A stretch of 58,680 nucleotides of DNA from a virus: positions 1-58,680 of IMG/VR virus record IMGVR_UViG_3300036911_000012; one strand, written 5' to 3'. Made by a program: the position numbers and the translations under genes. The number at the start of each line of letters is the position of its first letter. Within the stretch, counting starts at the first letter, position 1. Below the pieces are notes generated by a model. It was not told where the DNA came from. It did not search any database and saw only the letters and a program-made list of their open reading frames with translations. Of the stretch, positions 1-58,680 are shown in pieces.

Positions 1-64
1 TGCGAGGCATGTAGGGCAGTTGGTCGCATCCCCTACTCAACAAGACGACCATTGGAGATAGATC

Positions 65-1099
65 ATGGCGAAGAAGATCAAGCACCCCCTGCCGGTTGAA
101 GCCGCTACCGTTGAGGCGGAGGGGAGCGTTGTAGTGGCGGTTGAGGGGGGCGAGTACACTCAGGCTGAGGCCGAGAGCGCGCACGTTGCGGGCGTCGAGA
201 CTGTCGAGGTGTTCGACCCTAGCACGGGCAAGGTCGAGACTGTCGTCGCGACCCCCGAGATTACCCCCAAGAGTAACGCCCCCGCCGACTACGTGGAGAC
301 GGACCCGTCGATTCTGGCGGGGGCGAACTCCCAGAACGGACTAGTGCGCGACCGGGCCAAGTTGCTGACCGACGTTGGGCGCCTGGGCAAGGCGGATGGC
401 TCGGGCAAGGCGAGTAAGGTCGCTCTGGCAGAGCGTGTGGTCGAGGCTTCCGAAAATGGAATAATCGGCACGGACGATGCGGAACGCATATACGAGAAGT
501 TCCGCACGGCTTCGGCAGCGGCAGCCGGTAAGCTGGCTGCCGATGAGCAGTCCAAGGACTCAAGGGACGTGCAAGTATCGAAGCTGCGACGATTCATAGA
601 AGTCGGCAAGGCGTTCGACAATTCCTGGAATATATTTGAGACGGCTGTAGACATGCATGTGCAGGCGCTCGGCGGCGACGACAAGAAGCTACTGCGCGTC
701 CACTCGTGCTACGAGTCGCTCGTAGCCGTGGCTAGGGCTCAGTTGCGCGACCGATGGGGGATCAAGCTCTCTGAGGATGACATCCGCAAGGTACTGTTTA
801 AGGAGTACGAGGAGCCCAAGGAGACTACCGGCCTCGATCTCGTCAAGCACGCGTTAAAGAACATGGAGCAAGCAATGAGCGGCCGCAAGGCCGGCACTGA
901 CCGGCCGGCGCGTGAGCCGCTGCGACATGACAACATCCTCGAGGCTGTAGGTCACATACGCTTCGTAATATCCGAACTCGACCCGGAGTTCTTTGCCAAG
1001 GAGGAGGCGGAGCGCGCCGCCGCTGAGAAGAAGGAGTTGGCTGCGATCCAGAAAGCCGAGAAGAAAGCCGCTGGCAAGGCGGCCACGGTCGCCGCGTAA
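65..1099 (+). CDS. Hypothetical phage protein, 344 aa
   Basis: I do not recognise the family. The protein has an acidic, Glu/Val-rich first 70 residues, a central probably helical region (about 90-250) and a Lys/Ala/Glu-rich C-terminal tail that looks like a charged coiled coil (about 305-344). The start follows a GGAGA Shine-Dalgarno sequence 7 bases upstream. It is the first gene of the left arm and is followed by two hairpins, so it may be transcribed as a short separate message. One palindrome copy (261-276) lies in the reading frame around residues 66-71. A role as an abundant early or nucleoprotein-type factor is possible but unsupported. Confidence 0.85.
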   Translation: MAKKIKHPLPVEAATVEAEGSVVVAVEGGEYTQAEAESAHVAGVETVEVFDPSTGKVETVVATPEITPKSNAPADYVETDPSILAGANSQNGLVRDRAKLLTDVGRLGKADGSGKASKVALAERVVEASENGIIGTDDAERIYEKFRTASAAAAGKLAADEQSKDSRDVQVSKLRRFIEVGKAFDNSWNIFETAVDMHVQALGGDDKKLLRVHSCYESLVAVARAQLRDRWGIKLSEDDIRKVLFKEYEEPKETTGLDLVKHALKNMEQAMSGRKAGTDRPAREPLRHDNILEAVGHIRFVISELDPEFFAKEEAERAAAEKKELAAIQKAEKKAAGKAATVAA

Positions 1100-1100
1100 C

Positions 1101-1168
1101 ATTCCTTCGCACCCTCCCACGAAGGAATACTTGGCCCGCGTATGTTAACTCATACGCGGGTTACTTTT
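1101..1168 (+). terminator. Two tandem hairpins, second followed by T-rich tract
   Basis: Immediately after the stop codon of the first gene, 1101-1109 pairs perfectly with 1120-1128 (9 bp, 10-base loop). Next, 1135-1144 pairs with 1151-1160 (10 bp, 6-base loop), followed by TTACTTTT. The second hairpin has the form of a Rho-independent terminator, although its T tract is interrupted and overlaps a palindrome copy at 1161. Confidence 0.6.
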
Positions 1169-1290
1169 GAGAGTAGGTCGCCCGCTACTCGGGCACAGCG
1201 CCGTAGGGCCAAATGCGACTGGCATCGCTCAAATCGCGGAACCTTTGCCAGAAGGTCAAGGGCGAGCGGGCGGCCTACTCCCACAAGTAA
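1161..1290. repeat. Extended inverted repeat built on two palindrome copies
   Basis: 1161-1187 and the reverse complement of 1264-1290 match at about 24 of 27 positions. Each arm carries one copy of the genome-wide palindrome at its outer end and a GCCCGCT/AGCGGGC stem at its inner end, enclosing 76 bp. The whole lies in the 259-bp gap between the genes at 65-1099 and 1359-1625. It could form a cruciform or a structured RNA; I see no gene in the enclosed DNA. Confidence 0.6.
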
Positions 1291-1358
1291 CCCACAAGGG
1301 TGCTTGAACTAGCGGATAACCGAGACACTCCCTTCCACACACAACCTAGGAGCGCGAC

Positions 1359-1625
1359 ATGCGCAAGCCCAACATCAAGTCGTCGACCAAGCCGGAAGCC
1401 AACGCCGCCAAGGAGCCCGAGCATGAGTTGCCTCTCCCGGAGTTGACGTACATGGAACAGATTCGTTCGTCCATCTACAGAGCGCGCACCGCCGTCCACG
1501 CTGCGGAAGCCGACTACCGGATCGCTGACGATGACCTCTCCACCAACGAGGTGGTCGAGATCATGCGCGACCTCAAGAGCCTCGCGCGTACCGTGGCGCA
1601 GATGGCTGCGTATGTCGGCATCTGA
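1359..1625 (+). CDS. Hypothetical protein, 88 aa
   Basis: Small protein of unknown family. The N-terminal 30 residues are charged and Pro/Lys-rich, followed by a helical segment (about 31-88) rich in Ala, Arg and Glu. The start is preceded by AGGAG about 8 bases upstream. It lies 18 bases before the next gene, with a palindrome copy (1623-1638) that overlaps its stop codon and supplies the ribosome-binding site of that gene. Confidence 0.75.
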   Translation: MRKPNIKSSTKPEANAAKEPEHELPLPELTYMEQIRSSIYRARTAVHAAEADYRIADDDLSTNEVVEIMRDLKSLARTVAQMAAYVGI

Positions 1626-1643
1626 CTCCAAGGAGTAACCCCC

Positions 1644-1955
1644 ATGCCGAACGGCCTGTACACAGACAACGACCGCAAGCCGGTTATCGTCCGCGCTAAA
1701 GACGCGGGCGTCCATTTTGGTACGCTTGTGTCCTACGAAGGGCGCACTGTCGTACTTGAGAACTCGCATCGTTTGTGGTCGTGGAAGGCCGCAGGGGGAG
1801 TGGCGCTAAGTGGAGTAGCCGCGACGTCACTTGTGGCCAGCGAGTCCAAGGTTGACGCTCTGGTTGCGCGCATTGTGATACTGGATGCGTGCGAAATTAT
1901 TGAGTGCACACTGGATGCGGCGGCCAGCATTGCGGGGGCCTGGGCGCATGCATAG
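1644..1955 (+). CDS. DUF6948-like phage protein, 103 aa
   Basis: The pattern of a VIVR start, AGVHFGTL, VVLENSHRLWSWK and an EIIECT segment near residue 85 matches, from memory, the DUF6948 family of small phage proteins of unknown function. The ribosome-binding site is the GGAG of the palindrome copy at 1623-1638. The reading frame stops (TAG 1953) just before a long Gly-rich hexanucleotide repeat that is open in the +1 frame. A low-complexity tail of that kind may be reached by an overlapping ATG (1948) or by frameshifting; that part is inference. Confidence 0.75.
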   Translation: MPNGLYTDNDRKPVIVRAKDAGVHFGTLVSYEGRTVVLENSHRLWSWKAAGGVALSGVAATSLVASESKVDALVARIVILDACEIIECTLDAAASIAGAWAHA

Positions 1956-2250
1956 CGTTGTCCTCTCCCAAGATGGCTCTAGCTCTGGCTCTGGCTCTGG
2001 CGATGGCTCTGGCTCTGGCGATGGCTCTGGCGATGGCGATGGCTCTGGCTATGGCTCTGGCGATGGCGATGGCTCTGGCGATGGCTCTGGCTATGGCTCT
2101 GGCAGTGGCTATGGCTATGGCGATGGCGATGGCTATGGCTATGGCTCTGGCAGTGGCGATGGCGATGGCTCTGGCTATGGCGATGGCGATGGCTCTGGCG
2201 ATGGCTATGGCTCTGGCTCTGGCGATGGCTCTGGCGATGGCTCTGGCTAA
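1948..2250 (+). CDS. Gly-Ser/Asp/Tyr dipeptide-repeat protein or tail, 100 aa
   Basis: An ATG overlapping the last codons of the upstream gene opens a frame of about ten ordinary residues followed by some 90 residues made only of Gly alternating with Ser, Asp or Tyr. The composition is disordered and sticky, reminiscent of phase-separating or silk-like sequences. No stop codons occur in several frames over the repeat, so coding is not proven: the same DNA reads as an Ala-Leu/Met repeat in another plus frame. It may be translated by coupling to, or frameshifting from, the DUF6948-like gene. It has no recognisable domain. Confidence 0.4.
   Translation: MHSVVLSQDGSSSGSGSGDGSGSGDGSGDGDGSGYGSGDGDGSGDGSGYGSGSGYGYGDGDGYGYGSGSGDGDGSGYGDGDGSGDGYGSGSGDGSGDGSG
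1975..2247 (+). repeat. Degenerate hexanucleotide tandem repeat (GGCTCT/GGCGAT/GGCTAT)
   Basis: About 45 hexamers, each GGC followed by TCT, GAT, TAT or AGT, run without interruption for 273 bp. The period keeps one reading frame, and length changes by slippage would alter repeat number without breaking it. No comparable repeat occurs elsewhere in the window. Confidence 0.95.
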
Positions 2251-2313
2251 GAACCCAGAACTATCATGTTTTTGCGCGCGCACTTTTTGCCACGCGTAGA
2301 AAGGGAACGTGCA

Positions 2314-2553
2314 ATGGACGCGAAACACAAATGGGCGAGGATAATTCGCCCGGTCGAACCCAATCAGCTCCCCGCTGGTCTCGCCGCGCACTTACTCCCA
2401 GAAGTAAACGTCGTTGAGGTTGACCGGCGCATCTTCAACCCGAGTGACGAGCCGCTTGTGCGGCAACTGTTGAACGGCGATGGTCCGTGGGGGCATGAAT
2501 ACTATGGCGGAGACATTCCTGGCGCGGGTGTGCAACCCGACGTGGCCGATTGA
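2314..2553 (+). CDS. Hypothetical protein, 79 aa
   Basis: Unknown small protein. I chose the ATG at 2314 because GGGAACG lies just upstream and the sequence before it follows directly on the repeat. It carries a palindrome copy (2392-2407) in frame. The DNA is coding-like in this frame up to 2553, where it overlaps the next putative gene. Confidence 0.6.
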   Translation: MDAKHKWARIIRPVEPNQLPAGLAAHLLPEVNVVEVDRRIFNPSDEPLVRQLLNGDGPWGHEYYGGDIPGAGVQPDVAD

Positions 2554-2728
2554 ATCTGGTCGTGAGGGCATGCCCATCGCCGAAGTCAACATACCCTGGT
2601 ACATGGCGACCAGCCCGATGTTTGGTGAGCAGTTGGACGTGACGTTCACCCTCAATCTAACAGGAGACACCAATGAAACTTTCGGAAGTGGAAGCGAGAA
2701 TACCGGCATGGTACGCGGCAAGTTCTGA
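2504..2728 (+). CDS. Hypothetical protein, 74 aa, overlapping the MoxR gene
   Basis: This frame fills the otherwise empty 2554-2672 stretch and looks coding there, with mixed hydrophobic and Trp/Tyr/Phe-containing sequence around residues 15-55. It overlaps the start of the ATPase gene by 56 bases, so its last residues may be fortuitous, and no strong ribosome-binding site is visible. An upstream ATG at 2480 is also possible. No function can be assigned. Confidence 0.4.
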   Translation: MAETFLARVCNPTWPIESGREGMPIAEVNIPWYMATSPMFGEQLDVTFTLNLTGDTNETFGSGSENTGMVRGKF

Positions 2729-3770
2729 GCCCAAAGGGCCGAGCTTCCACCTCAAGTCCAAGCCGGGCAGGGGCAAAACTTCTGTACTGGAACTGTCGCC
2801 CGGCTTGCTCAAGCGCGCCTTTGGCGATGGCGCGTACGGCTGCGTCACGATCAACGGCGCTAACGCCACGTTGAGCACGCTCTGCGGCTATCTCTGGCCG
2901 ACCGAGCATGATGGCGTCAAGTATTCCGAGTTTACGCGCCCGTTCTGGTGGTTTACTCCCGAGGGTAAGCCTCTGGACGCGTACGTCGGGGGCGTGATTA
3001 TCATCGACGAAGAGGACAAGCTCGGCCTCGACGAGAAGAAAATATGCGGCGAGGCCGCACTGTCCAAAGTGCTGGCGGGGCATCGCCTTCCGCCCGGCTG
3101 GGTCGTCTGGTTTGCGGGTAATCTCCAGACCGACCGCTCGGGATCGACTAAGCAGTTCGATCACCTTATCAACCGCCGTAACGAGATCAACATCGACGAC
3201 GACATTTTGTCGCTTGTCAAGTGGATGACTTCGCAGAAGTGCTTGCCGGAAACCATCGCGTTCGCGGAAGAAAACCCGCAATGCGTGTTCATGGACGCGC
3301 CCAAGGAGCAGGGGCCGTGGATGACTCCCAGGAGTCTGGTGGCGCAAGACACGTATTTGCGTGCTCTTATGAGCACGTTCTCGACCGACGACATCCCGAC
3401 CGATGCAACGACTATCGAGGAAGTTGCGGGCGGCGTCGGCGCGAGCGCGGCAGCGCAATTGTTTGCGACCATACGGCTCGGCCTGGAGCTGCCCAAGTAC
3501 GAGGAGATCATCGCCCGGCCTCGCGATATCCATGTGCCCACCAAGCCTGACGCCTTGCGTTTAGCGTCGTACAAGCTGGCCTCTCGCGTCAAGGACGAAG
3601 AAGTCACGCCGGTGCTGACGTACATGACGCGAGCGCCTGACGAGTTCCAAGTCATCTTCGCCAAGATGGCGATCAAGCGCAGCCCTAGGCTGGTGATGCA
3701 CAAGGACTTCGGAGCATGGTGCAGCAAGAAAGCGAGTCTCCTAGCAGTGCTGGGTGCGTTTGGGAAGTAG
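2673..3770 (+). CDS. MoxR-type AAA+ ATPase
   Basis: A 365-aa P-loop ATPase with Walker A at residues 29-36 (SKPGRGKT, Lys35) and Walker B at about 107-114 (VIIIDEED, Asp112-Glu113), followed by a sensor-like segment (WFAGN, about 148-152). The small domain at residues 225-330 fits the MoxR/RavA group. MoxR proteins act as chaperone-like ATPases with a VWA partner, and the gene at 4155 encodes exactly such a partner, so the two probably work together. The start follows AGGAGA with 5-base spacing. Palindrome copies lie at 2953 and 3322. In a phage the role is not established: particle maturation, remodelling of a host complex or counter-defence are options. Confidence 0.85.
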   Translation: MKLSEVEARIPAWYAASSEPKGPSFHLKSKPGRGKTSVLELSPGLLKRAFGDGAYGCVTINGANATLSTLCGYLWPTEHDGVKYSEFTRPFWWFTPEGKPLDAYVGGVIIIDEEDKLGLDEKKICGEAALSKVLAGHRLPPGWVVWFAGNLQTDRSGSTKQFDHLINRRNEINIDDDILSLVKWMTSQKCLPETIAFAEENPQCVFMDAPKEQGPWMTPRSLVAQDTYLRALMSTFSTDDIPTDATTIEEVAGGVGASAAAQLFATIRLGLELPKYEEIIARPRDIHVPTKPDALRLASYKLASRVKDEEVTPVLTYMTRAPDEFQVIFAKMAIKRSPRLVMHKDFGAWCSKKASLLAVLGAFGK

Positions 3771-3859
3771 ATATAGTTACCCACGCAGACTTACTCGTGG
3801 AAGTAAGTCTGTACCAACGTACGCCGCCACCATACCCCACTAAAATCTGGTAGTGACAC

Positions 3860-4078
3860 ATGCGAACAGTTTTTTCGATTGACGTGAAGGTCGACATTGA
3901 CAGCGGCGACACGGAGCGCGCCCAAGTCATGCTCGAAACTATGAAGAACGCCGCGCAGCAATTGTTTGCGCAGATGACGCTTCTTGCCGGCAAGCGCCCG
4001 CCTGAGGTGGCAGTGCGTACGTCGGACAGCATGCACGGGCAGCAGGACATTGAGTTGTTCCAGGCCCCAAAAGGGTAA
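3860..4078 (+). CDS. Hypothetical protein, 72 aa, between the MoxR and VWA genes
   Basis: Small unknown protein with an N-terminal beta-like segment (residues 2-13), a helix (about 17-45) and a short Gln-rich end. Its position between the ATPase and VWA genes suggests it belongs to the same transcription unit and perhaps the same complex. The upstream gap (3771-3859) contains a palindrome copy at 3791. Confidence 0.65.
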   Translation: MRTVFSIDVKVDIDSGDTERAQVMLETMKNAAQQLFAQMTLLAGKRPPEVAVRTSDSMHGQQDIELFQAPKG

Positions 4079-4154
4079 GCGGTCGGCCACTACCATGTGC
4101 ACTAGACCGCCTCCAATCGGCAGATGGACGGCTATAACTCCCAGGAGTAATACC

Positions 4155-5489
4155 ATGGCATACTTGCAAGACACCGACGCCAAAGTCTCAGGCGAGCAAG
4201 GCCAGTGGCCCCGGCTCAAGCTCGATCACGTCCAACAGGCCAAGTGGAACGAGACCCGCACGGCGGTGCTGTGGTCGCAGCCCGCGTTCGCCGACATCTG
4301 GTACTCGATGATGACCGATAGCAAAGGCGAAACAGCCTGGTTTACGGATCAAGTCCCTATTGCGGCGACGGATGACCATTACCTCTACCTCAACCCTAAG
4401 ACGTTCTTCGAGTACAAGCTCGCAACTCGCGTGTTTGGGTGCTGCCACGAAATCCTGCACTGCATGTTCGCGCACTGCACGCAGCTCCATCACTTGAGCA
4501 AGAAGGGCGTGGTGAAGTACGCCGATGGCAAGGAACTCCCGTTCGACAACGAGACCTTTCAGCGCAGCATGGATGCGGTTATCAACGCGATACTCGTGGC
4601 GTCCAACGTCGGCGAGATCGACCCCGCATTCGTTCTGGACAAACGCATCCCTGCCGACATGAGCGTGCTCGACGCATACCGTGTCATGTATGTCAAGCAG
4701 CCCCCGCAGCCCAAGAGCAACAAGGGCGACGGTGGCGCCAAGAGCCAGCCTACTCCTGGGGGTAAGCCGGGTGGCTACGACGAACATCTGCGCCCCGGCC
4801 AAGCTGAGGGCAAGGACGAGAACGAAGCGGAGAGCGGGCGCAACGAGACAGAATGGCGTACGGCTGTGGCCGCTGCGATGGCGTCCGCGCGCATGCAGGG
4901 CAATCTGCCCGGCACGCTGGAACGGCTCTTTGGGAAGTTGATGACGCCAGAGGTGGACTGGACGGACTTGCTGCGCTCGGCGCTCACTCGCAAGCTCGGC
5001 GTGGGCGGCGGCTCGTGGGAACAGCTCGACCCTGCCATGGTCATCCGTGGCATCGGGTCGCCTGGGCGCGTGTCGTTTGGTGCGGGCCGCATCGAGGTCG
5101 CCGTGGACACTTCCGGGAGTATCACGCAGAGTATGATGGACAGGTTCATGTCGGAGGTCGGCGGTATCATCGACGATGTGCGCCCAAAGCGGCTCGTGCT
5201 TACGCAGTGCGACTATGTCGTGCACGAACGCGTCGAGTGCGACGATGGCGCAGACCTCCAGCGTAAAATCCTGGGCGGCGGCGGCACGGCGTTCGCGCCG
5301 GTGTTCAAGCGTATCGCCGAAGAGGATGACGAGCCCGACGTGCTTGTGTACTTCACGGACGGATACGGTTCGTTCCCGCCCAACCCCGGCTACCCAGTTA
5401 TATGGGCTAACATCACTAAGGGTATCAGCGACAGCCACTATCCTTTCGGAGAAGTGGTGTTCGTGCCCCTCACCAACTCCAAGGAGTAA
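4155..5489 (+). CDS. VWA/metallopeptidase-like protein (DUF2201 type), MoxR partner
   Basis: A 444-aa protein with two domains. The N-terminal half has a zincin-like HEILH motif (His98-Glu99...His102) as in the DUF2201 N-terminal metallopeptidase-like domain. A Gly/Pro/Lys-rich linker spans about 183-235. The C-terminal half is a VWA domain with the metal-binding DTSGS (Asp318-Ser322), and a second Asp (FTDGYG, about 402) fits the same fold. Such proteins pair with MoxR ATPases. I chose the ATG at 4155 because the palindrome copy at 4135-4150 gives a GGAG ribosome-binding site and the longer reading frame upstream overlaps the previous gene. The stop codon is part of another palindrome copy (5474-5489). 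Confidence 0.85.
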   Translation: MAYLQDTDAKVSGEQGQWPRLKLDHVQQAKWNETRTAVLWSQPAFADIWYSMMTDSKGETAWFTDQVPIAATDDHYLYLNPKTFFEYKLATRVFGCCHEILHCMFAHCTQLHHLSKKGVVKYADGKELPFDNETFQRSMDAVINAILVASNVGEIDPAFVLDKRIPADMSVLDAYRVMYVKQPPQPKSNKGDGGAKSQPTPGGKPGGYDEHLRPGQAEGKDENEAESGRNETEWRTAVAAAMASARMQGNLPGTLERLFGKLMTPEVDWTDLLRSALTRKLGVGGGSWEQLDPAMVIRGIGSPGRVSFGAGRIEVAVDTSGSITQSMMDRFMSEVGGIIDDVRPKRLVLTQCDYVVHERVECDDGADLQRKILGGGGTAFAPVFKRIAEEDDEPDVLVYFTDGYGSFPPNPGYPVIWANITKGISDSHYPFGEVVFVPLTNSKE

Positions 5490-5492
5490 GCC

Positions 5493-6269
5493 ATGGGCTT
5501 CCTGCATGAGACGCTAGTACGTCGAGTCGTCTTATGGTGCGAGAACGAGCGCGACGCTATGGCGCAGGCTATCCTCACGCCCATGGATGCGCACAAGGTG
5601 TATGCTGCGCTTGTGCCCAACAAGCGCGACGCTGTGGCGTTGGCGCATGTGGGGAGCATGTACCGGGCGGGATGCAAATCGCAGTGGGGTGGCCAACTGA
5701 CGGGGATGGAGTGTGGGGTGGAGGCGCGCATTACGTTCTGTGGCGACGATATGCGGGGCCTGTTTATCTTTCCGGTCGGGAATGGGTATGAGTACATGCC
5801 TTGCCTGAATGTGCGCGACCTAGGCGAAGCCCGCCAGGACCTTGAGGCGGCGGTGAGCGCTGTAATGGAGTGGAATGCGGCGCTCCGGGCGTTCCACTGG
5901 GTCGACAGTCATGCCCAGAGTATAGACGACTTCACACATTTTACGCCGTGGGTGGCAGACTCGTTCGGTGAGGGGCGTATCAACGTGGCGGAGTTCGATG
6001 CTGGCTTCAGGCGAGACACGCACTCTTGCAAACTTGAGATCGCGCGGCTATTAAAGCGTACACCTCCTAAGAACACGCGCCCCATGCCCAAGGAGTTGCT
6101 GAGCGTTTGCCGGGGGATCAGCGCACTGCGCGGGCGTATGAAACTCTTGGAGCGCAGAGAGTTTAGAAGCCCCCAGCCGGGTATGTGCGCCGTTGAATCG
6201 TTGGACGTTAGCACTGCGGTTGACACGCGCTTTGCGGAGGTAGCTGCGGCGTGGGCGTGGGTGAGTTAG
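5493..6269 (+). CDS. Hypothetical protein, 258 aa
   Basis: I do not recognise this protein. It starts 3 bases after the VWA gene, using GGAG from the palindrome copy at 5474, so translation is probably coupled. It has a Cys/Trp-containing N-terminal half (about 1-130) and a basic C-terminal part (residues 175-235, many Arg and Lys). The tight linkage to the MoxR/VWA pair suggests it serves the same process. Confidence 0.75.
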   Translation: MGFLHETLVRRVVLWCENERDAMAQAILTPMDAHKVYAALVPNKRDAVALAHVGSMYRAGCKSQWGGQLTGMECGVEARITFCGDDMRGLFIFPVGNGYEYMPCLNVRDLGEARQDLEAAVSAVMEWNAALRAFHWVDSHAQSIDDFTHFTPWVADSFGEGRINVAEFDAGFRRDTHSCKLEIARLLKRTPPKNTRPMPKELLSVCRGISALRGRMKLLERREFRSPQPGMCAVESLDVSTAVDTRFAEVAAAWAWVS

Positions 6270-6308
6270 TAGTGCGTTGCCTTGGGCTTACTCCTGGGAG
6301 TTAACGGC

Positions 6309-6497
6309 ATGTGGGTAGTCGAGACACTACGGACAGTCGAGGAGGGGGAGTTCCCCGTGTGGGTGCCGGTTGATCCCGAGCGGCCCACGTATGACTCTTA
6401 TGCAGAGGCCGCACATGCGCACGACGATTATAGAAATTCGCACCCTCGCGCGCGCATCCGCATGGAGCGACGACGGTTTGCCCCAGGCGAAGAATGA
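6309..6497 (+). CDS. Hypothetical protein, 62 aa
   Basis: A short protein whose N-terminal half reads like a small beta-sheet module (VVETLRTVEEGEFPVWVPVD) and whose C-terminus is Arg-rich. The ATG at 6309 follows GGGAG, supplied by the palindrome copy at 6288-6303. The in-frame ATG further upstream lies inside that palindrome and is less likely. Function unknown. Confidence 0.65.
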   Translation: MWVVETLRTVEEGEFPVWVPVDPERPTYDSYAEAAHAHDDYRNSHPRARIRMERRRFAPGEE

Positions 6498-6537
6498 ACC
6501 GCGCATGGCGCGCAACTAGAAATGGTGGAGCGAATAA

Positions 6538-8415
6538 ATGAAGCGGGTCTTTGGCGACGCTGAAACATATTACTCCAAAGAGTATACGTTACGAGAACTG
6601 ACGCCGGTCGAGTACATCCTCGACGAACGGTGGGAAACGCATATGTGGTGCATCGTCGAGGACGACGAGCCCGATGCCAGGTGCTACGTTGGTGACGAGG
6701 TTGCAGACTACATGCGCTCGATCAAAGAGCCGTGGATGTTCGTTTCCCACAATGCACTCTTTGACGCTACCATCCTCTCACTGCGATACAACGTACAGCC
6801 TACCATCCTCATAGACACGATGGGTGTGGCTCGCGCGTTGCTCATGCACCTGCTACCAGGGGGACGGGTATCTCTTAAAAAGGTCGCGTCCTTCCTCAAT
6901 CTGGGGGCCAAGGGTAACGCACTCGTAAACGTGAGGGGCCAGCACCTCGCTGAAATCCAAGCCGACCCCTCCCTGTGGCTGCCGTACGTCGCGTATTGCA
7001 TGCAGGACGTGCTCTTGTGCAGGGGCATTTACAATACTCTCAAGAGTAAGTTTCCGGCAACGGAACATTTGATTATGGACGGCGTGTTGAAGATGGCGAC
7101 ACAACCGCAGTTCGTTTGCGACCAAGCCAAACTCTACGCGCACTTGCATGAAACTCAAGTCGAGAAAGCAAACATCCTTGCGACGTGCGGTGTGAGCAAG
7201 GAAGACCTCATGTCCAACGAAAAGTTGGCGAAGGTGCTCATGGGACTTGGAATAGCGCCGCCTCAAAAAGTGTCACCTATCACGGGTAAAACGGCGTGGG
7301 CGTTCGCCAAGACCGACAAAGCATTTACGGACTTGCAGGAGGACGACAACCCCACCGTGCAAGCTGTCGTAGCAGCACGCTTGGGGGTTAAGTCTACTCT
7401 TGAGGAGAGCCGCACATCGCGCCTCCTATCCATTGGGGCGGCCACTGAGCGGGCATACGGCGTGCCCTTGCTACCTGTGCCCCTTAGATACTCGGGGGCG
7501 CACACGCACCGCCTGTCGGGAGACTGGGGCATCAACCTACAGAACTTGCCATCGCGCAAGAGCACCGCGCTGCGCTGCGGGCTCGCTGCCGAACCAGGAC
7601 GCGTAGTGCTGGCGGTCGATGCGGCTCAGATCGAGGCGCGTTTGACGGCGTGGCTGGCTAGGCAATGGGACTTAGTGGAGGGGTTCCGCAATGGCGAAGA
7701 CATCTACTCTCTATTCGCTTCTGACATCTATGAGTACAAAGTTTCAAAGACTGACAAGCTCGAACGCTTGCTCGGTAAGATTTGTATTCTTGCCCTCGGC
7801 TTTGGGATGGGTGCGGCTAAATTCCGCGAGACTGTACGCATTCAGGCTCTTGCCGCCGGGTTTGATATCCAACTCAGCGCTGACGAGTGCGAGCGAATTG
7901 TGTATCTCTATCGCAACAAATACGCTAGCATTAAAGCTACGTGGGACTGGCTCCAATCAGCGATACCTCGCATACGCTCGGGTGAGTGCGAGGGTGAGAC
8001 TTTTGGGCCGTGCAGCCTTCATAAAGGTCGAATTGACTTACCCTCGGGATTAAGTTTGTTCTACGAAGACTTGCAGTACAGCGACGGGCAGTGGACGTTC
8101 CAGTACGGCGGCAAGCGCAAGTTCCTGTACGGCGGCAAGCTTCTCGAAAATATTGTACAGGCCCTAGACCGGGTGTTTGTGTTCGAGGCCATGCTCAAAA
8201 TCAAGCGCGAGTGCTGGGTGCAGTATGGGTACGAGCCCGTGCTCGCGCATCAAATCCACGACGAGCTGGTGTACGTGCCGCCAAACGACAAGCTCGACTT
8301 ACTCCGGGGAGTAGCGCTACGCGCCATGTCGACCCCGCCAGCGTGGGGGCTTGACCTGCCGGTGTCGGCAGAGGCGAAGGTGGGGCCGAGCTATGGGGAG
8401 TTGGTGGGATGTTAG
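6538..8415 (+). CDS. Family A DNA polymerase with 3'-5' exonuclease
   Basis: A 625-aa replicative polymerase of the Pol I/T7 type. The exonuclease domain has DAE at residues 7-9, a SHNALFD second motif at about 69-75 and a C-terminal Asp motif near 160. The polymerase domain has motif A (VDAAQIEAR, Asp361), motif B (about 410-430, with Lys and FG in place of the usual YG) and motif C (HDE, 574-576). It is shorter than bacterial Pol I and lacks a 5'-3' nuclease domain, as in phage polymerases. Palindrome copies lie at 6570, 7034 and 8299. It copies the phage genome together with the primase-helicase at 15981. Confidence 0.95.
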   Translation: MKRVFGDAETYYSKEYTLRELTPVEYILDERWETHMWCIVEDDEPDARCYVGDEVADYMRSIKEPWMFVSHNALFDATILSLRYNVQPTILIDTMGVARALLMHLLPGGRVSLKKVASFLNLGAKGNALVNVRGQHLAEIQADPSLWLPYVAYCMQDVLLCRGIYNTLKSKFPATEHLIMDGVLKMATQPQFVCDQAKLYAHLHETQVEKANILATCGVSKEDLMSNEKLAKVLMGLGIAPPQKVSPITGKTAWAFAKTDKAFTDLQEDDNPTVQAVVAARLGVKSTLEESRTSRLLSIGAATERAYGVPLLPVPLRYSGAHTHRLSGDWGINLQNLPSRKSTALRCGLAAEPGRVVLAVDAAQIEARLTAWLARQWDLVEGFRNGEDIYSLFASDIYEYKVSKTDKLERLLGKICILALGFGMGAAKFRETVRIQALAAGFDIQLSADECERIVYLYRNKYASIKATWDWLQSAIPRIRSGECEGETFGPCSLHKGRIDLPSGLSLFYEDLQYSDGQWTFQYGGKRKFLYGGKLLENIVQALDRVFVFEAMLKIKRECWVQYGYEPVLAHQIHDELVYVPPNDKLDLLRGVALRAMSTPPAWGLDLPVSAEAKVGPSYGELVGC

Positions 8416-8428
8416 GCGGAGTACACTA

Positions 8429-8486
8429 CTGGCAGCCACCCCATACGAATGCCCATTCCTGACGTACTGCCAGGGCCGACGTTTTT
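8429..8486 (+). terminator. Possible terminator after the polymerase gene
   Basis: 8429-8435 is complementary to 8467-8473 (7 bp, 31-base loop), and a run of five T follows at 8482. The loop is long and the stem is not adjacent to the T run, so this is weak. A promoter begins 55 bases downstream, which would suit termination here. Confidence 0.3.
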
Positions 8487-8541
8487 ATAAATACATGAGC
8501 GAACCGTAAAATAAAAACCTTACGCGAACCTTACTTTGTGC

Positions 8542-8570
8542 TTGACACGGTTGCAAGCTCTTGTTATACC
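8542..8570 (+). promoter_or_regulatory. Sigma70-type promoter upstream of mazG
   Basis: TTGACA at 8542-8547 and TATACC at 8565-8570 are separated by exactly 17 bases. It lies in the 300-bp gap after the polymerase gene and reads into the mazG region and the genes beyond. The consensus -35 implies use by host RNA polymerase. Confidence 0.75.
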
Positions 8571-8586
8571 TCGCCTTACGCGAGGG

Positions 8587-8636
8587 GGCTCTCATGGACA
8601 CACCTATCGGCAAGGCGAGCGAGTCGCTGTTTATGG
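8587..8636 (+). repeat. 50-bp direct repeat, left copy
   Basis: Identical to 9081-9130. Both copies contain the beginning of the gene at 9088, including its start codon. The two copies flank the mazG gene, so one is a by-product of its insertion or of a tandem duplication. Confidence 0.97.
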
Positions 8637-8653
8637 GGCTTTCCGTTTTTTAG
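8594..8653 (+). pseudogene. Truncated 5' fragment of the gene at 9088
   Basis: The left repeat copy begins the same protein as the gene at 9088 (first 14 residues identical), then diverges and stops at TAG 8651, leaving 19 codons. It still carries a start codon and may produce a leader peptide downstream of the 8542 promoter, but it is most simply a remnant of the event that placed mazG here. Confidence 0.7.
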
Positions 8654-8722
8654 CGTGGAATCGCTCCGTAGCGCGATGAAGGCAATTCCGGTTTTCAACG
8701 TGGAAAAGAAGGAACAGATACG

Positions 8723-9061
8723 ATGAACATGCATGAATTTTCCCGCGAAAACCTGGCCCGATGCACTTCGCCGAATGGCTTCAACCACCCTCTCGCGTCG
8801 TGGTCTCTCTCGGACTGGATGACGGCGACGCTCGGCGAACTGGGGGAAGCGGCCAACGTCTTGAAAAAGCTCAATCGCGTCCGCGACGGCATCCCCGGCA
8901 ATGCGGAGACGCCGGAACAATTGCAGGAGATGTTCGCGGACGAGCTGGCCGACAGCTTTATCTATCTCGACCTGCTGGCGCAGGCTGCTGGCGTCGATCT
9001 CCCCGCCGCGATCCGCAGCAAATTCGACCGTACCAGCGGAAAGATCGGATACGGCGGCTAG
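8723..9061 (+). CDS. mazG: MazG-like nucleotide pyrophosphohydrolase
   Basis: A 112-aa protein with the all-alpha NTP-PPase pattern: WMTATLGELGEAAN (about 33-46, metal-binding Glu residues) and a later ELADSFIYLDLLA helix (about 75-87) with the second acidic pair. MazG-type enzymes hydrolyse nucleoside triphosphates or ppGpp-like alarmones, and phages use them to keep nucleotide metabolism active. AAGGA lies 10 bases before the start. The gene is bracketed by the 50-bp direct repeats, and no palindrome copy lies between 8315 and 9545, both consistent with recent acquisition. Confidence 0.85.
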   Translation: MNMHEFSRENLARCTSPNGFNHPLASWSLSDWMTATLGELGEAANVLKKLNRVRDGIPGNAETPEQLQEMFADELADSFIYLDLLAQAAGVDLPAAIRSKFDRTSGKIGYGG

Positions 9062-9080
9062 CCGGATTTCCACGCTCCGA

Positions 9081-9130
9081 GGCTCTCATGGACACACCTA
9101 TCGGCAAGGCGAGCGAGTCGCTGTTTATGG
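9081..9130 (+). repeat. 50-bp direct repeat, right copy
   Basis: Identical to 8587-8636, at a distance of 494 bp. This copy supplies the intact start of the gene at 9088. Confidence 0.97.
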
Positions 9131-9324
9131 CGCAGGGCGTCCTCGTAACCGCATGCCCTTGCGGATGCCACACTGTCAAGCTGGCATTCGTCGACGCGGC
9201 GGGCGTCATTGGCGCAATGGCCTCACTTACACCTCGCAAAGCTGTAGCTCTCGGGGCCGACCTGGACACGGTGGGCTTTCAGGTTATGGCTGGGGAAGGG
9301 TCCGACCATGAACATAGAGCTTAA
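9088..9324 (+). CDS. Hypothetical protein, 78 aa
   Basis: Unknown protein with a CPCGCH cluster at about residues 23-28 that could bind metal, and an Ala/Val/Leu-rich second half. The first 14 codons are duplicated at 8594. It overlaps the next gene by 17 bases, so translation is probably coupled. Confidence 0.65.
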   Translation: MDTPIGKASESLFMAQGVLVTACPCGCHTVKLAFVDAAGVIGAMASLTPRKAVALGADLDTVGFQVMAGEGSDHEHRA

Positions 9325-9607
9325 TTCCCTGCCCTTGGGAGCCGACATAGCGGGCATGGCGGCGGCGCTGGACATATCCCGACAGCAAGCCATGCTGCTC
9401 CTGCACCTGCTCAAGCATCGCGTGGCGACCCCCTCTGAGCTAGAGGCGTTGGTGGGCTCGTACTGGACGCCCCTCTGTCGCCTGCGCAAGGCGCTAATTG
9501 TACACGATGTAACTGTGCATACTCAGCGCAAGGTCGGGTATCATCTTACTCCCGAGGGTAAGGCGAGGGTCGTAGGGTTGTACCGTGCCGCGATGCGGGA
9601 GGGGTAA
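9308..9607 (+). CDS. Winged-helix DNA-binding protein, 99 aa
   Basis: Residues 20-95 read as a winged helix-turn-helix like the output domain of OmpR-type regulators: helix, SRQQAMLLLHLL, a recognition region near YWTPLCRLRKAL, and a final beta-hairpin with VGYHLTPEGK. There is no receiver domain. The palindrome copy at 9546-9561 encodes part of the wing. A regulator of phage transcription is the likely role, and it is one of three candidates for the protein that reads the genome-wide palindrome; this is inference only. Confidence 0.65.
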   Translation: MNIELNSLPLGADIAGMAAALDISRQQAMLLLHLLKHRVATPSELEALVGSYWTPLCRLRKALIVHDVTVHTQRKVGYHLTPEGKARVVGLYRAAMREG

Positions 9608-10015
9608 ATGGCTAGTGGACCGTGGTGGCCCTCTGTCCCGGTAGGCCAGGGGTTATACTCCATCTCCCAGACGGAGCAGATGAACATCGAGCAGGCGGTG
9701 CGGGAGTACGCACAGCGGGAGTACGCAAACAGCGGGAGTACGCAAAAAATGCAAATAATGCGGTCGCCGCCTCGTGGGCTAGACATGTACGAAACATCCC
9801 CGCATGACGAAGCACAGTCGCTGCTTATGCTACGACTCCAGTGGGGCCAGAAGAACTTCAAACTTACCCCCGAGAGTACGCTCAAGGCACACGTCACACA
9901 AGACAAAGTGTTCGTGTTCTGGGTGGTCGGAGGTGCTGCGGGACACTTCGAGGACGAGATCGCTTTGTTCCCCTCAGACCAACTCGTCGCACAAATAAGG
10001 CTATTACTGCCATGA
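9608..10015 (+). CDS. Hypothetical protein, 135 aa
   Basis: Starts directly after the stop of the winged-helix gene and ends in an ATGA overlap with the nuclease gene. Residues 31-50 come from a short direct repeat of a GCGGGAGTACGCA unit (three copies, about 9706-9750). The C-terminal half (about 75-135) looks like a folded beta-alpha domain. Family not recognised; the context suggests replication or recombination. Confidence 0.7.
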   Translation: MASGPWWPSVPVGQGLYSISQTEQMNIEQAVREYAQREYANSGSTQKMQIMRSPPRGLDMYETSPHDEAQSLLMLRLQWGQKNFKLTPESTLKAHVTQDKVFVFWVVGGAAGHFEDEIALFPSDQLVAQIRLLLP

Positions 10016-10758
10016 GCGTCAACCGTTTCGCCCCCAAAGACGCCTCGACCGAGTTCAACGCGCGCCCATTTACGTGGAGTTATTCTAAGCTCAAGAATTA
10101 TGAGTCCTGTCCGCGGAAGCATTTCCAAGTGGACTTGCTGAAAGCGTTCGAGGAACAGTCAAACCCGCAACTCGAAGACGGCAAGAAATTTCACGACTGG
10201 ATGGCGACCGTAGTGCGCCGGGGCGTCGTCTCGGGCCAATGCGCGCTGCCGCCTCAGTACGCGAAGTTCCAGCCGCTCGCTAATAAACTCATGGCGGTTA
10301 CTGCCCCCGGACAAGTCGTCAAGGTCGAGCAGCAACTTGCCATCACCCGCGACCTCAAGCCCTGCACGTACTTCGCCAAGGATGTGTGGTTCCGGGGGGT
10401 TATTGACTACATGAAGATCGTGCCGGTACGCGACCATCAAATCGTTGTGGCTATCGACTATAAAACCGGCAAGCAGACGGACGACCCTGTACAGCTTGCG
10501 TTGTTCGCGCAGCTCATTTTCTCGCACTTCCCGAACACCCTCAAAATCCGCACAGACTACTATTGGACGCAGGACGAGGTGGCGACGCGAGAAGATTTCG
10601 AGCCGAGGGACATGCTCCAGCTTTGGACGGTCCTACTTCCGAGAGTAGCCAAACTCGAAGAAAGTTACACAACCGGGCAGTACCCGGTCAAGCCATCTGG
10701 GCTGTGCAAGAAACACTGCCCGGACACATCGTGCGTGCACAATGGGGGGCGGGAGTGA
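10012..10758 (+). CDS. PD-(D/E)XK nuclease, Cas4/RecB-like
   Basis: A 248-aa protein with the features of the RecB/Cas4 exonuclease group: SYSKLKNYESCPRK near the N-terminus (about 22-35, first Cys), RGVIDY at about 125, the catalytic VAIDYKTGK at about 144-152, a QLAL motif after it and a C-terminal Cys cluster (CKKHCPDTSC, about 232-241). One N-terminal and three C-terminal Cys residues are the arrangement that binds an iron-sulphur cluster in AddB/Cas4 proteins. It probably acts on DNA ends during recombination or replication. I chose the ATG at 10012 because it overlaps the upstream stop (ATGA). Confidence 0.85.
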   Translation: MSVNRFAPKDASTEFNARPFTWSYSKLKNYESCPRKHFQVDLLKAFEEQSNPQLEDGKKFHDWMATVVRRGVVSGQCALPPQYAKFQPLANKLMAVTAPGQVVKVEQQLAITRDLKPCTYFAKDVWFRGVIDYMKIVPVRDHQIVVAIDYKTGKQTDDPVQLALFAQLIFSHFPNTLKIRTDYYWTQDEVATREDFEPRDMLQLWTVLLPRVAKLEESYTTGQYPVKPSGLCKKHCPDTSCVHNGGRE

Positions 10759-11006
10759 AACTGTTCGGGCAAATCACTGTCACCTATGAGCACGATGCCC
10801 GCACCCCTCCCCTAGAAGGCGAACACCTCCAGGTTGCCAAGCAGCTCACCATCGAGCAAGGCAGGGCGGTCATGGGAATGCTCGTGGCCAAAGGCGTCAG
10901 GGGCCGTGTCATTGCTATGTGTACGTCGCCTAAACCTGCTCGCGGAAACCGTGGGCTGTCAACCGCGCGTAGCTCGTACCAGATCGTTTACGACAGTCGG
11001 GACTGA
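10755..11006 (+). CDS. Hypothetical protein, 83 aa (GTG start)
   Basis: Begins with GTG overlapping the TGA of the nuclease gene (GTGA), which implies coupled translation. It is a beta-rich start followed by a helix (about 30-50) and a basic Ser/Arg-rich end. Unknown family; its position suggests a nuclease accessory protein. Confidence 0.65.
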   Translation: MKLFGQITVTYEHDARTPPLEGEHLQVAKQLTIEQGRAVMGMLVAKGVRGRVIAMCTSPKPARGNRGLSTARSSYQIVYDSRD

Positions 11007-11028
11007 CTTACTTCGAGGAGTAACGAGC

Positions 11029-11217
11029 ATGGACAATACTGAGATCAAAGTCCTCTCCGACAAGATCGCCGAGGCCGCGAAACAGTCGGTGAGCGCCGAG
11101 GAAGATGCGGCTATCGAGGCTCTTGGTAAGCTGGTGGCAAACGTGCTGTGCAACGTCAACGACATTGCGGGCGAACTCAAGCGCCTCGCCGACGCGCTGG
11201 CGGCTACTGGAGACTGA
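11029..11217 (+). CDS. Hypothetical protein, 62 aa
   Basis: A small acidic, Ala-rich protein that is probably helical throughout. It is translated from GGAG in the palindrome copy at 11008-11023 and ends 2 bases before the VRR-NUC gene. Function unknown. Confidence 0.65.
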   Translation: MDNTEIKVLSDKIAEAAKQSVSAEEDAAIEALGKLVANVLCNVNDIAGELKRLADALAATGD

Positions 11218-11219
11218 CC

Positions 11220-11534
11220 GTGGTCAAGACCCCGGAGGGCGCAATCAAGGAACAGATATCGGCGGTGCTCAACGCCCCCGATATTTACTCGTTCATGCCC
11301 GTGCAGCAGGGTTTCGGCAAGGCAGGGCTTGACTACCACTGCGCGATCCGTGTACGCGCGTATGCAATCGCGTTCTTCATCGAGGCTAAAGCTCTCGGCA
11401 AGGAGCCTACGCCCCGGCAACGCAAACTCATATCCGAACTTCGTGCTATCGACGCGAAGGTATTCGAGATATCGAGCTGGGCGGGCGTGCGCGAATTAGA
11501 GCAGTGGCTGGACCACATACGAGGACTTCGATGA
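11220..11534 (+). CDS. VRR-NUC domain nuclease, 104 aa (GTG start)
   Basis: A stand-alone VRR-NUC protein. The sequence shows the family signature of a Gly-Asp core (GKAGLDY, about 35-41), the catalytic IEAK near residue 54 and a following GKEPTPRQ. Such nucleases (PD-(D/E)XK fold) cut branched DNA and are common in phages next to helicases. GTG is chosen because it follows the previous stop closely. It ends in an ATGA overlap with the SNF2 helicase, so the two are made together. Confidence 0.85.
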   Translation: MVKTPEGAIKEQISAVLNAPDIYSFMPVQQGFGKAGLDYHCAIRVRAYAIAFFIEAKALGKEPTPRQRKLISELRAIDAKVFEISSWAGVRELEQWLDHIRGLR

Positions 11535-14011
11535 ACCCGCAACTCATACTCGAACACGATCCAACCCTCGAAGCGTTCCTTACGCAGTCGGGTGTGCTGG
11601 TTACTCATGAGAGTAGGGATAGCCAGCAGTTCATGCGCATCCCCCACACCCTCGAAACTACAATGTTCCTACGGTCGCAGGGTGTCTCTGCGCCCCCTCC
11701 GGTGCTTACGCAATACAAGTTCCCGGCGTCAAAGCCCGCGTTCTTCACGCAGAAAACTTCCGTGGGCATGATGACGACCGAGCCTCGAAACTACGTGCTC
11801 AACGGGATCGGGTGCGTTGACTCGGATACGGAGTACCTGACGCCTACAGGCTGGGCGCGCATAGCCGACTATAGGGCTGGGGAAGTAGCACAGTATCTTC
11901 CGAGCACGGGCGAGATTGAGTTTGTTACCCCGTCCAAATTTGTCAAGCTCCCCTGCCAGTCAATGGTGCGCTTGCAGACTAAATATGGCATCGATCAGTT
12001 GCTTTCTCCTGAGCACAGGGTGCTCTTGGCGGACGGTCGCGTCATGACGGCTTCGCATCTGTTCAATACTTACGGGAGTAGGGCAAGTCGAGAGTATAAA
12101 TTCCCCACCACATTTAAGGTGCGGGACCGTGTTGGCATGTCACTTACCGACCACCAAATTCGCGTGCAAGTCGCAGTGAATGCTGACGGGTATTATGCCC
12201 CGTTACATCGAGACGGGATTACTACCGTGCGACTGCGCAGAGACCGCAAGGTTGATAGGCTCGTTACTCTGCTCGCTAACGCGGGCATTGAGTATAAAGT
12301 TCGGCCTTGCGAGCCCGCAGGCTTCCGACGGATTACCTTCTTCGCTCCCATGAACAAGGGGTTCAATTCCGACTGGTGGAAATGCACGCAGCGTCAGTTG
12401 GAAGTCGTGGCGTCCGAACTTACGCACTGGGATGGGTCTTTCCGCAAGAAAGACGGCTGGGCGTTCTCCTCACGCGCAATCGAAGACGCAGAGTTTGCAC
12501 AGTACGCCTACAGCGCTGCCGGTCGAAGGGCCTCACTCTCAAGAGTAACCCGCAAAGATGGCGGCGTCGATTACGTGGTATTTGCCTCAGCCAACAATCC
12601 GACCCCTGGCGTGTACGGCGTAAGCAAGGGCATCGTGCGAAACAATGTTCGCATCGAGGCACCCTCGGATGGGTTCAAGTATTGCTTCATGGTGCCGTCT
12701 ACGTTCTTGTTGCTGAGGCGCAACGGCTGCATCTTCGCGACTGGCAATACGGGCAAAACCAGATGCGTGCTTTGGGCGTTCGACTACCTCCAAAGCATCG
12801 GCAAAGCAACTCGCATGCTTGTATTCGCCCCTATATCCACGTTAACCCGTGTGTGGGCACGCGAACTTATGCTGGAGTTCTCGCACCTCAAATACAACAT
12901 CATATACGGCGACAAGAAAAAACGTTTGAAGCTCCTATCCGAAGACGTGGACGTTTACATTATCAACCACGACGGGACCGCTGTAATCGCGGACGAGCTG
13001 GCTAAGCGCGACGATATCGACGTATTTGCTATCGACGAGTTGAGCGTGTACCGCAATGGCGACGCTAAGCGGACTAAACTTCTGCGCTCGCTTGCTAAGT
13101 CACGGTACTGGGTGTGGGGTCTGACCGGCTCCCCCATGCCGCGCGACGTGACGGACGTGTGGGGACAATGCACTATCGTCACCCCTCACACTGTGCCGAA
13201 ATATTATTCGCATCTTCGGCAGACGTTGTGCTACCGAGCGGGGCCGTTCAAGTGGGAAGCTCGCGACGGAGCGATTGAGAAAGCGCTCTCGTATATGTCG
13301 CCTAGCGTGCGGTTCACCCTTGACGACGTTACAGAGTTACCCCCGAAAGTAATTCAGTACGTCGAGGTTCCGATGGGGCCGAAACAAAAAGTCGTGTACG
13401 ACGCCATGCGGCGTAGCGCGCTGGCGCTGATCGACAGCCAAGAGATCGACGCGCTCAACGCTGGTGCAGTTATGAGTAAGCTGCTCCAGATCGCTCTGGG
13501 GTGGGTGTATACTCGCGACAAGCAGGCGATACAGCTCGATAACCAGGACCGCATACAGACTATTGTGGACTTCGTGGATGGCTGCCAGCGCAAAGTTATT
13601 GTATTCGTGCCGTTCAAATCTGGCATCGCGGGTATCTCGGCGGCTCTATCTGCGAACGACATAGACCATCGCGTGGTGACGGGCGACACGCCCATGTCCG
13701 AGCGCAACGAGACGTTCTCGCTGTTTCAGGACTCGGCGTTCGTAAAAGTCTTACTGGCGCATCCTCAGTGCATGGCGCACGGTCTCACCCTAACAGCCGC
13801 AGACACTATCGTCTGGGCCGGGCCGGTGACTTCGCTGGAAACGTTCATGCAGGCTAACGGCCGGATAACTCGCGTCGGCCAGATGCACAAGCAACTCATC
13901 GCCATGATCGGAGGGACGACAGTAGAGCGCAAGCTATACGAACTACTCGGGCGCAACGAGGCGGTGCAGAACAAGTTCTTGCAGCTCGTCGAGGAAGCAT
14001 CGAGAGAATAA
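11531..14011 (+). CDS. SNF2/DEAD-type helicase precursor containing an intein
   Basis: An 826-aa precursor. Residues 1-94 and 407-826 form a superfamily 2 helicase of about 514 aa after splicing. Joined, they give Walker A GIGTGKT; motif II is DELS (Asp502-Glu503), motif III LTGSP (about 533-537) and motif VI QANGRITRVGQ near residue 780. The intein is described separately. Palindrome copies lie at 11601 (extein), 12066 and 12533 (intein) and 13337 (extein). In phages such helicases next to VRR-NUC take part in fork remodelling or recombination. Activity should need splicing because the ATP-binding loop is interrupted. Confidence 0.9.
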   Translation: MNPQLILEHDPTLEAFLTQSGVLVTHESRDSQQFMRIPHTLETTMFLRSQGVSAPPPVLTQYKFPASKPAFFTQKTSVGMMTTEPRNYVLNGIGCVDSDTEYLTPTGWARIADYRAGEVAQYLPSTGEIEFVTPSKFVKLPCQSMVRLQTKYGIDQLLSPEHRVLLADGRVMTASHLFNTYGSRASREYKFPTTFKVRDRVGMSLTDHQIRVQVAVNADGYYAPLHRDGITTVRLRRDRKVDRLVTLLANAGIEYKVRPCEPAGFRRITFFAPMNKGFNSDWWKCTQRQLEVVASELTHWDGSFRKKDGWAFSSRAIEDAEFAQYAYSAAGRRASLSRVTRKDGGVDYVVFASANNPTPGVYGVSKGIVRNNVRIEAPSDGFKYCFMVPSTFLLLRRNGCIFATGNTGKTRCVLWAFDYLQSIGKATRMLVFAPISTLTRVWARELMLEFSHLKYNIIYGDKKKRLKLLSEDVDVYIINHDGTAVIADELAKRDDIDVFAIDELSVYRNGDAKRTKLLRSLAKSRYWVWGLTGSPMPRDVTDVWGQCTIVTPHTVPKYYSHLRQTLCYRAGPFKWEARDGAIEKALSYMSPSVRFTLDDVTELPPKVIQYVEVPMGPKQKVVYDAMRRSALALIDSQEIDALNAGAVMSKLLQIALGWVYTRDKQAIQLDNQDRIQTIVDFVDGCQRKVIVFVPFKSGIAGISAALSANDIDHRVVTGDTPMSERNETFSLFQDSAFVKVLLAHPQCMAHGLTLTAADTIVWAGPVTSLETFMQANGRITRVGQMHKQLIAMIGGTTVERKLYELLGRNEAVQNKFLQLVEEASRE
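11813..12748 (+). mobile_element. Intein with LAGLIDADG-like endonuclease, in the Walker A loop
   Basis: Residues Cys95-Asn406 (312 aa). The first residue is Cys, followed by the usual N-terminal block (DSDTEYLTPTGW) and a second block near LLSPEHRVLL. The end is NGCIFATGN followed by Thr407, the likely +1 nucleophile; Gly replaces the usual penultimate His. Two degenerate dodecapeptide motifs, one ending NADGYY and one WDGSF, mark a LAGLIDADG-type endonuclease. Removing the segment restores GIGTGKT exactly. It carries two palindrome copies, so it has either been resident a long time or gained them after entry. Confidence 0.9.
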
Positions 14012-14081
14012 CTCTCAAGAGTAACCCACGCTTTACAAGCGCTTTACTTCGTGGTAACTCAAGCTCGGAAGGAATGCCCAG

Positions 14082-14603
14082 ATGGACTTTCAACTTGTCA
14101 TTGGCAAGGGGCGGGCGCTCGACGCCAAAATCAAGGAGATCGAAGACCGCCACAAGGCGGAGCTGGCTCCGTTCAAGGAAGTGCAGACCAAAATCAGGAC
14201 GCTCGTCTTGGAGGAACTTATTAAGCAGGGCACCCAGAACGTCTCCACCCCTGCCGGTGGAGCGCACAAGCACTCCCGCGTGTCGTTCTCCCTGGAGGAC
14301 CCGGAAGAGTTCAAGCGCCATGTCATCGGCACCGAGTCGTGGGACTTGCTGGACTGGAAGGCCAACGCGACGGCGGCGACGGACTTCCTCAACGAGAACC
14401 AGACCCTACCCCCAGGAGTAAAGCGGTCGGAGTTTGTGGACGTACGGTTCACCGCTCCGACGAAGGCCGCCCCCAAGGTAGCCTCGCCCAAGGCCCCTTC
14501 ACCCAAAGCCCCTTCGCCTACGGCTGCTAAGGCGGGTAAGCCTGCGCCTACGGCCCCCGGCGACGACTGGGAACAGGCTGAGGCTATGGCCGACGAACTC
14601 TGA
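14082..14603 (+). CDS. Hypothetical protein, 173 aa, replication cluster
   Basis: The N-terminal 45 residues look like a charged coiled coil, followed by a folded region (about 50-130) ending in LPPGVKRSEF, then a Pro/Ala/Lys repeat linker and an acidic tail. Similar proteins occur in phages next to ssDNA-binding proteins, and the linker plus acidic tail resembles the protein encoded next. I cannot assign a biochemical function. Confidence 0.7.
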   Translation: MDFQLVIGKGRALDAKIKEIEDRHKAELAPFKEVQTKIRTLVLEELIKQGTQNVSTPAGGAHKHSRVSFSLEDPEEFKRHVIGTESWDLLDWKANATAATDFLNENQTLPPGVKRSEFVDVRFTAPTKAAPKVASPKAPSPKAPSPTAAKAGKPAPTAPGDDWEQAEAMADEL

Positions 14604-14632
14604 GTTTACTCAACCACGTTAGGAGCGCACGC

Positions 14633-15889
14633 ATGGCACAAGATTTGGTTATCCCTGAGAATTTCGGCGCAATCTCCGCCGTCTTTCAGAACATCACGGT
14701 CGAAGACGACCTGGGTGAGGGCATCGTCGGAGGGTTTTCAGTCCTCGGATACCGGGGCAAGGTTTGGCGCGTCAAGCACAAGGGCGACGAGAACAATATT
14801 CTTGACGAGAACGGCAACCCCGTCCCTTCGGTCGAAGTGATTATTGTCAAGTCCTCGACGCATGTCTCCAAGCTGTTCTATAAGGACGGCTACCAGGACA
14901 ATTCGGAGGGCAAGCGCCCCGACTGCTTCTCCAGCAACGGCGTCTCCCCCGACGCTACGGTGCTCGCGCCCGTCGCTCCGGTGTGTGCGGCGTGCCCGAA
15001 CAACGCCTTCGGCTCTCGCGTCACTGACAACGGCAAGCCGGGCAAGGCGTGCTCGGATCACAAGCGTCTCGTTATCGTCCCGATGGACGACCCGGCGAAC
15101 GAACTGTTCGGCGGCCCCATGCTCCTGCGCGTACCGGCAGCGTCGCTTGCCGAAGTCTCCGCGTACGGAACCAAGGTCAAACAGTTGGGGTGGCCCTATT
15201 ACGCCATCGCGACTCGCGTCAAGTTCGACATCAACGAGGCGTTCCCCAAGCTGTTGTTCTCGCCCATTCGACCCTTGAACGACGACGAGGCCCGGCTTAT
15301 CATCGAGCTGCGCGAAGACCCGCGCGTGGCGCGTATCCTCAACGAGGAAGTGGAAGCTCTGCCCCCGGCTACTCCCGAGAGTAACGGCGGGTTCGAGCAG
15401 CCCCCTGCGGCGGCTCCTGCTCCTGCACGTCGTCCGCCTCCGCCGCCCGCCCAGGCCCGTCCCGCCGCCCCGGCTGCTACCCCCCCAGCCCCCCAGCCGA
15501 GGCCCGTCCAGCAGGCTCCCAAGCCCGTCCAGGCCCATCCTGCACCGCCACCTGCCCCCCAGGCTCCCAAGGCTGGGTTCAGCGGCAAGCCCGCTCCTGC
15601 GGCGGCTCCCGCCCCGGCTCCCAAGGCTGGTGGGTTCGGCCGTCCCGCTGGGGCTCCCGCCCCGGCTCCTCGTCCTGCTCCGACGACTATCGCCGGTGCG
15701 GTGGCGCAGCCCGCAGCGCGTCCTCCGACCACGCGTATGGCGCGTCCCGCCGCACCGGCCCCTGTCCATATTGAGGCCCCCGGCGAAGGCGACTACGAGG
15801 GGCCGGGAGACGGGACTTACTCCGAGGAGCAAGGCGAGGGGTTGCCTGCGGGGCTCGACGCCGAGCTGGACGGGTTGCTGAATATCTAG
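14633..15889 (+). CDS. Probable single-stranded DNA-binding protein, 418 aa
   Basis: An N-terminal beta-rich domain (about 1-235) contains a CAACPNN...GKACSDHK segment (about 120-145) suited to binding zinc. A long Pro/Ala linker (about 248-375) and an acidic C-terminal tail with a hydrophobic end (AELDGLLNI) follow. This layout is that of phage ssDNA-binding proteins, in which the acidic tail recruits partners. The location between helicase and primase-helicase genes supports it. Palindrome copies lie at 15369 and 15817. The identification rests on architecture and context, not a diagnostic motif. Confidence 0.65.
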   Translation: MAQDLVIPENFGAISAVFQNITVEDDLGEGIVGGFSVLGYRGKVWRVKHKGDENNILDENGNPVPSVEVIIVKSSTHVSKLFYKDGYQDNSEGKRPDCFSSNGVSPDATVLAPVAPVCAACPNNAFGSRVTDNGKPGKACSDHKRLVIVPMDDPANELFGGPMLLRVPAASLAEVSAYGTKVKQLGWPYYAIATRVKFDINEAFPKLLFSPIRPLNDDEARLIIELREDPRVARILNEEVEALPPATPESNGGFEQPPAAAPAPARRPPPPPAQARPAAPAATPPAPQPRPVQQAPKPVQAHPAPPPAPQAPKAGFSGKPAPAAAPAPAPKAGGFGRPAGAPAPAPRPAPTTIAGAVAQPAARPPTTRMARPAAPAPVHIEAPGEGDYEGPGDGTYSEEQGEGLPAGLDAELDGLLNI

Positions 15890-15919
15890 TTCTGGCCGGT
15901 CGCACGATTTGATTGTGAT

Positions 15920-15959
15920 GGGCGTATGAGTGTAAAAGCACCATGCGCCCATTATTTTT
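15920..15959 (+). terminator. Rho-independent terminator
   Basis: GGGCGTATG (15920-15928) pairs with CATGCGCCC (15942-15950) with one G-U pair, followed by ATTATTTTT. It lies between the ssDNA-binding protein gene and the primase-helicase gene and would limit read-through from upstream. Confidence 0.7.
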
Positions 15960-15980
15960 CGTGGTGGGGAACTATGGGAT

Positions 15981-18854
15981 ATGGACTATACGCAGGCGAG
16001 GCAATACCTCGCAAAGGTGGTTCCGTGGGACGGTCGGAACTATGTCAGCATCCATTACAAAGTTGTGGGGAAGCACGGTCGTCCTATCCTGCCAGGGGTT
16101 CCCTCCTTAAACGTCGATGGCGCCATGGGCACGGTCAAGTACCGCGCGGGCACCGACGTTTATGTTTCTATGGCCAGCCAGTCCAAGGCTGACGAACGAA
16201 CTGCCCCTACCGGGCGCAAATACCTAGTTGCGATGCGCACGCTCGAAAACGTGGCGCTGCACAAGTCCTTGTACGTTGACATTGACGTGAAGGGCAAGGG
16301 GTACGATTCGACGGCCAGCGCCAAACGCGCGCTCCGCGACTTCCTGCTATGGAGCACCCTGCCGTCGCCCACAGTCATCGTGGAGTCCGGCACGGGGGGC
16401 TTGCATGTGTATTGGACGCTCGTAGACGCCGTGTCCATGGACGTGTGGCGTCCGCTGGCGTTCGCCCTGGTGGGGCTTGCGCAACAGTTCGGGTTGAAAT
16501 TCGACAGTCAGTGCAGCGTGGACCCGGTAAGGCTACTCCGGGTTCCAGACACGTTCAACCATAAAGCTGGCGGACCCTACCCGGTCAAACTGGTGTACCT
16601 CGCCAGCCACGATATTTTTATCGACAAACTCAAAGCAGTACTCGACGCATTCGTTCCCGAGAACCTGCCTACTCTTGCGAGTAATTCCGGTGGTGACGAT
16701 CTCTCGGCAGGTATAGTGCGTAACGCTCTCCCACCCTCGGACCCTGACCGGGTGGCCACGGTGTGTCCTATGTGGGCGAACGCGTTGGCGACAGGCGGAA
16801 ACGGTATACTCCAGCCACTGTGGATGCAGCACATTCGCTTGGCGACATGCTGTGAGAATGGACGGGACGTAGCGCATAGGCTATCGTGTGGCGACCCTAG
16901 ATATTCCAAGGATGAAACTGATGAAATATATGACCGACTTGTTCAAGAGCGTGTGGACAAGCCATCGATCGGACCCCCTCGGTGTGCGACGCTTAAGACG
17001 TCTGGCGCGTATGAGTGTGATAGTTGCGGGCATCTTGGTGCGAACCTTGTTCCTCTCAATCTTCCTGGGGCTTTTGCTCAGCGGACACCTGCTGGCATCC
17101 CTGTTGGGCGTGGCGACGATCTCCTTCCAGAGGGCTACATACGCGGGCCTGACGGCCATATTTATGGCTCTGAGTTGGACGAGACCACGCAGATAGAAAA
17201 GCGTGTGCTGGTATTCCCGTACATGATAATAGACCCATACGTTGAAGGGGGGCGGGAATACGCGGTGCATTTTACGACGGTGGAAGAAGGCAACGTGTAT
17301 AAGTCGGTTCGTATACCGTTTGTCAATTTGGCGGATAGAAACTCTTCCGCCAAGTCCCTCAGCGCAGAGGGCTTACCCATGAGAGTAACCGAGAGAGTGC
17401 AGGATTTCTTGACTAGCTTCCTAAAGAAACTTCGTGACTCCTCGGGCAGCATCGTGCGGTGCGAGCCTTTGGGTTGGCACTTGAAGGACGGCGACATTGA
17501 AGGGTTCGCCTACAACGGAGTGCTGCACACAACGACAGGAGAGAAAATTGCTCAGCGGTTGGACGCCACGACTCGACCGAACTACACGCCAACGGGGACG
17601 CCAGACGCGTGGATGGCCGCAGTGCGGATCATCAACTCGCAACGACGCCCAGCGCTGGATACGCTTATCCTTAGCGCGTTCTCGTCGCCGCTCCTCGCTC
17701 TTACAAATCAAGTTGGCGTTAGTATTGGTGGATGGTCGAATGAGTCGGGGGTGGGCAAGACAACTGCGCTGCAAATTGCATTGGGCGCTTGGGGGCACCC
17801 GATCCGAACAGGCGGCGGCCTCTCGGACACTGCTAACGCAACTTTTCACAGAGCTGGTCTCATTCGACACCTCCCTTTGGTTTGGGATGAAATCAAGACT
17901 CAGAAACAAACCTCCAACTTCCTAGAGACGATTTTCACCATGACAAGCGGCCTGGAGAAGGCTCGCCTCAATCGTTCTGCCAAGGCTCAGCACCAGGGCG
18001 CGTGGCAGAGCATACTTACTTACGCGAGTAATTCGTCAATGTCGGATGCGATAATCGAGCAGTCTCGCTCGACTACGGCGGGGCATGTGCGCGTTTTCGA
18101 GTTCCAAGTTCCGCGTGTCGACAACGTGGTGGCAGTCTCGACCATGGCGCGGTGCATGGACAAGCTGCGCGGCAACTACGGCCATGCCGGCGCAATCTAT
18201 GCGAAGTGGCTGGGGGCCAACCATGTATCGGCACGGGGGATTGTTGATAGAATATTTATGGACTTCGAGACCAAGCTCGTCGTCAAGGAAGATGAACGGT
18301 TGTGGAATGCCGCCATGGCCGCGACGCTGGCGGGCGGGTTCTTCGCCAACAAGCTCGGGCTGACGCAAGTCGATCTTCCCCTGCTGAGGGCATGGCTGGT
18401 ATCCGAGTTTCAGCGTATGCGCACGGCGAAGAATGTAGCGCCTAACGACTTCTCGAAGGAAATGAGCATCCTCAACGCGCTCGGCCAGTTCCTCAATGAG
18501 AAGCGCCCCGTCAACACCATACGAACTAACACCATACCCCCAGGCAAGGGCAAACCCCCGCCGAACAGCGTGCTCATTCTCAACGAGGGCACGTCTGCGG
18601 ATCGGCTCGGGGACCTGCATGTGCAGATCGCAGTCGGCCTCAAGGTCATACGTATCGCAGACTACGCGCTGACGGCGTGGTGCAAGAAAGAGAATATCCC
18701 CAAGAGTGCGATGGTTGAGGGCATGCGCTCTAAGCTGTCCGCGCGGTGGACTAGCTGCCGCTTGGGGTCGGGTACGCGGTTAGCCGGTTCGACGGTTCCA
18801 TGTTGGGAGCTATTGGTGGCTGGCACGCCGATTGACGATATCGTGGACTGGTGA
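15981..18854 (+). CDS. Primase-helicase fusion, 957 aa
   Basis: The N-terminal 210 residues look like an archaeo-eukaryotic-type or RepB-type primase domain: VDIDVKG with metal-binding Asp100/Asp102, then ESGTGGLHVYW at about 134-144. A Cys pair (CDSCG, about 347) may bind zinc. The C-terminal half has a P-loop (NESGVGKTT, Lys593) and the layout of DUF927-type helicases. It should unwind and prime DNA for the family A polymerase at 6538. The gene ends in a TGA overlapping the GTG start of the HNH gene. Palindrome copies lie at 16669, 17373 and 18016. Confidence 0.85.
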   Translation: MDYTQARQYLAKVVPWDGRNYVSIHYKVVGKHGRPILPGVPSLNVDGAMGTVKYRAGTDVYVSMASQSKADERTAPTGRKYLVAMRTLENVALHKSLYVDIDVKGKGYDSTASAKRALRDFLLWSTLPSPTVIVESGTGGLHVYWTLVDAVSMDVWRPLAFALVGLAQQFGLKFDSQCSVDPVRLLRVPDTFNHKAGGPYPVKLVYLASHDIFIDKLKAVLDAFVPENLPTLASNSGGDDLSAGIVRNALPPSDPDRVATVCPMWANALATGGNGILQPLWMQHIRLATCCENGRDVAHRLSCGDPRYSKDETDEIYDRLVQERVDKPSIGPPRCATLKTSGAYECDSCGHLGANLVPLNLPGAFAQRTPAGIPVGRGDDLLPEGYIRGPDGHIYGSELDETTQIEKRVLVFPYMIIDPYVEGGREYAVHFTTVEEGNVYKSVRIPFVNLADRNSSAKSLSAEGLPMRVTERVQDFLTSFLKKLRDSSGSIVRCEPLGWHLKDGDIEGFAYNGVLHTTTGEKIAQRLDATTRPNYTPTGTPDAWMAAVRIINSQRRPALDTLILSAFSSPLLALTNQVGVSIGGWSNESGVGKTTALQIALGAWGHPIRTGGGLSDTANATFHRAGLIRHLPLVWDEIKTQKQTSNFLETIFTMTSGLEKARLNRSAKAQHQGAWQSILTYASNSSMSDAIIEQSRSTTAGHVRVFEFQVPRVDNVVAVSTMARCMDKLRGNYGHAGAIYAKWLGANHVSARGIVDRIFMDFETKLVVKEDERLWNAAMAATLAGGFFANKLGLTQVDLPLLRAWLVSEFQRMRTAKNVAPNDFSKEMSILNALGQFLNEKRPVNTIRTNTIPPGKGKPPPNSVLILNEGTSADRLGDLHVQIAVGLKVIRIADYALTAWCKKENIPKSAMVEGMRSKLSARWTSCRLGSGTRLAGSTVPCWELLVAGTPIDDIVDW

Positions 18855-19168
18855 GCGGTATGGGACGCAGAGACGACATGCGGGCGTATATCCTATCTCG
18901 CGTTTTGGTTATGCCCAACGGGTGTGGCATATGGCAGGGACGCAGTTCTGGGACAGGACGAGGCGGCGGATACCCCCGCTTTGACTACGACGGGGGTACT
19001 ATGGCCGTCCATCGCGCGTGGTGGATATTGGAGAATGGCCCGATCCCCCCACGCAAGCAACTGGACCACACATGCCGAACGCGCATGTGCATATTTTGCA
19101 CTGAACTGGTCACGCATAAGCAGAACCAGAGACGACGTGCAAAGTTTTCATGTAACTCCAAGGAGTAA
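18851..19168 (+). CDS. HNH endonuclease, 105 aa
   Basis: The zinc/HNH layout of free-standing phage homing-type nucleases is visible: AVHRAWW, then KQLDHTCRTRMC (about residues 73-84) and VTHKQNQRRR. The usual NPxHL after the second Cys is altered to FCTEL, so activity is uncertain. It starts with GTG overlapping the primase-helicase stop; ATG 18860 is an alternative. Its stop codon is part of the palindrome copy at 19153-19168. Confidence 0.8.
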   Translation: MSGMGRRDDMRAYILSRVLVMPNGCGIWQGRSSGTGRGGGYPRFDYDGGTMAVHRAWWILENGPIPPRKQLDHTCRTRMCIFCTELVTHKQNQRRRAKFSCNSKE

Positions 19169-19171
19169 GTT

Positions 19172-19372
19172 ATGGACGATGAGCCCGATAGGGTTGTGTT
19201 TGGCGGTTCCCTTGCAGGCAACCGCCAAATGGAGGGCGTGGAGAACGTACCGCTGAAAGAGGCGATACGGGTAGTTTGGGCGGCGGCGGATCGCGCCTTT
19301 GCGCCCGAGGAAATACGCGCGCTGATTGTCATAGTCGGGCACGCGTTTGCAGCAACCAACTCCGGGGAGTAG
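19172..19372 (+). CDS. Hypothetical protein, 66 aa
   Basis: A small acidic, mostly helical protein. It is translated from the GGAG of the palindrome copy at 19153, and its own stop TAG closes the next copy at 19357. Unknown family. Confidence 0.65.
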   Translation: MDDEPDRVVFGGSLAGNRQMEGVENVPLKEAIRVVWAAADRAFAPEEIRALIVIVGHAFAATNSGE

Positions 19373-19375
19373 GGC

Positions 19376-19588
19376 ATGTCCCGTCGCAATATACCTGCGA
19401 GGCTCTATGAGACGTCTATGCACTGGCATAGAGAAACGCAGGACGCCATATGCGTGTCTGAGAATGGCGACACCAAGGAAGCTGTCTGGTTGCCCAAATC
19501 CATGGTAGTCGAGTATTCGCGCGAGCCTGACGGCTCCGTAGTTGTCGTGCTTGAAGAGTGGTTCGCTAAGAAAAAGGGGTTGGTATGA
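19376..19588 (+). CDS. Hypothetical protein, 70 aa
   Basis: A compact protein with probable beta-strands (WLPKSMVVEYS and SVVVVLEEWF) and a Lys-rich end. The ribosome-binding site is GGGGAG in the palindrome copy at 19357-19372. It ends in an ATGA overlap with the next gene. Function unknown. Confidence 0.65.
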   Translation: MSRRNIPARLYETSMHWHRETQDAICVSENGDTKEAVWLPKSMVVEYSREPDGSVVVVLEEWFAKKKGLV

Positions 19589-19839
19589 GCGCCGTGGAGG
19601 TCACGCTCACGCAGCATTGTTGCAGGGCGTGTGGCGGTACGGGTAGTTTGCGCACCCCCTATCCGCAATACTGGCTTGCGCCTTGCTATGAGTGTGACGG
19701 GTCGGGAGAGCCTGCCCTAGTCATAGCCCGTTTTGCCCTTCCGCCACGCTCTGTTTTCCGACGCTGGCTTGACCTGGGTATTGCCCGGCGCATTCGTGCC
19801 ACCCTTGCGAAGTGGCTTCTTGTGATCCACGTCGGCTGA
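19585..19839 (+). CDS. DnaJ-type zinc-finger-like small protein, 84 aa
   Basis: Residues 13-36 contain CRACGGTG and CYECDGSG, the CxxCxGxG repeats of DnaJ-type zinc fingers. The last 40 residues are Arg/Leu-rich and overlap the convergent HNH gene by 123 bases on the other strand, so the true C-terminus may not be under its own selection. It is the last plus-strand gene of the left arm. Confidence 0.6.
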   Translation: MSAVEVTLTQHCCRACGGTGSLRTPYPQYWLAPCYECDGSGEPALVIARFALPPRSVFRRWLDLGIARRIRATLAKWLLVIHVG

Positions 19840-19965
19840 TATCTTGTGCCCCGCCCGCTTCTCGGCTTGAGCGTGTGCCGCGTTGCGGGTGGCGCGCTTC
19901 TTGATCTCTTCGGGCTTACCGTGAAAGTCCCGGTACTCCTTCTTGTAGTCGCGCGCTTTGGTCAT
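19717..19965 (-). CDS. HNH endonuclease, 82 aa
   Basis: A small HNH-type protein. A basic N-terminal part precedes DVDHKKPLRKGGTN (about 46-59, containing the catalytic His and Asp), followed by GNTQVKPASENRAWR (about 61-75). It overlaps convergently with the plus-strand gene at 19585-19839 and starts in an ATGA overlap with the HTH gene upstream. It may be a homing-type nuclease or act in DNA packaging, as HNH proteins of some phages do. Confidence 0.8.
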   Translation of the reverse strand: MTKARDYKKEYRDFHGKPEEIKKRATRNAAHAQAEKRAGHKISADVDHKKPLRKGGTNAPGNTQVKPASENRAWRKGKTGYD

Positions 19966-20138
19966 TTGCGCCTCCGCTTGTCCACCGAGTCAACGTTCAG
20001 GTATTTCTGACGTGCGACAATGGTTGCACTGTTGCGCCCAAGCCGCTGCGCAAGCAACCCAGTTCGATAGCCTTTCTCCGCCCACTCTAAGATGAGCTTG
20101 TCCTCGTCGGGCGTAAACTTTCGCGGAAGCGCTCTCAT
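19962..20138 (-). CDS. Small Myb/HTH-like DNA-binding protein, 58 aa
   Basis: RKFTPDEDKLILEWAEKGY followed by LLAQRLGRNSATIVAR is the pattern of a three-helix Myb/SANT or GcrA-like HTH: an acidic first helix with a Trp, then a recognition helix after Gly-Arg. The C-terminus is basic. Its start codon lies 14 bases beyond the palindrome copy at 20153-20168 and it overlaps the HNH start (ATGA). It may regulate transcription or steer the HNH protein, and is a candidate reader of the palindrome. Confidence 0.7.
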   Translation of the reverse strand: MRALPRKFTPDEDKLILEWAEKGYRTGLLAQRLGRNSATIVARQKYLNVDSVDKRRRK

Positions 20139-20168
20139 GTGCCTTGTTCCCCCTACTCCCAGAAGTAA

Positions 20169-23100
20169 CTACTGCACATTGTACATCGACTTATACTCGT
20201 CGAGCAAGCGCTTACTTCTATTGGTCACTCGCTGCCCCAGCTCATATGTGGCAGGCTTGCCCGCGTTTTGCAAAGTTCCAGAGCTGATCCGCTGGTCCGC
20301 AGGCACGCCAGCATTGAACGCTGATATAGCTTGCATGGCTTTGGCCTTGGCCGCGCCTGTGGCCCCCACCCACCCCTGTATCAGGGTTGCTCTTTCTTGG
20401 GATAGATTTTTTGCGGCTTTCTCGGATGCCCATCGGGCCGCGTTGTACTGCGCAGCGTTGGCGGGGTTGAAGCCAAGGGCCTGTGTAGTAATCTCGGCAG
20501 GGCCGACCGGAGCCATGCCCGGCTTATCGCTCCGTGTGGGTTTGCCGTAGACCCCAAGGCGAGCAGCTTTAAGTAAATCTGCAAGTGCTTTAACGGGCGT
20601 CGCTTTTTCAAAGGCCCCCTCCCAGTCTCCGTGCATGGCGGATTGCGACGCGTCGAGCGTGTCAGTCAGCATCGACCCCGGAGCCCCCGCCACGGTATCG
20701 AGCATATAGTTTAGTGTGTCTTGGGGCTTGTTGGAGGAGGGCTCTCCGAAGGTCAGCAAGCTACCAAGTCCGAGCCTGTGGTGTACGTCCACGCTCAAAG
20801 GTCCCAGAGCACGCGATAGGCCGTGCATGACGATCTCGCCCATCTGCGGACCAACAAGCGCAGACATTTCCTGTTGTGCCTTGTTCTCCAAATCATCCCA
20901 GTTTGTATTCGTCACGCCTAGGGCATTTGCCAGCATGACGGGAGCCTTGATAAGCTCTGTCGGCAGCCCGAGCACGCCCGCCATGGCCGCGTGAGTGGCG
21001 ACAACGCCTGCAAAGCTCCTCGCGGCTTGCGCCCTTACTTCGGGAGTATCCCCCTTGAACGCTTGATACAAGTTGCGTCCGAGCAGGTGGTATATCATCT
21101 GCGGGAACTGTTTGAACTGTAGGAAAGGCCGCAGCGACTGGTTGCGGAAAATAGGCGCAGCGTTGGTTGCCGAGTACAGCCCTTGCGTGTTGGCGAGGGT
21201 GTCCTTGGCGTAGCGCACAGCGGCTTGGTGGTTGCCGCCATTCTTGCGCAGCTCCAAGCGATACGCCGCGACCGCTTCGGCTACACGGTTGATACTCTCC
21301 GTGGCGCTGGTCAGCTCTCGAAACGCCCGGTCAACGCGCTCCATACCCGCTTGCACGCGGGTAGCATTCTCACCGAAGTGCCCAACCTCGAACCCCGCGT
21401 CGGGGTGGATATGCCCCGTCGCTTCGAGGTCCTTAATCATCGCGAGCACGCCAGACGAGTCTTTTACGTCCGCCAACTTACTCTTGAAGTAACCCAAGAA
21501 ATTGGTTGGCGAGGTGTCGTTCTTGAACACCTGCGCCATGCCCGCGACGCCCTTGGCGAGCGCAGGCGACACGCCTCCCATGTCTCGGTATGAGCGGTAC
21601 AGCTCGCGATACGCTTGCCCGAATCCGTGGCGAGCCCCTAGCACTGGTCCCGAGATCATGCCGGGGTGGGTCAAATGCAGCAGCAAATGCGCAGGCGACA
21701 TCATTCGTTTCCAGAATGACACGGCCATAACTTTCTGCCAGAACGGCGCAAGTCGCCCCGAATACTCTGGCGAGCCGAACCCGTAGATGCGCGACTCAAG
21801 TTCCTGGTGAGCGGTGCGCCGTGTAAAGGTCAGACCGTCTAAGCGGTTGGCCTCGATCTTGTCTTTCATCTTCGACATGTTCGTGTCGATAACGTCATTG
21901 AAGTCGGCGCGCGACCGTGCGGCGGCTGACGCCCGAGAGTAAGACGTGAGCGTGCGGATGATATCATCCGAAGCGCCTGCGACGTTGCGACGCTTGAGAT
22001 AGTGGGGCTCAAGCCGGTTGCCCGCGCGCATAGTTATGCTGGCCTCTGCCAGGGACTTGGCAAGGAGCGCCTTCGCCGGGTCGCTGAGGTCCTTGCGGCG
22101 GTTCACGGCGTCGATAAGCGTCTTGACCTGCGGCGACGACAACGAGTAGTCCACGTCTGGGTTGAGTCGTCTCTTGTCGATACCCGAAACGTTCTTGAGT
22201 CCTGAGTCGATCATCGCTTGTCGGATCGCTTTGATTTCGCGTGGCGTGTCCGCAAACTCGACATGGCTTCGCTCGACGCGCACTTGGTACTTGGCGACTG
22301 GCGAGCCGGCAGTGCTGATGGCGTCTTTCAACGCGACCCGCTCGCCTGTCAGTGGGTCGTAGTGTACGATCTTGGAACTGGTGGGCAGGTCTTGCGAAGC
22401 CGCGTATTTGTGCGCCTCCTCGCGCGTGCCGAACTCCACCGTGTCTTTGCCAATCTGCTTGGCGTTGGCGGGTACGTTCAACTCGTGCTCGCCTGTCACC
22501 ACGTAATCCCCGAAGCGTTTCATGGGGGCGTAGAACCCTTGCTGCTTCTGAAACTCAGTGGCGTCCTTGAGCGCCTTGCCAATCCCAAGCGCTTCGTAGT
22601 GGTTGCTGTCTTCCTCAGTCAGCTTGCCATCGAGCGCCCGCTGCACCACATCGTCGACCGTGGAACCCTTGGGGGCGTCATGCCCTTTCAGGACGGCCTC
22701 TAGGATCGCTTGGGAGCGCTCCTCATGCTCATTCTTGTAGTAGTCGCGCAGCTGGGCCCAGAGGTCTTTGAGGTCTTGTGGTAGGCTCTCATAAAGGGCC
22801 GCAAGTTCGGGGTGCTTGGCCCGCGCCGCCCAGTTATGCATGGCCCCCTCGGACTCGTCTTTTACGCCTTGTGCCAAACGTAGGTGGCTGTTGGCTTTCG
22901 AGTCAAGCGCTTGGTCAGGATGCAAATTGTACGCGGCTGAGTCGCGGAGGAGCTTGATAAAGGTGTACCACCCCTTGGCTCCCTCGTACTGGCGGCGGGC
23001 GACATAGAGCGCCTTGGCGAGATCGTTGGCCGGTTGCAGGTACGCGCGCATCCGCATACCCATCTTCTCGATGGCGTCGGTGACTTTGCGCATCGGATTG

Positions 23101-26100
23101 GTTTCGTCAACCGGCCCGAAATGCTTCTCCCACATTTGGCGCATTTGATCGTTCGCCAGGAACTTGACGCCCTTCTCGATAAAACCTTCCTGCGTGGGAG
23201 CCGACGCCATAATCTTCTGCACCCCCTTACTCGCAAGAGTAAGGGCTGCATGGCGAGCGCCTGCCTCTTGGCGGGGGCGTGTTACGGCGTTGTCGTCTTC
23301 GGACATACTTGCGCGAAGGGGGCGGGTAGCCCTGTTGAGCCGGTCGGCGTACTGCATCCCCGAGAGCGGGTCTTTGCTCCACGACAAACGCTCAGCGGTC
23401 GCCAGCGCCGCCTCAAGCACGTTTGAAAAGTGCGGAGGGAGGCCGATGGCCATACGCGCCATGGCGACTACGCCCGACCACAGCGACGCCCTACGAAATT
23501 CTTTGATCCCGAACTGCTCTGCCAGCTCTTGCGAGATTGGCGTCTTGTTTGCGATAGCTTGCAACTCCGGGTTGGATAGCATTTCCGCCAAAAACTCGTG
23601 TTCGTCAGTCATGGCGTACATCCCCGCCACATCTGGACGCGCCGTCAACAGCTCTCGCATGAGCCCCTGCAACTGCAACGTCGTCACCGTATCGCGCTCT
23701 AGAGCATCCGATATGGCGGCGTGTACGGCTTCGTGCATGACAGTGTGCATACGCCCACTTTCAGGAACTTCCGCGTTCATAACGATATGCCGCATGGCAG
23801 AATCATAGAACCCATACACACGCTGCCCCGGTAGGCTAGGAGGATGCAGTTCGTGGATGGTATCTTGGTCCACCCAATGCACAGGAACGTCGCCCACCAG
23901 GGCGTTGAGTTTCCGCGTGAGAAATGGGAGTAACCTGCTGGAGGTACGGTTGGTTGGAGGGAGATATTTCGTATCGAGGATATCTCCAACCCGACTCGTT
24001 TCGATAGGAGAGAACTTCTTGCCGTCCCAGGCCGTCACTGTGCCCGGCACCTCTGGCAGGGGGGCGCGGGTGGCGGTGTGATCGTCGAGAAACTCCACGA
24101 GCTGCGCTCGCGGCATGGCGACTATAGACTCGCGACGTGACGGGCCGGACCCGTCCGAGAACTGCTTGTCATAGAGCGCCGTAGCTTCCTCTGGAGACTT
24201 GACGCCCAGGATGACCTTATGCTCGTCAAACGCGCCGGTCTTAGGGTCGTGCTGGTTGATGACGTAGCCCGTGCCTGTCTCGCCTTTGGGGCCTACGAGC
24301 ACGTCAACGTGGTCGCCGTCAGCGCCTTTGGTGCCACGGATGTAGCCGTAGTCTCCGGGCATTTCGCTAGCCCAAGTCTTACCTTTGGGAGTAACCCCAA
24401 CGCGCTCTGCTCGGTCTCCTAGACCTAGCTCGTCGATCATGCGTTGTGCATCGATCTGGCGTATGCCCAAGTGCTCGGAAATTTGGTACGGCCACGGTTT
24501 CACGCCGCCGTTTTCAATGGCATCCTTTACGAGTGCTAGTGCCTTGTCGTGGGGCACGGGTTGGTTATTATGTCCCCAGAGAATATCTCCGGGTTGCGGT
24601 TTTCCACTGGGGCGTACCGCATCGCGCACCTGGTTATACCGTTCCATAGTGCGCCAAGACGCGTCGGAACCGGGCGCGGGTTTACTCTCGGGAGCAATTG
24701 TGCCAGTGCGGATCGACCCTTTCGGGTTTTCAATGCTTATCGGCAGCCCGTCTAGCGTCACTTTGCCCTTGGCGTAGTTGCCTGCGAGCTTCTGTGCTTC
24801 CGTTGGTTCGGTGTTTGTGGCCTTGCGGGCGGCGGCTATTTTGTCTTTGATGGCTTGACCGCGCGTCTTTTTGGCTTCGACCTTAAAGCCTGTGGCCTGC
24901 TTGCCCGCCACAAACGTGTCGCCCTCGATCTTGGGGGCCGGGCGCTCGCGCCCCTCGCCCTGCATGGGGGGTTCAACATCCTCACCCTGCGCGGCTTCGT
25001 CGCCGAGATTGACAACCGCCCCCTCGTGCTCACTATCTCCGCCCATACCCGCCAAGCTGTCGGCTGTTACCTTATCGCCGCGTATAGCATCACCCTCGCC
25101 GAACGACGCTTCTTTGTTGGCAACCGCACCCGAATGCTCAATGGCGTCGTAGTTCTCGGGATTGGCGCTCTTGCCCCAGTCCGGTACGCTCATTTTATCG
25201 ATGGCGTCGGATGCCGTTTGTTTTTTGCGGGCGTCACCCTCAGCCCGTCGCTCGGCTAAAACTTCCTTCTTATACCCAGCACGCAGGTCAAACTCGCGCT
25301 TCATAAACTTGGCGATATGCTCCGTTTCCAATTCTGGTTTCTTTGCGATGCTGCGCATAAGGTCGCGCGCTTCGGCGAGCAGTACCGCGCCAGTGCTGTG
25401 CTCGCGAGCCTCATCGTTGTTGTCACGCAGCCCGCCAGATATCTTAACGCCGGCCTCTTTCGCACGTTCCAGCATTGCTTTGGCGCGGTTTAACAGTGCC
25501 GTGCGTGCGCCAATACCCCCTTTAACCGTGGGGTTGACAGCGCGTGCTTCCGAAGGGGCGGGGGGAAGTTCCGCCATGATCTTGTCTGCGGCTAGGTTAT
25601 CCGAAGCCCGCTTGGCCTTTTCGGGTATGGTCCGATGCCCTGCGGCGGGCGGCGGGGGCGGCTCGGCGGCCTTGAGTCTGGCCGCAACTTGTGCTTGTGC
25701 TTCCGCGATACCACTCTCGCGCGCTGCCCGTCCTTGGGGGCTAACATCTTCCAATACCCTGCCAATGGGTGCGGGGCTACTTCCAGGAGCGGGCGCACGC
25801 GAAGCTGCGCTCTCAGTGGGCGAGAACGTCTGAGCCAGTGCGCCCGCAACCGGGGGAGCGTTGGGCACCAACTCATCCTCGGGGCCTTTAGTCCCTGGAG
25901 GCGTCTGCGCTGCTACGCGATCAGCCACAACCTTGGCCGGGTCCTCAACCTGTACCGTGCTATCGGGAGCCTTCCCCGCCTCCAACACTTGAGTCTGCAC
26001 AGGCGCAGTTTCAGTCGTCCCCGCTGCCGCCTTAAGCTCGGTGCCGTCCGGGGCGCGCTCTGTAACCGCAACGGGGGTCTCACCGGCAGCGATGCGGGCA

Positions 26101-27551
26101 GTGGCGTCGTTCTTGGTAACGGGTCCTAGCCCAAGGAGGCCCCCGAGGGTATCATCCTTGACGGCTTTCTTGATGGCCGGAAGCCCTATCAGCTCGGGGT
26201 TGTACTGAATAATGTCGTCGCCGAGCTTGGTCTGTCGCATGCCTGCGGGCTTAGGCAGCACGCCCTCGCCGCCCTTGTAAATCATAACCGGGCGCTTGCC
26301 GTCGACAAGCTCTTGCTGCTGCGCCTTGAGCGTGGCGTTGGCCTCGGGTACAGCGGTGTCCGTGGCAGGCGTGGGGGCGCTGGGGGCCTTACTTGCGGGA
26401 GTAGGCGTTTGGTCCTTGGGGGCGAGCGCCGCCGCTATGGCCGGGTCCACGGGTGACGGGGTGGGGGGCGCAGACGTATCCGTAGCGTCAGGCGTCGTCT
26501 TGGGCGGCGCGGCGCGTGAGGATGTGCCTGTGTCAGGAGCCAGCTCGTCAGGCTTGGGATACGAGCGTTCACTGCCAACGGCGTTGGACTGGCCGGGTAC
26601 TGGCTTGCGGGTGCTCTCGGGCCTAGTAATGAGCCCGTGAGCCGCCCCCAGCAAGGCCCCAAGCCCCATCTGCCCGAGCGTGTCCACTGCCCACGCATAC
26701 GCGTCAACGTTTGGCTGCACACCGGCTTGGGTTAACGCTTGCTGCTCGTCAAGGTCCACGCCACCAGCGTACACCCCCATACCAACAGCACCCTCCACCG
26801 CGTTAATGCCTGCGTTGGCGAGCCTGCCCCCCGTGCCCGTCGCACCACGCGCCACTTGACCTGCGATACCGCCTGCACCCCCGATAGCCCCGACGAGGGC
26901 TGCGATGGCCACGCGTCCATCGCCCATGACGTATTGTATAAGATCGTCTTTAGCTTGCGTCTCAGTGAAACCCGCTTCGCGTAGGTTGCGATAATTGAGC
27001 GCGCTTTTTTGCAAGACCAAGTCGGGGGTATCTTTTATCCGGCTGGATACGTCCCCCACAACCTGCGAAACGCTGAGTCCTGCCCCCATACCCATTGCCG
27101 TCGTCGTACCGGCTACTTCCCCAAGCGCGGCGCCGACAATACCTGCGGGTAGGGCCGCTGCTACGAGCGCGGGGGCCATGGGAGCTGCCTTGAGCAATGC
27201 TCCCGACAAAGGATGCTGCAAAAACGTACCCGACATAATTGACGAGTTTACGGTGTCGGCAGCGCTGGGGGTTAGTCCAGACATCAGGTCTGACGTGCTG
27301 TTGTTGAGACTGTTCTGCGCAGCGCTGAACTGTGCGTGGGCGACTGGGTCCGAGTCTGGGCTCGACGTAAAATACGCCCCCGTCCCCGCCAACCCCGAGG
27401 CCAGCCCCGTTACCCCCGTACCGAGCATGCGCCCATAGTCAGAAAGTGTAGGGGGTTCATATGGCTGGTTGAGCGCCTTGAGCGTGTCGCTGGGGTTGGA
27501 CGAAGATGCGTCCGGGTCAGCAAACCCCAGTACCGATATACTGTCAGCCAT
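20169..27551 (-). CDS. Giant polyvalent internal virion protein, 2460 aa
   Basis: Very large protein at the end of the virion gene array, the usual place for podovirus ejection proteins. Hydrophobic Ala/Gly-rich segments at about 105-245 could be membrane-active. A Pro-rich linker spans about 310-420. Residues near 1055-1175 match the inorganic-pyrophosphatase-like domain of phage polyvalent proteins (PGDYGYIRGTKGADGDH from about 1065). A zincin-like HEAVH motif follows (His1273-His1277). The C-terminal 1000 residues are mostly helical. Polyvalent proteins enter the host with the DNA and carry enzymatic domains, so a role in early takeover is likely. Palindrome copies occur inside (for example 23227, the only exact one). 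Confidence 0.85.
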   Translation of the reverse strand: MADSISVLGFADPDASSSNPSDTLKALNQPYEPPTLSDYGRMLGTGVTGLASGLAGTGAYFTSSPDSDPVAHAQFSAAQNSLNNSTSDLMSGLTPSAADTVNSSIMSGTFLQHPLSGALLKAAPMAPALVAAALPAGIVGAALGEVAGTTTAMGMGAGLSVSQVVGDVSSRIKDTPDLVLQKSALNYRNLREAGFTETQAKDDLIQYVMGDGRVAIAALVGAIGGAGGIAGQVARGATGTGGRLANAGINAVEGAVGMGVYAGGVDLDEQQALTQAGVQPNVDAYAWAVDTLGQMGLGALLGAAHGLITRPESTRKPVPGQSNAVGSERSYPKPDELAPDTGTSSRAAPPKTTPDATDTSAPPTPSPVDPAIAAALAPKDQTPTPASKAPSAPTPATDTAVPEANATLKAQQQELVDGKRPVMIYKGGEGVLPKPAGMRQTKLGDDIIQYNPELIGLPAIKKAVKDDTLGGLLGLGPVTKNDATARIAAGETPVAVTERAPDGTELKAAAGTTETAPVQTQVLEAGKAPDSTVQVEDPAKVVADRVAAQTPPGTKGPEDELVPNAPPVAGALAQTFSPTESAASRAPAPGSSPAPIGRVLEDVSPQGRAARESGIAEAQAQVAARLKAAEPPPPPAAGHRTIPEKAKRASDNLAADKIMAELPPAPSEARAVNPTVKGGIGARTALLNRAKAMLERAKEAGVKISGGLRDNNDEAREHSTGAVLLAEARDLMRSIAKKPELETEHIAKFMKREFDLRAGYKKEVLAERRAEGDARKKQTASDAIDKMSVPDWGKSANPENYDAIEHSGAVANKEASFGEGDAIRGDKVTADSLAGMGGDSEHEGAVVNLGDEAAQGEDVEPPMQGEGRERPAPKIEGDTFVAGKQATGFKVEAKKTRGQAIKDKIAAARKATNTEPTEAQKLAGNYAKGKVTLDGLPISIENPKGSIRTGTIAPESKPAPGSDASWRTMERYNQVRDAVRPSGKPQPGDILWGHNNQPVPHDKALALVKDAIENGGVKPWPYQISEHLGIRQIDAQRMIDELGLGDRAERVGVTPKGKTWASEMPGDYGYIRGTKGADGDHVDVLVGPKGETGTGYVINQHDPKTGAFDEHKVILGVKSPEEATALYDKQFSDGSGPSRRESIVAMPRAQLVEFLDDHTATRAPLPEVPGTVTAWDGKKFSPIETSRVGDILDTKYLPPTNRTSSRLLPFLTRKLNALVGDVPVHWVDQDTIHELHPPSLPGQRVYGFYDSAMRHIVMNAEVPESGRMHTVMHEAVHAAISDALERDTVTTLQLQGLMRELLTARPDVAGMYAMTDEHEFLAEMLSNPELQAIANKTPISQELAEQFGIKEFRRASLWSGVVAMARMAIGLPPHFSNVLEAALATAERLSWSKDPLSGMQYADRLNRATRPLRASMSEDDNAVTRPRQEAGARHAALTLASKGVQKIMASAPTQEGFIEKGVKFLANDQMRQMWEKHFGPVDETNPMRKVTDAIEKMGMRMRAYLQPANDLAKALYVARRQYEGAKGWYTFIKLLRDSAAYNLHPDQALDSKANSHLRLAQGVKDESEGAMHNWAARAKHPELAALYESLPQDLKDLWAQLRDYYKNEHEERSQAILEAVLKGHDAPKGSTVDDVVQRALDGKLTEEDSNHYEALGIGKALKDATEFQKQQGFYAPMKRFGDYVVTGEHELNVPANAKQIGKDTVEFGTREEAHKYAASQDLPTSSKIVHYDPLTGERVALKDAISTAGSPVAKYQVRVERSHVEFADTPREIKAIRQAMIDSGLKNVSGIDKRRLNPDVDYSLSSPQVKTLIDAVNRRKDLSDPAKALLAKSLAEASITMRAGNRLEPHYLKRRNVAGASDDIIRTLTSYSRASAAARSRADFNDVIDTNMSKMKDKIEANRLDGLTFTRRTAHQELESRIYGFGSPEYSGRLAPFWQKVMAVSFWKRMMSPAHLLLHLTHPGMISGPVLGARHGFGQAYRELYRSYRDMGGVSPALAKGVAGMAQVFKNDTSPTNFLGYFKSKLADVKDSSGVLAMIKDLEATGHIHPDAGFEVGHFGENATRVQAGMERVDRAFRELTSATESINRVAEAVAAYRLELRKNGGNHQAAVRYAKDTLANTQGLYSATNAAPIFRNQSLRPFLQFKQFPQMIYHLLGRNLYQAFKGDTPEVRAQAARSFAGVVATHAAMAGVLGLPTELIKAPVMLANALGVTNTNWDDLENKAQQEMSALVGPQMGEIVMHGLSRALGPLSVDVHHRLGLGSLLTFGEPSSNKPQDTLNYMLDTVAGAPGSMLTDTLDASQSAMHGDWEGAFEKATPVKALADLLKAARLGVYGKPTRSDKPGMAPVGPAEITTQALGFNPANAAQYNAARWASEKAAKNLSQERATLIQGWVGATGAAKAKAMQAISAFNAGVPADQRISSGTLQNAGKPATYELGQRVTNRSKRLLDEYKSMYNVQ

Positions 27552-27572
27552 AGCGCTTACTCTCGGGGGTAA

Positions 27573-30500
27573 TTACCAAGTGGGGATGGCGCTTGTTGCG
27601 GGGCGGTTCATCGGCGATATACCCGATACCCCTCCTGGCACGTATAAACCCGGAGGGCGTGAGAGCGTGCGGTTGCCTGGACGTTCCGCAGCAAAATCTC
27701 TTGCGTTGACTGCGCTTCGGGCGTCCGTGATGGCTTTTTCGTCTGCGGCGGATTTTGCGTCCCGTTCGGCCTTAGCCGCAACCTTTGCTTGTATTTTGGA
27801 TGATAGGTCGGAGCGCACGGCTAGGATTTGCTTAAACCTCGCAGTAGGAACCGTGATCGGCGCAACGTGGTCGTCGTTGAACGTAATGAGCGTTCTCCCG
27901 CCAACCCCATCCATCCACGGCGTAGCCTCGAACGGTAGTTTGCCGTCAGGGCTCTGCCCGGCGACCATCTTGTACACCGCACTCGCGGCTTCGTCCGGGT
28001 CTATTTGGTTGTGTCTGGCAACGTCTACGATAGCCCCACGCAGCGCCGTGGCGTTTTGCGCAGGCACTACTTCTGAAAAAGCGTTCTTCGCCTCCGTCGT
28101 AGGAGCGCCGGACGGGTCCACCATCGTGGGGTTGAATACTTTGAACATGGCGTTCGTTGCGTCTGTTGTCTCGTCTGGACTGACGGGCTTGTCCACCATA
28201 GCGCGCAACTCCGCCGCCTTCTCTCGGTTACTCTCAAGTGTAGCCGCCGCCTTCTCTCGGTTACTCTCAAGTGTAGCCGCCGCCTCCCGATCCCGAGCTG
28301 CGCGCACCTCTGCCGACGCATCCGAGTGCTGCTGGGTGTCTTTCTGCGCAGCCGCTCGAAACTGCTCAGTCTGTCCCATATTTAGCGCCTGCCGCGCACC
28401 CGTCAGGCTGTCCTGGTAGCCCTTTTGCGCGTTGGATACCATTTCACCGTACATCTTTTGTGCGGGCGCATAGACGGTTTGGTTCCAGTCGTTGAGCTCG
28501 TCCTTGTACTTCTGTTCATATATTTTGCGACGCGGATCGTTGGCCGGCAGGGCATCGTAATACGTTCTGTCGGGCTCAGGGCGTTGCGCGAGCGCCGGGT
28601 CGAGTATCTGCGCCTTGTACCCTGCGATCTCTTGGTTGAGCTGCGCCTGATGCGCGTTGACAATGCGCGGGTCAATGTCCGCCATGCCCGGCTGCGGCGA
28701 GCCGTCGAGCGACACAGCTTGCGCGGGGGGTTGCGCAGGAGCCTGTGGCATGGGCGGAGGAGCCGGTGCGGGGGGCGCAGACGGCGGGGGAGTGGGAGCG
28801 TGGCCAGCCCCCGCACCGCTCTGAGCCTGGACCGGGATAGCCTGCGGGCCGCTACTCCCAGGAGTAACCGGGGGCGCAGGTCCGTTAACGGGCACTGCCT
28901 GCGGGGGTTGCCCTTGCGCAGGAGCTTGTCCATTCGTACGCCAGTTGCTGAGTTTGCCGAGCGCCGCTTGGTCAGCCGGGGTCATCTGCGCAGCTTGCGC
29001 CGCCCCCTGCGGATCATACTTCGCAGCCGCCTCGCTGTACAGCTTCCAAACCATTGTCCCGTCTTTGAGGCCAAGAGCCGCCTGCATGATCTCTTGCGGT
29101 GCAACTTCTTTCTGCCACACCGCTCGGTTCTGCATGTTGAGCTGGGTAACAGTGTAGTTGTCGCCCGGCCCTTTTTTGGCCTGGACTGTGTTGCCATCGA
29201 TCACGCTATCGTATCCCTTGACGATGGCCTTGACGGCCCCATCCGGGTCGCCCTTGTAGAACATCTTTATAGCTTCGTCGCCATGATGCGCAGCGGCGTC
29301 CCGCGACGCCATGAGGATGCTCGCGGCGGCCTTGTCGGCTTCCTGCGGCATGCCGTGCTGAATGTACCACTGGTGCATGCCCTCAAGGCCAGCGATATCC
29401 GCCATGTCGCTTCTGAGCGTGCCCGTGGGGTCCTCTGCCTTACGCAACGCCTGCATTTCTTCAGGGGTCGCGCTGTGATTGTGCATCACATCGAGCGAGC
29501 CGGTGGGCACTGCGCCATTTTGCGCTTGAGCCCCGCCGAGCATCTTCGCAATATACGACATGCCTCCCTGGATCGCTGCGGCGGCGGTGGAGGCGAGATT
29601 GCCGTGTTCATCCGCAATCTGCGGAGTCTCCGGGTCGGGCTCTTGACTGGGGTCGTGGTTCATTCCCGCGTAGTAGCTAGAGGGGCCTCCCGTTCCACCC
29701 CTCCCACCCCTACCCGTGGGGCCGCCACCGCCGCCCATGCGCATCCCAGAGCCTCCCAGGCCCGCTCCAATGCGGGGGAGGCCCCCCATCAGGTATGGGT
29801 TGCTGGACGCAACTTGAGGGCCTTGCGCAGCGGCCTGCTGGTCCTGTGCCCCCGTGGGAATAGCGCCCTGCGGGGGTTGAATCAGCGCGGGAGGCGTACC
29901 TTGGGGAGGGGCCACGCCCGCAAGTTCGGGGTTGCCCGTATTGCCACCCGCGCGGGCGTCTTCGTAGTCCGCTGAATTGGCCTCGTTATCGAACTGCGCG
30001 TCCTCACTCTCGTCGTCGGTAGGGCCGCCCAAATCGAACGCTTTGACAACGCCCCCTTTGGCCATGCGCTGTACAACGCCGCCCTTGGCAGCGGCGTACA
30101 CATCGCTCTGATCGCTCTGATCGTTCTGAGCCACAGGGATTGCCTGGGGCTCCACTTGGGGGTCTGCTTGCGCGTGATCCTTGGGGATGACGATAGGCGG
30201 AACCGCAGGAGTATTCTGCGGGTTACTCTGGGGAGTAGCCGCGCCGGGGGTTGGGTTCGCAGGGACAGACGGCGGCGCGTCATGCACAGGCAGCGCACTG
30301 GTAAGGTCTGCGGGTTTAGTGGGGGGCACCGGAGGCAGCGCCAGGGGCTGCGTTGCGGGGTGCAGAGCCATGGGCGCACTTGCCGCCACTGGAGCCGCCT
30401 GCCCAATAGGGACAAAGCTCTTGCCCGCAGAACCATCCGCGTTTTCAGTCGTAGCGATTGCCGCCGAGATCTTGGCGCGCACAGCCGGGTCCGACATATC

Positions 30501-30998
30501 AATCTTCGCCGTGGGCGCTACACCCAACGCCTTGGCGATATTCCCGCCATACGCCGTAGGGTCGTTAGCCCCATCCCCAGCGGGAGCCCACTTCTGCGCG
30601 ATGCTGAGTGGCGTGTTTATACCCTGTTGTCCGTACCCCTGCAAGTTCCGGTCGAGCGCCGCCGCGCCATTCTCAGGCGTGTCGAATGTGGCAAATCTAC
30701 CGTTCTTCCCGGTGTACCCCGGCAGCGACTGCGTCCACGCGTTGCTTTCCAAATTGCCGGGGTTGTTTCCTCCCTTGTGGGCCTCGCCGGAACCTGCCCC
30801 CGACTGCAAAAAAGCATCGTGCGCCCGTTGAGCGGCGGCGGCGGGAGTATTTTTGGGGTCGGAGTTGCCGCCGTGCATGAGCCAATCGTAGTATTTGGCT
30901 CGGGACTCGTAAAACTCGCGTTGCATACGCAAGCGTTGCGCGGCCAGAAAGGCGGTCATAAACCCGCCCGCCGCCGACCCGAAAGTATTGAATGCCAT
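27573..30998 (-). CDS. Internal virion protein with lytic-type domain, 1141 aa
   Basis: Residues 75-190 contain NNPGNLES, FATFDTPENGAAAL, LSIAQKWAP and NIAKALGV, the pattern of the lytic (lysozyme/transglycosylase-like) domain found in podovirus internal proteins that open the cell wall during ejection. The rest is low-complexity: Pro/Gln/Ala-rich (about 205-290, 665-750), Gly-rich (about 405-440) and a coiled-coil region near 890-940 with a tandem repeat. The N-terminal 35 residues look like an amphipathic or membrane-contacting helix. It is co-transcribed with the 2460-aa protein. Confidence 0.8.
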   Translation of the reverse strand: MAFNTFGSAAGGFMTAFLAAQRLRMQREFYESRAKYYDWLMHGGNSDPKNTPAAAAQRAHDAFLQSGAGSGEAHKGGNNPGNLESNAWTQSLPGYTGKNGRFATFDTPENGAAALDRNLQGYGQQGINTPLSIAQKWAPAGDGANDPTAYGGNIAKALGVAPTAKIDMSDPAVRAKISAAIATTENADGSAGKSFVPIGQAAPVAASAPMALHPATQPLALPPVPPTKPADLTSALPVHDAPPSVPANPTPGAATPQSNPQNTPAVPPIVIPKDHAQADPQVEPQAIPVAQNDQSDQSDVYAAAKGGVVQRMAKGGVVKAFDLGGPTDDESEDAQFDNEANSADYEDARAGGNTGNPELAGVAPPQGTPPALIQPPQGAIPTGAQDQQAAAQGPQVASSNPYLMGGLPRIGAGLGGSGMRMGGGGGPTGRGGRGGTGGPSSYYAGMNHDPSQEPDPETPQIADEHGNLASTAAAAIQGGMSYIAKMLGGAQAQNGAVPTGSLDVMHNHSATPEEMQALRKAEDPTGTLRSDMADIAGLEGMHQWYIQHGMPQEADKAAASILMASRDAAAHHGDEAIKMFYKGDPDGAVKAIVKGYDSVIDGNTVQAKKGPGDNYTVTQLNMQNRAVWQKEVAPQEIMQAALGLKDGTMVWKLYSEAAAKYDPQGAAQAAQMTPADQAALGKLSNWRTNGQAPAQGQPPQAVPVNGPAPPVTPGSSGPQAIPVQAQSGAGAGHAPTPPPSAPPAPAPPPMPQAPAQPPAQAVSLDGSPQPGMADIDPRIVNAHQAQLNQEIAGYKAQILDPALAQRPEPDRTYYDALPANDPRRKIYEQKYKDELNDWNQTVYAPAQKMYGEMVSNAQKGYQDSLTGARQALNMGQTEQFRAAAQKDTQQHSDASAEVRAARDREAAATLESNREKAAATLESNREKAAELRAMVDKPVSPDETTDATNAMFKVFNPTMVDPSGAPTTEAKNAFSEVVPAQNATALRGAIVDVARHNQIDPDEAASAVYKMVAGQSPDGKLPFEATPWMDGVGGRTLITFNDDHVAPITVPTARFKQILAVRSDLSSKIQAKVAAKAERDAKSAADEKAITDARSAVNARDFAAERPGNRTLSRPPGLYVPGGVSGISPMNRPATSAIPTW
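28216..28281 (-). repeat. 33-bp tandem duplication inside the 1141-aa gene
   Basis: Two identical 33-bp units encode a duplicated 11-residue coiled-coil unit (TLESNREKAAA). Each unit carries one half-degenerate palindrome copy (28228 and 28261), so the duplication has also doubled a site. Confidence 0.95.
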
Positions 30999-31027
30999 TG
31001 CGGTGTCCCCTTACTCTTGGGAGTAGC

Positions 31028-32137
31028 TTACGCTGCCACGGCCTGTTGCGGGCGAGACACGAACGTAGGCGTTGTGGGTACGGCCTGTTTGGTCTGGCCC
31101 CCCACATCGGTGCGCTGCGAAAACTGCTGTTGCTCTTGGCGGGCCTTGTCGATCTGCACTGCGAAGTGCTTCTGCCCAAGCCAGCCCACAACGTCCTTGG
31201 GCGTGACAAACTCGCCAGCGGTAAGCGCCGCAGGCACGTCGTCGACCGCCTTGCCCTGGGATGGTGACGCGCTCGCGGGCACGCTCCCACCCGGAGTGCC
31301 CCCTGCGGGTATGGCCTGGACAGGACCGCCCTGTGCCAATGTGATCGACCCAAGAATACCGCCAAGCGCCGACCCCAACCCGGCAGCGCCAGTCTGCGAA
31401 GCGGTATACCCTTGCTCCATGGCCGTGTTGAACCCGTTCACGGCGCTAACATCCGTGTTCATGGCGTTCGTGCCAGCGTTGGTAAACGCCGTTGAATTGG
31501 TCGCCGCGTTGGAACCCGCCGTGAGATTGTTCGCCGTCGCCCCCGTAGACGCCGAGCCCGAACCCGTGGATGAATTGTTGAGCGCCGCCGAGTTGCCTGG
31601 GAGTCCTTGCCCCATGGCGACAGCGTTGGCCTCCAGGCCGAGCCCTTGGAGCTTTGTGTTCTGGAGGGCCGTAGTGCCCGCGCCTGCCTCAGCCGCGCCC
31701 GTTGCCGCGTTGTAGCCGTAGTCGAGCCCTGCATAGCGCGTCGAGGTCGGGTCAACTCCGTAACCTTCGAGTTGCGTCTGTGCAGCCTGCTTTTGCGCCG
31801 CCATGCTGTCGGCCACGTTGGCCTCAGCCGCGCCAGAGTTGACGGCGAGCTGATTAGGGCTCGCCCAGTCCTGCGCTTGCTGCGCATACGTTTGTTCAAG
31901 GGGCGCAAACGTACTCGTGTAGAGCTGTTGCTGCTCATTCGAGAAGTTCGTCGCCGAGTTCTGAGCGGCGGCCTCCGCAGAGGTGACTTGGTTGACGAGC
32001 GGCTGCTCTTGGTTCCACTGGGTCTGCGCCCACTGCAACTGGTCTTCGCCCAAATTATAATTGGCCTGTGCGGCGGTAGCCGACGCCTGCGCCGCGATGA
32101 CCGCACTGTTATCGGGAGTCGGTGCGCTCTTGCCCAT
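31028..32137 (-). CDS. Internal virion protein, 369 aa
   Basis: An Ala/Gln/Asn/Ser-rich protein with a helical N-terminal third (about 1-130), a low-complexity middle with many Asn/Thr/Gly residues (about 180-230) and a Gly-rich hydrophobic segment near 240-265. It sits between GNAT and the 1141-aa protein in the order of podovirus ejection proteins, so a third internal protein is likely. The start overlaps the end of the GNAT gene by 29 bases and follows the palindrome copy at 32140. Confidence 0.7.
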   Translation of the reverse strand: MGKSAPTPDNSAVIAAQASATAAQANYNLGEDQLQWAQTQWNQEQPLVNQVTSAEAAAQNSATNFSNEQQQLYTSTFAPLEQTYAQQAQDWASPNQLAVNSGAAEANVADSMAAQKQAAQTQLEGYGVDPTSTRYAGLDYGYNAATGAAEAGAGTTALQNTKLQGLGLEANAVAMGQGLPGNSAALNNSSTGSGSASTGATANNLTAGSNAATNSTAFTNAGTNAMNTDVSAVNGFNTAMEQGYTASQTGAAGLGSALGGILGSITLAQGGPVQAIPAGGTPGGSVPASASPSQGKAVDDVPAALTAGEFVTPKDVVGWLGQKHFAVQIDKARQEQQQFSQRTDVGGQTKQAVPTTPTFVSRPQQAVAA

Positions 32138-32570
32138 AGTTACTCTCAGGAGTCAGAGGAGGCCGCATACGGAGGTATTTGCAATCATCCCGATACATGC
32201 CAAGTACGAGCATGTCCCCATCGGGAAACACATCTGTTACTCGGCACTCTAGCACGAACCCAAGCCCAAAAGCAAGCCCCAAAGAGGGCTCATTGGTTGT
32301 AGGGATCGTGAGGATGAGTTTGCGTACGTCGAGCTTCACGAAGGGGTAATCGAACGTATGCCACAGTAACTCGCGATTGAGCCAGTTGGGGCGGAAAGAC
32401 GCCACATGGAGCTGCATGCTGGCAACGTTATAATCTGTAAAAAGTACCCCGCCCAGCAGCACATCATCACGTCCGTACCGTGCAACGCACTGGTGGTGGC
32501 TATTGACGAATGGGACCTTCGTGGCTTTGGATATTAGGTTTATTGCGTGGGGGTCGTTAAACCGGAGCAT
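32109..32570 (-). CDS. GNAT-fold acetyltransferase-like protein, 153 aa
   Basis: The sequence has the order expected of phage GNAT proteins found beside internal virion genes: LLGGVLFTDYN (about 38-48), LLWHTFDYPF (about 69-78), LILTIPTTNEPSLGLAFGLGFVLE (about 85-108) and FPDGDMLVLGMYRDDC near 115-130. GNAT enzymes move acetyl groups from acetyl-CoA. The target is unknown; it may modify host or virion proteins. Confidence 0.75.
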   Translation of the reverse strand: MLRFNDPHAINLISKATKVPFVNSHHQCVARYGRDDVLLGGVLFTDYNVASMQLHVASFRPNWLNRELLWHTFDYPFVKLDVRKLILTIPTTNEPSLGLAFGLGFVLECRVTDVFPDGDMLVLGMYRDDCKYLRMRPPLTPESNYGQERTDSR

Positions 32571-32573
32571 ATG

Positions 32574-33092
32574 TTATCTCATAAGCGCGAAAGCGACTAT
32601 GGACACATCGTTGAGATATGTCGGCCCTGTAGAAAACACCGCCCGAGCTGTAAACGTATGCACGCCAGCCGACAGCGCGGGAGCTAAGCAGAACCCTGTC
32701 GCCGGTATCACATTACCCCCTACCGAGCTAAGCGGTATCGCATTTACAGGTGAGCCGTCCACATAAATAACCAGCTCCCCCGTGCCGGCAGGTGTGGCGT
32801 CAGTCGTGCCAGTATACGACGCTATGGCGATGACGTCTCCACTTACTCCGAGAGTAAGCGTGCAAGCCGCAGTGGATGTCGCGGACACTTGTCCGCCGTC
32901 ATCGGTGACGGCGTGTTGGGCGATGTTATTACTAGCGACCGCCCCCGAACCTACCGACAGTGTTTGGGGGGTACTGGATTGTGCGTTGATCGACAGGAGG
33001 CGCACGACTTGGATTATCGCCTCAACCGAGGTCAACAACTGGGGCAGTGTATTCCCAGGAGCGGGAATGGATGGGTACGGAGTGCGCGCCAT
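32574..33092 (-). CDS. Virion-associated protein, 172 aa, unknown
   Basis: A short helical start (about 1-40) is followed by a beta-rich domain with Thr/Ser/Gly-rich strands (about 50-172), the build of a small trimeric head fibre, collar or decoration protein. It lies between the nozzle-like and GNAT genes. A palindrome variant with a 3-base spacer (32843-32857) lies inside. The role is inferred from position only. Confidence 0.6.
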   Translation of the reverse strand: MARTPYPSIPAPGNTLPQLLTSVEAIIQVVRLLSINAQSSTPQTLSVGSGAVASNNIAQHAVTDDGGQVSATSTAACTLTLGVSGDVIAIASYTGTTDATPAGTGELVIYVDGSPVNAIPLSSVGGNVIPATGFCLAPALSAGVHTFTARAVFSTGPTYLNDVSIVAFALMR

Positions 33093-33093
33093 A

Positions 33094-34905
33094 CTACACC
33101 TTGCGCAGTGTTTTTACAGAGCTGCCAAATTGCGCATATTTGATCTCCACCTGCCCCTCAAATTGAAACGACCAATACATGGCCTTGAACCCTCCAGGGA
33201 ACAACACCAACTCGCCAGAAGACTGTATCTCGCGCACAAGCACCTCAACACCATCCGCGAATACTCTCAGGAGTAAGTATTGCTTGGTGGGGTCAAACGT
33301 CTGCGTCTGGCTCGTGTTCCTAGTAGCCGGGGTAGGCGTCGGGATTGTCACACCCGGAGGGATGTCAAAATGCACTATAGCTGCCGCAAACTGCTGCGGG
33401 AACGGAAACCTGTAGTCCTTAGACCGCCAAATATATGGAAGCTCTACCGCTGATGTTTCCGGGTTCCATTGATATACATTCCCATTGGCAATAAAAAACA
33501 ACTGCCCAGATAGCTCGTCATTGTACATGTTGACGACTGGGTTTGGAAGCTCTAGCCATGAAAACGGCGTGTTGAGTTTAGCGGGCATATATGTGGCAAG
33601 CGCATACGCACCGTGGTCAATTATAAGCCCATTTTCTGCAAGGTTACTATTTTTTATGACCGCGACATACGCCATGGAATACTTGCCTGCGGCGTGGTCG
33701 TACGGGTCCGTGCCTATCCAATCCTCTTTCTGCAAAATATTCTGGGTGACACTCGACGTACCCGAGCTGTTGGCGAGGATCAACCCATTCGGAGACGCAT
33801 AGTACACCCCCTCGCCTGCGGCCACAATGGACCCACGCGATATGCACGGTTCATTGGCGGCAAGGGAGCCGAGAGTCATGGTTCCGGGTGTAACGCCGGT
33901 AGCGATCGACGGAGGCCCTTCGGTCAGAATAACAAGCGAAGACCCGACTGCTCCGAGTCCAACAATGGGGTACGGCACCGTCAGCGCGTACGTGGCAGGC
34001 CACGCATGCGGCTGGTATGCCTCGGAGAACCAGATTTCTTTCTGGTTAGCCCACCCCGCCATGATGCCATTAGCCATCTGCACCACACCCTGCAAATCGC
34101 TAGGCGGGGGCGTCCAAGCAGCGCTGGGAAGTTGCACGTTGTTGGTTATAGCGGCGTCCAGTGCGGAGTCCGCATACGCAGTCACCGAGATGGGGACGTT
34201 AGCAACCAGATAATACGAAGTGTTGCCCGATGAGTCCGTCACAGTGCGATATATGTTCGCGCTTGTAATGTCCCGGTTTAATAGATCGACGGGGAGCGGG
34301 GGCGTAAGTGTAACCCCCCATGTGCCAACAGATGCCCCCATAGGCGTAAGCGTCGGAGGACTCGGAGGTCCCTCCTCGAAAAAATTATTAACCCACGTAT
34401 ACACGTAGGTCCGTGCCTCGTCCGTACCTACGGCAGGGGCGATACCAGGAGCTGTTTCTGGAGCTGGCACCCCGAGCAGCCACCCTTGGGCGGAGGTGCC
34501 TTGCCCAGGCGCACCCGTTTGTGGGGCGATTGATTTTAGATTGGCGAGAGTGTTAAAATACGCTCCACCAGTGGACGGAAAGAAGTAATACCGCCCGTAT
34601 TGATCTTCAATCATCGGGGCGCGCAACGCCGAAATGTATTGGTCGGGAAACTCAAACCAATATGAAGTGCTAAAATTCTGCTTTACATCCGTAGTGGACG
34701 GTATGCGGTATATTTGCTTGGCAGCCCCGCTCACTAGTGCGTATACACTGGCGCTATTGCGGAAGCCGCGCACCGTGCCACGGTATAGGAACGCGTTCAC
34801 GCAATACTGCGAGTACCCGTCGTCAAGCAACGAGGGCGCTCGCAGCGGAACCATGCCGCTGAAATTGGATATGGCGATGGCGACGCCACCAGGATCAGCG
34901 GCCAT
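33094..34905 (-). CDS. Putative tail nozzle / stabilisation protein, 603 aa
   Basis: A beta-rich protein without signal peptide or low complexity. Repeated strand-rich segments with Trp and Tyr (for example YTWVNNFFEEGP near 167 and VYYASPNGLI near 370) suggest a propeller-like fold, as in the nozzle proteins of podoviruses (T7 gp12, P22 gp10 functional class). Its size and its place downstream of the coat and connector genes agree. Palindrome copy 33261 is in frame. Assignment is by size, fold impression and gene order. Confidence 0.6.
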   Translation of the reverse strand: MAADPGGVAIAISNFSGMVPLRAPSLLDDGYSQYCVNAFLYRGTVRGFRNSASVYALVSGAAKQIYRIPSTTDVKQNFSTSYWFEFPDQYISALRAPMIEDQYGRYYFFPSTGGAYFNTLANLKSIAPQTGAPGQGTSAQGWLLGVPAPETAPGIAPAVGTDEARTYVYTWVNNFFEEGPPSPPTLTPMGASVGTWGVTLTPPLPVDLLNRDITSANIYRTVTDSSGNTSYYLVANVPISVTAYADSALDAAITNNVQLPSAAWTPPPSDLQGVVQMANGIMAGWANQKEIWFSEAYQPHAWPATYALTVPYPIVGLGAVGSSLVILTEGPPSIATGVTPGTMTLGSLAANEPCISRGSIVAAGEGVYYASPNGLILANSSGTSSVTQNILQKEDWIGTDPYDHAAGKYSMAYVAVIKNSNLAENGLIIDHGAYALATYMPAKLNTPFSWLELPNPVVNMYNDELSGQLFFIANGNVYQWNPETSAVELPYIWRSKDYRFPFPQQFAAAIVHFDIPPGVTIPTPTPATRNTSQTQTFDPTKQYLLLRVFADGVEVLVREIQSSGELVLFPGGFKAMYWSFQFEGQVEIKYAQFGSSVKTLRKV

Positions 34906-34908
34906 AAC

Positions 34909-35391
34909 TCAGAAACGCCGGTCGTGGCGGTTGGGGAAATTCGGGTTGGGAGCCATCGATTCATTCTCTGCTTCGGGCGTGCGCATGGGAGGACGCGTCG
35001 AGCGAGCTACGTGATGCGCCACCATCTTACGGCCCAACGCATGCTCGTGCGACGAGCTTGCCTTGGCGGCCTCTATGGCCGCCCGCCCGGCCAATATCTC
35101 AGCGCGAGACGCTTCGGGAAGATGCGCAAATTCGTCGGCGTCTTCGGAGGGGGGTTCGATCTCGGTAAGCGGCTGCGCAACACCAGGGATGACAAGCTGC
35201 ACGCCCTCATTGACTTCGGACACGCCAACTTCCGGGGCCGGATGCGCGGGGGGCTGCTCAAACGCAAACGTCTCGTCGACGCCAGCGCCAAGCTCGTCAT
35301 CTTCTGGGGGGTTACTCGCTGGAGTAGGACGTACGCCACGGTGAGGCGGGGTGGGGGCACGGCGCAGTACAACTTTCGATGGGACGATCAT
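34909..35391 (-). CDS. Hypothetical virion-cluster protein, 160 aa
   Basis: Pro/Glu-rich and probably disordered over residues 1-90, then Ala/Glu helical (about 92-125), with a basic end (NRHDRRF). It could be a small scaffold-like or connector-associated factor. Family unknown. Confidence 0.6.
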   Translation of the reverse strand: MIVPSKVVLRRAPTPPHRGVRPTPASNPPEDDELGAGVDETFAFEQPPAHPAPEVGVSEVNEGVQLVIPGVAQPLTEIEPPSEDADEFAHLPEASRAEILAGRAAIEAAKASSSHEHALGRKMVAHHVARSTRPPMRTPEAENESMAPNPNFPNRHDRRF

Positions 35392-35420
35392 GGATATCTC
35401 CTAGGGTTCCTGTGCCCCCA

Positions 35421-36017
35421 CTATACCACACTATTCGGCGCATACCAAGTGGGTAGCCCATATGACGCTTGCGCCGGCCACACACCGCCCGCCTGGGGGC
35501 CGTAGAGTGCTTGGGTATACGGGTCCAGGAAGTAGTCTCCTGGCTGCCCTAGGCCCTCCCAAGGCTGCCCTTCCCCTATCCAGCATGAAGGCAAGGGGGC
35601 CACCCCAGACGGCTCGCCTATGGGGTATCCCCCAGCGGGTGCGCTATTGGCATTGGCCGCCACGTTCAGATATAGCGTGTCTGTCCGTGTACGGCCTCCG
35701 CTTGTAGTGATCCCAGCAGCAAACGCGTACGTGCCCCCCGCCAAACCTGCGGACACGTTGAACACGGCCATAGCAGCGGGCGCACCCTCATTGCTGGAAA
35801 CAATGGCCCCCATATCGGCCACTATGGCCGGGACCGTGACGGGTGTCATGGCCAGCGTTGCTCCCGTCAGGGTCTCCCCGGCAGCGAGCCAGCGACTGTA
35901 ATCAAGCACGAGATTGAGTACGTCAGATTGCAGCTTGAACGCCGCGTTGAGGGGCATCCCCGCCACACCCGTAATGCCGTACGTGAGCTTGAGATCGTAG
36001 GGTGCGTTAGAGCCCAT
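35421..36017 (-). CDS. Virion-cluster protein, 198 aa, unknown
   Basis: The start at 36017 is chosen because its ATG overlaps the TAA of the upstream gene by one base (TAATG). Residues 1-125 look like an immunoglobulin-like beta domain, similar in kind to phage surface domains. The last 70 residues are rich in Gly, Pro, Tyr and Trp. It is perhaps a capsid or tail surface protein. Confidence 0.6.
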   Translation of the reverse strand: MGSNAPYDLKLTYGITGVAGMPLNAAFKLQSDVLNLVLDYSRWLAAGETLTGATLAMTPVTVPAIVADMGAIVSSNEGAPAAMAVFNVSAGLAGGTYAFAAGITTSGGRTRTDTLYLNVAANANSAPAGGYPIGEPSGVAPLPSCWIGEGQPWEGLGQPGDYFLDPYTQALYGPQAGGVWPAQASYGLPTWYAPNSVV

Positions 36018-36841
36018 TAGACCGACCTCTGAGTACGCGCCCTGAACTGTTGGGGATACGCCCAACGCTGGCCGCCATAGTTCGCCCCATGGCGAGCATC
36101 GAGCCTAGCCGCTGAAACCCCCGACATATATTTGCGTCCGTGGTACGCCGCCGCCTCTTTGTTGGTGTACGGCTTGCCTGGATGGACCATTACTCTTGAG
36201 AGTAGCCCACTCGTAATGGCGTCCTGGTATTTCTGCACAATCCAATCCGGTACAAACGGCAAGCCGTCACCATCCGTAGGGTCGCTGACGGTCAGCGCAA
36301 CATCTGCGATCCATAACTCTGGGGACGCGGGCAGATCGAACACTCGTAATATGGCATCGGGGCCGCCAGAGGCGATGAGCGCTCCACGGCGGGGGGACTT
36401 TTCCATGACTGCACGATTGTACGCCGTGGGGGTGTATTGCGCAGCGTATGCAGCCTGAGACGCCGAAGTGCTCAAATCCGCATTGACGTCATTGTTGAAG
36501 TCGCCACTCGCCTGCCCAGTGGGGTTCGCAACTACCGTACCGGGCGCAGGTGGTGACGCCTCTACTACCGGCGTGCCAAATTCTGAGGTGACAGGGATGA
36601 AAGGAGAATTTGGTCTGCCCAGCCCCATGAGCATGAAAACTACGCCCTTGGAGTCCGTCACCAAGTCATAGTCATAGCAGTTGGGGTCGATATAGATGTT
36701 CAGAAATTCTTTCCAGATTGTCGTCTGCGATAGGAAATCTTTCATGGTGTTAAAAAATTCCAGGCGCATGGTCCCATCGAGCGCGCCCGAAGCATTGACG
36801 CGCGCCGTGTCCAGTATGCGCATTACTGTAGGAGAGGCCAT
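36017..36841 (-). CDS. Head-tail connector-region protein, 274 aa
   Basis: An all-alpha start (residues 1-45) is followed by a mixed domain with Asp/Tyr-rich segments and a helical C-terminal part (about 195-245) with a basic end. It is linked by one-base stop/start overlaps to both neighbours, and sits after the adaptor-like gene. The gene order is that of podovirus adaptor and tail hub proteins. Exact function unproven. Confidence 0.6.
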   Translation of the reverse strand: MASPTVMRILDTARVNASGALDGTMRLEFFNTMKDFLSQTTIWKEFLNIYIDPNCYDYDLVTDSKGVVFMLMGLGRPNSPFIPVTSEFGTPVVEASPPAPGTVVANPTGQASGDFNNDVNADLSTSASQAAYAAQYTPTAYNRAVMEKSPRRGALIASGGPDAILRVFDLPASPELWIADVALTVSDPTDGDGLPFVPDWIVQKYQDAITSGLLSRVMVHPGKPYTNKEAAAYHGRKYMSGVSAARLDARHGANYGGQRWAYPQQFRARTQRSV

Positions 36842-37224
36842 TATGGAGCCCCCATGGCGGCTTTGAACATACTCATGAACGCCACACCGCGTGCGTCCGT
36901 CGTATCCTCAACATCGATCATCTGGGTAAACCCGGCGATATAGAATGTCACCGCCATCTTGTACTGCGGCCCCACGGGAACGATTTGCGTCTCGGTCGCG
37001 CTTGTAAACATCGGGGGCACGTTATCGGTAATATTATACGCCGGGTTCAGCCGGGTCTGATATTTGCTATCCATAAGAATATCAGGGCGCAGCCTAGAAA
37101 TTTCCAGCATGGCAGCGTTTATCGATGTCAAGAGGACATCGTCGGTGTACCTGTACGGGGGCACCGTGTCTTGTAGAAGCGTTCGGGCCTCGCCCATGTA
37201 GTCGCTTACCAGAAACAACTGCAT
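36841..37224 (-). CDS. Head-tail adaptor-like protein, 127 aa
   Basis: The N-terminal pattern (ARTLLQDTVPPYRYTDD, LLTSINAAMLEISRLRPDI) is that of small all-helical head-completion adaptors that bind under the portal (gp6/gp11-like; I recall a DUF6682-type group). The position directly after the coat gene fits. The start is preceded by the palindrome copy at 37238-37253. Confidence 0.65.
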   Translation of the reverse strand: MQLFLVSDYMGEARTLLQDTVPPYRYTDDVLLTSINAAMLEISRLRPDILMDSKYQTRLNPAYNITDNVPPMFTSATETQIVPVGPQYKMAVTFYIAGFTQMIDVEDTTDARGVAFMSMFKAAMGAP

Positions 37225-37282
37225 AGCGAGGCCCGTCCTACTCTCAGAAGTAACCCGCGCCTACTACTTACGCGACAAACGC

Positions 37283-38281
37283 TTACGCGCCGCCCTGCGT
37301 AATGACCGCCTGCGCGAGGGCTTTGCTGTCGAGAATCTGCCGTCCGTAGATTTGGAGGCCGCGGAAAATCTGGCCGAAGGTGCGCTCCGAACGAATCGTC
37401 TCCACGTTGGTCATCTGGCTCGCGAAGGTGAGCGCGTGGGGGTGGCCCGCGTAGATCGGGAAACAACCCGCCGCCAAACCGCCCGCAACACCGTTGGGGA
37501 GCAAGTTGCTGGCGTAGATCGTGAACCGATCCACCTGCCCAAAACGCCCATTGCGCAGAATGGTAACTTGGTCGCCGGACAGGAACACTTGGCGCAACTC
37601 GGAACGCTTGATCTGGAACGTCGCCCAGGTGGGCATGACGACCCAGCGGCCCGTCTCCGGGATATTCAGCTCGTCGAGCGCCTGCCCAAGACGAAGTAGC
37701 ACGTCCACGATCTCGACCTGCCCCGTACCGGGGTTGCGGCCGACAGTCGCCACAGGCGAAGCACTCGTGCCGAGATTGATGTTGCCTGAAATCGCACCCG
37801 CCGTCAGACCCTGGTTGGACGCGTTAGCGCCGCCGAGCATGAAGCTGAGAACGTCAGTATCCACCGCGATCTTCATCTGCTCCGACGCGTCGTCAGCCCA
37901 CATGGAGAGCTGGTTGATATCGGACTGCTTCTCGATGATATCGTCGAGGATCATCGAGAAATACTTTGCTTGACTGATCGTCAGCTCGATATTGCCACCC
38001 ATCGGACGGTCAAGCGTCAAGTCGCCGTCGACCAAATAGTTGTTGATGACGATGGTCGGCTTGGTGCGGATTTTCACCCGATCACCGTGCGACTTGATCT
38101 CGCCCTCGTAGTCGGTATTCGAGATAGCCGCGAGAACCGTCGCCGCGTAGAATTTTTCGATCAGTTTACCCGACCAGATTTCAGGAATAAACCCGCCAGT
38201 CTGGTAATCGGGAGCGGGGGAGCCCGCAGGATACAGTACCGGGCTAGTTCCAGCGCCCGCAATTCCGATGCCCGTAGTCAT
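37283..38281 (-). CDS. Major capsid protein
   Basis: A 332-aa coat protein, probably of the HK97 fold. Recognisable coat features include an N-terminal arm, FIPEIWSGKLIEKFY (about 30-44), a beta-rich E-loop region with GDRVKIR, the central helix near MWADDASEQMKIAVDTDVL, and WVVMPTWATF in the P-domain. It follows the scaffold gene as expected. I prefer ATG 38281, with GAGG 7 bases upstream, over the GTG two codons earlier. Confidence 0.9.
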   Translation of the reverse strand: MTTGIGIAGAGTSPVLYPAGSPAPDYQTGGFIPEIWSGKLIEKFYAATVLAAISNTDYEGEIKSHGDRVKIRTKPTIVINNYLVDGDLTLDRPMGGNIELTISQAKYFSMILDDIIEKQSDINQLSMWADDASEQMKIAVDTDVLSFMLGGANASNQGLTAGAISGNINLGTSASPVATVGRNPGTGQVEIVDVLLRLGQALDELNIPETGRWVVMPTWATFQIKRSELRQVFLSGDQVTILRNGRFGQVDRFTIYASNLLPNGVAGGLAAGCFPIYAGHPHALTFASQMTNVETIRSERTFGQIFRGLQIYGRQILDSKALAQAVITQGGA

Positions 38282-38306
38282 TTGCACACCTCAGAGAGCA
38301 GCCTAG

Positions 38307-39323
38307 TTATTGTATGCGCCCCTCAGCACTGGCCTGCAAGATTGCTTTTTCGATGGCCAGCTTCTCCGCGTCGCGTCCAGCATATGCGCCCTGGTTTACG
38401 GCTCGGTAGAAGTCTCTGATTTGCGCACGGGTAATCACTGGCTTCTCAGCGGGGGGAGGAGTGCCGCCCGTCTGTCTAGCTCGGCCCGGAGCTGCCAAGG
38501 ACTCCAAGGAAACTTTGGGGGCTTCAGCGCCCGAAATTTCACTCGCAGTTCCCGCAGGACGAGGGGTCGCCTCATTAGCGAGGAAGCCTTTGAAGAACGC
38601 AAGCACCCGCGAAGTCTGGTTTTGCGCGAACGCCTGGGTTAACAACGAGTGACGTATAGCACCAGAATACTCGTCTGGCAAGCCCAGCCACGAAATAAAA
38701 TTCTGGTCGTTGTTTTGGACCCGCCAAGACGGCAGCGCCGCGTCGAGGTCCGCAAACATTTTCTGTCTCGCGTCCTGCACAATGACATTCGAGACGCCCC
38801 CGATTTGACGTTTCAGACCCTCGATCTCGGCCTTGAGCGTCTGCACTTCAGGGGACAGAACTTCCTTGGCGCGGCGACCGATAACGTCGATCATTTCCGC
38901 GCCGTACTCCGTCTCTTCAACGGGGGTAATGAGTCGGGCCTGCGGGGCGGTAGGTTCGGGCTGCGAGGGCGCGGCCTGCATGGTCGCAAAAAGCCGCTCG
39001 ACTTCGGCCAACCGCGTGCGCAGAGCATTCGCATTACGCTGCTCGGCGTCGAACCGGCCCTTCATCGAGAGATATTCGTTGGTCTCTTGGACCCTACTCG
39101 TAGAAGTAACCTCGGGCGCTGTATGCGCTGTGGGGGTTGTGGGGGTTATGGGAGCCGGAACGGGGGGCGCTACGGTAATGGGAACTGGCGCAGGCTTGGG
39201 AGCCGCCTGGAGCGAGGCTTTCTTGGCAGCCTGCTCGGCCACAAGAGCCGCCACCCGGTCTGCGTTGCGCTTGACAGCGGGGGGCACTACAGTGTTCGTC
39301 TCTAACTCTTGGGCAGTCGCCAT
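38307..39323 (-). CDS. Scaffolding protein
   Basis: A 338-aa protein with the composition of a phage scaffold: an Ala/Pro-rich disordered N-terminal third (about 35-80), a long charged coiled-coil region (about 85-185), a C-terminal folded part (about 200-250) and a helical end. It lies directly upstream of the coat gene on the same transcript. Palindrome copy 39094 is in frame in the linker. Confidence 0.75.
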   Translation of the reverse strand: MATAQELETNTVVPPAVKRNADRVAALVAEQAAKKASLQAAPKPAPVPITVAPPVPAPITPTTPTAHTAPEVTSTSRVQETNEYLSMKGRFDAEQRNANALRTRLAEVERLFATMQAAPSQPEPTAPQARLITPVEETEYGAEMIDVIGRRAKEVLSPEVQTLKAEIEGLKRQIGGVSNVIVQDARQKMFADLDAALPSWRVQNNDQNFISWLGLPDEYSGAIRHSLLTQAFAQNQTSRVLAFFKGFLANEATPRPAGTASEISGAEAPKVSLESLAAPGRARQTGGTPPPAEKPVITRAQIRDFYRAVNQGAYAGRDAEKLAIEKAILQASAEGRIQ

Positions 39324-39368
39324 TTCATGTCTCCATCTGCGCGTGGTTTTTACGGCACGGGCGGGGGT

Positions 39369-39623
39369 TTATTTTACGCGTTTGTTTTCGCGTTCTTCTA
39401 TCTTGCGGTACGTGGCCTCAAGGTTTCGGAAATCGTCACGAAGGGACATGAGTGCCTGCGCTTTGCCGTGGGCGACAAGTGCGTCAGGGACAGGGGCCTT
39501 GATGGCGTCCTCGAATTGCTTGGCGGCGTACAACTCAAAAGCGTTCTGGAACTCATTCCAAAGAGGCGTCGAGACCCGCGAGAGTCTGAACGCCTCCACT
39601 ACGAATTTTTCCTGCGGGGTCAT
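39369..39623 (-). CDS. Hypothetical protein, 84 aa
   Basis: A small, mostly helical protein with a charged, coiled-coil-like end (RNLEATYRKIEERENKR). It is the gene before the scaffold on this strand and may act in head assembly; no family is recognised. Confidence 0.65.
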   Translation of the reverse strand: MTPQEKFVVEAFRLSRVSTPLWNEFQNAFELYAAKQFEDAIKAPVPDALVAHGKAQALMSLRDDFRNLEATYRKIEERENKRVK

Positions 39624-39632
39624 GCCTCGCTC

Positions 39633-39860
39633 CTACGCGCCAAACACGATGCGGCGAGCAGCGGCGTCCGAAGTATCCGGGAACGGATCGGGCGGAGCGT
39701 TGTGGGCGGCCTTGCCGTACTCGCGCTCGAACCGACGCTGCATGAGCGAGCCGCCCGTCATAGTAATAAACGCCGAACCCGTTGGAAGCGACTCTCGCTT
39801 GCAGCCGATACCGCCCTCGGGGCAATCATGCCCCCCGGAGGGGTCTTTGGGGTTGCTCAT
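39633..39860 (-). CDS. Hypothetical protein, 75 aa
   Basis: A Gly/Pro/Asp-rich small protein with two Cys near residues 13-21 (HDCPEGGIGC). I chose the ATG at 39860, which has GGAGGAC just upstream; the longer frame runs into the preceding gene. Unknown function, within the head gene cluster. Confidence 0.6.
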   Translation of the reverse strand: MSNPKDPSGGHDCPEGGIGCKRESLPTGSAFITMTGGSLMQRRFEREYGKAAHNAPPDPFPDTSDAAARRIVFGA

Positions 39861-39871
39861 AGGGTCCTCCG

Positions 39872-40933
39872 TTAGGTGAAGGTGCAACCGAGCGCATACG
39901 CCACGACCCACTTGCCATTGTATGCCATGAGCGTCACTCCCGCACCTGCGAAAGCAGCAAAGGTGGCGACGTTAACAGCCGCCGAGCCGGTCTGCAACAA
40001 GCCGGTAGCCGTCAACGTGTGGGCAAAAGCGGTACTCGACGAAATTGAGATTATAAGACCGTCATCCACACCCGCCGTAGGGGCCGCCAGAGTCATCGCC
40101 GCCGCCGAACCAGCCGTAACCATATACTCGTGTGCGACATGCGGCGGGAGCGCCCCGGAAGCAGCAATCAATGCCGGGGTCGTAGACCACAGCATGTTGA
40201 TCGGGACTTCCCAGTTACCCGCCACAGTGCAGGTATATAGGGCCTCAGTGGCCACGCCCTGCGAGACACCAGTAGCTGTCGCTATGCCGTTGACAGTGTC
40301 AGTGCCGCTGCCGAACACCTGTACGGGGTTCGCGCCACGGTTAATAACGAACACATCAAGCCCGGCAACGGCAGGGGGCAACTTCACTGAGTCACCCTGC
40401 GACGCGACAACCGAGATACGGTTGATTTCTGCTGCTAGCAGCGTAGCGCTGGCTTGGCCGCCGCCAGCGTGCGCCGTGTAGTTTGGGCAAAACAGCGAGG
40501 TCGTCAACTGGCCAGACGCCCCAAAGCCGCCCTCGAAGTTGTACCCACCAACAGCGGGGGCTTTGAATATCTCGGTCGCCCCCGGAGCGATAGACACGCC
40601 GGTAGCGGCGGCAACACCGTTGATGGTATCCGCCCCCGTACCATATACCGTAATCGGGTATACGGTATTGTTGACAACCGTAACATTCTGCCCCGCCACA
40701 GACGCGGGTAGTTTGACGCCATCGCCAACAACGGAGCCTGCGGAAGGCGCAGTAGCCGTGTCAACGCGGTTCACGCCTGCGGTGAGCGCCGTAGCCCCCG
40801 CCTGCGTTCGCGTGGTGCCCGCGACGATGCCGACCATGGACGACTCGCTGAACACTTGAAGCGCAGCAACGAGCTGGTTGAGCGCCGACGTGATGTAATT
40901 TATATCAACGTCAACAAACGGGACAATGGACAT
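39872..40933 (-). CDS. Decoration-like protein with internal duplicated domain, 353 aa
   Basis: Two related segments (about 70-125 and about 188-250) share the pattern VKLPxxVAGxxVxVxN, then V-G-GTDTxNGxAxATGVS, showing an internal duplication. A third, diverged beta domain follows. Beta-rich Ala/Gly/Thr proteins of this type next to coat genes are usually head decoration or fibre proteins. The start follows the palindrome copy at 40943. Confidence 0.6.
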   Translation of the reverse strand: MSIVPFVDVDINYITSALNQLVAALQVFSESSMVGIVAGTTRTQAGATALTAGVNRVDTATAPSAGSVVGDGVKLPASVAGQNVTVVNNTVYPITVYGTGADTINGVAAATGVSIAPGATEIFKAPAVGGYNFEGGFGASGQLTTSLFCPNYTAHAGGGQASATLLAAEINRISVVASQGDSVKLPPAVAGLDVFVINRGANPVQVFGSGTDTVNGIATATGVSQGVATEALYTCTVAGNWEVPINMLWSTTPALIAASGALPPHVAHEYMVTAGSAAAMTLAAPTAGVDDGLIISISSSTAFAHTLTATGLLQTGSAAVNVATFAAFAGAGVTLMAYNGKWVVAYALGCTFT

Positions 40934-41004
40934 GACAGCCTCTTACTTTCAGGAGTAGCCCCACCGGACAGTTCCGGGGGGCCGTTTGCTGACGTTGCGG
41001 TGGC

Positions 41005-41511
41005 TCAATACGGCGTGCAACCGCCAATGAGCACGTCACTGCCCAGCCAAGTGAGCGCGACGCCGGTCGTACGAGTGTAGTTCGTGAACTGCACGGAGGT
41101 GGTCGAGGCCGCTGCGCTCTGGTCTTCGTAGGTGCCCGGAGTCGTGATATCATGCAGATGACACGCCCACCCATGCGCCGCCGCAGGCAGCGTCAGCACG
41201 AGCGTGCTACCCGAACATCCAGTAGCGCCGTTGGTAAACTTGAACGAGTACGGGTTGCCTGCGATAACCGGCGTGGTCGAGCACCCGCCCGACGCATACA
41301 CAGGCGGGGCAACCTGAGACGCGTCCTGCACCTGCGACGCGGCGGGGCCGGCGACGATGGGGTTGTACGGCACCGAGACGACGGGCTGGCCGTCCATAAC
41401 CAAACCCATATACGGGAAGGGGGTGGTAATCTGCGCCGTGGCGAGCCCCGCCCCCACAACGAGAACGGCGGCCATCGCAAAGAGCGCGTTCAACAAACCA
41501 AACTTCTTCAT
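41005..41511 (-). CDS. Secreted beta-rich protein with Sec signal peptide, 168 aa
   Basis: Residues 1-27 are a classical Sec signal: MKK start, hydrophobic core (about 7-24) and an ATA cleavage region before Gln27. The mature part is beta-rich with three or four Cys (CST, TGCS, WACH, GGCTPY), suited to disulphides in the periplasm. It lies within the head gene cluster, an unexpected place for an exported protein. Function unknown. Confidence 0.7.
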   Translation of the reverse strand: MKKFGLLNALFAMAAVLVVGAGLATAQITTPFPYMGLVMDGQPVVSVPYNPIVAGPAASQVQDASQVAPPVYASGGCSTTPVIAGNPYSFKFTNGATGCSGSTLVLTLPAAAHGWACHLHDITTPGTYEDQSAAASTTSVQFTNYTRTTGVALTWLGSDVLIGGCTPY

Positions 41512-41544
41512 AGCGACCTCGTTATGTCTGTCCCCGCAGGGGGG

Positions 41545-41772
41545 TTACTGGGAATTTTTGGCGGACTGGCCGGCCTCGGCCCTATTCGCGTGCCCCTTGC
41601 CGAACATCTTGGTCTTGCCGCCCGCCGCGAACTTCGCGTCGGAGCCGCCATTGGCCTCCTTGCCAGACTGGCCAGGGACAACCGGATGTGCAGTACCGCG
41701 TTCGAGCATCTTCGACGAGCCGCCCTGAGCGAAGAACTCCGGTCGGTCGCCTTTTTTGATAACTTTACCCAT
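41545..41772 (-). CDS. Small Gly/Lys-rich protein with two repeat units, 75 aa
   Basis: Two similar motifs, SSKMLERGTA and KTKMFGKGHA, each followed by a GQSGK/GQSAK segment, indicate a duplication. The protein is basic and flexible. Similar short proteins are often encoded beside phage coat genes; the role is unknown. Confidence 0.6.
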   Translation of the reverse strand: MGKVIKKGDRPEFFAQGGSSKMLERGTAHPVVPGQSGKEANGGSDAKFAAGGKTKMFGKGHANRAEAGQSAKNSQ

Positions 41773-41810
41773 CGAAGCTCTCCATCTAACGTCTGAATAT
41801 TTGGACGCGC

Positions 41811-41990
41811 CTACTTTTTACCCTTCGGCTTCTTGACGACGCCACCCTTCTTGAACGCCCCCATAGGACTGCCAGGAGGCCCCCCAGGAGCGCTACCGCC
41901 GCCGATAGGGCCGGGGGCGGGAGGCAACGGCTTTTTGCCAGGACCGCCCATCTTCTTCGCACCAGGGCCGAAGCCCGCACCTTTTGCCAT
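41811..41990 (-). CDS. Short Gly/Pro/Lys-rich protein, 59 aa
   Basis: Almost entirely Gly, Pro, Ala and Lys (starts MAKGAGFGPGAKKM, ends KKGGVVKKPKGKK), so it is disordered and strongly basic. It could bind DNA or act as a minor virion component. The frame is intact, with an ATG and a following basic gene of related composition (41545-41772). Confidence 0.55.
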   Translation of the reverse strand: MAKGAGFGPGAKKMGGPGKKPLPPAPGPIGGGSAPGGPPGSPMGAFKKGGVVKKPKGKK

Positions 41991-42051
41991 ACTATTGCTC
42001 CATTTGCAAGCTGTTTTTGCCTAGGAGGGTGCTTGCGGTTACTCCTGGGAG

Positions 42052-42174
42052 TTAGTTATGGCACGGAGCATCGAAATGCTTCAACTGCCTTCGTTGTAGC
42101 CGACTCGCCGAGCCCAAACAAAGCGACACCCAAGCGAGCGCCGCAGCGCTGCGCCAAAACATGCGATGGATCAT
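42052..42174 (-). CDS. Possible 40-aa peptide with N-terminal hydrophobic segment
   Basis: An ATG with GAGG 7 bases upstream opens a short frame with a hydrophobic stretch (about 9-22) that looks like a signal or membrane segment, then a basic end. Its stop overlaps the palindrome copy at 42039-42054. It lies directly after the tailspike gene. It may be a small lysis-type or secreted peptide, or not a gene. Confidence 0.35.
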   Translation of the reverse strand: MIHRMFWRSAAALAWVSLCLGSASRLQRRQLKHFDAPCHN

Positions 42175-42183
42175 TAGAATACC

Positions 42184-44508
42184 TCAGTTTCCAAAACACT
42201 GCCAATTGACGACTGCCGTATCCGTTCCGAGCGACGACGCCGGGGTGACGGTGGTCGTCGTGGACGGCACTTTCAGAGCGCCGGTCAACGTTCCGGCCCC
42301 CGTCCATGAGGCGACGCATATTGGCGCAGCCGAATATGTCCCACTCAAACTCTGCGCCGCGCACGTCCCGCTCGACATTGTACACGCGCCTTTGTCAGCG
42401 ATATTGACGCGAGCGCTGAACACTGATGGCTCTGCGGTGGTGCAGGCCGTCGTGGTGCAGTTGACTTCGTTGACGCCATTAACGGTAAGATTGACCGACG
42501 CCTTACCTTGAATGGACACAAGCCCGCCTGATCCAGTTGCCTGGACCGCCAACTGTCCACTTGCGGCGTTGTTGTTGAGATAGCTATACGTGCCACTATA
42601 CGCTAAAGTGTTCGTCCCATTCCATGTAAGTGTTCCTCCACTATTGTACCACTCGAAGAATTGCGACGGGGAGACTCCCGGCGGGCACCCCCAGCATATT
42701 TGCCCTACGTTGTTGTATTGTGTCTGAGCTGTTCCGCCAGCGACGAAAACCTTTCCGGTAGACGACTTGATACCCCCCGGCCAGTCAACCGACGTCCCGA
42801 TGTCGAGCGACGACAACGCGCCTGCCACGCCGGATGATGGATAGGCTGAAGGTTGAACCGTTGACGTCCCGGTCAAAATCGACACGCCTGCCGCAGTATT
42901 CTTGGCGCGAATTTGGCTGGCGCACCAATACGAATTGTGAGCAGAGAAAAATTCGGACTTGGTTGTTCCGTCAGCCGTAAGGCAACTCCAGGCCCCCGCG
43001 TCGGCGACGCCATTCGAAAAAAAGTCCCCATTGCTCTTGTCAAGATAGATGTCGTCGGACCATTGGAGAAAGTTGTAATCGGATACAATATTCCCGCCAC
43101 ATGCTGTTGTAACCTGATTGTTGCAATCGATAGAAATTCCCACACCGCCATAAGTGAAGTACGTGGCAACGATAGCCGCACTCAAAGTCGGAGCAACGGC
43201 AAAGGTAATCCCGAGCCCGTTGGTATTGATGGTATAATTGGTTCCAAGCGACTGAGTTACGCCGCCAACTGTGACAGACGACATTTCTCGTGTCAGATTG
43301 AGAAAATATTTCAGCGCAAAGACAGTTTGTGATCCCGTGCCGGTGAAACTGTCAACTTGATTCCAGCCTCCTGTGATCTGCGGAACAGCAATCGTCTCAG
43401 TTTGGACGTTGCGGCCGAGCGATATCCCGAACATGCTGCCCCCCGTTGCGCCAGGACGCGTCAGAGTACCGTAGTTTACGCCTTTGTACGTGTCGGACCC
43501 GGCGCTCGGGTCATCGAAGTTGAAACAACCCCATGCGCCATTGCACCTCACGTCGTCGATTGCCGAACGGTTCGCGTTGGTCACATACACCGTACCGAAA
43601 GTTGCCCAGAAGGGAGCACTCGAGACGACAGGAACGTCCGGCCCATCGGAAATCGCGACCGTATTCCCCGCGACCCCCGTAACGAACCCGCTCTTGTAGG
43701 CCCCGTTGCTTTCTTGGAGTTGATAACGCTGGCCGACGATAATGCCGGGACCGTTGGCGGCGCTCGCGACGGTGACGCTTGTCGGCCCGGTCATGTCAAA
43801 CGCGAGCGTAACACCGGCCAACGATCCACAACTAGTCGCTACGACGGGCTCTACCTGATAGTTGGTCGGGTTTGCCGAGTATGCTCCCGCCGTCCCAATC
43901 GTTACTGATGCGCCAGCGGTCAGTGATGCGCCTGAGTTGACAATTGTGCCGACGAAAACAGTTCCGGTTCCCGTCGTCCCCGTTAGAGTGCACGTGCCGG
44001 CAGAGCCGCCAGAGCCGCCGCTGACGACAGTTGCCTTTGAAACCGAGGTCGCCAGGGCCCCCGACACGGTTGTTTGTGAAACCGTCGCCCCGGCGTCATT
44101 GATGTAGAAGCCGCGTAAATGCGGCTGGAATCCTTCGACCTTAATACCGTACTGCGATCCCGCAGCAATTGTAAGCGACGCGCCGTTGGTTTCGAACGTC
44201 TGACCCGAACCGGAATTGAAATCGACGTTTCCGACGACGCAATTTACGCCAGAAGGTACGACGATATTGTTGCCAGAGTTGAGTGCGCTTTGAAAAGGTG
44301 TCGAATCATTAGTCGCCCCGTCGCATTTTGCGCCGAAATCCATCACTGTCAGTTGCCACCCCATGCGGGTGGCTATGCCGATGGCGGTATTGCCGCCGAT
44401 CGCAATAAATGGAGCTAAGATACCGGGGTAATAACCGTCCGCGAGCACAAACTGCGCCCCAAGAGCAAGCGCAATAATCGACGCGATGACAGCGAGAGTT
44501 CTTTTCAT
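42184..44508 (-). CDS. Tailspike-like protein with Sec signal peptide, 774 aa
   Basis: Residues 1-23 form a signal peptide (MKRT start, hydrophobic core, VLA before Asp24). At about 55-75, VMDFGAKCDGATNDSTPFQ is the start motif of pectate-lyase-type beta-helix tailspikes. A long beta-rich body with many Thr/Ser/Gly/Asn residues follows. The start is chosen because its ATG overlaps the stop of the previous gene by one base (TGATG) and gives the signal peptide; a longer frame lacks sense. The gene contains no palindrome copy. An exported spike is unusual: spikes normally assemble in the cytoplasm. Confidence 0.75.
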   Translation of the reverse strand: MKRTLAVIASIIALALGAQFVLADGYYPGILAPFIAIGGNTAIGIATRMGWQLTVMDFGAKCDGATNDSTPFQSALNSGNNIVVPSGVNCVVGNVDFNSGSGQTFETNGASLTIAAGSQYGIKVEGFQPHLRGFYINDAGATVSQTTVSGALATSVSKATVVSGGSGGSAGTCTLTGTTGTGTVFVGTIVNSGASLTAGASVTIGTAGAYSANPTNYQVEPVVATSCGSLAGVTLAFDMTGPTSVTVASAANGPGIIVGQRYQLQESNGAYKSGFVTGVAGNTVAISDGPDVPVVSSAPFWATFGTVYVTNANRSAIDDVRCNGAWGCFNFDDPSAGSDTYKGVNYGTLTRPGATGGSMFGISLGRNVQTETIAVPQITGGWNQVDSFTGTGSQTVFALKYFLNLTREMSSVTVGGVTQSLGTNYTINTNGLGITFAVAPTLSAAIVATYFTYGGVGISIDCNNQVTTACGGNIVSDYNFLQWSDDIYLDKSNGDFFSNGVADAGAWSCLTADGTTKSEFFSAHNSYWCASQIRAKNTAAGVSILTGTSTVQPSAYPSSGVAGALSSLDIGTSVDWPGGIKSSTGKVFVAGGTAQTQYNNVGQICWGCPPGVSPSQFFEWYNSGGTLTWNGTNTLAYSGTYSYLNNNAASGQLAVQATGSGGLVSIQGKASVNLTVNGVNEVNCTTTACTTAEPSVFSARVNIADKGACTMSSGTCAAQSLSGTYSAAPICVASWTGAGTLTGALKVPSTTTTVTPASSLGTDTAVVNWQCFGN

Positions 44509-44891
44509 CACCATGTCTCCCACCCGGTCATAAGGCCCGATCCGACGCAGTAGACCGCGCTCGTCGTAGCCATGGACGCGCTTGCGCCGACTTGGATCAC
44601 AACGCCGGTTGAAGATGTCACGCCTGACGTAGACCCGCATTCAGCCGAAGCCGAACCCTCATTGACGAGCACGGCGGCTATGCGGCCAGTCCCAGGTGCG
44701 CCGGCCCTGGCAGCAACGACAAGCGAAGCCGAACCGCTCAATGTTGCCTGGAAGGGAGTGAAGTTCGCGCCGCCGGTGGGGTTGTTTTGCACCCCCCCTC
44801 CACCACTCGATGAGATTCCGTCGGCAAGGGCACCGCTCGCTCCAAGAACGACTGCGGCGACGGTGGAGAGAAGCTTACTGCGAATCGACAT
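44508..44891 (-). CDS. Secreted small protein, 127 aa, upstream of the spike
   Basis: A signal peptide spans about 1-23 (MSIRSK, hydrophobic core, GALA before Asp24). A Gly-rich linker and a beta-rich domain of about 90 residues follow. It overlaps the preceding secreted gene by 17 bases and the spike gene by one base, so the three are probably translated together. It is perhaps a spike partner or chaperone. Confidence 0.65.
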   Translation of the reverse strand: MSIRSKLLSTVAAVVLGASGALADGISSSGGGGVQNNPTGGANFTPFQATLSGSASLVVAARAGAPGTGRIAAVLVNEGSASAECGSTSGVTSSTGVVIQVGASASMATTSAVYCVGSGLMTGWETW

Positions 44892-45249
44892 AGAGCGTGT
44901 CCGAAGTTATGGCGCACGTCGCCTGGATTGCATCGGAGGGGATGAACGGGGAGTACCTCGTGTAGGAGCCGCCCGGCTGTAGGAGAATCGCAGTGCCCTT
45001 CGTTGCGACCCCAGACCCAACATACACCCAGCAATTATCGCTTGTGTTGTTGTTCTCGATGGTTATAGATCGTCGAGGAGCCGCTGGATACGCTGCGACA
45101 GCCGCCAGTACAGTTTGAAACGTATTCCCTGCGGCTATACTCACAGACGCATTTGTCGTAGGTGCGGGAGCCACAGCCACTTCAGCCGTTGCGACAGCGG
45201 GCGCACTCAATAGTGCTACCGCCACCAGTGCCTGCCTAATGTACCACAT
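44875..45249 (-). CDS. Secreted small protein, 124 aa
   Basis: A signal peptide spans about 1-22 (MWYIR, hydrophobic core, ATA before Glu23), followed by a beta-rich domain with two or three Cys (NCWVYVGSG, ATCAIT). Its size and pattern resemble the next protein (44508-44891): both have IAAVL/ITIEN, VGxG and LxPG-type strands, so the two may be paralogues. Its start follows the palindrome copy at 45259-45274. Confidence 0.65.
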   Translation of the reverse strand: MWYIRQALVAVALLSAPAVATAEVAVAPAPTTNASVSIAAGNTFQTVLAAVAAYPAAPRRSITIENNNTSDNCWVYVGSGVATKGTAILLQPGGSYTRYSPFIPSDAIQATCAITSDTLYVDSQ

Positions 45250-45289
45250 GCGAACCTCTTACTTCCAGGAGTAGGCTGGTAGTGCGTAG

Positions 45290-47389
45290 CTAGTGGGGGC
45301 CGCCCTGTATTGTAGGTTGGACGACGTTCGTAACGGGGCCTTGGTTGCCATTGACCGGCGACCCCTGCTGATTGCCCTGCGCTTGTTGGGGGGCTTGTCC
45401 CGTGGCATGCCCTGGGACGCCCTGTGCCTGCGCAGCGCGAGCCGCCAACTGCTGTTGCTCGTTGAGCTGCTCGTCTGTCGGGACGATATCGTCGCCGGGC
45501 AACCCCAAACCATCCGCAACAGGGCGGAGCACCTTCGCACGCCCCTTGGGGCCGATGATCTGCATGTCGATGGGGTTTGCGGTCGCTTGCAGAAACTCCA
45601 ATTGGCGGGCTCGCTGCGTTTCTTTCTGCACGGCCACGTTGACGCCAAGCACCTTCACTTCTTCATCGCCTGTCAGGAGCCCCGTTGTGTCGGTAAGCAT
45701 GACAAGGTCATACAGCCCACCGAGCACGCCCTCCATAACGTCACGGTCCACATTGGCCGCCACTGTCTGCAATATCTTGGAGCTGTTGCTCATAAGCATC
45801 GAAAGCCCCGATGCGGTGCGCCCAATAGAGCCCGTCTGCGCCCCCGTCATATATCGGGGGATCGCGCTCATTTCATCGGCAAGCTCGGTCCACGCCGAGT
45901 ACACCGCCATCATTTCTTGCGAATTGTTGGTGGGCATAAAAAACGAAATGGCCGGTTCGGTGTTGTTTCCGAAGGGGTCCGACTTCACATGCCAGCGCTT
46001 CCACGGGTATAGGTCCTCTCCATCCTCGCCGGGTGCAAGCCTGTCGTCATTGACAGTAACTTGAGGACCGGAGGCGATGCTCAAGTTGTTGACCATGGCC
46101 CGCAGCGTGGCATTGCACACGTTCTGGATATCGGAGAGGATGTCGGGGAGACCGTTGCCCACAGGGGTGCCCGGAACCTTTTCAAAGCTCGTTATGTAGT
46201 ATTGGTGACGCTTACGAGGAGACGCCGCCATCTGAACCTTAATGACGTGCGAGCCAATCAACCACGCCTGCACAAAGTAATCACGCAACGGGTCCGATAT
46301 CTGCGCCGGGTCCATGCCCTGCTCTAGGAGAAACCTACCCTGCGCGGTTCCCTGAAACTCAAGGCAATCGATCATCCCCGACTGATTGAACCTCGGATTC
46401 TCGCGGTTCTCCAGGACAGACCGCTCGTTATCCGTTTGGTCCCAGGTATCCGAGATACCCCCGCGTCCATATTCTTCGAGGACAGCACGGACCTCCTCAA
46501 CATCGTACCCTGGAATATCCAGCAAGTCGTTGATCTCGGCGCGGGTGAACCTGGACCGCTCGATGACGCATGCGTCCGCGATATCCGATACACCAGGAGT
46601 CCAATATAAGTCGAAGGGCGATACCCGCGCCCATGTAAGTTTGGGTCTGGTGCGCGTGATCGCCTTACCCTTCACCCACTCCACATCCGTGCGGAGCCTA
46701 ACACTCGGCCCCTTAATGCACGCATATGGGAAAAGGGGAAGGTCCGTAAGAAACTCTGCGAGCGCGTGGTAAAACCCACCTTCATCAAGAATCTCTTCGA
46801 GCTTGTCTTCGGCGATCTTGGCGCGCTTGGACGCGTTGGCCTTTGCCGCTTGGCGCGCAGCTTCCAACAAGTCTGTTTGTCGATCACGAATTGCGTTGGG
46901 GTCGGGGAGCTTGCCCCCCTTCTGCATGAGCGCCGCAATCTCGCCGTGTATAAGCTGCGAAATGCTCTGACTTACTTCCGGGGGTATGTCGGGATTCGCA
47001 TCGGGAACAAGCCCCCACGCACGATCCGCCCCAAGGTAGACATCGCGCAAAAGCGAAGTTGTGCCCCTACACTTCATCGCGATAATGCGGGCGTAGACGG
47101 TAGACCCACCGAATTTTTTTATTTCTGCCAACTGATACGGGTCGTATTGTCCGTTGAAGGCGCGAAGCGCCACCAGTAGTCTTTCAGACCATCCACGAGC
47201 CGCATCGTCTCGATGCCGCCGCATCATAGTGTACTGGTCGTAGATAAATCCAGCGAGCGACGAACTCTGCGCAGCCGGGGGCGGCTGCATCTGGGCAGCC
47301 TTGCCCTGCGCGGCTTGGTCAAACTGGGCAGCGGTGTCCGTACTGTTTACCGCACGGAGCGCCCCTATAGCGCCGCCATTAGTTGCCAT
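45290..47389 (-). CDS. Portal protein
   Basis: A 699-aa protein with the build of a podovirus portal: a variable N-terminal 45 residues, a clip/stem region with RDVYLGADRAWGL (about 112-124) and WARVSPFDLYWTPG (about 249-262), an extended wing region, and a Gln/Ala/Gly-rich C-terminal tail (about 635-699). It forms the DNA channel at one capsid vertex and docks the terminase encoded next to it on the other strand. Palindrome copy 46972 lies inside. Confidence 0.85.
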   Translation of the reverse strand: MATNGGAIGALRAVNSTDTAAQFDQAAQGKAAQMQPPPAAQSSSLAGFIYDQYTMMRRHRDDAARGWSERLLVALRAFNGQYDPYQLAEIKKFGGSTVYARIIAMKCRGTTSLLRDVYLGADRAWGLVPDANPDIPPEVSQSISQLIHGEIAALMQKGGKLPDPNAIRDRQTDLLEAARQAAKANASKRAKIAEDKLEEILDEGGFYHALAEFLTDLPLFPYACIKGPSVRLRTDVEWVKGKAITRTRPKLTWARVSPFDLYWTPGVSDIADACVIERSRFTRAEINDLLDIPGYDVEEVRAVLEEYGRGGISDTWDQTDNERSVLENRENPRFNQSGMIDCLEFQGTAQGRFLLEQGMDPAQISDPLRDYFVQAWLIGSHVIKVQMAASPRKRHQYYITSFEKVPGTPVGNGLPDILSDIQNVCNATLRAMVNNLSIASGPQVTVNDDRLAPGEDGEDLYPWKRWHVKSDPFGNNTEPAISFFMPTNNSQEMMAVYSAWTELADEMSAIPRYMTGAQTGSIGRTASGLSMLMSNSSKILQTVAANVDRDVMEGVLGGLYDLVMLTDTTGLLTGDEEVKVLGVNVAVQKETQRARQLEFLQATANPIDMQIIGPKGRAKVLRPVADGLGLPGDDIVPTDEQLNEQQQLAARAAQAQGVPGHATGQAPQQAQGNQQGSPVNGNQGPVTNVVQPTIQGGPH

Positions 47390-47443
47390 AACGCCCCGAG
47401 TGTGCTATCTGAGGTAGTCCCCCAGCCATTAGGACCATACACT

Positions 47444-47953
47444 ATGGCGATACCCATGTCAAACCCCAAAATACGGGTTGATAACCCCAGCATAGGCGAC
47501 GACGAAGAACGCGCTATGCGCATGCTTGCAACCGAGCTGGCGCGGGACATACGAGACCCCCTAGATATCATCGCTGGCTTCGGGCTCACCGAACGAGACT
47601 ACGACGCGCTATCCAAGACGCGACGATTTCAAGCTATGCTCGCAGGAGCTAGTAAAGACTGGGCGGCTGCTGAGAATACGCCCGAACGCATCAAGCTGCA
47701 AAGTATGGTGCTAATTGAAGAGGCCCTTCCAAAATTATTTCAGGAACTCACAAACAAAGAAAATACACTGACAAGCCGCGCCGATTTATTTGGCAGGATC
47801 GCCAAAATTGGCGGCCTGGGGAACGCTCCCCCCGCCAAAGACCACAGCGGCGAACAATTCTCCATTGTCATCAACTTAGGGTCCGACAAAGCCCCCGTCA
47901 TCATCCAACAAGACTTACCCCCCAGAGTAACCGACGACTACGAGGATTTATAA
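47444..47953 (+). CDS. Putative terminase small subunit, 169 aa
   Basis: A helical protein with an HTH-like stretch (PLDIIAGFGLTERDYDAL, about 38-55), a central helix and a beta-rich end; this and its place directly before the large subunit fit a small terminase that recognises the packaging site. Stop and start overlap by one base (TAATG), so translation is coupled. The gene runs opposite to all surrounding virion genes. Palindrome copy 47915 is in frame near the C-terminus. Confidence 0.7.
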   Translation: MAIPMSNPKIRVDNPSIGDDEERAMRMLATELARDIRDPLDIIAGFGLTERDYDALSKTRRFQAMLAGASKDWAAAENTPERIKLQSMVLIEEALPKLFQELTNKENTLTSRADLFGRIAKIGGLGNAPPAKDHSGEQFSIVINLGSDKAPVIIQQDLPPRVTDDYEDL

Positions 47954-49404
47954 TGGGCGCGCTCGTATATAATGCCCCGCCAACATGCGCCGCACTAATG
48001 AAATCGGAATCGTTTGGCAGGCTCATAGCGGGGCCTGTAGGCTCTGGCAAGACCACGGCGATGATTATGGAGCTGCTACGTAGAGCATGCGAGCAAGCCC
48101 CCGGCGACGACGGTTTACGCCACACGCGGTTCGCCATCGTGCGACAGACCCTATCTCAGCTCAAACTCACCATCCTCAAAGATATACACCTCTGGTTGGC
48201 GGGAGTGCATGAATGGCGCGTGTCCGAGAGCACAATCTTCGTTCGTTTCGGTAGTGTGCGCTCGGAATGGCTGCTCATCCCTCTGGAGGAAATGGAAGAC
48301 CAGCGCAGACTTCTATCGTCGCAGTTGACCGGCGCATGGATTTCTGAGGCCATCGAAATCGACCTCGACCTTGTGTCCCCCCTAGCGGGACGTTGCGGGC
48401 GCTTCCCCTCTGGAAGATACGGGGTTCCGACGTGGCGGGGCATCATCGCCGACACCAATTTTCCAACTATAGGTAGCGCGTGGCAGGTATTTATGGAAAA
48501 CCCGCCGCCCATGTTTCAGATATTCAAACAGCCTGGGGGGCGCACGGCTGGCGCTGAGAACTTGGAATGGCTCAACCAGACAGCCGACACCATTAACCTA
48601 GACCCAACTGACCCAATCCGTATCCAACGTGGGCGAGACTTCTACGCGCTCAACGCCCAAAACACCAATATCGACTGGGTGCATAGGTATGTGGACGCCC
48701 AATACGGCGCAGACCCCAGCGGCACAGCCGTATTCAAAGCTAGCTTCCGCCGAGCGTTCCATGTCGTACGTGACCTGGAGCCGACAGCCAATCGGATGAT
48801 TTTAATTGGACAGGACTTTGGTCGGCAGCCGTGGAGTTTGATAACGCAGCTCGACCATAAGGGGCGGCTCCTAGTGTTAGAGGAAGTCGATGGGACCGAC
48901 ACGGGGCTTGAACAGCACATCAAGACCTCCCTGCGCCCGGCGATCATGCAAGAACAGTACATGGGGCACCCTGTCGCCGTGGTCGGAGACCCTGCGGGGC
49001 GCAACAGATCAAGCCTGTTTGAGATGAACGAATACGACTTGTTTCGGACGATGGGGTTTACCGCGTTCCCCGCCCCCACGAACGACCTAGACCCCCGGTT
49101 GCGCGCCGTCGAGAGCTTCCTGCTCATGCAGCGAGAGGGGGGTCCGGCTATCTTGATAGACGAGGACAAGTGCCCGAGACTGATTGAGGGGCTGGGCGGG
49201 CAATACCGCTTTGCAAACACCCGAGGCGGCGTGTCAAAGCCGACTCCCGACAAAAATAAATGGTCTCATGTATGCGACACGCTGCAATATGTGTGCTTGG
49301 TAGCGAGCAACGCCGGCGCATATGGGATGATCTATGGGCGAGTTATGGGGCCAATAGGTCCAAGGAACACTGGCCCCAAATTCTCAAGCCGCGCGTGGAC
49401 GTAG
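47953..49404 (+). CDS. Terminase large subunit
   Basis: A 483-aa packaging motor and nuclease. The N-terminal ATPase has Walker A (AGPVGSGKT, Lys33) and a Walker B-like region (GAWISEAIEID, about 128-138). The C-terminal nuclease has the acidic residues expected of an RNase H fold in GQDFGRQ (about 278), VVGDPAG (about 343) and HVCDTLQY (about 440). It cuts and pumps DNA into the head through the portal. It is convergent with the lysis cassette, with only 20 bases and one palindrome copy (49406-49421) between. Confidence 0.9.
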   Translation: MGALVYNAPPTCAALMKSESFGRLIAGPVGSGKTTAMIMELLRRACEQAPGDDGLRHTRFAIVRQTLSQLKLTILKDIHLWLAGVHEWRVSESTIFVRFGSVRSEWLLIPLEEMEDQRRLLSSQLTGAWISEAIEIDLDLVSPLAGRCGRFPSGRYGVPTWRGIIADTNFPTIGSAWQVFMENPPPMFQIFKQPGGRTAGAENLEWLNQTADTINLDPTDPIRIQRGRDFYALNAQNTNIDWVHRYVDAQYGADPSGTAVFKASFRRAFHVVRDLEPTANRMILIGQDFGRQPWSLITQLDHKGRLLVLEEVDGTDTGLEQHIKTSLRPAIMQEQYMGHPVAVVGDPAGRNRSSLFEMNEYDLFRTMGFTAFPAPTNDLDPRLRAVESFLLMQREGGPAILIDEDKCPRLIEGLGGQYRFANTRGGVSKPTPDKNKWSHVCDTLQYVCLVASNAGAYGMIYGRVMGPIGPRNTGPKFSSRAWT

Positions 49405-49424
49405 CCTACTCTTGGGAGTAGTCA

Positions 49425-49673
49425 TCACGACTTCCACTGCCAATGCTGCGTTATATACGTTCCGACCGTGGCGGCTACCGCGACTGCGCCAGCATACCAG
49501 TGTTGTCGTTGTTCAACGTTGCGTATTCGGTCCTCAAGTTTATTACTTCGTACGTCGAACCGCATGTCCAGAGCATTATGCCGATCATCCTGGATTTTTC
49601 CTTGGTCCAACAGCATTTCGACTTTACCCTCGATCCGCCCGAGCGCCATGTGTATATCGTCAACTGAGGGCAC
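49425..49673 (-). CDS. Small protein with coiled coil and one membrane segment (lysis region)
   Basis: An 82-aa protein: a helical, charged N-terminal part (IHMALGRIEGKVEMLL and following) ending in a hydrophobic segment (about 61-76) next to WQWKS. This layout is that of haemolysin XhlA-like or holin-accessory proteins. GTG 49673 is chosen (GGGAG about 9 bases upstream); TTG 49688 is possible. It is the last gene of the lysis cassette. Confidence 0.6.
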   Translation of the reverse strand: MPSVDDIHMALGRIEGKVEMLLDQGKIQDDRHNALDMRFDVRSNKLEDRIRNVEQRQHWYAGAVAVAATVGTYITQHWQWKS

Positions 49674-49707
49674 GAGTCCAACTCCCAAGCATCACTTATA
49701 TAATGAA

Positions 49708-49742
49708 AGCGCCGCACGTATGCGACGCTCATGCGGGGCGCT
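49708..49742 (-). terminator. Hairpin terminator within the lysis cassette
   Basis: On the minus strand, 49742-49732 pairs with 49716-49708 (9 bp with a bulge) and is followed by TTTCATTATAT. It would reduce transcription from the lysis genes into the small gene at 49425. Confidence 0.5.
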
Positions 49743-49747
49743 CGTCC

Positions 49748-49966
49748 TCACTTGGGAACGAGGTCGCACCCCATGCCGATCCACCAGAAATGGGCGGCTA
49801 GAAAGCCGACGACTACTCCCACAACCCAGGGCAGCGGCGGCCACGCCTTGGAAAATTCCCACACCGTACGTGAGAGCGTCGCTCTACCCGTGTGAAGCGC
49901 CCACCACTCGAAGCCGCCGAAACTGACGGCGATCACGAGAATCCATACTACCCAGACCACCTGCAT
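49748..49966 (-). CDS. Small membrane protein, 72 aa
   Basis: Two hydrophobic segments (about 3-20 and 46-63) separated by a polar stretch, with many Trp. In a lysis cassette such a protein is a candidate antiholin or second holin. No family motif was recognised. Confidence 0.6.
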   Translation of the reverse strand: MQVVWVVWILVIAVSFGGFEWWALHTGRATLSRTVWEFSKAWPPLPWVVGVVVGFLAAHFWWIGMGCDLVPK

Positions 49967-49977
49967 AGGCTACTCCG

Positions 49978-50565
49978 TTAGTTCCCAGGCATCGGTTGCT
50001 GCGCGGTCGGCGCAACCAACTGGAGTGTTGGCACGTTCGCGCATGCCTGCGCAAACAGATTGATCGGCGTCGCGTTGACGCTGATGCTGATCGGCAGGTT
50101 GCCGATGAACTTTTGCGCCATCACGGCTTCTTCGGTGAAGACCGTGTTGCAGGCCACATTGTCGCAGAGATGGCGCGCGGCGATGATGGCGAGACGCTTC
50201 GCCTCGATGTCCGTGGCGAGCTTACCCGTGAACACGCCAGGATGCGCCTTGAGGACTTCGCCGAGCGGAGCGAATGCCGTCCAGCAAGCTGCTCCATTGC
50301 CGTCCTTGATGCTCGTATTCGTGGCCAACGTTTCCGCTGCGGAAAAGTCGGATGCGAATAGGTCAGCGAGGCCAGCGAGAGGACCCGCCTGGGCCGCCCC
50401 CGTCGCATCGGTGGACGGCTGCACAGTGGGAAGATCGCTTGGCGTTGAGCGAAGCGCCATCACCATCGCAGGCGTCATCTTCGTCAGGTTTGTACCCAGC
50501 GGCTCCGCCGCATGCGCCGCCCCCGCAAACAACAAGAGCGCCGCCAGGGCGCTACCCCAGCGCAC
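49978..50565 (-). CDS. Secreted protein in lysis cassette, 195 aa (GTG start)
   Basis: The GTG at 50565 overlaps the holin-like gene stop by one base (TAGTG) and opens with a signal peptide (about 1-20, ending AHA before Ala-Glu). The mature protein is helical, with four Cys residues (CWTAF, LCDNVAC, ACANV) suited to disulphides. The position between holin-like genes suggests a periplasmic lysis factor, but it does not look like a known spanin. Confidence 0.65.
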   Translation of the reverse strand: MRWGSALAALLLFAGAAHAAEPLGTNLTKMTPAMVMALRSTPSDLPTVQPSTDATGAAQAGPLAGLADLFASDFSAAETLATNTSIKDGNGAACWTAFAPLGEVLKAHPGVFTGKLATDIEAKRLAIIAARHLCDNVACNTVFTEEAVMAQKFIGNLPISISVNATPINLFAQACANVPTLQLVAPTAQQPMPGN

Positions 50566-50756
50566 TATTTGCCCCCTGCCGGGATCGTCGTCCCCGGCTT
50601 GTTCGTAATGGCGGACCACACAGCCACAGCGCACGTCGCCACAGCGGTGGCAATAATCGTGTCCTGATCCGTGGTCCCGAACCCGTAGTGCGTGGCAGCC
50701 GCCACAACACCGGGGATCAACGCGCGAAGGATACCGCCAAACTGGTCAATGTTCAC
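50565..50756 (-). CDS. Holin-like protein, 63 aa (GTG start)
   Basis: MNIDQFGGILRALIPGVVAAATHYGF followed by a second hydrophobic segment ending in VWSAITNK is the pattern I associate with the Pam3-gp28-like phage holins. Two membrane segments (about 9-25 and 33-51). AGGAG lies 7 bases before the GTG. It follows the endolysin gene, the normal lysis order. Confidence 0.7.
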   Translation of the reverse strand: MNIDQFGGILRALIPGVVAAATHYGFGTTDQDTIIATAVATCAVAVWSAITNKPGTTIPAGGK

Positions 50757-50787
50757 TGTTCTCTCCTCATGCTAAGGCGTCACACGC

Positions 50788-51633
50788 CTATTCGGTAAGT
50801 GCTTTGATCGTTTCTGCGCTCAGGATGCCATTGTCGACGGGCAGCCCTTTGGAGGTCTCGAAGTCGTTGAGCGCCTTGCGCGAGTTCGGCCCCCACCAGC
50901 CGTCAACGCCGTACGTGTCGAACCCAGCCTTGGTCAACTCATATTGCGCCCACTTGACGGTCCCGACTGCGTACCCACTGGAAGTAGCCGGCCCCTCTGA
51001 ATAGCCTATTCCTGCCCTTTGGAGGGCCGCCAGAGCCTGTTGGTGGTTCCCCAGGTTGATGACTGGCCCATTGGCGCGACCCGAGCCCACGAGCGCCCAA
51101 ACGGCCTGCCAGTCGCCCTCGTCGCAGTACGCCAAAATCTCCGGGTATTGCACAAACAGCGCCACCGAGCATTCAAGCATATGATCGGCGCTTGTTACCA
51201 TTGATGGCGTATCGAGAAGGGGTAATCCAGTCAGCCTTGCCAACATCGCGAAGTTGTCATGCCCCGTAATTTGGATGAGCCCCTGCCCTCGGAAACGCCA
51301 CCCATCGTCGGGACCAACATTGCCCATGCGCCCGCCGTAGACGCGATCCGCGAACTTCTCAGGTTGAAACGCGTACGGCGCTGCACTCTCGACGGTCGGA
51401 AACTTGCCGGGGAAAATCTGACATGCGCGCTCGGCGCTGTAATTGAGGTTTTCCATGAGCGCAGTGAACCCGCCCGACTCTTCAAGCGCGGTCGAGAGAA
51501 ACCCCAAAACGCGGTTCGGCGTAACAACGCCATACTTCGCGAAGACTGCATCGGCACGGTCAACGATACCCGCAACGATCTCCGAGTGCGCACGGGGTGC
51601 GGCGGCAAGGAGCTGTTGTGCTGTAATGGTCAT
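50788..51633 (-). CDS. Endolysin: GH19 (chitinase-like) domain plus peptidoglycan-binding domain
   Basis: A 281-aa enzyme. Residues 1-205 are a GH19-type domain with the catalytic region ALEESGGF (Glu50/51), MENLNYSAE (about 59-67), then GGRMGN and FRGQGLIQITGHDNF (about 99-130). Residues about 218-281 look like a PG_binding_1 domain (YGVDGWWGPNSRKALNDF). It cuts the glycan of the cell wall at the end of infection. There is no signal peptide, so it needs a holin. The ATG at 51633 lies 4 bases from the palindrome copy at 51638-51653, which supplies GGGAG. Confidence 0.88.
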   Translation of the reverse strand: MTITAQQLLAAAPRAHSEIVAGIVDRADAVFAKYGVVTPNRVLGFLSTALEESGGFTALMENLNYSAERACQIFPGKFPTVESAAPYAFQPEKFADRVYGGRMGNVGPDDGWRFRGQGLIQITGHDNFAMLARLTGLPLLDTPSMVTSADHMLECSVALFVQYPEILAYCDEGDWQAVWALVGSGRANGPVINLGNHQQALAALQRAGIGYSEGPATSSGYAVGTVKWAQYELTKAGFDTYGVDGWWGPNSRKALNDFETSKGLPVDNGILSAETIKALTE

Positions 51634-51688
51634 ATGATTACTCCCAAGAGTCACCTGACGGAGCACCCCTCCCCCAGGATGCTCATGC

Positions 51689-54100
51689 TCAACCTCCGTA
51701 GGCCCATTGATACGTGCCTGAAACGTTCGTGCAACCCACGCGCTGCGAACTCGTGCCGGTCGAGGAAGGCACCCCAAGATACGTCGGCGAAGCCGGGGCG
51801 TTGCTTACGAACGCTTGCAACCCGACCAAATAAGCCAAGCACGAAGGCAGGGTTCCTCCAATTGTATAAGTTGGGTATATTGGAAGCGCAAAGCCTCCGC
51901 CGGCCTGATTGTAGTTGTTCTGCCCTGTTACCGTCGTTGTCGTGCCGGGCAGGAAATTGCTGTTATACGCTTCGTTGTTTACGAACACACTATTGCCAAA
52001 CGTCGCACTGGAAAACGTCTCATCTGGGCTGTTGGACCATGTGTTGTTTATAAACTGTAGATAGTTATTCGAACCGCTAAATGCAATTTGTTGATTGGCC
52101 GCATTCTCAAAGTCCGACGACTGCACAACGCCATTCGACGTTCCTACGAACGACAAGTTGTTGTAATTACCTTCTATATCAGCGCCAATTATCGACCACG
52201 CTTGCCCCCCGCCAATCGCGATAGCCGCACCTGCCAACTGATTCCCGCTATTAAAGATCCCATCTCCCCATATACGCGCCGCGTTACAACTGCTACCAGT
52301 TGAGCAATCAATCGCATTCCCGTTGGTGTTAACTATCAAATTGTTGGTGATATACGGTGCGTAGGATGATGAAATAGCCAGTCCAACGTTCCATCTACCA
52401 TCTATCGTGACGCGATCGACCACGAAATCGCTATTGTTCCCGACGCGGATTGCGATACCACTTGCCGCACCGTACTGATCCAGCCGCATGTTCATTACCG
52501 AGAAACTCGTATATGCGGCGTAGTTTTGTGCGGGGGATACATACTTAATGCCTGTTGTTTGCGTAGGAGCTTCCCATCGGAGTGCCGTGCAGCCGCCTTG
52601 ACCGGAAATATTATACAGCCCGTAGTCGCTCTCTAGTAGCGTAGCAGTCAACAGCGCCGTCCCGCACGGGAGTTGCAGTTTCGTTCCCGACGAAGCCGTG
52701 AGCGCGGCCTGAAGCGCCACAGTGTCATCGTGCGTCGCCAGTCCGCCGGAGAGGGTCTGACTTGATGCGTTCGCCAACACGAGAGTGTTCGTGCCGCCGC
52801 CAGAAACGATAGTCGAGAGCAAAAACCCATTCGTCGCCGTCGCGCTCGGCGCTAGCGCCAGCCAATCCGGGCGGTGTGAATCGTTTTCATTGTTGTCTTT
52901 CCATGTCGAGGTCGAAGTGACCCCGACGAATTGCATGAGGTTTAGCGCAGCGCCGCTGGAGACTGTCGTCAGGTTGAACGTGGCGCCGGTGCCCGCCCCT
53001 GACGAACTGGCTTGTCCGACTGTCGATGCCGCAGGTTCCCAATAGTACCCCGGAGCCGTTACCGTCACCGTCGCGACCGCAGAGCCCGAGAGCGTCGCTA
53101 CAGTCAGCACCGTGCCATCTGTGAGCGTTATGGTGTCCCCGACCGCGTACCCGGAGCCCCCCGCCGCCACGTTCGCCGCGCTCACGACGAAAATGCTGCG
53201 TGACACGACGTAACTCGACGGAATCGTCCCCGTCCCTGGGGGGTTCCACGAAATTGTATTATAGTTTGTCGGTGACAGCAGAGCGTTGCCCGTCGAGACG
53301 CTGACCGGCGTTATCGCAGGCCCGACTCCGCCGTAAGCATCGACGGCTTGCACGGTATAATAATACGTCGTGCTACCTGTCGCCCCCGTTGGCGTTATCG
53401 TCAGCCCTGTTGGCGGGTTGAGCGAGAATGTCGGACCGCAGCCATTGACGCGAACCCCCTCGCCGGTCACAAAATCAATCGCGGCGCTGAGCGATATGTT
53501 CGCCGAGCCCGAGGCGCACGTTGCCGACACGCTTTGACCCGACATAGAGACGTTGGTCAGTGCGACCGGGAGCGGCTGGTAGAGCGCTGCGCCACCCAAA
53601 GGCGTCGCCCATGTGCCGTCGCCGCGCCAAAACGTCGTCGATGCAGCCCCCGTCCCACTGTTGAGATTGGCGACCGGAAGATTGCCGGTGACCTGTGTCC
53701 CGAGGTTGACGGTCGCAGCCGTCGCCAGCGCGCCGAATGCAACCCCGCCGGTTTTTGTGCATGCCAGCGCCAATGATCCTGATGAGTTTGTGCAATCTCC
53801 GGTATGAGCGGGTTCCTGCGCGGCCTGTAGCGTGCCCGTCGCCTGCGTCGACAGGTTGACCGTGGTCTGCGTCCCTGCATATATCTGGGCATCCAGGGTC
53901 GTTAAATTCGTCAGGATGCTGTTGAACGTCGCGCCCGGCACGCGCCCGAGCCCGTTCGTCCAGGGCACAGCATTGATCTGGTTCTGCACCGACGTGGGGG
54001 TGACCTGCGCCTGTGCGCAGAGGCTACTCCCAAGAGTAAGCGCCAGGGCCGCCACAAGCGCCATAACACGCGCCAATATTTCAGTCACGAACGAGCCCAT
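51689..54100 (-). CDS. Large tailspike/fibre protein with Sec signal peptide, 803 aa
   Basis: The ATG at 54100 follows GGAG 8 bases upstream and gives a signal peptide (about 1-32, ending AQA before Gln). A short N-terminal module is nearly identical at DNA level to that of the gene at 54157. Then come Gly/Thr-rich strands, a fibronectin-like segment near 230-290 and a right-handed beta-helix (about 500-720) with repeated short strands rich in Asn, Gly and Ile. This is the architecture of a receptor-binding or depolymerising tailspike. The shared N-terminus may be a common virion anchor. Confidence 0.75.
53907..54055 (-). repeat. 149-bp duplicated fibre N-terminal module, copy 1
   Basis: 148 of 149 bases match 55283-55431. 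The block encodes the last part of the signal peptide and about 35 following residues of both fibre genes, and includes one palindrome copy (54024). Confidence 0.97.
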
Positions 54101-54120
54101 CCGCCTACTCCGAGGCTTCA

Positions 54121-54168
54121 TCACAGTTTTTAGCATAGTTTTTATCACAGTTTTTATCACAGTTTTTG
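54121..54168 (-). repeat. 12-bp tandem repeat, four units
   Basis: Four units of TCACAGTTTTTA (second and fourth diverged) lie across the end of the 436-aa fibre gene and the gap before the 803-aa gene. The fibre stop codon is inside the last unit. It is perhaps a spacer; I see no further structure. Confidence 0.9.
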
Positions 54169-55467
54169 GCACGCCAGAAGAACGACACTCGCCGCACGAG
54201 TTTCCGTCGTGCAGTTCGAGCACGCCACGCCAACAGCACTTGTAGGCTGTTGTTGATACGATGTTCCTGTAAGCCCCAGAGAAGCGCCACCTCCACTACC
54301 TGCCGTGGCGACAAAGCTGTACGACCCCGTAATACCAAGCGTGACAGGGCCAACCGCACTGCTCTCACCACCAGCCAGCACAGTTCCAGTTGGGTCGCGC
54401 CCAGCGCCACTGTCTATACCGCGCAGCACGCGCCCACGCGCGTCTGCGATTCCGCTCGCCCCGTTCGCGGCAGCCCACCCGTTCGGACACGTGGCGAGAT
54501 TAAACATGGCCACTTCCCCCGGAGGCGCAGTTGGTCCGGTCGACGTAAGCACAAACTCAACTCCGTCAAACGTAGCCGCCGCAATCTGCCCTGGAACCAG
54601 CTCACCCCCTGCCATAGGAGCTACCCCAGCGGGGGTTTGTCGGTACAAGTTTTCAATCGAGGCCGCCCCTACAGCTATGGTCGTAGGCCCTGTGTTGAGC
54701 GTGGCCGGGGTGAACACAATACTCGTGCCATATGTATTGGTAAACCCCGTGGGGACGGTAGCCCCCACAGTTATGGCGTTGGCCGCCCCGCCTATAGAAC
54801 TTCCAGTAAAAACGTATGACCCAAGCCCAGGTGGCGGGTACGCGAGCCCCAGCATGGACGCCGTAACGCTGGCGGGGCCTAAATTGCCCGCCGCTGCGCC
54901 ACTGGCAAGCATGGACGCCGTAACGCTGGCTGGGCCTAAATTGCCCGCCGCTGCGCCACTGGCAAGCATGGACGCCGTAACGCTGGCGTGGCCTAAATTG
55001 CCCGCCGCTGCGCCACTGGCAAGCATGGACGCCGTAACGCTGGCGGGGCCTAAATTGCCCGCCGCTGCGCCACTGGCCATTTTCGACGACGTAACTGCAC
55101 CGGGAGATATGACCGTCGCAAACGACCCCAAACTTGTTAGCACGTCCCCCGTAAGCACGGGAGCTTGCGCAGATTGAAGGGTGCCAAGGAGCGAGGTGGT
55201 CTGTACTTGTCCTGTGGCAAATATACTGGCCCCAGGAGCAGTTATGGTCGCGCTGTATACCTGCCCAAGCACTACGGTCAGGTTCGTCAGGATGCTGTTG
55301 AACGTCGCGCCCGGCACGCGCCCGAGCCCGTTCGTCCAGGGCACAGCATTGATCTGGTTCTGCACCGACGAGGGGGTGACCTGCGCCTGTGCGCAGAGGC
55401 TACTCCCAAGAGTAAGCGCCAGGGCCGCCACTCTGGCAACGTTGCGAAGTCGTAATAGTCGCAGCAT
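54157..55467 (-). CDS. Tail fibre / collar protein with Sec signal peptide, 436 aa
   Basis: A signal peptide at about 1-29 (basic start, [12 protein letters not shown], then Gln) is followed by the module shared with the 803-aa gene, a four-unit 19-residue repeat (residues 130-205) and a C-terminal tail-collar-like domain: [23 protein letters not shown], ending VVLLACQKL, as in phage receptor-binding collar proteins. It is transcribed from the strong promoter at 55497-55525. Export of a collar-domain fibre is unexpected. Confidence 0.78.
54851..55078 (-). repeat. 57-bp tandem repeat, four units, in the fibre gene
   Basis: Four consecutive units of 57 bp with only a few differences encode four copies of a 19-residue unit ending in TASML. 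Repeat number can change without breaking the frame, so fibre length may vary. Confidence 0.97.
55283..55431 (-). repeat. 149-bp duplicated fibre N-terminal module, copy 2
   Basis: Matches 53907-54055 with one difference. The palindrome copy inside (55400) is identical to that at 54024, so the site was duplicated along with the module. Confidence 0.97.
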
Positions 55468-55483
55468 CGAAACGGCCCCCGTG

Positions 55484-55525
55484 TAGCGTGCGCGATACTA
55501 TACACGCACGCTACGAGCGTGTCAA
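55484..55525 (-). promoter_or_regulatory. Strong sigma70 promoter with inverted repeat over the -10
   Basis: On the minus strand TTGACA (55525-55520) and TATAGT (55502-55497) are 17 bases apart. A 9-bp perfect inverted repeat (55484-55492 with 55505-55513) is centred on the -10, a typical operator position. It reads into the fibre genes and probably the lysis cassette. Confidence 0.85.
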
Positions 55526-55544
55526 GCTCGTATCGGCCCCCGCT

Positions 55545-55808
55545 TTATTCGCCGCCGAATGGCAGCTCCGGGTCTTCGGCTGGAACGGCGGTCAGTTCAC
55601 TGTGCGGCACTTCGGGCTCCGGCTTCTCGACCGACACCCACTGCCCGTCTGGGTGTTTCCACATAATCCAGCCATCGAACAGGCCGCCGATGCAGACGCC
55701 GTGGTCGTCGCTGAACGGGATGATGCGGCTTTCGACGATCTCGCCCCTGACCCCCTTGCGCTTGTCGTCGCTTGCGACCGTAAATTTCTTACCCACCGTA
55801 CCCCCCAT
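55545..55808 (-). CDS. Hypothetical protein, 87 aa
   Basis: A small beta-rich domain (about 1-60, with FDGWIMWKHPDGQW) and an acidic Pro/Glu tail. It is 9 bases from the neighbouring gene and is perhaps an early host-takeover protein. No family recognised. Confidence 0.65.
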   Translation of the reverse strand: MGGTVGKKFTVASDDKRKGVRGEIVESRIIPFSDDHGVCIGGLFDGWIMWKHPDGQWVSVEKPEPEVPHSELTAVPAEDPELPFGGE

Positions 55809-55817
55809 AGACCTGAA

Positions 55818-56012
55818 TTACTTTTTCTTGCCGAAATTCTCGGCGAACACCGCCCGCTTGCGCTCCGCAGGGTTGGACGAGTTCCTGGCCTGCGCGAGTT
55901 TACTCGCCGGTATTTTCTGCCCCTGGGGCACCCCCAGCTCCTTATGCAGGAACCCCTTGTGCGACGGTTTAATTTTTATCGGCTTGAGCTTACTCTCGGA
56001 AGTAGCTTTCAC
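55818..56012 (-). CDS. Small basic protein, 64 aa (GTG start)
   Basis: Lys-rich protein with KPSHKGFLHKELGVPQG and an NPAERKRAVFAENF end, a pattern I know from many short phage proteins of unknown function that often lie near head genes. A palindrome copy (55990-56005) overlaps its first codons. GTG 56012 is the start. Confidence 0.7.
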   Translation of the reverse strand: MKATSESKLKPIKIKPSHKGFLHKELGVPQGQKIPASKLAQARNSSNPAERKRAVFAENFGKKK

Positions 56013-56074
56013 GAGTAACCCCTCTTACACCCGCCAGCTCGCCATACTTGCCGGCTCACCCCCCATTACAGCGG

Positions 56075-56110
56075 CAGCCCCGAACCCTGCGTCGTAGGTT
56101 CGGGGCTGCC
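56075..56110 (+). terminator. 13-bp perfect hairpin, terminator-like
   Basis: 56075-56087 pairs perfectly with 56098-56110 (13 bp, 10-base loop), followed on the plus strand by CTTTCC. The T tract is short. It lies in a 165-bp gap without genes between 55818-56012 and 56178-56513. Confidence 0.55.
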
Positions 56111-56177
56111 TTTCCAAACGTCGAGGGGGTGGGGCCGTCTGGAGGAGTCTTGCGCATAGCACGTTTGACGCGGGTAG

Positions 56178-56513
56178 TCAACCCCCAAGTACGGCCCGGC
56201 TGACTGTCGTAGTAGACTGCGTAGGCGGCACGTGCTCGGGCCACGAGGCGAAGCCCCCTTCGCGCTTCTGGTCGTTGTCGGGGTGTCCTATGGCAAGCAT
56301 GCGGGCGAGCACCGCATACTGTCGACCGTCATGGTCGAACACCGACAGATTCACGGTGTGCTCGTTGTGAACGTACGTGATGATGGCGGCATGGGGGAGG
56401 ATTGCCCCGTCCTTGCGCATCACTTGTCGCACCTTCTGCGCTCGGTCGTTCTTCTCGTCGAAGTACGGCCAGTAATGCACGACTCGACCAATGGCGGGTT
56501 CGCTGAGCAACAT
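56178..56513 (-). CDS. Hypothetical protein, 111 aa
   Basis: The sequence (VVHYWPYF, AAIITYVHNEHTVNLSVFDHDG, ASWPEH) resembles a small beta-barrel-type phage protein family I have seen but cannot name. It is served by the minus-strand promoter at 56562-56588. Confidence 0.65.
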   Translation of the reverse strand: MLLSEPAIGRVVHYWPYFDEKNDRAQKVRQVMRKDGAILPHAAIITYVHNEHTVNLSVFDHDGRQYAVLARMLAIGHPDNDQKREGGFASWPEHVPPTQSTTTVSRAVLGG

Positions 56514-56561
56514 GTAAGGGTCTCTCTTTTATAACGCCCCAGTATTTTGGGGTGGAGGTGT

Positions 56562-56588
56562 TTTATAGGGGAGGGGTTTTTGTGTCAA
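56562..56588 (-). promoter_or_regulatory. Minus-strand sigma70-type promoter
   Basis: TTGACA at 56588-56583 and TATAAA at 56567-56562, with a 15-base spacer (or ATAAAA at 16). A CCCCA...TGGGG palindrome follows just downstream and could be an operator. It reads into 56513-56178. Confidence 0.55.
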
Positions 56589-56639
56589 GGTGTTTTATCG
56601 TTTTTCGGTGTGGGTGTTTAAGGATGTAAGGGAATTGGA

Positions 56640-57206
56640 AAATCCGGGTCATATGGTTGAAGGGTCCCTAAAGGCGAGGTCCCCCTGCCCCTACCCCGGT
56701 CCAGGCGCCCCGCCGACCCTGGGGGGTACATTCCCCCTCCCTAGGACAGAGAGACGGTCTGCGCCTACTCGCAAGAGTAAGCTCCCCCTCCCTCTGGTAG
56801 ACACCGGACGGTCCCCGCTGCAATCGGGACTGGCGCCAGACAAAGGCGTCCCCAGACTGACCAAGCCTAAGGGTGAGCTAAGACGCTCAGGCAGTCGCCC
56901 GTAAAAGCTGATGAAGTGCAGCAGGGGGAAACTAGAACGGAGCGCGGACAAGTGGCGCTTTCTCCCACAAGGAAGGTTAAGACCTTCCGGGAGCCGAACC
57001 CCGGAAGGTCAAACTGAAAAGGCGCCAAAGTCTGCAAAAACTCGATATGGCACGGCGAAGCAAGCCTACCCCTGCAACGCCCCTAATCGCATCCCGCGAG
57101 CCGCTAACAATCGAGAGAACACGAATGACCTGAGCGGAAGCCTGGGGAACAATGCACAACAAAGACCCAACATGAAAGCCGGGGGCCTAGCAAGCTCCCG
57201 GCCTTT
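56640..57206 (+). ncRNA. Candidate large structured RNA or leader, no convincing gene
   Basis: A 570-base stretch with no credible protein gene but many complementary segments. 56962-56993 can form CTCCC/GGGAG plus GGAAGGT/ACCTTCC, while 56981-56990 can pair with 57001-57010 (10 bp perfect); the two exclude each other, as in RNA switches. Other pairs: CTCGAT 57041 with ATCGAG 57110, CAGACT near 56853 with AGTCTG near 57029, AGCGC 56941 with GCGCT 56954, and GCCGGG 57178 with CCCGGC 57197. A-rich single-stranded linkers lie between. I see no known RNA class (not tRNA, tmRNA or RNase P). Confidence 0.35.
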
Positions 57207-57250
57207 ACATAGTAAGCCTTACTCTTGGAGTAAGGCTTACTATGTAAAGG
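57202..57250. repeat. Perfect 23-bp-arm hairpin centred on a palindrome copy
   Basis: 57202-57224 and 57228-57250 are perfect inverted repeats with a 3-base loop (TTG). The inner part is the palindrome in its 15-bp form. The right arm ends in AAAGG, the ribosome-binding site of the gene at 57259, so the RNA hairpin would hide that site. It could also form a cruciform or bind a dimeric protein. Confidence 0.95.
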
Positions 57251-57258
57251 AGAACGTC

Positions 57259-57534
57259 ATGAAAAAGCTTTATGGAGAACAAGACTACCTCGCCAAGACG
57301 CTAAAAAGCGTCGAGCCGGTCGAAGTCACGCGCAACGCGCGCAAAGTGCGCGCTTGCGGCGTTATCTCGACTGCCCAGCATACTGGGCATGTGATGTTTG
57401 CGCGCGCGATCAAGGTCGCGCCGCGCACGCTCAAAAACGCCAAGAATGCGTCGTCCAAGGGGGCGGCGTCGGAAGTGAGGAAAATTTCTATAGAGGAGTA
57501 CCGCGCAACATCCATCTGGGCCTCTTGGGAGTAA
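57259..57534 (+). CDS. Small basic protein, 91 aa, behind the large hairpin
   Basis: A Lys/Arg/Ala-rich protein with a probable helical, DNA- or RNA-binding character (NARKVRACG, RTLKNAKNASSKG). AAAGGAG lies 5 bases before the ATG and is partly inside the 49-base hairpin, so translation is probably controlled. Its stop is part of a degenerate palindrome copy (57519-57534). Unknown family. Confidence 0.65.
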   Translation: MKKLYGEQDYLAKTLKSVEPVEVTRNARKVRACGVISTAQHTGHVMFARAIKVAPRTLKNAKNASSKGAASEVRKISIEEYRATSIWASWE

Positions 57535-58158
57535 GTCAAGAAACCCTCCTATGCGGCGTACGAAAACGAGACGCAAAGCCTTCGGATGAACTGAGCGCGC
57601 CAGCCAAATATGTAATGGAGTGCGAACCTTACATATTTAACGGGTACACTCGTTTGGCACAAAAAAGCCACAATTGGGCATCGCAACATTACAAGTTGCG
57701 TCAACCTTGCGTGCTTGAAGTTGATTGTGGCAAAAGTGCGGCCGTAAGGGCGGCAGCGCTGTGCTAAGTCGTTGTCTTTGTTATCTTGTATATGTTATTC
57801 TTATTAGTAATTAATAAATTCATACTGTTTCTATACGAAGTTCGTGATAAGCTCGTACGAGCTGGTTGATAGCGCACCTTACCGCCCTTATGTGTGTTTT
57901 TCGGTCTTAGAATAAACAATTAAAAATTCCCCTGCAACATCAAACACTTGCAAAATCTTATTCTAAACCCCCTCTGACCATCGCATGGTAAAACCGTGAC
58001 AAGCCACGACATGCGCACGGTTTGCGCAACCTTTTCGCACGCAAAAGTAAAACACTTGTACCCCCTTGACATGCCTCTCTTGCCTGTTTATGTATAAAAC
58101 CATAAGCAGGGGCCATCACGGCGTACGCCGAGCGTACACCTTCCGCGAGAGACATACC
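57535..58158. other. AT-rich intergenic control region
   Basis: 624 bp without a convincing gene, clearly more AT-rich than the rest from 57775 on. It contains an ATATGTAA/TTACATAT inverted pair near 57605-57635, a 14-bp palindrome at 57850-57863 (AGCTCGTACGAGCT), a 9-bp inverted repeat (57907-57915 with 57958-57966) and the promoter at 58066. AT richness and nested repeats suit a replication origin or control region; not proven. Confidence 0.5.
58066..58094 (+). promoter_or_regulatory. Promoter of the HTH regulator gene
   Basis: TTGACA at 58066-58071 is followed after 17 bases by TATGTA (58089-58094); TATAAA at 58093 is an alternative -10 with a 21-base spacer. It reads into the regulator gene at 58159, which sits at the end of the AT-rich region. 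Confidence 0.55.
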
Positions 58159-58650
58159 ATGAGCGTACGGGAAACGCTAGTAACGCGTGCATACGTTGCG
58201 GAATGCTTAGGCGTTTCGCAACAAACGATTGCGAGATGGGAACGCAGCGGCGTATCACCCATACGAGCGAGGCGCACAGTTCGTACGAAGCAACTGCGCT
58301 ACACCCTTGCCGACATCGAAGCCTACAAAGAGTGGCTGGCGACCGAGCAGCTTGAGGAAATTCCCCTGCCGCCCAAACCCGCCACGTCGGCCAAGGCAAA
58401 GCCCGCAACCTTACAAGTTGCAAGCGCTCCCGCCGACTTGTCGGCTGTGTTAGACTATCCCGTTGAACTATTAACAGATGAACAACGTGGATTGTTTGAC
58501 ACGAAGATGAACTGGTCGATCTCGCAAGGCGACTCCCAAGAGTCGGCTTGGAACTGGGCGCGTAACTTCGTGTGCGCGCAATTCCTGCTGGGCGAATACG
58601 CTGGCGGGGTATACAATTCGCCCGACGAAGACTTAGCTGCGTATGAGTAG
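58159..58650 (+). CDS. MerR/excisionase-type HTH regulator, 163 aa
   Basis: Residues 6-60 form a winged HTH of the MerR/excisionase kind: TRAYVAECLGVSQQTIARWERSG (with SQQTIARWE as recognition helix), an Arg-rich wing, then YTLADIEAYKEWL. A Pro/Ala/Lys linker (about 70-95) leads to a helical C-terminal part. It has its own promoter and contains a diverged palindrome copy (58530). As a DNA-binding protein beside the control region it is a candidate reader of the genome-wide palindrome. Confidence 0.75.
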   Translation: MSVRETLVTRAYVAECLGVSQQTIARWERSGVSPIRARRTVRTKQLRYTLADIEAYKEWLATEQLEEIPLPPKPATSAKAKPATLQVASAPADLSAVLDYPVELLTDEQRGLFDTKMNWSISQGDSQESAWNWARNFVCAQFLLGEYAGGVYNSPDEDLAAYE

Positions 58651-58660
58651 AAATACTCAT
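58643..58660. repeat. Inverted-order hairpin ATGAGTA-TACTCAT at gene end
   Basis: 7-bp perfect arms with a GAAA loop, overlapping the stop codon of the regulator gene. The halves are the palindrome halves in reverse order (GAGTA before TACTC). It may be a weak terminator or a chance match. Confidence 0.5.
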
Positions 58661-58680
58661 TCCGCACGGCTTGACTTTTA

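Follow-up and report, generated by a model that had tools for sequence, protein, structure and literature searches.

The leader, the hairpin and the small basic gene

The DNA analyzed here, referred to as the window, is the whole of a 58,680-bp virus record (IMG/VR IMGVR_UViG_3300036911_000012), in which a structured, RNA-like non-coding leader of about 560 nt (56640 to 57201, plus strand) runs directly into a perfect hairpin (57202 to 57250, plus strand). The right arm of this hairpin ends in AAAGG of a Shine-Dalgarno (SD) sequence, AAAGGAG (57246 to 57252, plus strand), which lies 6 nt from the ATG of a 91-aa basic open reading frame (57259 to 57534, plus strand; net charge +9, pI 10.1). The polymerase, the terminase, and most other core genes of the genome are syntenic with those of Rhizobium phage RHph_TM3_14A, with identities of 63% for the major capsid protein, 51% for the terminase, and 43% for polA. 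Relatives number at least 80 among IMG/VR contigs and also include two Bradyrhizobium isolates. Two contigs share the genome in Bradyrhizobium sp. 139, the structural half closing one of 61 kb and the early half opening another of 170 kb, as would be expected of a putative integrated prophage.

The arms of the hairpin (57202 to 57224 and 57228 to 57250) are complementary over all 23 nt, without any G-U pair, and are separated by the 3-nt loop TTG. At the apex lies the palindrome core TTACTC-TTG-GAGTAA (57219 to 57233), the 15-bp, spacer-3 form of a motif found throughout the genome; three copies in the window, this one included, are perfect (12/12). The sequence thereby confirms the perfect arms, the loop, and the center on the 15-bp form that a first-pass annotation of this DNA had described. 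That annotation had also taken the hairpin for the strongest extension of the motif in the genome; where further copies of the palindrome form perfect hairpins, the arms are 7 to 10 bp. The hairpin is the longest inverted repeat in the whole window, whereas the longest perfect hairpins in eight first-order Markov simulations of the window reached 9 to 11 bp. Folding of the 91-nt end region gives -53.0 kcal/mol as RNA (z = -9.6), and the end region folded as DNA gives z = -9.8. Within the arms, four half-sites alternate between AGTAA and TTACT, and a GC-rich hairpin, GCCGGGGGC-CTAGCAA-GCTCCCGGC (57178 to 57202, plus strand), stands directly 5' of the 23-bp hairpin.

The structured region of some 570 bases reported before the hairpin is likewise recovered, as the leader of about 560 nt: positions 56640 to 57275 fold with a minimum free energy of -264 kcal/mol and a z score of -9.0 against 20 shuffles. 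In the frame of the 91-aa ORF, which is its only long open frame, the leader has a codon score of -0.002, and the ORF itself scores 0.30, compared with 0.20 to 0.37 for six other genes in the window, with negative scores in its five other frames. By codon use, only the ORF resembles coding sequence. A longer ORF of 207 aa that runs through the hairpin (56911 to 57534) was rejected, as its leader part scores as non-coding and it has no clear SD. Rfam covariance models gave zero matches in the window at the gathering score, and a relaxed Rfam scan at the hairpin returned only microRNA hairpin models far below their cutoffs; microRNA identity was rejected, such matches being chance ones expected of any perfect hairpin.

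A copy of the palindrome, CTACTC-GCAA-GAGTAA (56765 to 56780), lies near the 5' end of the leader. Positional counterparts of the leader are present in relatives, which carry their own palindrome at the leader 5' end beside a C-rich box. No relative matches the window leader significantly at the nucleotide level, so the case for homology is made by synteny, position, and architecture. The C-rich box, CTCCC-N-TTCCCTAGG-TGTAGG, follows the leader 5' palindrome within 56700 to 56800 of the window, with counterparts in L003, L014, L016, L019, and L204, and appears to be duplicated in the window and in the Bradyrhizobium prophage b1.

The first-pass annotation had described the hairpin as hiding a ribosome-binding site, and this stands in part: according to the pairing probabilities, AAAGG of the SD is held in the stem and the final AG is free, such that only part of the SD is hidden. 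The wider proposal, a regulatory hairpin that closes a structured leader and sits at the ribosome-binding site of a gene for a small basic protein, is supported. Searches of the viral_contigs and phages sets found no relative of the 91-aa protein. AlphaFold models of this protein (pLDDT of 45) and of a 163-aa helix-turn-helix (HTH) protein (58159 to 58650; pLDDT of 56) were both too poor to use. Downstream of the 91-aa ORF lies an AT-rich non-coding stretch (57770 to 57960), a putative origin region on the basis of its sequence, and AT-rich or repeat-rich stretches 3' of the first ORF are present also in the Rhizobium phage, the Bradyrhizobium prophage b3, and G010. Direct repeats of about 80 to 100 bp containing CAATTGTGGCAAAATTATGTGGATTTACACAATC occur 3' of the first ORF at 5700 to 5880 of L184 and 1 to 200 of L185 and are possibly iterons of an origin.

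A palindrome repeated through the genome

The palindrome TTACTC-N3/4-GAGTAA recurs about 60 times along the 58.7 kb of this phage; counting the spacer-4 sites that match at 10 or more of the 12 positions gives 58, compared with about 1 expected in simulation. Both strands carry copies, some of them within genes, and the mismatches include A-A, G-A, and T-T without, by eye, any clear G-U surplus on the message strand; in these respects, the palindrome behaves more like a DNA site. Candidates for a protein that binds it are the 163-aa HTH protein, which has weak HTH matches, and the 91-aa protein. No literature specific to the palindrome or to these phages was found.

Among the spacer-4 sites (e.g., those at 1623, 4135, and 23227), 36 carry exactly one mismatch, 21 carry two, and a single one is perfect; the mismatched positions vary, and perfect copies are far fewer than independent mismatches would give. 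With the same consensus, G013 has 13 perfect copies. In many copies, the right half also serves as the SD for the gene that follows, as in GGAGTAAtaccATG, with overlaps of this kind at 1623, 4135, 5474, 11008, and 19153 of the window and at 19176 and 20440 of L003. An ATG follows within 2 to 16 nt at 24 of 63 window sites, compared with 18% of random positions. Two copies, at 54024 and 55400, have identical flanks (gcgcagaggcTACTCCCAAGAGTAagcgccaggg), which suggests a recent duplication. Runs of degenerate hexamers are a further type of repeat, with GGCTCT/GGCGAT/GGCTAT at 1977 to 2250 of the window and GGTCTAGGTCTGG at 15545 to 15675 of L206 (G028).

Half-sites differ per lineage (TTACCT, TTACCC, TTACCG, TCACTA, TCACTC, TTCCTC, and TTCCCC), and lineage-specific palindromes were noted in L003, L010, L011, and L183 to L226. 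The wider surprise is that every phage lineage has its own version, as if binding specificity diversifies among lineages. L045, a distant relative within a Magnetomicrobium genome bin, has GTGCG-N4-CGCAC 18 times in 21 kb, possibly another palindrome lineage. KPP25 was rejected as a palindrome-bearing relative, sharing the polymerase but having no over-represented palindrome.

The boundary between leader and first gene in relatives

The boundary before the first rightward gene was located in relatives mostly by synteny or by the lineage palindrome, and a hairpin was not required. The loci were those of the Rhizobium phage, L014, L019, L016, L010, L011, b1, b3, G022, G032, G023, G024, G010, G009, and G013, with G008 seen later. 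In most relatives inspected, a stem-loop ends the leader close 5' of the first small ORF, as in RHph_TM3_14A, L014, L016, L019, the Bradyrhizobium prophages b1 and b3, G022, G032, G009, G010, and G013. The paired length of the long stems is mostly 16 to 25 bp, with 8 + 9 bp in the Rhizobium phage, where the stem occupies 18142 to 18192, and in L014, 11 + 10 in L019, 21 in L016, 25 in b1, 9 + 11 in G022, and 20 in both G032 and G009, and these stems are imperfect, with G-U pairs and internal loops. Weaker or different arrangements are a 10-bp stem plus a palindrome hairpin in L010, 19 bp with interruptions in b3 and an interrupted stem in G010 (z of about -2 for each), an 11-bp hairpin about 30 nt upstream of the ATG region in G013, and a branched outer stem in G024. 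No clear long stem is found at the boundary in L011, G008, or G023. SD-adjacent stem-loops returned by an automatic scan in L213, L186, L188, and L206 were discarded, as they follow structural or other genes outside the leader.

The relation of the stem to the SD and the palindrome varies. In the window, G009, and L016, the foot of the long stem takes in all or part of the SD; occlusion is not universal, since the SD lies just outside the stem in the Rhizobium phage and L014. A palindrome copy is at or near the boundary in G010, G013, G024, G032, L010, and L011, some loci having been chosen for a palindrome near the ATG, so that the sampling favors this arrangement, and it covers the SD in G010, G013, and G024. 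Only the window and G009 have the palindrome within the stem. In G010, G013, G024, and G032, the stem-loop and an SD-overlapping palindrome copy are adjacent but separate, and the palindrome is therefore not the general purpose of the stem; the Rhizobium phage, L014, and b1 have the stem-loop without a palindrome. First ORFs encode basic products in 8 of 10 translated cases (pI 10.1 to 12.0) and acidic ones in G032 and L016. As they are also mostly unrelated in sequence, a fixed basic-protein autoregulator is not the general rule. At the leader end of G010 (L184, 5319 to 5373), three half-sites, GGTAAC..GTTACC..GGTAAA, allow two alternative pairings that exclude each other, one of which covers the SD.

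G009 (IMGVR_UViG_3300021477_000011) combines the same elements in a leader that has no sequence match to that of the window. Its 20-bp hairpin carries an unrelated palindrome of its own, TTACCC-ACGC-GGGTAA, at the apex; GAGGG of its SD is fully paired in the hairpin foot; a GC hairpin similar to that at 57178 to 57202 of the window stands directly 5'; and its first ORF encodes 71 aa with a net charge of +17. G009 therefore looks like an independent copy of the design. Because stem and palindrome are joined in G009 and adjacent but separate in G010, G013, G024, and G032, the most plausible view of the window hairpin is that the terminal stem of the leader and a copy of the palindrome have merged in it.

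Compensatory changes in the arms, proposed earlier as a check on the hairpin, are found in the stem-loops of relatives at the same position. Over nine inner pairs, the Rhizobium phage differs by double compensatory changes at two from L014, at three from L019, and at five from L016, with no broken pair in the inner helix of these Rhizobium-type leaders, and b1 and G022 differ by double changes at three of nine outer pairs, although such a hand-registered comparison leans toward structure by construction. In an automatic alignment of four sequences, in which the L016 register is off, 89.7% of cells are paired, compared with 83.4% when shuffled and 18 to 49% when slid. Judged from these sequences, structure rather than sequence is conserved at the boundary, and the stem-loop appears to be under selection as RNA structure, a statement that concerns the stems of relatives, the searches having turned up no close relative that keeps the 91-aa gene and with which the arms of the window could be compared.

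Proposed function and known systems

On balance, we consider the hairpin to be probably a cis-acting RNA stem-loop that ends a structured early leader and gates the first early gene, encoding a small basic protein. The leader would be transcribed as one RNA, and the stem would lower translation, since it pairs AAAGG of the SD and would block ribosome access; as AG is free, translation should be reduced and not abolished. A trans-acting event would then relieve the stem, most likely a cut by host RNase III within the duplex of roughly two turns, which would free the SD and split the leader RNA from the message. Because most stems span about two turns, their sequence is free, and RNase III precedents exist, we propose that the stem gates translation and that RNase III, or some other trans factor, opens it; the palindrome would let its binding protein add further control. 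The window stem may have been built from, or have absorbed, a copy of the genome-wide palindrome, and it is conceivable, as the least certain step, that the palindrome-reading protein also binds the hairpin in autoregulation.

A narrower reading, which overlaps with this gate, is that the hairpin serves purely in RNase III processing or mRNA stability, with no role for SD occlusion or the palindrome. Most stems span about two helical turns and are free in sequence (about 17 to 25 bp in most relatives), the pattern expected of a site for a double-strand-specific nuclease; the SD is just outside the stem in the Rhizobium phage and L014; and T7 and lambda offer precedents (PMC5371410). As a complete account it is nevertheless unlikely, if still worth serious consideration, given the SD in the stem foot of the window and G009 and the palindrome covering the SD in G010, G013, and G024. 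Slightly less probable is a DNA operator, in which the hairpin would be a high-affinity compound site for a dimeric palindrome binder controlling transcription at the boundary of leader and ORF, with RNA folding incidental. The roughly 60 copies on both strands and inside genes, their lack of a clear wobble preference, the copies at or near six of the boundaries, and the four alternating half-sites in the arms are consistent with this, but the arms reach 8 bp past the 15-bp operator on each side, the G-U pairs and internal loops of relatives fit RNA, and the stem-loops without a palindrome in the Rhizobium phage, L014, and b1 argue that the stem is retained independently of the palindrome. It could be speculated, doubtful as this is, that the first-ORF product binds the palindrome both as leader RNA and as genomic DNA, with leader, protein, and sites changing specificity together; there would then be an undescribed leader RNA of 0.3 to 0.6 kb, the terminal stem-loop and lineage palindrome would form one switch, and the first-ORF product would be fast evolving.

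The origin cruciform or replication element also suggested by the first-pass annotation is improbable. The perfect arms are stable as DNA, their lack of G-U pairs is what a DNA-level origin would also produce, and AT-rich or repeat-rich stretches lie 0.3 to 0.8 kb downstream in several relatives, but the relatives' stem-loops differ in sequence and are of the RNA type, imperfect, with G-U pairs and internal loops, and the hairpin is tied to the SD and ORF, with the origin-like repeats elsewhere, 3' of the ORF. Even less credence is due to a young template-switch inverted repeat or an assembly artifact without function, for which the perfect arms without G-U, the single metagenome record, and a search that found no second copy of the hairpin could be cited, as independent records, among them the cultured Rhizobium phage and isolate prophages, show this position and architecture again. 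An intrinsic terminator, to which a strong hairpin closing a leader might point, is the most remote of these readings, a U-tract being absent on both strands and the hairpin not being among the terminators listed by a terminator scan.

If the gate is real, a widespread and largely uncultured clade, spanning a Rhizobium phage isolate, Bradyrhizobium prophages, and dozens of environmental contigs, would share an undescribed early-control region, made up of a structured leader RNA absent from Rfam, a stem conserved where leader and gene meet, and a rapidly recoded palindrome repeated through the genome. Isolated Rhizobium phages make the model directly testable.

Several known systems resemble parts of this arrangement. 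GOLLD and ROOL, large ornate RNAs of phages and bacteria, are, like the leader, long structured non-coding RNAs in phage genomes (PMC12286853); the leader differs in matching no Rfam model at the gathering or relaxed threshold. The stoperators of cluster A mycobacteriophages are asymmetric, lie mostly in one orientation, and have known repressors (PMC6550527). They share with the palindrome the presence of tens of short genome-wide sites (58 spacer-4 copies here, as for a short operator with many genomic copies) and a motif that shifts between related phages (PMC6550527). The sites in the window differ in being palindromic and on both strands, and for their cognate repressor there are candidates only.

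The lambda N gene is the first early gene, encodes a small basic protein, and has a structured leader with a long stem-loop near the SD. The window has the same order of first early gene, small basic protein, and long stem-loop close to the SD, but its leader is longer, and its 91-aa protein is unrelated to any family searched, with no PHROG or Pfam match that would make it an N homologue. RNase III is known to open occluded ribosome-binding sites in lambda cIII and E. coli adhE and to process T7 early RNAs as well as the leader of lambda N (PMC5371410). A long, mostly uninterrupted RNA stem beside a ribosome-binding site, as in RNase III leaders, is found here (23 bp, and mostly 17 to 25 bp in relatives). 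The likeness to cIII and adhE (PMC5371410) lies in a long stem whose foot contains the SD, wholly or in part, as seen in the window, G009, and L016; in the Rhizobium phage and L014, the SD is free. The early RNase III sites of T7 share with the clade a two-turn stem of variable sequence, often with an internal loop, between leader and gene; the clade differs in having a single boundary site instead of a series between genes, and RNase III processing here would be by analogy. By these comparisons, the window hairpin most likely works in the manner of the lambda N and cIII leaders or of the T7 RNase III sites.
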